From positions 1 to 23,236 of the IMG/VR virus record IMGVR_UViG_3300037882_000996: a stretch of 23,236 nucleotides of DNA; one strand, 5' to 3'. The notes under the pieces were generated by a model that was not told the origin of the DNA, searched no databases, and saw only the letters and a list, made by a program, of their open reading frames with translations. The stretch is from a virus. This document shows, piece by piece, positions 1 through 23,236 of the stretch. The translations under genes and the position numbers were made by a program. The stretch's first letter is position 1, and each line of letters starts with the position of its first letter.

Positions 1-1047
1 GGAAGATTAAACCCACTAACCGACATTACCACAACTGCCGGGCTACCATTCACAGGGGGGAAAGATGGTGTGTGTTATGCATTTCGGAAAGTGTGCATTG
101 ACATTCTAAAAGGAATCAAAGAAGATGAAACCCTGTTCATAATGATTCATTCAATGGATGAGGGTGACGATTGGGAAGATCCAAATAACTGGCATAAGTC
201 AAATCCTTCATTGGATGCCCCTGGTTGTGTTACTCTTGACGATCTTAAAGCCGATTTTATCAAAGCAAAGAACGAAGGGCAAAGTAAAATGGTGTCTTTC
301 AAAACCAAGTCTTTGAATATTTGGACTGACGCCCCTAAAGTTTGGATTGAGGATAAAATATGGATGCAGGGAAAAGATAAAATTCAAATTAGGCCCGTTA
401 AATGGTTTGCCGGTTATGACGGTGGCCGGACTTATGACTTCAGTGCGTGGGTTCTGCTTTCGGAGCCAGACGAAAACGGGATCCATGACGTGATCCCTTT
501 CTTTTGGATACCTGACGATACTTTGGAGGAAAGAGAAAAAGAAGATCGCACCACTTACCGAGATTGGCGTGAAGGTAAATTTCTTTTCACTACTCAGGGA
601 AACTCAATTTCAACCGATGACATACGTCACCATATTGCAAAATCTATGAGTGAATTTGAAATCGAAGGAACGTATTATGATCCGGCTTTATTCGCTGGTG
701 AAATGATGGCTAAACTTGTAGATGAATTTGGAACAGATAAATTTGAACCTTACTCGCAAGCTATCTGGACAAGTGATGGCAACGGCATGAGTCCACCGAC
801 TAAACTACTTGAGATCGCTATCAAAACCGGAAAGATTAGGCACGGTGCGCACCCCGTTTTACGCTGGAACTGCCGGAATAGTGAACTATTGATAGACAAA
901 AACGAGAATATCAAGATCATAAAAGGCAATCCAAAGCAAAGGGTTGATGGTATGGTGGCCCTTGTTATGGCTATGGCGAGGTATAGTAGATGGCAAAAAG
1001 ATCAGATTGATGCGGTAGATTGGGGTATTACAACGGTTAAAATGTAG
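1..1047 (+). CDS. Phage terminase large subunit, C-terminal part (5' end cut by window edge)
   Basis: This is the motor/nuclease that packages DNA into the prohead and cuts it. The frame is open from base 1, so the GTG at 70 is not the real start; the N-terminal ATPase part with the Walker motifs lies outside the window. What remains is the end of the ATPase domain and the RNase-H-like nuclease domain. Three acidic positions fit the metal site: Asp at 418 in GYDGGRTYDFSAW, Asp at 679 in YYDPALFAG, and Asp at 946 in DGMVALVMAMAR. This pattern is typical of the HK97/Terminase_1 type. The stop at 1045 is four bases before the next ATG, and portal, protease and capsid genes follow in the usual order. 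The family is confident; whether cos- or pac-type cannot be told. Confidence 0.93.
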   Translation, partial: GRLNPLTDITTTAGLPFTGGKDGVCYAFRKVCIDILKGIKEDETLFIMIHSMDEGDDWEDPNNWHKSNPSLDAPGCVTLDDLKADFIKAKNEGQSKMVSFKTKSLNIWTDAPKVWIEDKIWMQGKDKIQIRPVKWFAGYDGGRTYDFSAWVLLSEPDENGIHDVIPFFWIPDDTLEEREKEDRTTYRDWREGKFLFTTQGNSISTDDIRHHIAKSMSEFEIEGTYYDPALFAGEMMAKLVDEFGTDKFEPYSQAIWTSDGNGMSPPTKLLEIAIKTGKIRHGAHPVLRWNCRNSELLIDKNENIKIIKGNPKQRVDGMVALVMAMARYSRWQKDQIDAVDWGITTVKM

Positions 1048-1051
1048 TTTT

Positions 1052-1243
1052 ATGGTCAATATTCCAACACAATGGACAAATCATGGATTTATGATGCGTT
1101 ATGAACAGATTGTAAAGGAAAGCGATACATACTTTGAAGCCTACCATAAAACAGAGGCCGAACATGAAAAACTTTTCGGCCATAAGAGGTATAAAAACTT
1201 TGAATCTTTCAGAGCCACACGCACCCAAATGATAAAAAGGTAG
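1052..1243 (+). CDS. Small conserved phage protein between terminase and portal
   Basis: This is a 63-residue soluble protein, charged and probably helical, starting at an ATG four bases after the terminase stop. It has an acidic/aromatic middle (EHEKLFGHKRYKNFESFR). I recall small proteins with a similar 'E-K-FG-R-Y-nFeSFR' tail at this position in Bacteroidetes phages, but I know of no established function. No membrane segment, signal peptide or metal motif is visible. Its position suggests a late gene, perhaps linked to packaging or head assembly, but that is only inference. It is very likely a real gene because of its tight spacing and the lack of an alternative frame. Confidence 0.7.
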   Translation: MVNIPTQWTNHGFMMRYEQIVKESDTYFEAYHKTEAEHEKLFGHKRYKNFESFRATRTQMIKR

Positions 1244-1271
1244 TTTTACTACATACGAATAAATTAAAAAC

Positions 1272-1324
1272 GCTTGCAAATTTGTTGCGTGGGAATAATA
1301 TCACGCGTAAAAACATTTGCAAGC
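1272..1324 (+). repeat. Imperfect inverted repeat / RNA hairpin upstream of portal gene
   Basis: Perfect 10-base arms GCTTGCAAAT (1272-1281) and ATTTGCAAGC (1315-1324) enclose a second 5-base pair of arms, GCGTG (1287-1291) and CACGC (1302-1306). GTT (1284-1286) can also pair with AAC (1312-1314). Together this gives about 18 pairs broken by two small bulges, with a loop of about 10 bases. It occupies most of the 93-base gap between 1243 and the portal ATG at 1337. No T-run follows, so it does not look like an intrinsic terminator. It could be an mRNA processing or stability element, or it could control portal translation. Confidence 0.6.
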
Positions 1325-1336
1325 AATGTAAGCCTT

Positions 1337-2641
1337 ATGGCTAACGTATCTTTTCGCGGTTCGCTGAAAGATGACAAGTGGTTTCAAGAAAATTTTCCAG
1401 GATGGTTTGATGCAATAGGCTCAGGCGGCTCAGTGAGCAAGCGCAACGCGATAAAAATAGGAACCGTTTACATTTGCCTAAACATTTTAGGCGAAACTTT
1501 CGGTTCACTACCGTTCGATGTCAAGCAAGACACATCAAAAGGCCGCATAACCCGCAAAGACAGTCCAGTTTATAAGTTAATACACGACAGACCAAACCCA
1601 TATACTAACGCTTACGACTTTTGGTCAACCATTGTCAAATTAATCAAAGGATGGGGTAACGCTTACGCAAGAATCCAATTTCAAAAAGGCGTTCCGGTTG
1701 CTATTTGGCAGTTACACCCTTCCGATGTTGATATTTTAATGACTGAATCAGGACTTTTCTATAAAGTTAAGTCAACAGGCAAAACATACCCTTACACCGA
1801 GATACTACATTTCAAAAACTTTTCTTTGGACGGTATTGTCGGGCTTTCGGCCATTGACGAGAACCGTATCACTATGGGTCACGCCAAAAAACTGAAAGAG
1901 TATAACAGTTCTTTGGTTGGCAACCGTCCACACGGCTATTTAACAGCCCCAACCGCTCCAAAAGACATCACTCAGAAAGAAAATATGAAGGCTCAGTGGA
2001 CTGGGGTCAACAAAACAGGGGTTGAAATGGTCGGAGATGTGCCACTTTTGTACGGTGGTTTAGAGTTTAAAGCCCTCACTTTACCAGCCGATGCAGTTGC
2101 TTATATTGAGTCAACAGACCTATCAGAGCAGGAAATTTGCGGTATTTTTCGTATTCCACCTACTTTAGCACAGAATTACAAGCGCGCAACATTTAGTAAC
2201 GCAGAACAACAGGATTTGGTGTTTTCAAAGTACTCGTTAGCTATGCGAACTGGTATGGAACAGGAGTGTAATGCAAAACTTTTCAGGTCTGATAACTACG
2301 ATTCACAAGAACCGCTTTATACTAAGTTCAATCTGAAAGGACTTTTAGCCGGGGATTTGAAAACACGCAAAGAATTCTATCAGATGGGATTGACTTTGGG
2401 ACTATTCTCACAGAATCAAGTATTAGCACTTGAGGATATGGAAGGCTTCGAGGGTGGAGATCGCAGATACATTCAGGGTGCAATGGTTCCGCTTGATTTG
2501 CTGGATGAATTCGTGAAGAAAGGGAAAACCACAACCACAGAACAGCAGCCGAAAGAAGCCATCAGCGATGAGCAGCGTAAACAATTGCGCAGCATATTAA
2601 ACGGGCATTATCAGGACGTAATAGACATACTTGAGTCATGA
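1337..2641 (+). CDS. Phage portal protein (HK97 family)
   Basis: This is the dodecameric ring at the capsid vertex through which DNA enters and to which the neck and tail attach. The 434-residue protein is read from the ATG at 1337. The frame is open upstream to a TTG at 1274, but that stretch lies in the hairpin and would add an unlikely Cys-rich leader. Family features are the N-terminal 'GTVYICLNILGETFGSLPF' helix, 'GNAYARI', 'LHPSDVDI', 'YPYTEILHFKN', and the C-terminal 'EICGIFRIPPTLAQ' followed by 'TFSNAEQQ'. These match HK97-type portals in order and length. The last codons overlap the protease start by four bases (ATGA). The C-terminal tail is Gln/Lys-rich and probably disordered. Confidence 0.95.
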   Translation: MANVSFRGSLKDDKWFQENFPGWFDAIGSGGSVSKRNAIKIGTVYICLNILGETFGSLPFDVKQDTSKGRITRKDSPVYKLIHDRPNPYTNAYDFWSTIVKLIKGWGNAYARIQFQKGVPVAIWQLHPSDVDILMTESGLFYKVKSTGKTYPYTEILHFKNFSLDGIVGLSAIDENRITMGHAKKLKEYNSSLVGNRPHGYLTAPTAPKDITQKENMKAQWTGVNKTGVEMVGDVPLLYGGLEFKALTLPADAVAYIESTDLSEQEICGIFRIPPTLAQNYKRATFSNAEQQDLVFSKYSLAMRTGMEQECNAKLFRSDNYDSQEPLYTKFNLKGLLAGDLKTRKEFYQMGLTLGLFSQNQVLALEDMEGFEGGDRRYIQGAMVPLDLLDEFVKKGKTTTTEQQPKEAISDEQRKQLRSILNGHYQDVIDILES

Positions 2642-3237
2642 AAAAGGATTATATAACCGACATAGCTAACGCAGAGCGAAGATTCTTTGCTTTGCCGTTA
2701 GAAATTGAAAAGCGCGAAGGCAAAGAAAGCCGAACCATCACCGGATACGCGGCTGTTTTCAATAAAGACAGTGAAGATTTTGGCGGATGGGTTGAGCGTA
2801 TTGCACCTGGCGCATTTAACGAAGTGTTGAATGATGATGCGGTTGCCCTGTTTAATCATGATCCTAATTTTGTTTTGGCGCGCAATAAAGTGAATATGAC
2901 CTTATCAATTGATGATATAGGATTGAAGTATTCATTTGAGGCACCAAATACAACAGCTGGAAACGATTTACTTGAGAATATCCGCATAGGAAATATTCAA
3001 AAATCATCCTTTGCCTTTACTACCATGTCAACACAATGGGATGATGCTAAAGAAGGTAAATCAGTTAGAACTATATTAAAAGTTGAAAGATTGTATGATG
3101 TTAGCCCGGTAACGTACCCGGCTTACCCTGATACCACAGTAGCTTCACGGTCATTTAGTGAATTGCAACACAAAGATGACTTCAAAATAGAAATTGCAAA
3201 ACGTAGAAATGAACTTTTTAAACTAACAAACCAATAG
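2638..3237 (+). CDS. Prohead maturation protease (HK97 gp4 / peptidase S78-like)
   Basis: This serine protease is packaged in the prohead and cleaves the capsid protein delta domain and itself. In the 199 residues, the N-terminal part 'RTITGYAAVFN' and 'VERIAPGAFNEVL' is diagnostic. His74 in LFNHDPNFVLAR and Ser123/Ser124 in QKSSFAF are the expected catalytic His and Ser, and 'VERLYDVSPVTYPAYPDT' (with Glu150) is the conserved C-terminal strand that carries the third residue. The length fits the family. The start overlaps the portal stop by ATGA, which suggests translational coupling, and the capsid gene starts four bases after its stop. The basic C-terminal tail (residues about 180-199) is probably a removable targeting tail. 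Family confident; exact triad inferred. Confidence 0.95.
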   Translation: MKKDYITDIANAERRFFALPLEIEKREGKESRTITGYAAVFNKDSEDFGGWVERIAPGAFNEVLNDDAVALFNHDPNFVLARNKVNMTLSIDDIGLKYSFEAPNTTAGNDLLENIRIGNIQKSSFAFTTMSTQWDDAKEGKSVRTILKVERLYDVSPVTYPAYPDTTVASRSFSELQHKDDFKIEIAKRRNELFKLTNQ

Positions 3238-3241
3238 AACA

Positions 3242-4600
3242 ATGAAAACGACCGCAGAACAGATCAAAGCCCTCAAGGAAGAGAGAGCCGATAAGATCAA
3301 ATTAATGGATGGCCTTATCGACAAGGCTGAGACTGAAAAGCGTAACCTATCAACAGAAGAAGATACTAAATACAAGGGTATCAAATCAGAAGTTGAAGGA
3401 TATTCAGAAAGACTTAACCGTCTGGAAGAAAAATTGAAGCGCGAAATGGAAGAGGCTGCTAATACCAAGCCTGTTGATTTTAGCACACAAGGCGATCAAT
3501 CCGATAAGGATAAAAAAGATTTGCGAAAATTCAGTATGCTAAAAGTGGTTCGCTCACAAGCACCTAACCATTTTCCTGAAGCTAAACTTGAAGGTCTTGA
3601 AAAAGAGATGCACGAAGAAGCCGTTAAGGAAGCTCGTGCCAATGGTGGAGTAGTTAAAGGTATTGGTGTACCTTCAATCATCCTTCGTTCATGGGGTGAG
3701 CAAGAAAAACGAGATATGACAGCCGGAACAACTACCAACGGTGGTTTCTTTATCCAGACTGACGTATCCAGCGATATCATTGACCCGCTTCGTAACCGTT
3801 TGGTTGTGGCTCAAGCCGGTGCGCGTTTCCTTTCTCAATTACAGGGAAATTTGGACATCCCTAAAAACGGTGGAGTGTCGGTAGCATGGGCAACAACTGA
3901 AAACGCAACAGCGACAGAAAGTACACCTACCATTGGACGCGTTCAATTAACACCTAAAAGATTGGCCGGTTTTTCTGACTTGTCAGTTCAACTGATTAAG
4001 CAAACATCTTGGAGCGTTGAAAACATGGTGCGTCAGGATTATTTGAACGCCCTTGCGGTTGCTCTTGATCTTGCAGCTTTGAACGGAACCGGTGCAGGTG
4101 GACAGCCAACTGGTATTTTAGGAACTGCCGGTATTGGATCTGTGGTTGGTGGAACTAACGGTTTAGCCCCGGACAACACGCATATTACCAAACTTGAGGA
4201 AGAAGTTTCGATTGATAACGCTGACATGGGTGCTTTGTCTTACATTACTAACCCTAAAGTGCGTAGAGCATTGAAGAACACAGCTATTGAAAGCGGTGAC
4301 GCTATCCGTGTTTGGGATCGTATGGATAACGCACGTCCTTTGAACGGTTACCCTGCTTACATCACTAATAATATGCCTTCAAACCTTACCAAAGGTTCTG
4401 CTTCAGGCGTTTGTTCAGCTATCTTGTTTGGTAACTTCAACGACTTGTTAATCGGTATGTGGGGAGGTATGGATGTTCAATCTAACCCTTACACTAAGTT
4501 GAAAGAAGGACAGATTGAAGTGGTTGCAGCGGTTTACGCAGATGTTGCGGTTCGTAGAGCTGAATCATTCGCGGCTATGTTAGACGCCTTAACAGCCTAA
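3242..4600 (+). CDS. Major capsid protein (HK97 fold) with N-terminal delta/scaffold domain
   Basis: This 452-residue protein forms the icosahedral shell. Residues 1-75 are a highly charged coiled coil, the expected delta domain that acts as a built-in scaffold, so no separate scaffold gene is needed. A linker region (about 76-155) follows, containing FSMLKVVRS and LEGLEKEMHEEA as in many HK97-type capsids. The shell part starts near 'MTAGTTTNGGFFIQTD' (residues 159-174), and protease cleavage probably occurs shortly before this; the site is not identifiable by eye. P-domain and E-loop elements include 'GNLDIPKNGGVSVAW', 'LSVQLIKQTSWSVENMV', 'NGTGAGGQPTGIL' and the C-terminal 'EGQIEVVAAVYADVAVRR'. 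The preceding gene is the cognate protease. Confidence 0.96.
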   Translation: MKTTAEQIKALKEERADKIKLMDGLIDKAETEKRNLSTEEDTKYKGIKSEVEGYSERLNRLEEKLKREMEEAANTKPVDFSTQGDQSDKDKKDLRKFSMLKVVRSQAPNHFPEAKLEGLEKEMHEEAVKEARANGGVVKGIGVPSIILRSWGEQEKRDMTAGTTTNGGFFIQTDVSSDIIDPLRNRLVVAQAGARFLSQLQGNLDIPKNGGVSVAWATTENATATESTPTIGRVQLTPKRLAGFSDLSVQLIKQTSWSVENMVRQDYLNALAVALDLAALNGTGAGGQPTGILGTAGIGSVVGGTNGLAPDNTHITKLEEEVSIDNADMGALSYITNPKVRRALKNTAIESGDAIRVWDRMDNARPLNGYPAYITNNMPSNLTKGSASGVCSAILFGNFNDLLIGMWGGMDVQSNPYTKLKEGQIEVVAAVYADVAVRRAESFAAMLDALTA

Positions 4601-4602
4601 TC

Positions 4603-4785
4603 ATGAAGATTGAATTTGTTAGACCCGGAGCCGGATTTGGCTTCGGGTATAATACCGGAGATGTTGGTGATGTTGCTGATAAAGACGCTGAAAAACTTAT
4701 TGAGGCTGGAATTGCTATTCCGGCTAAACAAAAAGTAGAAACAGCGGAGTCAAAAGCGAAGCCAGAAAAATCGGTAAAGAAATAA
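4603..4785 (+). CDS. Small capsid-linked protein of unknown function
   Basis: This 60-residue protein begins two bases after the capsid stop. The N-terminal part is a small predicted beta-rich unit (MKIEFVRPGAGFGFGYNTGD), then 'VADKDAEKLIEAGIAIPA', then a Lys/Ala/Glu-rich tail. The 'G-(D/S)-V-x-x-V-x-x-x-x-A-x-KLIE-x-x-x-A' pattern recurs in the small protein at 6605-6796, which suggests the two are distant paralogues. Small proteins of this type often sit between capsid and connector genes, and a head decoration or connector-accessory role is possible but unproven. No membrane segment or catalytic motif is seen. Confidence 0.7.
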   Translation: MKIEFVRPGAGFGFGYNTGDVGDVADKDAEKLIEAGIAIPAKQKVETAESKAKPEKSVKK

Positions 4786-4806
4786 TTTGAAAACACGTTC
4801 TTTGAA

Positions 4807-5367
4807 ATGGTTTATAAGTTAATCACAGCCCCGACAGAACTTTCGATAACACTTGCAGAGGCGAAAGCGCAAATGAATATTGATAATGCTTTCACGGGTG
4901 ACGATACTTTGATAACCTCAGACATTCACGCGGCTACTTTGCATATTGAAAAGATAATTCAAAGTCCGATCATGGCGCAAACTTGGGAATTACAGTTAAC
5001 GGATTTTGTGGAGACGTTTAAGATTCATAAAACCCCGGTTGCTTCGATTACAAGTTTGAAGCATGATGATATTTTAAACGCAGAGCAAACAGTTGACCCA
5101 AGTAACTACCAAACCGATTTATCAAGCGTCCCTGCTCGTGTTATCCTAAATAGTGGATACTCAAGTCCAAGCGTTTACGATAAGTTTGACGCGGTAAGGT
5201 TAAGATTTGTTTCAGGTTATGCGAATGCAGCAGCGGTACCGGAGGATTTGAAAAAGTGGATTAAAGTTCTGGTTACTCAGTTCTATCAATTCAAAGATTA
5301 CACCGTAAAGAAAGAAACTGAGGACTTGATTGTCAGAAACCTAATGAGAAGCGCAGCATGGCTTTAA
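4807..5367 (+). CDS. Head-tail connector protein (HK97 gp6 / phiE125 gp8-like)
   Basis: This 186-residue adaptor binds beneath the portal and extends the DNA channel. The N-terminal 'ITLAEAKAQMNID' with 'DDTLITSDIHAATLHIEKII' is the helical signature of the gp6-like adaptor family. The middle (WELQLTDF, TPVASITSLKH) and the C-terminal helices (VPEDLKKWIKVLVTQFYQF) fit the longer phiE125 gp8-type version. It lies between the capsid-linked small gene and the head-closure gene, exactly where this component is expected. Its end overlaps the next gene by ten bases, suggesting coupled translation. Confidence 0.88.
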   Translation: MVYKLITAPTELSITLAEAKAQMNIDNAFTGDDTLITSDIHAATLHIEKIIQSPIMAQTWELQLTDFVETFKIHKTPVASITSLKHDDILNAEQTVDPSNYQTDLSSVPARVILNSGYSSPSVYDKFDAVRLRFVSGYANAAAVPEDLKKWIKVLVTQFYQFKDYTVKKETEDLIVRNLMRSAAWL

Positions 5368-5717
5368 GAGGGTTTCAGCCTGGAGAATTAGATCAAATCA
5401 TTACCTTCTTTGCACCCACAAAGTCAAAGAATGCCATTGGTGAGGTTGTTTCTTCCCTATCCGAACAAGGAGCAACGAGGGCGCAACGGATTTTTAAAAG
5501 TTCTTCTGAGAAGATAGATGCACAGCAACAGGTAGGGGTAACGATGCAGGACTTTAGAATTTATGACCGCAGGTTTTCGATTACCCACGAATGGGAGTTC
5601 AATGTGTTTAGTATTGCAAGCCCTTCCGATGTCAGTAGGTATCGGGTAAGAGGGATTCAGAAAGAAGGACGCGGCAACAGTGTAATTATAACGGCAGAAT
5701 ATCGCGACAATGGGTAA
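5358..5717 (+). CDS. Head closure / head-tail joining protein (SPP1 gp16-like)
   Basis: This 119-residue beta-barrel neck protein closes the portal channel and receives the tail. Family features read by eye are 'GELDQIITFFAPTKSKNAIGEV' near the N-terminus, 'ATRAQRIFKSSSEK' in the middle, and a C-terminal strand pair 'RYRVRGIQKEGRGNSVIITA'. Length and order match head-tail joining proteins of HK97/SPP1-type siphoviruses. The ATG at 5358 overlaps the connector gene by ten bases, and the stop overlaps the next gene by eight. Family assignment is fairly confident, though the sequence is divergent. Confidence 0.85.
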   Translation: MALRGFQPGELDQIITFFAPTKSKNAIGEVVSSLSEQGATRAQRIFKSSSEKIDAQQQVGVTMQDFRIYDRRFSITHEWEFNVFSIASPSDVSRYRVRGIQKEGRGNSVIITAEYRDNG

Positions 5718-6198
5718 GACGCTCGAAATAAAAATCGAAGGCTTTATAAACGTTAAAAAGTTTTTTAAAGACGTTGGTTATGAAATGAGCGACCGCGAAT
5801 TAGGGCAGGTTATCAGAGCGGGAGGTATCGAGATCACGAAAGCAGCGAAACGAAATATTCCTTTTGTCGGTGAGGTTAAAACCAAGTTAAAAAAAGACTT
5901 AGTAACCAGCCGGGTGAAAGGTGGAAAGGGTAAGCCCTATGTTTTGTCAGGGCCATCATTTACGCAAGAGATTGACGGGGTAAAGGTGGCGGTAATTGCT
6001 CAACACATGACCGAGGGATTTAAACAAACCCAACGGGCAAGCGATGGAAGGCGAAGGGGAGTAGTTAAAAACCAACTTGACAACACAATGATACGCGGTT
6101 TTAAAACGTCTGAAGGCCAAAGAAACAACGCCATGAATAAAGCGATGCAAAGAAAGTTAATGAAGATACGGGCGAAAAATAAAGGCGTTTTGATATGA
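5710..6198 (+). CDS. Tail completion protein (HK97 gp10-like)
   Basis: This is a 162-residue, strongly basic protein. It shows the pattern of the HK97-gp10 family: an N-terminal 'LEIKIEGFINVKKFFKDV', a helix with 'VIRAGGIEITKAAKRNIPF', a conserved K/R-rich loop with 'KKDLVTSRVK', then 'KPYVLSGPSF' and 'VAVIAQHMTEGF'. The family caps the head-proximal end of the tail or helps join it. The long basic C-terminal part (residues about 110-162, rich in Arg/Lys/Asn/Met) is longer than usual. It overlaps the preceding gene by eight bases and the next by ATGA. The position between head closure and tail terminator agrees with the call. Confidence 0.82.
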   Translation: MGKTLEIKIEGFINVKKFFKDVGYEMSDRELGQVIRAGGIEITKAAKRNIPFVGEVKTKLKKDLVTSRVKGGKGKPYVLSGPSFTQEIDGVKVAVIAQHMTEGFKQTQRASDGRRRGVVKNQLDNTMIRGFKTSEGQRNNAMNKAMQRKLMKIRAKNKGVLI

Positions 6199-6605
6199 AT
6201 GCTGAATTAGCCGTATATCATATTTTAGCTAACGATGTAACATTTAACGCACACGTTGGAGGTTCAGCGAGTGCATCAAAAATTTATTATGACATTGCTC
6301 CACAAACTGCCGTACTACCTTATACGGTTTTGCGCGAATCTTCGGTTGACCCTAATGACACTAAATCGGGAGGTTCAGACTTTGATTTTGATAATATTGA
6401 GGTAAGGCATTTTGCAGCCACAAGGTTAGAAGTAGCGAACATGGCCAGGGATGCGCGGTTGGCATTGGATAGGGTGGCCGAAGGAACTTATAACACGATA
6501 CAGGTAGTAAGTATTCAGTATATAACACAGTTTTCAGACGTTGAAGAAATGGAAGATTCTGTGCAGCACATTAAGGAACAACTTTACAAAGTAATAGCAC
6601 GATAA
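6195..6605 (+). CDS. Tail terminator protein (DUF3168-like)
   Basis: This 136-residue protein probably forms the hexameric ring that ends tail-tube growth and binds the neck. The N-terminal 'LAVYHILANDVTFNAHVGG' and 'KIYYDIAPQTAVLPYTVLRE' follow the DUF3168 pattern of helix, 'y...P...p.Py.v' and strand. The middle 'EVRHFAATRLEVANMARDARLALD' is the conserved helix that follows the third strand. It starts by ATGA overlap with the tail completion gene and ends with a TAATG overlap with the next gene. The role is assigned from family and position. Confidence 0.83.
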   Translation: MNAELAVYHILANDVTFNAHVGGSASASKIYYDIAPQTAVLPYTVLRESSVDPNDTKSGGSDFDFDNIEVRHFAATRLEVANMARDARLALDRVAEGTYNTIQVVSIQYITQFSDVEEMEDSVQHIKEQLYKVIAR

Positions 6606-6796
6606 TGGCAAAGTATGTAAGGATAAAAAAAGACACTAAAAACCCAAACGGTAAAACGTGGTTGGCTGGTAGCGTTCACATGGTAGGAAATGATTTAGCT
6701 AAAAAGCTAATTGAAGATAAAGAAGCCGAGGACTCAACCGGCCCGGAATCGGAATTTGTTGAGGCAATAAAAAAAGTAACACGAAAACGTAAATAA
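6605..6796 (+). CDS. Small protein of unknown function, distant paralogue of the 4603-4785 product
   Basis: This 63-residue basic protein is joined to the tail terminator gene by a TAATG overlap and ends two bases before the tail tube gene. It has an N-terminal strand-like 'MAKYVRIKKDT', then 'LAGSVHMVGNDLAKKLIED', then an acidic linker and a Lys/Arg-rich end. The 'aG-x-V-x-x-V-x-x-x-x-A-K/E-KLIE' core is shared with the capsid-linked small protein upstream. No known function is recognised. Placement between terminator and tube suggests a neck or tube accessory role. It is real by spacing and codon pattern; the function is unknown. Confidence 0.7.
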   Translation: MAKYVRIKKDTKNPNGKTWLAGSVHMVGNDLAKKLIEDKEAEDSTGPESEFVEAIKKVTRKRK

Positions 6797-6798
6797 AA

Positions 6799-7209
6799 AT
6801 GGCAAAGCAAAATTCAACCAAATGGAAGATGTTAGTTGGCGGGGTCGCTATTGACAATCTTACCGAAGTAAGTATCGAGATCAATAATAAACTTATTGAC
6901 GTAACGACAAAAGATTCTGCCGGATGGGAAGAATTTCTAACCGGTGGCGGGTTGAAGGGCGCAAGCTTTTCAATATCTGGGCTGGTAGATTTTGCCGATA
7001 CCAACTACACGCCTGATGAAATATTCACGTCCCTTGTAGCTGGCTCACAGTTGGCACTTGAGGCAAGTGACGCAGTGACAGGGAGTAAAGAATACACCTT
7101 TACAGGTATGTTTGAAAAGTATTCCGTTGATGGCGGTGTTGAGGATGTTATAAAGTTTTCCGCTTCAGGTAAAGCCACAGGAGTAGTAACTCAAGCCACT
7201 ATCGTATAA
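6799..7209 (+). CDS. Major tail tube protein (TP901-1 family)
   Basis: This 136-residue protein polymerises into the hollow tail tube. The pattern is typical of TP901-1-type major tail proteins: an N-terminal 'LVGGVAIDNLTEVSIEINNK', then 'LIDVTTKDSAGWEEFLTGG' followed by 'GASFSISGLVDF', a helical 'DEIFTSLVAGSQL', and C-terminal strands 'YTFTGMFEKYSV' and 'IKFSASGKATG'. The size is at the short end for the family, with no extra Ig-like domain. Its stop TAA overlaps the ATG of the chaperone gene, so the tube and chaperones are probably made from the same message. Confidence 0.9.
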   Translation: MAKQNSTKWKMLVGGVAIDNLTEVSIEINNKLIDVTTKDSAGWEEFLTGGGLKGASFSISGLVDFADTNYTPDEIFTSLVAGSQLALEASDAVTGSKEYTFTGMFEKYSVDGGVEDVIKFSASGKATGVVTQATIV

Positions 7210-7586
7210 TGAAGAATATCAATATCGGAGGCAAAGAGCGGCCAATATCTTTTAGCCGCAATGCGTTAATCGAATTTGAAAAGACTTCTGGGGTAAAGCT
7301 AATGAGCGGCAACCGTAACTGGTTTGAATCTGCCGAAAGTTGGACTGCCTTAATGTATGCCGGTTTGAAGTGGGGGCTATACAACCCATCGAACGGTAAA
7401 GAGCCAAAACCGGACTTTACTATTCACATGGTTAACGATTGGATTGAATCGCGAATTGAATGTCTTTCCGAGATGTGGGAGGTATTCAACGATTCAATGC
7501 CTAAGGTTAACGGTGAAAAAAAAAGCGAAGTAGTGGCAAGCGAGAAAAGCGAGGGACTTTCACCTGGGAACAGTTCGATAGAATAG
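7209..7586 (+). CDS. Tail assembly chaperone G
   Basis: This 125-residue protein, by analogy with lambda gpG, binds the tape measure and tail tube subunits during tail assembly and is absent from the finished virion. 'NIGGKERPISFSRNALIEFEKTSG' is the characteristic start of this chaperone class, followed by a helical region around 'SWTALMYAGLKWGLY' and 'HMVNDWIESRIECLSEMWEV'. The last 20 or so residues, after the AAA AAA codons at 7518-7523, are low-complexity (Lys/Ser/Glu), as expected for a stretch that doubles as the slip region. Its position between tube and tape measure is diagnostic. A share of ribosomes should shift to give the G-T fusion described separately. Confidence 0.87.
   Translation: MKNINIGGKERPISFSRNALIEFEKTSGVKLMSGNRNWFESAESWTALMYAGLKWGLYNPSNGKEPKPDFTIHMVNDWIESRIECLSEMWEVFNDSMPKVNGEKKSEVVASEKSEGLSPGNSSIE
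7516..7524 (+). promoter_or_regulatory. Programmed -1 ribosomal frameshift site (nine-A slippery run)
   Basis: Nine As lie in the phase GAA AAA AAA AGC. The heptamer A AAA AAA at 7517-7523 has both the P-site and A-site codons (7518-7520, 7521-7523) able to re-pair one base back. The -1 frame has stops at 7508-7510 and 7514-7516 and then opens exactly at 7517, continuing to 7882. No strong downstream pseudoknot was found by eye. GGTGAAA (7512-7518) can pair with TTTCACC (7558-7564), but it spans the slip site and its role is doubtful. Confidence 0.85.
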
Positions 7587-7882
7587 GATTAGGCTACCTT
7601 CAGTTAAAGCCGTGGGAACTTGCCGCTTATACGTTGCGGGACTTGTTTACAGCTTATGAAGGATGGCGCGAAATACAAGTGCATGACAAATGGGAACAGA
7701 CGCGGTTAATATGTTACTGGATGGGCAACCACAAGGCGGCAAAACCGGAGAATCTTTTCCCTTTAGAGATAGATACGATAAGACTTAAAAACCTTGTCGA
7801 TAGTGGTAAGGCACATTTTGCCACAGTAAGAAAACAGACACCGGAGGAACAATTAATAATGAAGAAACTTGGCAGACAATAA
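7517..7882 (+). CDS. T domain of tail assembly chaperone G-T, reached by -1 frameshift
   Basis: This reading frame has no convincing start of its own. The first start-like codon, TTG at 7634, would cut through the conserved segment 'LKPWELAAYTLRDLF' encoded across 7604-7648. Entry by a -1 slip at the A run gives 105 residues of G joined to 119 residues starting from 7523, a 224-residue fusion. The T part contains 'FTWEQFDRIGLGYLQLKPWEL' (split here by description at residues encoded 7559-7621) and 'WEQTRLICYWMGNH', the typical helical T-domain pattern. As in lambda, a minor G-T product would recruit tail tube to G-coated tape measure. The stop overlaps the tape measure start by 14 bases. Confidence 0.86.
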   Translation, partial: KKKRSSGKREKRGTFTWEQFDRIGLGYLQLKPWELAAYTLRDLFTAYEGWREIQVHDKWEQTRLICYWMGNHKAAKPENLFPLEIDTIRLKNLVDSGKAHFATVRKQTPEEQLIMKKLGRQ

Positions 7883-9584
7883 ATTCATATTAAAGTTTTC
7901 CGGTGACACCACCCAATTGCAAGGGGCGGTCGCTCAAGCTAACAACACGTTAACAGGATTCGCTAACAAAGTCCGCAGTTTAGGCGGTATGATGGCTGCA
8001 GGGTTTGCCGTTAGTCAGATAGGGGAGTTTGTTTTAGACGTTTCTAAACTGGCCGGTGAGGCCGAAGGCGTTCGGGTTGCGTTTGAAAGATTACCAGCTT
8101 CAACTCAGTTAATGCTCGATCTGAAAGAGGCCACAAGTGGAACAGTTTCAGAATTAGACCTAATGAAGAGGTCTGTAATGGCCGCAAACTTTGGCATTTC
8201 GCTAAAGGCACTTCCAGAGCTTTTAGAATTTGCATCCATACGAGCAAAGCAAACTGGTCAATCGGTCGATTACTTGGTAGACTCTATCGTGACGGGTATT
8301 GGAAGAAAGTCTAAATTAATACTTGATAACTTAGGGATTAGCGCGGTCGCTTTGGGTGAGGCGATGCACGGGGTATCAATGGAGGCGGCTACCGTTGGTG
8401 AAGTGGCTGAGGCGGTTGGAAAGATTGCCAGCGAAAATCTAAAACAAATGGGTGAGATGAGTGAAAACGCATCCACCAAAATTGAAAGGCTTTCTGCTAA
8501 TTGGACAAATTTAAAAGTAGCTATCGGGGACTCAGCTAACAGTACAGGTATTTTAGGAACTGCCATTGATGCACTTAGTGGATATATGGTGGTTTTGGCC
8601 AGCGATAATTTATCAGCAACTGAAAAAATAGCTGCATTTAATGGGGCTATGGGATTAAGTGTATCTCTATCAAAAGATGCTGCGCTAACAACTGCCAAAG
8701 CCGCTTCCGAACAAAAAAAGGCAAACGAAATACACGAAACGGCCCTTGTACTTTACCGTGATTTAGGACTCAATTACGAGGCTTTAATGAACGTTGCCGG
8801 GGATAACGTTGACGTAATGGAGATATGGGCTGAAATGCAAAAGATAGCGGATGAAAGAGCTAAAGTCCTCAATGATTCATTAAAAACACAGGCAGAAAGA
8901 TTCAAAGGAATTGAAACTAAACTACCAGAGATAACATACTCGTTAAATGAACTAAATGCAGTTTGGGCCGCACTGCAAGCAAGAACAGAATTACCAATTA
9001 TTGATATTGGGGACATTGACCCAGAGATCATTGACCAAAAAACTGAAATGGTTTTCGCTAAAATAAGAGCGAGGACTGAAGAATTTAAACAAACAATATT
9101 AGAAGCTAACGCAATAGTTGAGCAGGGGATTGAAAATACAATTTCTGGTTTTTCATCAGCGTTGGGAGATATGGCGAGCGGAGCGGGTGGGGCCGAATTA
9201 TTAGGCGCTGCTTTGTTGTCTGGCATTGGAGCAATGTCCATTCAGTTAGGTCAGCTTGCTATTGGTGCCGGCATTGCGGTTATGGGGATCAAAAAAGCAC
9301 TACAATCACTAAACCCTGCCATTGCTATTGCTGGTGGCATCGCTTTGATTGCGCTCGGTAAATTAGTATCAAATAAAGCCGCTCAAATTGGTCGATCAGG
9401 CGGTGGCGGGGGTGGTGGCGGAGGGTTTTCGGGAGGTGGTAGTTCTTTTGGCGGTGGTTCTTACGGATCACGCATGGAAAGCGTAGGACAAAGAATAGAA
9501 TTAACATTTACAGGTGATGCCGGAAAGGTTTTGAAGGCTTCGCTTATTAAACAAGATAGGATAGATTCAAGAACCCGTTCGTAA
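7869..9584 (+). CDS. Tape measure protein
   Basis: This 571-residue protein sets tail length and is ejected ahead of the DNA. The start is a TTG at 7869: the frame has a stop at 7860-7862 and no other start before the Met codon of residue 41, while 'ADNKFILKFSGDTTQLQ' is a typical tape-measure N-terminus. Features in order are: a helical repeat-like region (residues 10-60), long amphipathic helices (70-430), two or three hydrophobic segments (about 443-475 and 482-500) that could cross the host membrane on ejection, a Gly-rich linker (511-530), and a short C-terminal unit. At roughly 0.15 nm per residue, the general rule for helical tape measures, the tail would be near 85 nm, short for a siphovirus. 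The start overlaps the T frame by 14 bases. Confidence 0.9.
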   Translation: MADNKFILKFSGDTTQLQGAVAQANNTLTGFANKVRSLGGMMAAGFAVSQIGEFVLDVSKLAGEAEGVRVAFERLPASTQLMLDLKEATSGTVSELDLMKRSVMAANFGISLKALPELLEFASIRAKQTGQSVDYLVDSIVTGIGRKSKLILDNLGISAVALGEAMHGVSMEAATVGEVAEAVGKIASENLKQMGEMSENASTKIERLSANWTNLKVAIGDSANSTGILGTAIDALSGYMVVLASDNLSATEKIAAFNGAMGLSVSLSKDAALTTAKAASEQKKANEIHETALVLYRDLGLNYEALMNVAGDNVDVMEIWAEMQKIADERAKVLNDSLKTQAERFKGIETKLPEITYSLNELNAVWAALQARTELPIIDIGDIDPEIIDQKTEMVFAKIRARTEEFKQTILEANAIVEQGIENTISGFSSALGDMASGAGGAELLGAALLSGIGAMSIQLGQLAIGAGIAVMGIKKALQSLNPAIAIAGGIALIALGKLVSNKAAQIGRSGGGGGGGGGFSGGGSSFGGGSYGSRMESVGQRIELTFTGDAGKVLKASLIKQDRIDSRTRS

Positions 9585-12229
9585 TGGCTGGAATAGTTTG
9601 TAATCTTGCGATGTACACACCCGGATGCTTTGCTATCAATGCGTCTTCGCCCGGTATTGCAGACGGTCAAATTACAGTTAGTGCAATAGATTCGTCAAGT
9701 GCGGCAACTATTCGCTATTCGCTAAACGTTGACACGCCCTATCCATTCGGTCAAACATCAGGAACCTTTACGGGGCTTTTACCTGGTACTTATACGGTCT
9801 ATGCCCGTAACTCAAGCACATGCCGCGCACAAATTACTTTAGTAGTTGGTTACGTTAGTGAGTACGCTATCCGGTATCGCCTACCATTTAAAGACCCTTA
9901 CGACAATCAGTATAAGATCGAGATTGAAGATTCAGAATATGAAAGCGCAACGGTAAACGATGTAATAGGCGGCATGGTTCCGGTCAGGATTATCCACCGG
10001 GGAGAAAGCGAGGAAGATATTTTTTATCCGGTTGTTTCTTCTGTGATTGAGGTTTCAATAATAAGCCAAACCGACCAGCAATTTATCGACTTTTACACCT
10101 TCGATGAAAGGAGATTCAGGGCAAAGGTTTACAAGTGGAACGGTGCAAGTTATGACCTTTACCATGTTGGGTATCTTACCCCGATGCTTTATTCAGAATC
10201 TTACGTTTTAAAAGAAGGCTATGAAATACAATTATCATTTACAGACGGTTTAGCTGACCTTATAAAATACGATTTTAGCGATGATGGCGGGAACATAATA
10301 AATGATAGAGTACCTATTTTCAACGCCATCAATTACATCATCAACAAAACAGGGATAGCCTTAAACTATTGGGAAACGGTCAATGTACTGGCGTCCGCAA
10401 TGACTTCTTTGGATAACGACAGCGCGTTAGAGCAGGGTTATATTGACCCTAAAGCATACCAAAACACGGACGGAACTGTAAAAAATTGCCGTGATGTGTT
10501 AGGCTACCTGATGGAGTTTTTAGGTGCTAAAATCTATCAGTCAAACGGTCGTTGGAACATTGATCTAATAAGTGAAAAAACCGCGTCCACAGTTCTAACC
10601 AGAAAGAGAACGGATAATTTTGGGTCTATTGGTTCGGCAAGCGAAAGCCCACGACTTTTACTAAGGAGGTCAACAGCAGCAAGTCCGCGTATAATGTGGA
10701 AAGACCAAAGCCAGGTAATGAGCATCCCTCACACATGGGGAACAATAGAGCTAACCCATAACTTAGGAATAGAAAATAAAAACAATCTATTACCATACGG
10801 TGAATTTTTCGAAGAAGATATTGAGGTTGGTCAGTTCAAAGGATGGCAGATAGATGACACAGATGGAGGGGGTGCTACTTTTGGACTTGAAAAAATAGAA
10901 AGGAACGGGGAACAGCAGGATGTTTTGTTTGTGGATTTTTCAGCTTGCAATATCGCTGATAATTTTGTTATACTTCAAAGCCTACCTGTTCAGTACGACT
11001 TTCCTGGTGGGTTTTCTTATCAATGGATAAAACTTAGTTTTGATGTTTACACGAGACCACTATTTACAAAAGCTGATATATTTTTAGACTACGCAATTTC
11101 ATTAAATGACGGTCTTTATGTTACGCCAAGACTTTATTCCACGGCCAACGTTTTCGGGCCAGGGAAAAGAGTAATATCAACCGATGTAGATGAATTAATA
11201 GATGGTAAATACAATAGATTAGTCATCACAGAGAGTCTTTCATGGAAAACCATTACAGTAGAGTTTCCTATTTACTTTGTATCACTAAATACCGTTTCTT
11301 CTGACGGGCCTATTAAAGTAGAATTTAGAATACGCAGTAACCCTATTTATGACTACAGCAGTATAGCAAATCTCAAAACAGAGGTTGTAGATTCTGACAC
11401 AACGCAGGACACTATATATTGGAATAAAACGAGGCGCGTACTTGATACAGAATATGGGCAAAATGTTATTAGGGTTTACGAAGTAGAACGCGGAGGGTGG
11501 ACTGAGGATTCGCCTAACATAATCAGGCCGAATGGGTTTTCCGTTGCATCACCATTTAAACTGGCCTACATTTGGAGACTAAAGGAAACCATTCAAATAG
11601 AGGCAACCGATAAAAATTGGCTTCAAAACATTCTTTTCGATAACATAAAACTTGAATATTTTCCTGATGGTGAAGCCCCGATTGAAAAAGAATTGATAAC
11701 TGAGGTTCCAAATGCACAGGTAAAGCAAACTTATGAAAAGGAGTTGGTTCATGGTGATCTTTCTGTTAAAAATCAAAAAGTCTGGAATGGTGCATTGACT
11801 CAATTCATAGACAATAATTATAAGAATGTACAACGCTCTTACATTTCTCTTAATAATGGGAGTCCTATAAACGGGTCATGGGCTAGGCGAGGCGTAACGG
11901 AAAGTCATACAATAACTCAGCTTTTAGCCAAAATGATACGCGGCCAGTATCAGGAGTTAAGGTGGAAAGAAACCGGAACCATGATTTGCCCTGATGGTAT
12001 GATTTCTTTTTGGAACACAGTACATGAGGTTAGGACAGGCAAAATTTATCAATTAATTTCGCTTGTCCAAAACCTAAAGTTTGCCGAGGCCGAGGTAGAA
12101 ATGATTGAAACGCTTTCCGGTGGTTCGCCATTGGATGAGAGTACAGACCCCGGAGGCAGCCCCGGCCCGATAGAGCCACCAGTTAGCACAAGGGTACATA
12201 GTGCAGATTTTAGTTCGGACTTTAATTAA
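9584..12229 (+). CDS. Large tail tip / hub-like protein with N-terminal SprB-like domain
   Basis: This 881-residue protein follows the tape measure at a TAATG overlap, the place of the distal-tail/hub protein. Residues about 22-88 form a small beta-sandwich-like repeat (GIADGQITV...FTGLLPGTYTVYARN...C) resembling the SprB repeats of Bacteroidetes adhesins. Residues about 95-235 (YAIRYRLPFKDPYDNQYKI, YHVGYLTPMLYSE, IQLSFTDGLADLIKYDF) resemble hub proteins I recall from Bacteroidetes phages. The middle is beta-rich and varied. The C-terminal part (LLAKMIRGQYQELRW, TGKIYQLISLVQNLKFAEAEVEM) is the conserved end, followed by a Pro/Gly-rich tail that may carry the next component. A role in the tail tip is well supported by position; the enzymatic or receptor role is unknown. 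Confidence 0.8.
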   Translation: MAGIVCNLAMYTPGCFAINASSPGIADGQITVSAIDSSSAATIRYSLNVDTPYPFGQTSGTFTGLLPGTYTVYARNSSTCRAQITLVVGYVSEYAIRYRLPFKDPYDNQYKIEIEDSEYESATVNDVIGGMVPVRIIHRGESEEDIFYPVVSSVIEVSIISQTDQQFIDFYTFDERRFRAKVYKWNGASYDLYHVGYLTPMLYSESYVLKEGYEIQLSFTDGLADLIKYDFSDDGGNIINDRVPIFNAINYIINKTGIALNYWETVNVLASAMTSLDNDSALEQGYIDPKAYQNTDGTVKNCRDVLGYLMEFLGAKIYQSNGRWNIDLISEKTASTVLTRKRTDNFGSIGSASESPRLLLRRSTAASPRIMWKDQSQVMSIPHTWGTIELTHNLGIENKNNLLPYGEFFEEDIEVGQFKGWQIDDTDGGGATFGLEKIERNGEQQDVLFVDFSACNIADNFVILQSLPVQYDFPGGFSYQWIKLSFDVYTRPLFTKADIFLDYAISLNDGLYVTPRLYSTANVFGPGKRVISTDVDELIDGKYNRLVITESLSWKTITVEFPIYFVSLNTVSSDGPIKVEFRIRSNPIYDYSSIANLKTEVVDSDTTQDTIYWNKTRRVLDTEYGQNVIRVYEVERGGWTEDSPNIIRPNGFSVASPFKLAYIWRLKETIQIEATDKNWLQNILFDNIKLEYFPDGEAPIEKELITEVPNAQVKQTYEKELVHGDLSVKNQKVWNGALTQFIDNNYKNVQRSYISLNNGSPINGSWARRGVTESHTITQLLAKMIRGQYQELRWKETGTMICPDGMISFWNTVHEVRTGKIYQLISLVQNLKFAEAEVEMIETLSGGSPLDESTDPGGSPGPIEPPVSTRVHSADFSSDFN

Positions 12230-12234
12230 ATGTT

Positions 12235-12711
12235 ATGGCAGCTTTAAGTCCAGTAAATTACGAGACAAAATTTAACGACATATCCACAGGTCAGTATCGT
12301 GATGGTCAAGGAGCCTCGGCTATAAATCCGCTAAAGCACCGTACATTAGTCACTGACACAAAAGATAGTTTTCACAACACGCAGTTTATTTCAGGGTCTT
12401 CATTTTCTGCTGCATTTGCTATAATAAACTTATTAGAAACTAATTTCCCTCAAGTAATTGTTTCTGATACAATTTCTTCAAACATAGTAATAACATTATC
12501 GGGCGATACATTTAAACCATCTTTTACTTTTATATTTACAACATCTGGCAGTCCTTATTTACAGTTTCCATCCACGTTTAAAAGTTCAGACGCGAGATGG
12601 GATAATGCTACAAAAAGATTTAGCCCACTTGAGGCTGGGCTTTACAAGGCGCGGGCTGATTGGGATGGTACAAGTTGGTTAATAGACTTTTCACCTTCAA
12701 TATATTCATAA
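12235..12711 (+). CDS. Small tail-tip-associated protein, function unknown
   Basis: This 158-residue protein begins at an ATG five bases after the tail tip stop, and its TAA overlaps the ATG of the fibre gene. It has no signal peptide, unlike the three genes after it. The N-terminal 'NYETKFNDISTGQYRDGQG' and 'LVTDTKDSFHN' look like an attachment segment. The rest is a Ser/Thr/Phe-rich, probably all-beta domain ending 'LYKARADWDGTSWLIDFSPS'. Likely a tip or fibre-base protein linking the hub to the fibre, but I do not recognise a named family. Confidence 0.7.
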   Translation: MAALSPVNYETKFNDISTGQYRDGQGASAINPLKHRTLVTDTKDSFHNTQFISGSSFSAAFAIINLLETNFPQVIVSDTISSNIVITLSGDTFKPSFTFIFTTSGSPYLQFPSTFKSSDARWDNATKRFSPLEAGLYKARADWDGTSWLIDFSPSIYS

Positions 12712-15338
12712 TGAAAAAACTTTTTTATTTACCTATACTCGTTACGCTACTTTTTGCGAGTTCTTTGCGGGCGCAAAACTTTACGACTGTTAAGACTTTG
12801 TTAAGCAGAGTTACAGACTCAACTGCAGTAACGCCTGCCGGTTGGGGTGCGCTTAGATATAACGCACAAAGAGCATCTCCGGCATGGCAGTTTTGGAACG
12901 GTGCAAGCTGGGAATTGTTTGGAAGCGGTGGCGTTAGCCTTTCTGCAAACAACACTTGGACAGGTAACAACGCCTTCAGAAACGCGACCAGAACCGAAAC
13001 TGGAACCACTTACACAATCCAAGCAAGCGATGAGGGGTTAAATATCCACTTTACGAATGCTTTACCAATTACAGTTACTTTCCCCAATGGATTAGCACAG
13101 TATTTTAATTGTGCGGTCATAAAAGCTGGTGTTGGGAATGTTAACATTGTCGCAACAGGAACTTTAAACAGCGCTGGCACATCAATAACAACGCTTTACA
13201 CGGGAGCATCGGTTACTCATTTGGGCAGTAACGTATGGCTGGCTATCGGGGCTTTTGGAAGTGGCGGAGGATCAGGCGATGTGGTCGGCCCAGCATCTTC
13301 AGTAAATAACAACGTAGCTTTTTTTGATGGCGTAACCGGAAAACTAATAAAGGATTCAGGGCTTACATTATCAGGGTCAAATAATGGCGATGTGTCATTA
13401 GCCGGAACCCCTGATTACATAACCATTTCAGGCCAAACAATTACCAGGGGATTGGTTGATCTTGCAAACGATGTTACGGGATTGGTACCCGTTGCAAATG
13501 GCGGTACGGGAACGGCAACGCCTTCTATTGTAGCGGGTACGAATATAACAGTTACAGGTACATGGCCCAATCAAACAATTAACTCAACCGGAGGCGGTGG
13601 TGGAGGCATAACCATAGGAACCACAACAATTACAGGAGGAACTAATACCAGGGTACTTTACAATAATAGCGGAATAGTTGGCGAATATCCCGCACTCGGA
13701 TCGGGTAGCGTTGTAATGGGTACGCACACAAGCCCTAACAGTTTACTATTTGATGGGTCGTTAACATTTACCGCAGACGGTCAATATCACACACGGGTTG
13801 CGCCAGTAGCCACAGCCGGAACGAATACCGCACACCTTCAAGCTATTGCCGGAATAGGAGGCACGATTAACGCGGGGGCAAATAGTCAGGTTTTAAGAGG
13901 GCTTGTAATAAATACTGCTTACTCTTTTGGAGGATTTTCAGTACCGAGTTATTCAAATCTTGGTTTAGATATTCGGGATGGTGGCACAGCAAACGGAGGT
14001 TTTAAGTTTTATACCGATGCTTTTACCAATTCAACAAATGCTTTTCAGATTATAAGCCGTACCGGAGTGACCACAATGGAGGCAGGAGTAGATTCAGGAA
14101 GCGGATATATTAGTACAAACTCAGGCAAAAACTTCACGCTTCAAATTGGCGGTGGCGCACTTTGGAGAACTACCATAGGAGGCTCACGAATTTTAGAAAC
14201 CGGAACAGTTACTTTAGACGCAAGCCGTACTGTATTCGGCCCTGCATGGTCAGGTACATCTACAACAAGTACAGCAACGCAACAAAGTTCTAATTCAAGT
14301 TTAGGTTTTCAGGGTAGGGGATGGAATGGAAGTTCAGCGGTTACAACATATCTATACGATAATTTTACAGCCTCAACCGCTACAAATCTTTTATTTAATC
14401 AGACGCGAAAGTTCTGGAACGGAACAACTGCAAACGACATTTGGAATATAACCAGCACCGGACTAATGTTTTTAGGTGGAGGCACAGAACCCACATCGGT
14501 TTTGGACTTGTCAGCTTCAACAACAGGTCGCGCATCTTTAAGGCTTAGACCTGGAACAGCCCCAACAACTCCAAACGATGGCGAGGTGTGGAGTACAACT
14601 ACTGGGCTTTTTAGCCGAATTAACGGGGTAACCTATGATTTAACTGCTGGGGGAGGTGCAACAAATTTAGGATTTACACCTTCAGCAACTGACGGTATAG
14701 TAACAAGCGATACAGGTACAGATGCAACTATCCCTTTAGGTAATGGTACAAACTCAGGTCTTTCATTAAACGATTACACCACCGCAGAAAAGAATAAACT
14801 TGCCGCTATATCAGGTACTAATACTGGCGATCAAACAATAACACTAACCAGCGATGTTACCGGTAGCGGAACGGGTTCTTTTGCAACTACAATCGCCAAC
14901 GATGCTGTGACCTATGCTAAAATGCAAAACGTATCTACTGCATCAAAATTAATAGGCCGAGGAGATAGCGGAAGTGGTGACCCTCAAGAAATAACCATAG
15001 GAAGCGGATTAACCATGACAGGCACAACTTTGAGCGTACAAACTTACTACGCACCAAATACACTTGTAGGAAATGCCACAGACGCAAACTTTACCGCTAC
15101 GGCTAACGGGATTCATAACATACTTGACGGAGTGGCAACGGCTAATAGAGTTATAACAATACCAACTGGATCAAATGGTGACGTAATGAAATTCTATAAT
15201 ACAGAAGATACACGGGTATGGAGTTTTACGGGCGCAACGGTTTACCTTGCTGATAGGGTTACCGTAGTAACTCAATTGGATTATAATTATCCGTGCTTTA
15301 TGGAAAAAATTGATGGACTTTGGATTATAACAAACTAA
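12711..15338 (+). CDS. Long tail fibre-like protein with predicted Sec signal peptide
   Basis: This 875-residue protein starts at the ATG at 12711; an in-frame TTG at 12660 is rejected because it lies inside the previous gene. Residues 1-21 (MKKLFYLPILVTLLFASSLR, then A) form a clear signal peptide with predicted cleavage before Gln22. The body is Gly/Thr/Ser/Asn-rich with phage fibre motifs: 'GDVVGPASSVNNNVAFFDG' and 'TGKLIKDSG' (about residues 187-217), 'DYTTAEKNKLAAISGTNTGDQ' split across about 690-710, and 'SDVTGSGTGSFATTIANDA' to 'GRGDSGSGDPQEITIGSG' (about 715-770). A compact beta-rich C-terminal tip follows, and no S74 chaperone domain is present. These motifs are common in trimeric fibres, so it is probably the receptor-binding fibre. 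The signal peptide is anomalous for such a protein. Confidence 0.82.
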   Translation: MKKLFYLPILVTLLFASSLRAQNFTTVKTLLSRVTDSTAVTPAGWGALRYNAQRASPAWQFWNGASWELFGSGGVSLSANNTWTGNNAFRNATRTETGTTYTIQASDEGLNIHFTNALPITVTFPNGLAQYFNCAVIKAGVGNVNIVATGTLNSAGTSITTLYTGASVTHLGSNVWLAIGAFGSGGGSGDVVGPASSVNNNVAFFDGVTGKLIKDSGLTLSGSNNGDVSLAGTPDYITISGQTITRGLVDLANDVTGLVPVANGGTGTATPSIVAGTNITVTGTWPNQTINSTGGGGGGITIGTTTITGGTNTRVLYNNSGIVGEYPALGSGSVVMGTHTSPNSLLFDGSLTFTADGQYHTRVAPVATAGTNTAHLQAIAGIGGTINAGANSQVLRGLVINTAYSFGGFSVPSYSNLGLDIRDGGTANGGFKFYTDAFTNSTNAFQIISRTGVTTMEAGVDSGSGYISTNSGKNFTLQIGGGALWRTTIGGSRILETGTVTLDASRTVFGPAWSGTSTTSTATQQSSNSSLGFQGRGWNGSSAVTTYLYDNFTASTATNLLFNQTRKFWNGTTANDIWNITSTGLMFLGGGTEPTSVLDLSASTTGRASLRLRPGTAPTTPNDGEVWSTTTGLFSRINGVTYDLTAGGGATNLGFTPSATDGIVTSDTGTDATIPLGNGTNSGLSLNDYTTAEKNKLAAISGTNTGDQTITLTSDVTGSGTGSFATTIANDAVTYAKMQNVSTASKLIGRGDSGSGDPQEITIGSGLTMTGTTLSVQTYYAPNTLVGNATDANFTATANGIHNILDGVATANRVITIPTGSNGDVMKFYNTEDTRVWSFTGATVYLADRVTVVTQLDYNYPCFMEKIDGLWIITN

Positions 15339-15341
15339 ACT

Positions 15342-17096
15342 ATGAAAAAAATACTTTTCTTATTACTGATTTCAAGCGCAGCTTTCGGGCAATATAATGG
15401 TGCGCCTAAACTAAACCAGCCACCACAAGGCGATGAAACCGGAATGCTGGTAAGACAGATTCCACAGGATATAGATAGAATCGGATTTAATAAAACTATC
15501 AGTAACAACGTGGACAGCGATTGGGGGGCGTTGATAACTGGTATTGGGGCTGGAATGGATGTTGACCAGACAAGCGGCAATCTTGTGATTACGAGCGGAA
15601 CTACCGCCAGAAGTGAAACTATTATACGATCAACCGAATCATGGCAAGGTGGGATAAGATTAAGAGCAAGGTCAACGCTATCGCAACGAATAGCGAATCA
15701 AAACTTCTTCGTTGAGTTGGTAGACGTTATTGGTGATGGGCTTACTTATTCAATCGGATCAGCAACAGCCATAACTGTAACCATCCCTTCTAATCCGTTC
15801 ACCGCTCAAAACGTAGGGCAATCGATGTATATAGGAGTGTTTTCAGGAACCGGTACTTTTTTATCTGGCCGATACCCGATTGCTTCCGTAAGTGGTAACG
15901 ATGTTACTTTTACTGTATCGGGATTTGCGGTTGGTACAGGTACGTGTTCATTATTCGGCCATAGCTATTATCAACTACACTATACAGGAACAACGGCAAC
16001 AAACGCAAACTTCGACACGCAAAGAAATGGATATGCCACAGGCGCAACCAACGCAACAATTAATACTACCGCGACACCCGGGCATTTGGCTATTATTACG
16101 GGTAATGACTTAATAGCTACTTTTTCAGACGCTTTGATAGCAACAGCAACAGGTGTTCAAGTTTTGAATAGAGCTAACAGGCATGAGAATATTCCAGACG
16201 ACAAATCGTTACGCCTTCAAATAAGAATAGCAAACGGTTCAACCGCTCCCGCATCTACAACCACTTGGACTATTGGATTTGTTTCAGTTAGCCATTATTC
16301 AAATACAGATATTTCGATTCAGGACGTTAGGCCAATGTCATTTGCTCAAGCCTTACCTGTTGAATTAGTTAGAGGCGTGGCGACAGCTACTCAGCCAGTT
16401 TCAGGAACTGTAGCAGCCACCTCTACATTGGCAGCGGGAGCAACTACCAACCCTAATAAATTGGAAGATGCCGTTTCGGCTACTGGCGATAATGGGATGT
16501 TTAATATGGGGATTAGGCGCGATGCGTTAACCATATCATCAAGCGCAACAGGTGATTATAACGAAATTTCTGTTAATAGATTTGGCGCAAATTATTCGGC
16601 TGGATTTAGAACATCAGCGCGTACATATAGTGCCACTGCTTCAATATCACCAGAGGCCTCAGCAACGGATATAATGGCCTTTTTTGGTAACGCATCTAGT
16701 ACTGTGCAAATAAATAAAATCAGGATTACCGGATCGGTAGGAACCGCAGGGTCGTTTGAAGCCTTCTTAATAAAAAGAAGTACCGCAAATACTGGCGGCA
16801 CGTCTTCTAATTTTTCGGTTGCATTACATGAATCATCGGATGCTGTCAATAACTCTACGCCTATTGCTTATACAGCTAATCCAACACCGGGAACTTCTGC
16901 CGGGACTTTCAGAAGATGGTATCAATATTTACCCACGTCAAGCAGCGGCCCTGCGGATGAGTATGTAGTAGAGTTTACAGATAACGGTAAGCCAATTATT
17001 TTATCAGGAACATCGCAGGGTATTGTATTAAATCTTAACGGTGTAACGCTTGTTGCCGCTAATGTCATTGTAAATATTGAGTGGACAGAATTCTAA
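15342..17096 (+). CDS. Virion-type structural protein with predicted Sec signal peptide
   Basis: This 584-residue protein starts three bases after the fibre stop. Residues 1-16 (MKKILFLLLISSAAFG) are a signal peptide with predicted cleavage before Gln17. Three all-beta regions follow. Residues about 95-320 (WQGGIRLRARSTLSQRIANQ, FFVELVDVIGDG, GRYPIASVSG) are first. Residues about 325-420 (DVRPMSFAQALPVELVRGVA, GDNGMFNMGIRRD) resemble a repeated virion module. Residues about 440-584 (INKIRITGSVGTAG, AFLIKRSTANTGGT, YTANPTPGT) resemble a C-terminal domain that I recall in structural proteins of other phages. The likely role is a side fibre or tail decoration. Similar domains in unrelated phages argue it is part of the virion despite the signal peptide. 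Confidence 0.75.
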   Translation: MKKILFLLLISSAAFGQYNGAPKLNQPPQGDETGMLVRQIPQDIDRIGFNKTISNNVDSDWGALITGIGAGMDVDQTSGNLVITSGTTARSETIIRSTESWQGGIRLRARSTLSQRIANQNFFVELVDVIGDGLTYSIGSATAITVTIPSNPFTAQNVGQSMYIGVFSGTGTFLSGRYPIASVSGNDVTFTVSGFAVGTGTCSLFGHSYYQLHYTGTTATNANFDTQRNGYATGATNATINTTATPGHLAIITGNDLIATFSDALIATATGVQVLNRANRHENIPDDKSLRLQIRIANGSTAPASTTTWTIGFVSVSHYSNTDISIQDVRPMSFAQALPVELVRGVATATQPVSGTVAATSTLAAGATTNPNKLEDAVSATGDNGMFNMGIRRDALTISSSATGDYNEISVNRFGANYSAGFRTSARTYSATASISPEASATDIMAFFGNASSTVQINKIRITGSVGTAGSFEAFLIKRSTANTGGTSSNFSVALHESSDAVNNSTPIAYTANPTPGTSAGTFRRWYQYLPTSSSGPADEYVVEFTDNGKPIILSGTSQGIVLNLNGVTLVAANVIVNIEWTEF

Positions 17097-17106
17097 AAGA
17101 ATCTTT

Positions 17107-19320
17107 ATGAGGTTAATTGTATTCTTATTTTCTGTAACTTTTGCTTTTGGCCAAAACCATAAGGCTTTCTATTATAGCAGTACTGCCAACCAATTACCAC
17201 CCGTTGACTACGCACAAGAGGGCGAAGATTATTTAACGGCTAATGCGAGAACGTTTCACGACTTCACCACGCTATCAGGGGCGCACGGAAGTACCATAAC
17301 ATCATCTAATGACCTGTCGCCAAATAACCGCGACCTAACGAATAACCCCGGAGGGCTTTATTCGGCCAATACCCCTACCGTTTTTAAATTCAGGTTCCCG
17401 GATATTACCCAAGTTCCGACACACTACACGGCAAGCAATCAACCGTTACTATTTACCAACAATACAACTAACGCGATATTCTCAACCTCGCACGAAGTGC
17501 ATTTATCTTTTTCGGCACGCAGCAAAAACTTTGTGCTTTATTTGTTTGGGGTGAACTCTACGCAAGTCCATTATGCGCAAATAAACACGGACGGAAAGAT
17601 TTCTATATTCATTAAGAGAGCAGCTACCACTACCCACTTGAGAACAGTTAACGCGGTCTTTACTCAGTCAATACAGAACGGTGATTTAGGAAACCTTATT
17701 GCTTTACGATTCCGGTATAACTTTACCGCAGGGTCAGAGGAATGCAAAGTTTATTTGAATAATTCTGAAATAGCTACCGAGTTGGTTTCGGGGTCTGCCG
17801 TTGCTTCGTGGGATAGCGGATACAGTTGGAATAATCTTTACTCAGTAGCAATCGGGGCGTATGCTCAGGCTACTAACACAACAGGAAACACAAAACCACA
17901 CTTCAACCATAAGTTTGCGGTTACGCCTTTATTAAGTCAGGACGATGCAAATTTAGTTACCCATTGTATGCTATCCACTCCACCACAAAGCGGCAATACC
18001 GTTGTGATCGGTGATTTTAGAATGGCGTTGACTACAGAATCAAAAGGCTATGCAGCTTCGGTTTATTTAGCTGAATCAGGAACCGAAACAATCGCGGTAT
18101 CAGGATCGGGTGGCGTTAACATTACAGGCACATCTTTAAGTTTCACTCCAAGCGATTACAATGTGCCTCAATTAGTAAAGATTGTTGGTAATGACAATTA
18201 CGGGTATATTCCGCGAACAATAAGTTTTGGCACAAAGGATAAAACAGTTGTAACCGCTCAATCATTTTCTGGAACTGGTGGAAAAGATGGGACTGATGTA
18301 TATTTAACCGATGGATGGAACGCTGCCAGACTTGAGGCACACAGAATCAATATACCTAACATTTCATCGCTAAGGGATTCTATAAAAACAACTTTATTCA
18401 AAGGATCGTACCCTGCCGGAACCTATGAAACCGTAACCACACCGACAAGCTACGGAGGTGTTACTTTGGCACACGCAAGTGCAGGGGCAAAGAACCGTTA
18501 TAAGTTCAGCGAGGATGATGGTAACGCGGATGAGTATCGTAACTACGTTGCGCATGTTCGGAACAACACACCAAATAACAAACTATTTATTCAACTATTT
18601 GGACACGGTGAATCCTTCCACCAAGAAATGTATAATAGTATAATAGCATTGGGTTACGATTGGGCTGGTGCGTGTATGGCTTTCGCGGTAGAAAACGAAG
18701 AAGACTCACCATTGATTACCGCTTCGCCTTCATGGTTAGGACACGACCAACTATTTACAAGCGGAATTGATAATTCAAGTTTTGATGCAAGGAGATTATT
18801 CTTTTTTGATAAGATTAGATTTTTGGATTACATACTAACACAGCACTCTTATGATGAAATTATTGTAGCTGGCGTAAGTGGTGGCGGTTTTGAAACTTTG
18901 ATGTGGGCAAGTTTTGATAACCGTATAGACAAGGCTTTTTGTGTACGTGGTGCAAATAGTTACAACCATCCAGAAAGCGGCTCGGACTTTGAACAAGGGC
19001 CAAGTTTCCTAACTGAAAACTTTGGAGGGGCCTCAGCGAGTGAAGCGGTGCATGGGCCAAGAGTAACAGCCGACTACCGTAGTTTGGGATATTTAAAACG
19101 GATGGCATTGGTAGCGGCTAACGGGGCAGAATTTCATCACATGTCGCACGAGTTGGACGTATTAGGGGGGTCTTATTATAACCAGATACCTAACGACATA
19201 ATGCAAACCAGGTGTTCGGGATTTACGGGTAGTTTTCATGTTTACGTTAACACTAACGCAAGCGAGGCAACACACGGATTTAACACAAGCGATCGGCAAT
19301 ATATTTTAGATAACCTATGA
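17107..19320 (+). CDS. Signal-peptide, LamG-like, Ig-like and alpha/beta-hydrolase (esterase-like) tail protein
   Basis: This 737-residue protein is read from the ATG at 17107; the in-frame TTG at 17077 overlaps the previous gene and would bury the signal peptide. Residues 1-15 (MRLIVFLFSVTFAFG) form a signal peptide ending before Gln16. Residues about 45-285 look like a concanavalin/LamG-type sandwich (FTTLSGAHGSTITSSNDLS, VHLSFSARSKNFVLYLFG, VYLNNSEIATEL). Residues about 298-385 look like an Ig-like unit (VYLAESGTETIAVSG, LSFTPSDYNVPQLVKIVG). Residues about 455-737 are an alpha/beta hydrolase: Ser591 in GVSGGG is the nucleophile elbow, His723 in EATHGF the probable catalytic His, and Asp684 a candidate acid. 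The order suggests a sugar-binding, ester-cleaving receptor or capsule enzyme; the substrate is unknown. Confidence 0.8.
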   Translation: MRLIVFLFSVTFAFGQNHKAFYYSSTANQLPPVDYAQEGEDYLTANARTFHDFTTLSGAHGSTITSSNDLSPNNRDLTNNPGGLYSANTPTVFKFRFPDITQVPTHYTASNQPLLFTNNTTNAIFSTSHEVHLSFSARSKNFVLYLFGVNSTQVHYAQINTDGKISIFIKRAATTTHLRTVNAVFTQSIQNGDLGNLIALRFRYNFTAGSEECKVYLNNSEIATELVSGSAVASWDSGYSWNNLYSVAIGAYAQATNTTGNTKPHFNHKFAVTPLLSQDDANLVTHCMLSTPPQSGNTVVIGDFRMALTTESKGYAASVYLAESGTETIAVSGSGGVNITGTSLSFTPSDYNVPQLVKIVGNDNYGYIPRTISFGTKDKTVVTAQSFSGTGGKDGTDVYLTDGWNAARLEAHRINIPNISSLRDSIKTTLFKGSYPAGTYETVTTPTSYGGVTLAHASAGAKNRYKFSEDDGNADEYRNYVAHVRNNTPNNKLFIQLFGHGESFHQEMYNSIIALGYDWAGACMAFAVENEEDSPLITASPSWLGHDQLFTSGIDNSSFDARRLFFFDKIRFLDYILTQHSYDEIIVAGVSGGGFETLMWASFDNRIDKAFCVRGANSYNHPESGSDFEQGPSFLTENFGGASASEAVHGPRVTADYRSLGYLKRMALVAANGAEFHHMSHELDVLGGSYYNQIPNDIMQTRCSGFTGSFHVYVNTNASEATHGFNTSDRQYILDNL

Positions 19321-19553
19321 GATACATCATTTTACTTTTATTGTTTTCTTCTTGTACTATAAACAGGTACACGGTATGTAATCACAAGTCGGTTAACCCT
19401 TTTGATAGCGGAGGGATTTCTGTCACTAAGCCAATTAACGTATCTAATTACAGACACATGGAATGGGTTATTAAGCGTGATAGCCTAAATGGGGATATAA
19501 TAACTACTCCATTTTACGACAGCTCAAAAACACTAAAGATCAGAAAGCCATGA
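19317..19553 (+). CDS. Predicted small lipoprotein
   Basis: This 78-residue protein starts by ATGA overlap with the esterase-like gene. Residues 1-12 are a short hydrophobic leader (MRYIILLLLFSS) followed by Cys13, which fits a lipobox, though the residues before Cys (F-S-S) are less usual than the consensus. The mature 66 residues are polar with no recognisable domain. In phages such small lipoproteins act as outer spanin subunits or superinfection-exclusion factors. It lacks the Pro-rich stretch of lambda Rz1. It is followed by another overlapping gene (ATGA). Confidence 0.65.
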   Translation: MRYIILLLLFSSCTINRYTVCNHKSVNPFDSGGISVTKPINVSNYRHMEWVIKRDSLNGDIITTPFYDSSKTLKIRKP

Positions 19554-19897
19554 CCTACACACTACAAGGCGTAACGCTCACACAAGAAAAAACCGCTTCT
19601 AATATTGGTTACTGGAAATGGGGTACCGGCCCGTTCTATGTCGTATTCCTTCACGGTATTAGCCAAACCGACAATTTTGTTACCGGAATACCAAATTTTG
19701 ACACTTCACGCTACGAGCGCATGACAAGCGGTGACCATTGGGGGCCGCTTCATCTATGCAACAGAATGGCTATTTACGATGAATTTGTAAGCCTTACCGG
19801 GCCGGTAGTGCCGCCTGTTGAAATTCCGGGGTCGGTTGTATTAATTGGGAATGGGGTTTACGGTATTTTTGGAGATAAAAGAATAAAACTTAACTAA
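19550..19897 (+). CDS. Hypothetical protein, possibly tail-associated
   Basis: This 115-residue protein overlaps the lipoprotein gene by ATGA. No signal peptide or membrane segment is seen. It is rich in aromatic residues and Gly (TASNIGYWKWGTGPFYVVFLHG without the first residues, at about 16-36), with 'MTSGDHWGPLHLCNRMAIYD' in the middle. A 'TGPVVPPVEIPG' linker leads to a short C-terminal beta unit (SVVLIGNGVYGIFGDKRI). The linker plus small terminal unit is similar in style to tail appendage proteins, but I do not recognise the family and the function is unknown. Confidence 0.6.
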   Translation: MTYTLQGVTLTQEKTASNIGYWKWGTGPFYVVFLHGISQTDNFVTGIPNFDTSRYERMTSGDHWGPLHLCNRMAIYDEFVSLTGPVVPPVEIPGSVVLIGNGVYGIFGDKRIKLN

Positions 19898-19907
19898 ATT
19901 TACATTT

Positions 19908-20228
19908 ATGGAAATCAACTATTTTTTAGCCTTAGGCTACGCCCTTGTAGGATGGCTGGTACAAGTAACCGTTTATTACTTCAAGTTCGATACAGATGGC
20001 CCCTTTGATCGCTCCAAATTTTGGAACACTTATGACAAGTATATTATACTTGGATTTGTTGGATCGATAGCCCTCGCGCTATTGGGCGACTTTGCATGGC
20101 CAACAGTAACTGAAAAGTTAGGATTAAGTATTACTTACGATGAGAGGGTGAATATTATCATAGGGGCTGTTTCCGTTTTGATTATAATGTGGTTCAGTAG
20201 AAATGCTCATAAAAAATTAGATCAATGA
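19908..20228 (+). CDS. Small integral membrane protein, three predicted membrane segments
   Basis: This 106-residue protein has hydrophobic segments at about residues 5-25 (YFLALGYALVGWLVQVTVYY), 44-63 (KYIILGFVGSIALALLGDFA) and 82-97 (VNIIIGAVSVLIIMWF), and a charged C-terminus (RNAHKKLDQ). It overlaps the next membrane protein gene by ATGA. Position ahead of the endolysin and its size would suit a holin, but a second membrane gene and the coiled-coil gene at 20862 are competing candidates. Positive charges follow the last segment, so the C-terminus is probably cytoplasmic. No known family is recognised. Confidence 0.65.
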   Translation: MEINYFLALGYALVGWLVQVTVYYFKFDTDGPFDRSKFWNTYDKYIILGFVGSIALALLGDFAWPTVTEKLGLSITYDERVNIIIGAVSVLIIMWFSRNAHKKLDQ

Positions 20229-20620
20229 TCTGGATATTCTGGACATTATTCATAGTAGCCGAATGCCTTTTGCATTGGTACTTTATCGAGATTAAGCATA
20301 AAGATGTTACACCAGACGGAAAAATAACCTTTCGCCATGTGATAGCAGTAAGTGCGCGGTTTATCGTGTTCATTGCGCTATCGGCTTTACTGAAGCATCC
20401 AAGCATTGAGGCATACTATTATTTTTGCTTTGGAGCGTTGAGCCTTCACCTATTAATCTTTGGCCCTTTGCTTAATGCTTTACGTGGTAAGTCCTTACGG
20501 TATTTGGGGAATGGCTTAGTAGATAAGTTTCTAAACCTTACACCGTCTTTCTTTTTTAGGATATTCGGTTTAGTTGTTATTAGTTCGGGAATGATTGCAG
20601 GTTATTATCAATGGTATTAA
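20225..20620 (+). CDS. Small integral membrane protein, four predicted membrane segments
   Basis: This 131-residue protein has hydrophobic segments at about residues 1-21, 36-56, 63-83 and 109-131, ending at 'GYYQWY'. It starts by ATGA overlap with the preceding membrane protein gene, so the two are probably made together and may act as a pair. Holin, antiholin or a superinfection-exclusion protein are all possible; nothing in the sequence chooses between them. The nearest downstream gene is the disrupted mini-gene at 20633. Confidence 0.65.
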   Translation: MIWIFWTLFIVAECLLHWYFIEIKHKDVTPDGKITFRHVIAVSARFIVFIALSALLKHPSIEAYYYFCFGALSLHLLIFGPLLNALRGKSLRYLGNGLVDKFLNLTPSFFFRIFGLVVISSGMIAGYYQWY

Positions 20621-20632
20621 ACTTTAAATTTT

Positions 20633-20754
20633 ATGGAAAACATTAATAATAAGGTAGTTTAACTAAGTGGCTAGGTCTAGTTAGCTTCAATACCATAGGC
20701 ATGATCGCATTTGCGGCCTTTATAGTTTATGAATATGTTAGAGTTAGTGATTAG
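20633..20754 (+). pseudogene. Probable disrupted mini-gene for a one-span membrane peptide
   Basis: An ATG at 20633 starts a nine-codon frame (MENINNKVV) ending at TAA 20660. One frame back, the sequence reads on as 'LTKWLGLVSFNTIGMIAFAA' and then 'FIVYEYVRVSD' to TAG at 20752. Adding a single base near 20659 would join them into a 40-residue protein with one membrane segment. This suggests a recent one-base loss, or a sequencing error. No good slippery heptamer is seen at the junction, so a programmed shift is unlikely. An internal ATG at 20701 could still make a 17-residue peptide. Confidence 0.4.
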
Positions 20755-20905
20755 CTTGCTTTGCATGGCTGTAATACTTACGGTTAGGGAAAACTGTAAA
20801 AGGAAGAAACGCTACAAAAAAAAGATTAATAAAATGAATGAAAATAAAATCGTTATAGAAAATGGAATTCGCACCCTTACTAACCGACACGGGCGTGTCA
20901 GCTAA
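20735..20905 (+). CDS. Short overlapping membrane protein gene (56 aa)
   Basis: The ATG at 20735 opens a 56-codon frame. The N-terminal segment 'MLELVISLLCMAVILTV' could span the membrane and is followed by a very basic stretch (CKRKKRYKKKINK), then a polar tail. The positive charges after the segment predict an extracellular N-terminus and a cytoplasmic C-terminus. It overlaps the broken mini-gene by 20 bases and the coiled-coil gene by 44 bases in a different frame. Its place in the lysis region suggests a small holin-like or regulatory peptide. It is short and unrecognised, so its reality is uncertain. Confidence 0.45.
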   Translation: MLELVISLLCMAVILTVRENCKRKKRYKKKINKMNENKIVIENGIRTLTNRHGRVS

Positions 20906-21140
20906 CTGGTTAATTGCCGGGATGATGGCCCTTTTAATCTTTATGATGAAACGGGCGAATGATCGCGCAGACATCAGGGAAAAAAAGATAGATGAAATTC
21001 TGGAAAAGCAACAAGAGCAAATTTCAGAACACGATAAACTTCTGGCCTTCCATCAGGCAAAAATTGAAATTCATGATAATGTTTTTGAGAAAAGCGAACG
21101 GGTTTACAAGGAGATAATGTTAAAACTTGGAAAGGCATGA
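20862..21140 (+). CDS. Holin-like membrane protein with coiled coil
   Basis: This 92-residue protein has one hydrophobic segment at about 14-30 (ANWLIAGMMALLIFMM) followed by a basic turn (KRANDRADIREKK) and a coiled coil to about residue 90 (EILEKQQEQISEHDKLLAF and onwards). The charge pattern predicts the coiled coil in the cytoplasm, which argues against an inner spanin and is more like a small holin or an XhlA-type accessory with reversed order. It overlaps the amidase gene by ATGA, so the pair forms the core of a lysis cassette. Family not recognised with certainty. Confidence 0.7.
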   Translation: MEFAPLLTDTGVSANWLIAGMMALLIFMMKRANDRADIREKKIDEILEKQQEQISEHDKLLAFHQAKIEIHDNVFEKSERVYKEIMLKLGKA

Positions 21141-21616
21141 GAATAGTCCACACAATAGTAATTCATTGCAGCGCAACCCGTGAGGATATTAACTATACCT
21201 TTGACAACTGCATCAGAGATCACAAAGCCAGGGGATTCCGAAAGTGTGGTTATCATTTTTACATAACAAAAGACGGTAAAATCCATATAGGCCGATTACT
21301 GTCAGAGGTTGGCGCACACGTGGGCAAAGATTTCAACGCAAACTCCATAGGCATATGTTACGAAGGTGGCATAAGGGCCAAAGGAAACCCATCTAACCCA
21401 AAGGATGCGATCGACACGCGGACACCAGCACAAAAGGGCGCAATCTTAAAGTGTATATCTGAGAGTTTAGCCTATGGGCAAGGCAATATAAAGCGGATTA
21501 TTGGCCATCGTGATCTATCGCCAGACCTAAACGGTAACGGGGTAATTGAGCCGAAAGAGTGGATTAAAAGCTGCCCTTGCTTCGATGCTGAACCAGAATA
21601 TAAATACTTGTTGTAA
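21137..21616 (+). CDS. Endolysin: N-acetylmuramoyl-L-alanine amidase (T7 lysozyme-type) with EF-hand-like loop
   Basis: This 159-residue zinc amidase would cut the bond between N-acetylmuramic acid and L-Ala in peptidoglycan during lysis. Zinc ligands by comparison with T7 lysozyme are His10 (VIHCSAT), His124 (GHRDLSPD) and Cys146 (KSCPCFD). Tyr39 (GYHFYI) and Lys144 match the T7 catalytic Tyr and Lys. Between the second His and the Cys lies a short insert, residues 130-141 (DLNGNGVIEPKE), that fits a canonical EF-hand loop with D130, N132, N134, G135, I137 and E141. Such a loop suggests calcium binding beside the active site. No signal peptide is present, so export depends on the holin. The start overlaps the coiled-coil gene by ATGA, with AAAGG just upstream. 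Confidence 0.94.
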   Translation: MRIVHTIVIHCSATREDINYTFDNCIRDHKARGFRKCGYHFYITKDGKIHIGRLLSEVGAHVGKDFNANSIGICYEGGIRAKGNPSNPKDAIDTRTPAQKGAILKCISESLAYGQGNIKRIIGHRDLSPDLNGNGVIEPKEWIKSCPCFDAEPEYKYLL

Positions 21617-21660
21617 AAGACTAAACGCGGGGACGGGCGGCCAACCGAACATAAATAATT

Positions 21661-21885
21661 ATGGTACGTGCAAAATTTGTAGTAGCAGAAAAAACCGAAA
21701 CTGCCGCAGGTAGTTTTAGTGTTCGTCTTACACCTGTTATCAGCGGGAGTAAGGAAAATGAGGAGTTTTATAAATGGACTCCAGGAGGTCAAATCCAATT
21801 AAGTACAATTAACTCTTTGGCTGCTGAAAAGCTGAAGGTAGGAAAAGAGTACTACGTGGATTTTACAGAATTTAACGCTGAATAA
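21661..21885 (+). CDS. Small conserved phage protein, unknown function
   Basis: This 74-residue soluble protein lies 44 bases after the amidase. The sequence is probably a small beta barrel: 'RAKFVVAEKTETAAGSFSVR', 'VISGSKENEEFYKWTPGGQI' and 'KLKVGKEYYVDFTEF' are alternating strands. I recall small proteins with the same 'EFFKWTPGG...YYVDF' pattern in Bacteroidetes phages, but their function is unknown to me. It is the last gene before the tandem hairpins, so it probably belongs to the lysis transcript. Confidence 0.75.
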   Translation: MVRAKFVVAEKTETAAGSFSVRLTPVISGSKENEEFYKWTPGGQIQLSTINSLAAEKLKVGKEYYVDFTEFNAE

Positions 21886-21897
21886 GTTGTAAACGAA

Positions 21898-21950
21898 AAA
21901 GGGGAGCCACTAACTCCCCTTTCCGGCCTGATGCGGGTCAACCTCCCGCA
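21898..21950 (+). terminator. Tandem hairpins, second with T-run: probable end of lysis transcript
   Basis: Hairpin 1 pairs AAAGGGGAG (21898-21906) with CTCCCCTTT (21914-21922) over a 7-base loop; its T stretch is part of the stem. Hairpin 2 pairs TGCGGG (21932-21937) with CCCGCA (21945-21950) over a 7-base loop and is followed by ATATTTTT (21952-21959). The second fits an intrinsic terminator; the first would also work for transcription coming from the other strand, since its 5' arm is A-rich. They sit 12 bases after the stop of the small gene. Confidence 0.75.
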
Positions 21951-21994
21951 GATATTTTTAAAGTTGTTATTGCAAAACTAATAATTTTTGTTAA

Positions 21995-22594
21995 ATGAAA
22001 AAATACCTATACATAGGACTGGTTTTAATCGTTATCTACGCAGTAATTCAAACATACAGGACGAAAAGACTGAAGAGCAAACTGGAAACAGCCATCACCG
22101 AAAAGGGCCAAGCGATAGACCTAATAACTGGGGAACTTGCAAACAAGGTGAAGATCTACGAAGGCAAATTAGGCGAACATGTGGCACAGGTTGAAGCCAG
22201 CGAACTATCTAAAAAGAACCTTGAGGCTCTGCTTAAATCAGAGCAACTCAAGTACTGGAGGTCATTTAAATCGAAAACAAAGCATACTGAAAGTATAGGA
22301 TCAATAGAATTTGTTTCAGAGCCTTTTAAAGAAATAGTACATGACACTGTTTACCTATTGGGTGGATGCAATGTATTCGCCTATAATTACCATGACGAGT
22401 ACAATAACATAGTCGCTAACGTAATTGATACGCCATTATTTCAGATGCGCGTACCTGTTTATATAAAGGACAATAGCTACCGTAAAAGGTTTTTAGGAAT
22501 AGGATTAGGCCGAAGGATTTACGACAGGGAAGCATACACGCCCAATAAATTAGTAAGCCTTGATAGCATTGTTTTTATAAAAACCTCTAAATAG
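21995..22594 (+). CDS. Membrane-anchored coiled-coil protein, possible inner spanin
   Basis: This 199-residue protein starts 36 bases after the terminator-like T-run. Residues 3-19 (KYLYIGLVLIVIYAVIQ) are an N-terminal membrane anchor, residues about 22-85 a charged coiled coil (KRLKSKLETAITEKGQAI and onwards), and residues about 90-199 a probably periplasmic domain with strands 'IGSIEFVSEPFKEIVHDTVY' and 'LFQMRVPVYIKD'. Anchor plus coiled coil plus periplasmic end is the architecture of Rz-type inner spanins and of several Bacteroidetes phage proteins of unknown function. Its separation from the amidase by two hairpins suggests read-through or its own promoter. Function inferred, not shown. 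Confidence 0.65.
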   Translation: MKKYLYIGLVLIVIYAVIQTYRTKRLKSKLETAITEKGQAIDLITGELANKVKIYEGKLGEHVAQVEASELSKKNLEALLKSEQLKYWRSFKSKTKHTESIGSIEFVSEPFKEIVHDTVYLLGGCNVFAYNYHDEYNNIVANVIDTPLFQMRVPVYIKDNSYRKRFLGIGLGRRIYDREAYTPNKLVSLDSIVFIKTSK

Positions 22595-22626
22595 TCGTAA
22601 TTTCGGATAGTACTGCATATATACAA

Positions 22627-22719
22627 TTGTTATCGGTAATGCCGCTGCTTGAAAATGAAGGGGGCCGGAGGCCTGATCCCTTCATTGCCCCACGCTCCCG
22701 CGGACACTACCGATAACAA
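22627..22719 (+). ncRNA. Candidate structured RNA or convergent-gene stem element
   Basis: A perfect 12-base pair of arms, TTGTTATCGGTA (22627-22638) and TACCGATAACAA (22708-22719), closes a 69-base interior. Inside, CCGC (22642-22645) pairs with GCGG (22700-22703), and AATGAAGGG (22654-22662) pairs with CCCTTCATT (22678-22686). At the tip, GGCC (22663-22666) pairs with GGCC (22670-22673) around GGA, with TGAT bulged. The result is a rod with a large off-centre internal loop. The interior is much richer in G+C than the flanks and contains no convincing ORF. A weak Bacteroidetes-type promoter (TACAATTG at 22622) lies at its 5' edge and a T-rich stretch follows (22724-22737). It could be a small RNA, an attenuator or a bidirectional terminator; strand is inferred. 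Confidence 0.5.
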
Positions 22720-22749
22720 GGGGTTTATTTCAGTTTTTGGCTTCAACGT

Positions 22750-22917
22750 TCAGTGTTTCAATTTACGTTTAGTGGAAGGTTTTTTGTCTTTAAAGCCACC
22801 ACCCGCATGAGTTACAAGGACAGATTCGATGTAACTTTTAAGATTTGTTCCGGCTTCGATTGCCATAATGGACAGGGCTTTGAATGTAGCCCCGTCCAAG
22901 TCTATTAGCTTTCTCAT
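22750..22917 (-). CDS. Small predicted ribbon-helix-helix DNA-binding protein (55 aa)
   Basis: This 55-residue protein is read on the minus strand from ATG at 22917 to TGA at 22750. It has a strand (RKLIDLD, residues 2-8), helix A (GATFKALSIMAIEAG, 9-23) and, after a Gly-Thr-Asn turn, helix B (LKSYIESVLVTHA, 26-38), which is the ribbon-helix-helix layout of small dimeric repressors and antitoxins. The Lys-rich tail (GGGFKDKKPSTKRKLKH) may contact DNA. The start overlaps the stop of the upstream 93-aa gene by ATGA, so the two form an operon. Fold inferred by eye; possible roles are autoregulator, antitoxin or phage regulator. Confidence 0.65.
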   Translation of the reverse strand: MRKLIDLDGATFKALSIMAIEAGTNLKSYIESVLVTHAGGGFKDKKPSTKRKLKH

Positions 22918-23195
22918 GAGTTTGCTTGTATGTATTCAAGAATAGTAGTCATCTCATCTTTCTTCCAGTATCTATCAAGGCCAGCATCCCAAACAGAAAC
23001 AAGAAAGTAATTATGTTCTCTTATTTCGTCAATCTCAAATTTTGTTTTTAGCTGTGGCATTGAAGATTGAAGTTGAGCAAACTTTTCTGTGAACAATTGC
23101 AATTGATTGTTAACCATGAATGGAATTGCAATTTGGAAAACATTGTATTTGTTCTTTAAAAGCATCGTAGGTGTTGTTACTTTTTCGGTTGTCAT
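22914..23195 (-). CDS. Hypothetical protein, first gene of minus-strand two-gene operon
   Basis: This 93-residue soluble protein starts at ATG 23195 behind an A-rich, SD-less leader typical of Bacteroidetes; Met11 is an alternative start. The sequence shows strand-like segments (NVFQIAIPFMVN, YFLVSVWDAG) and helices (QLQLFTEKFAQLQSS, MTTILEYIQA), with a conserved-looking centre 'KFEIDEIREHNYFLVS'. No membrane segment or toxin motif (RelE, PIN, HicA) is recognised. It runs opposite to the late genes and is coupled by ATGA to the ribbon-helix-helix gene, so it may be its partner, or it may be a regulatory or accessory phage gene. Confidence 0.65.
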   Translation of the reverse strand: MTTEKVTTPTMLLKNKYNVFQIAIPFMVNNQLQLFTEKFAQLQSSMPQLKTKFEIDEIREHNYFLVSVWDAGLDRYWKKDEMTTILEYIQANS

Positions 23196-23219
23196 TTTGT
23201 TTGTTGTTTAATTACTCTG

Positions 23220-23227
23220 TAAATATA
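23220..23227 (-). promoter_or_regulatory. Candidate -7 promoter box for the minus-strand operon
   Basis: On the minus strand the bases read TATATTTA, one mismatch from the Bacteroidetes -7 consensus TAnnTTTG. It lies 25 bases upstream of the ATG at 23195. The matching -33 box would be outside the window, so it cannot be checked here. Confidence 0.35.
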
Positions 23228-23236
23228 TACCGTATA
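23226..23236. repeat. Short inverted repeat at the window end, possible operator
   Basis: TATAC (23226-23230) and GTATA (23232-23236) form an exact 5-base inverted repeat around a single central base. It touches the candidate -7 box of the minus-strand operon, a plausible site for an autoregulating ribbon-helix-helix protein. It is short, AT-rich and cut by the window edge, so chance is possible. Confidence 0.25.

Follow-up and report, generated by a model that had tools for sequence, protein, structure and literature searches.

Sec leaders on three consecutive tail-region proteins suggest that some Bacteroidetes phages are assembled in two compartments

Virion assembly of tailed phages is normally cytoplasmic, and fibres are known to be added late, to particles already complete, in T4, P22, and other classic phages. 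The coat proteins of filamentous phages enter the Sec pathway. Bacteroidetes phages are frequent in gut and aquatic viromes, and their annotation is poor. In Bacteroidetes, most substrates of signal peptidase I expose a Gln after cleavage (the Q-rule; mean 71% per species), and this Gln is cyclised (PMC5837995) to pyroglutamate, which makes exported proteins more stable (PMC10653852). Leaders on phage proteins of the kind described here have been noted in passing: signal peptides were mentioned on lyase-domain proteins of the phages Ingeline and Nekkels (Bartlau et al. 2021; PMC8776804), and five Q-rule genes of unknown function were reported in Porphyromonas gingivalis phages (Matrishin et al. 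2023; PMC10367356). The target proteins of phage DGRs were stated to be without signal peptides (Benler et al. 2018; PMC6199706). A full-text literature search, with subscription journals and preprints largely outside its reach, returned no paper that treats the export of fibres as a way of assembling virions.

The locus analysed here is a viral stretch of 23,236 bases (IMGVR_UViG_3300037882_000996; hereafter, the window). It encodes portal, prohead protease, and major capsid proteins (Pfam), small head–tail proteins, a tape-measure-like protein, an 881-aa tip protein, a 158-aa protein, and three large proteins (P0001, P0002, and P0003). After these come a small protein predicted to be a lipoprotein and a lysis module that includes an Amidase_2 endolysin (Table 1). 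The tail is probably of the non-contractile type, because no sheath gene was seen in the window. A search for loci related to the tip protein found none. The 158-aa protein is a candidate tail-side adaptor, the small lipoprotein a possible outer-membrane spanin, and the anchored protein beyond the endolysin a putative inner-membrane spanin-like protein. The genes for P0001–P0003 lie past the tip gene and ahead of the lysis genes, the position of a tail fibre or receptor-binding protein.

Table 1. Positions of the features discussed in the text, numbered from the first base of the window; a slash marks a predicted cleavage site
Feature	Position	Strand	Remarks
Tape-measure-like protein (by position)	7869..9584	+	PHROG of unknown function; leaderless
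Tail tip protein (by position)	9584..12229	+	Two PHROGs of unknown function; leaderless
158-aa protein	12235..12711	+	Leaderless; stop codon overlaps ATG of fibre gene
Fibre gene P0001, 875 aa	12711..15338	+	Sec leader, variable N-terminal part, DUF5907 repeat, conserved C-terminal domain
P0001 signal peptide, 21 aa	12711..12773	+	Predicted cleavage SLRA/QNF
Conserved C-terminal domain of P0001	15021..15335	+	81–85% identity to six other phage loci in alignment
Second virion-type protein P0002, 584 aa	15342..17096	+	Leader, lectin-like core (predicted), variable C-terminus
P0002 signal peptide, 16 aa	15342..15389	+	Predicted cleavage AAFG/QYN; near-identical in relatives
P0002 core domain, aa 45–322	15474..16307	+	Predicted concanavalin-A-like lectin/GH16 beta-sandwich; leaderless in other phages
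Third leader-bearing protein P0003, 737 aa	17107..19320	+	Relatives not detected
P0003 signal peptide, 15 aa	17107..17151	+	Predicted cleavage FAFG/QNH
Small predicted lipoprotein	19317..19553	+	Lipobox LLLLFSS/C
Endolysin (Amidase_2)	21137..21616	+	Lysis module, after the exported genes
N-terminally anchored protein	21995..22594	+	DUF6549 just under cut-off

A first-pass annotation had proposed that P0001–P0003 carry Sec leaders ending in Ala or Gly before a Gln, and that the genes ahead of them have none. Leaders were called with a rule-based predictor written for this analysis (n-, h-, and c-regions plus the −3/−1 rule) rather than with SignalP; at its threshold of 11.5, it gave false positives at 1 of 2050 internal Met starts and 22 of 8620 shuffled N-termini (0.05–0.26%). 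Both proposals were borne out. The translated N-termini, MKKLFYLPILVTLLFASSLRA/QNF, MKKILFLLLISSAAFG/QYN, and MRLIVFLFSVTFAFG/QNH, score 12.0–13.8, with Gln at +1 in all three, and no upstream gene is called, including those for the portal, protease, capsid, tape measure, tip, and 158-aa proteins. Given such low false-positive rates, the chance of three adjacent leaders is below about 1e-6. All three have the predicted features of a signal peptidase I substrate: a basic n-region, a hydrophobic core, small residues at −3 and −1, and no lipobox. A fourth leader, of lipoprotein type (MRYIILLLLFSS/C), belongs to the small gene that follows. In-frame TTG codons lie upstream of the P0001 and P0003 starts (at 12660 and 17077), and an ORF caller that chose them would hide both leaders. 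We considered type IX secretion and rejected it, as searches of P0001–P0003 against Pfam and NCBIfam returned no match to a C-terminal sorting domain.

A site of the A-x-A/Q type is present in 32 of 34 distinct leaders against a background Gln frequency of 3.4%, a figure that describes a non-random set drawn from the window family and Cellulophaga phage cassettes, related sequences included, and is not a test on independent samples. Since the leaders follow the published Q-rule, the +1 Gln points to Bacteroidetes hosts for these phages. The mature N-termini of P0001–P0003 would probably be pyroglutamate, which fits the same rule (PMC5837995).

Scanning with the fibre P0001 yielded seven loci (L002–L008) in which the last ~100 residues are 78–90% identical. 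The gene after the fibre is a P0002 relative in 7/7, and both genes have a leader with Gln at +1. Further scans added L022, L024, and L063–L067. Both leaders are present in all P0001 and P0002 relatives with an intact start, a count that leaves aside the L024 fibre, truncated at its start. The upstream genes fall into groups without detectable mutual similarity (the window; L002/L004; L003; L005/L006; L007/L008/L022), so that the fibre/P0002 pair sits on at least four unrelated backbones. One of these is contractile, L006 encoding a tail sheath and a baseplate hub (PHROGs). Because the same pair with its leaders recurs on dissimilar backbones, it is, as judged from sequence comparison, a cassette that moves among unrelated virions, leaders included. 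The leaders are not due to chance, being kept in every intact-start copy across these backbones. A more distant relative, L031, has three leader-bearing genes in succession and shares two upstream genes with L005/L006.

Several relatives show features of their own. L006 and L007 carry DNA-identical fibre genes of 2286 bases (7012–9297 in both) on unrelated backbones, which points to a very recent exchange, or else to a misassembly joining two phages. In L022 (8756–9995) and L067 (6001–7240), pieces of one contig, the fibre frame is broken ~118 residues in, after the leader; the closely similar L064–L066 have an intact 465-aa fibre gene, and the break may be genuine or an error of sequencing. 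In L002 (550–1032) and L004 (6885–7328), from related phages, the exported fibre gene is immediately preceded by one for a predicted lipoprotein (mature start C-DSFDQEVEFK or similar), and this lipoprotein is a possible outer-membrane partner. L034, an otherwise unrelated contig, has two successive leader-bearing genes (MKKILVLIASLLIAGTAYA and MKKILFLLLLLPSVALA/Q; 194–1888) ahead of other phage genes.

For P0003, no relatives were found in viral contigs or phage records, and family searches gave no match; the LamG/esterase label of the first-pass annotation came from inspection by eye, as does the suggestion of a hydrolase from a GVSGGG motif. A single-sequence structure model was unusable (pLDDT 29). 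Weak PDB sequence matches to benzoylformate decarboxylase (E 0.01–0.25) were taken as chance.

The bodies of the other proteins were compared with phage proteins that lack leaders. The P0002 core is leaderless in L025 (73% identical), in L026–L029, and in Microcystis phage Mae-JY24, and the L025 protein has a virion-structural PHROG domain (phrog_5838) in place of the leader. In a 13-row tree of this core, the leader-bearing rows nest within the leaderless family, with two state changes and modest support. The AlphaFold model of the core reaches 10-residue means of 79–96 within residues 121–210 and is poor elsewhere; its fold matches are to proteins of uncultured Caudovirales phages, concanavalin-A-like lectins, and GH16 enzymes, so the core is predicted to be lectin-like. 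Among the fibres, the L005 leader is joined straight to a canonical fibre start (...GFS/QVKISDMPAATSLTGTEIVPIVQGGINKKA), the leaderless counterpart of which is MAQVKISALTPADPLTGSEELPLVQGGVTKRA in Halomonas phage QHHSV-1; similar leaderless starts occur in Stenotrophomonas phage A1432 and Aeromonas phage Aeh1, and the canonical start directly follows the leader in L005, L006, L008, and L063. A pectate-lyase-like region of tailspike type is present in the L006 fibre as well. In the window itself, homology to leaderless proteins covers the core of P0002; P0001 shows only the DUF5907 repeat (PF19264, 1.3e-13) and its conserved C-terminus, and no homology was found for P0003. Because leaderless phage virion proteins share the P0002 core and the N-terminus of the relatives' fibres, the bodies of P0002 and of those fibres are, by homology, phage parts, and only the leader is host-like.

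Records of virion proteins are available for Cellulophaga phages. This evidence consists of notes ("annotation based on experimental MS/MS proteomics analysis") in their GenBank records, and it is for these parallel cassettes only that presence in virions is recorded. In the Assiduviridae phages phi10:1 and phi19:1, the note stands on gp091–094 (four consecutive proteins) and gp101–104, respectively, and in the Pachyviridae phage phi18:3 on gp085–087; every one of these proteins bears a leader, and 10/11 have Gln at +1, the exception being phi19:1 gp104. Eight other MS/MS-noted proteins of phi10:1 that were checked (portal, capsid, tail, tip, and others) are all leaderless. Conversely, phi10:1 gp004, gp044, and gp058 bear a leader or lipobox and carry no MS/MS note. 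The same fibre modules occur on Assiduviridae and Pachyviridae backbones, and domain homologues of phi10:1 gp093 are leaderless in phi4:1 and in the crAss-like phi14:2. A comparison of these cassettes with the window proteins gave no clear sequence homology, making them a parallel case.

Directly before the exported block of phi10:1 lies gp090 (L036, 41492–41842), a leaderless protein of 116 aa with an MS/MS note. It has a faint likeness to the fibre N-terminal motif and may be a split-off tail anchor. As gp090 and the 158-aa protein of the window are each small, leaderless, and just ahead of an exported block, both may be tail-side adaptors. We rejected the idea that leaders are universal in Bacteroidetes phages: in the parts examined, fibres are leaderless in ten sampled phages (phi38:1, phi4:1, phi14:2, phi18:1, phiSM, 6H, 11b, P12024S, B40-8, and tooticki). 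With so many leaderless fibres, the export route would be optional.

We favour, with a probability of roughly 0.6, the reading that P0001–P0003 form a receptor-binding module that is exported by Sec, cut, probably capped with pyroglutamate, kept in the periplasm, and added to virions at lysis. Each of the three proteins would be made with a Sec signal peptide, cross the inner membrane, and be cleaved by the signal peptidase I of the host, which would expose a Gln at the N-terminus that a host enzyme would probably cyclise. The mature proteins would then wait in the periplasm, the expected stop for proteins with neither a lipobox nor a type IX sorting domain. Heads and tails would meanwhile be built in the cytoplasm from leaderless proteins, without these fibres. 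Once the envelope is breached by the lysis proteins, whose genes lie immediately downstream, virions would meet the fibres and mount them; we infer both this timing and the mode of attachment. The module would pass as a cassette between unrelated phages. Leader-tagged fibres recorded in virions suggest a virus built in one compartment, with fibres added from another. As a general statement, that some Bacteroidetes tailed phages assemble capsid and tail in the cytoplasm and mount a Sec-exported, capped, periplasm-stored receptor-binding module at lysis, the module being shared since docking follows export, we rate the proposal at slightly better than even.

Of the three explanations offered by the first-pass annotation, export followed by joining of the virion is the best supported, as proteins with the same type of leader carry MS/MS notes in the Cellulophaga phage records. 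The main rival, which we consider unlikely but the most serious of the alternatives, holds that the exported proteins serve the infected cell or its surroundings, by occupying receptors, blocking superinfection, or cutting sugars to which progeny would stick, and that their detection by virion MS/MS is carry-over. It has precedents in lambda Lom, a leader-bearing protein encoded between the tail spike and tail fibre genes (PMC12309495), and in the P. gingivalis phage Q-rule proteins, which were read as host modification (PMC10367356). The pectate-lyase likeness of some cassette members would also suit a cell-side role. Membrane proteins can occur in virion preparations, since phi4:1 gp057 (L040, 10570–11286), a spanin-like membrane protein encoded beside the amidase, carries the MS/MS note as a virion protein. 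Against carry-over, the records list as virion proteins 11 cassette members from three phages but none of the three other phi10:1 proteins that look exported. The conserved and swapped ends of the fibres and their canonical N-terminus likewise argue for fibres, and neither the window nor phi10:1 has a large leaderless fibre candidate past the tip gene.

That the genes were picked up recently from host surface proteins, with the leaders as relics, draws on the resemblance of the leaders to those of host secreted proteins, but we consider it very unlikely. This part of the first-pass annotation was not supported for the bodies, whose matches are to leaderless proteins of phage virions and not to bacterial genes; two pattern-limited scans of bacterial genome contigs, for the fibre C-terminus and the P0002 family, turned up no relatives, the leaders are kept on unrelated backbones, and the nesting of leader-bearing P0002 cores within a leaderless family, for all its modest support, points the same way. 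Somewhat less implausible, though still quite improbable, is a leader that does not serve mainly for export, either because part of the protein stays in the cytoplasm and joins virions there or because the uncut leader anchors the protein in the membrane or acts as a handle for assembly. Cytoplasmic assembly is the norm and signal peptides can leak, yet the near-universal A-x-A/Q site fits cleavage and not anchoring, and most leader-bearing genes have no Met codon just past the leader for a restart. An artefact, in which N-termini are hydrophobic by chance or start codons are wrong, gains some room from the home-made predictor; against the measured false-positive rates, the conservation of the leaders, and the +1 Gln, we regard it as scarcely credible.

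If the fibres are exported first, as we propose, lysis becomes an assembly step, and progeny inside the cell would have no working fibres. The exported fibres could also protect the infected cell against superinfection, and the route could be part of the reason why unrelated virions can use one fibre cassette. The combination of a fibre with a Q-rule leader offers a sequence rule for finding receptor-binding genes in Bacteroidetes phages. If true, the two-compartment proposal departs from the textbook account of wholly cytoplasmic tailed-phage assembly.

Compared with known systems, the window proteins and their relatives resemble the fibres and tailspikes of Caudoviricetes, with which they share the position past the tip gene, modular ends of which one is conserved and the other variable, and beta-rich lectin or lyase domains; the N-terminal motif KIS.L.AA..LTG.E..P.VQGG is common to such fibres and relatives of the window. 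Ordinary Caudoviricetes fibres have no export signal, whereas in the present case the fibre body is placed behind a Sec leader that has a Q-rule site. The Cellulophaga cassettes (phi10:1, phi19:1, and phi18:3; also Nekkels and Ingeline) likewise encode several successive leader-bearing, nearly all Q-rule proteins past the tail genes, but, as no clear sequence homology was seen, count as a parallel case and not as the same family. The P. gingivalis phage genes share the phage-encoded Sec leaders that expose Gln, but their products were not described as fibres (PMC10367356). Lambda Lom resembles the window proteins in being a leader-bearing product of the tail region and differs in that it is not a fibre but resides in the outer membrane of the host. 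Filamentous phage coat proteins are also virion proteins that enter Sec, but their virions are unrelated to those of tailed phages and are put together at the membrane, with no lysis involved.
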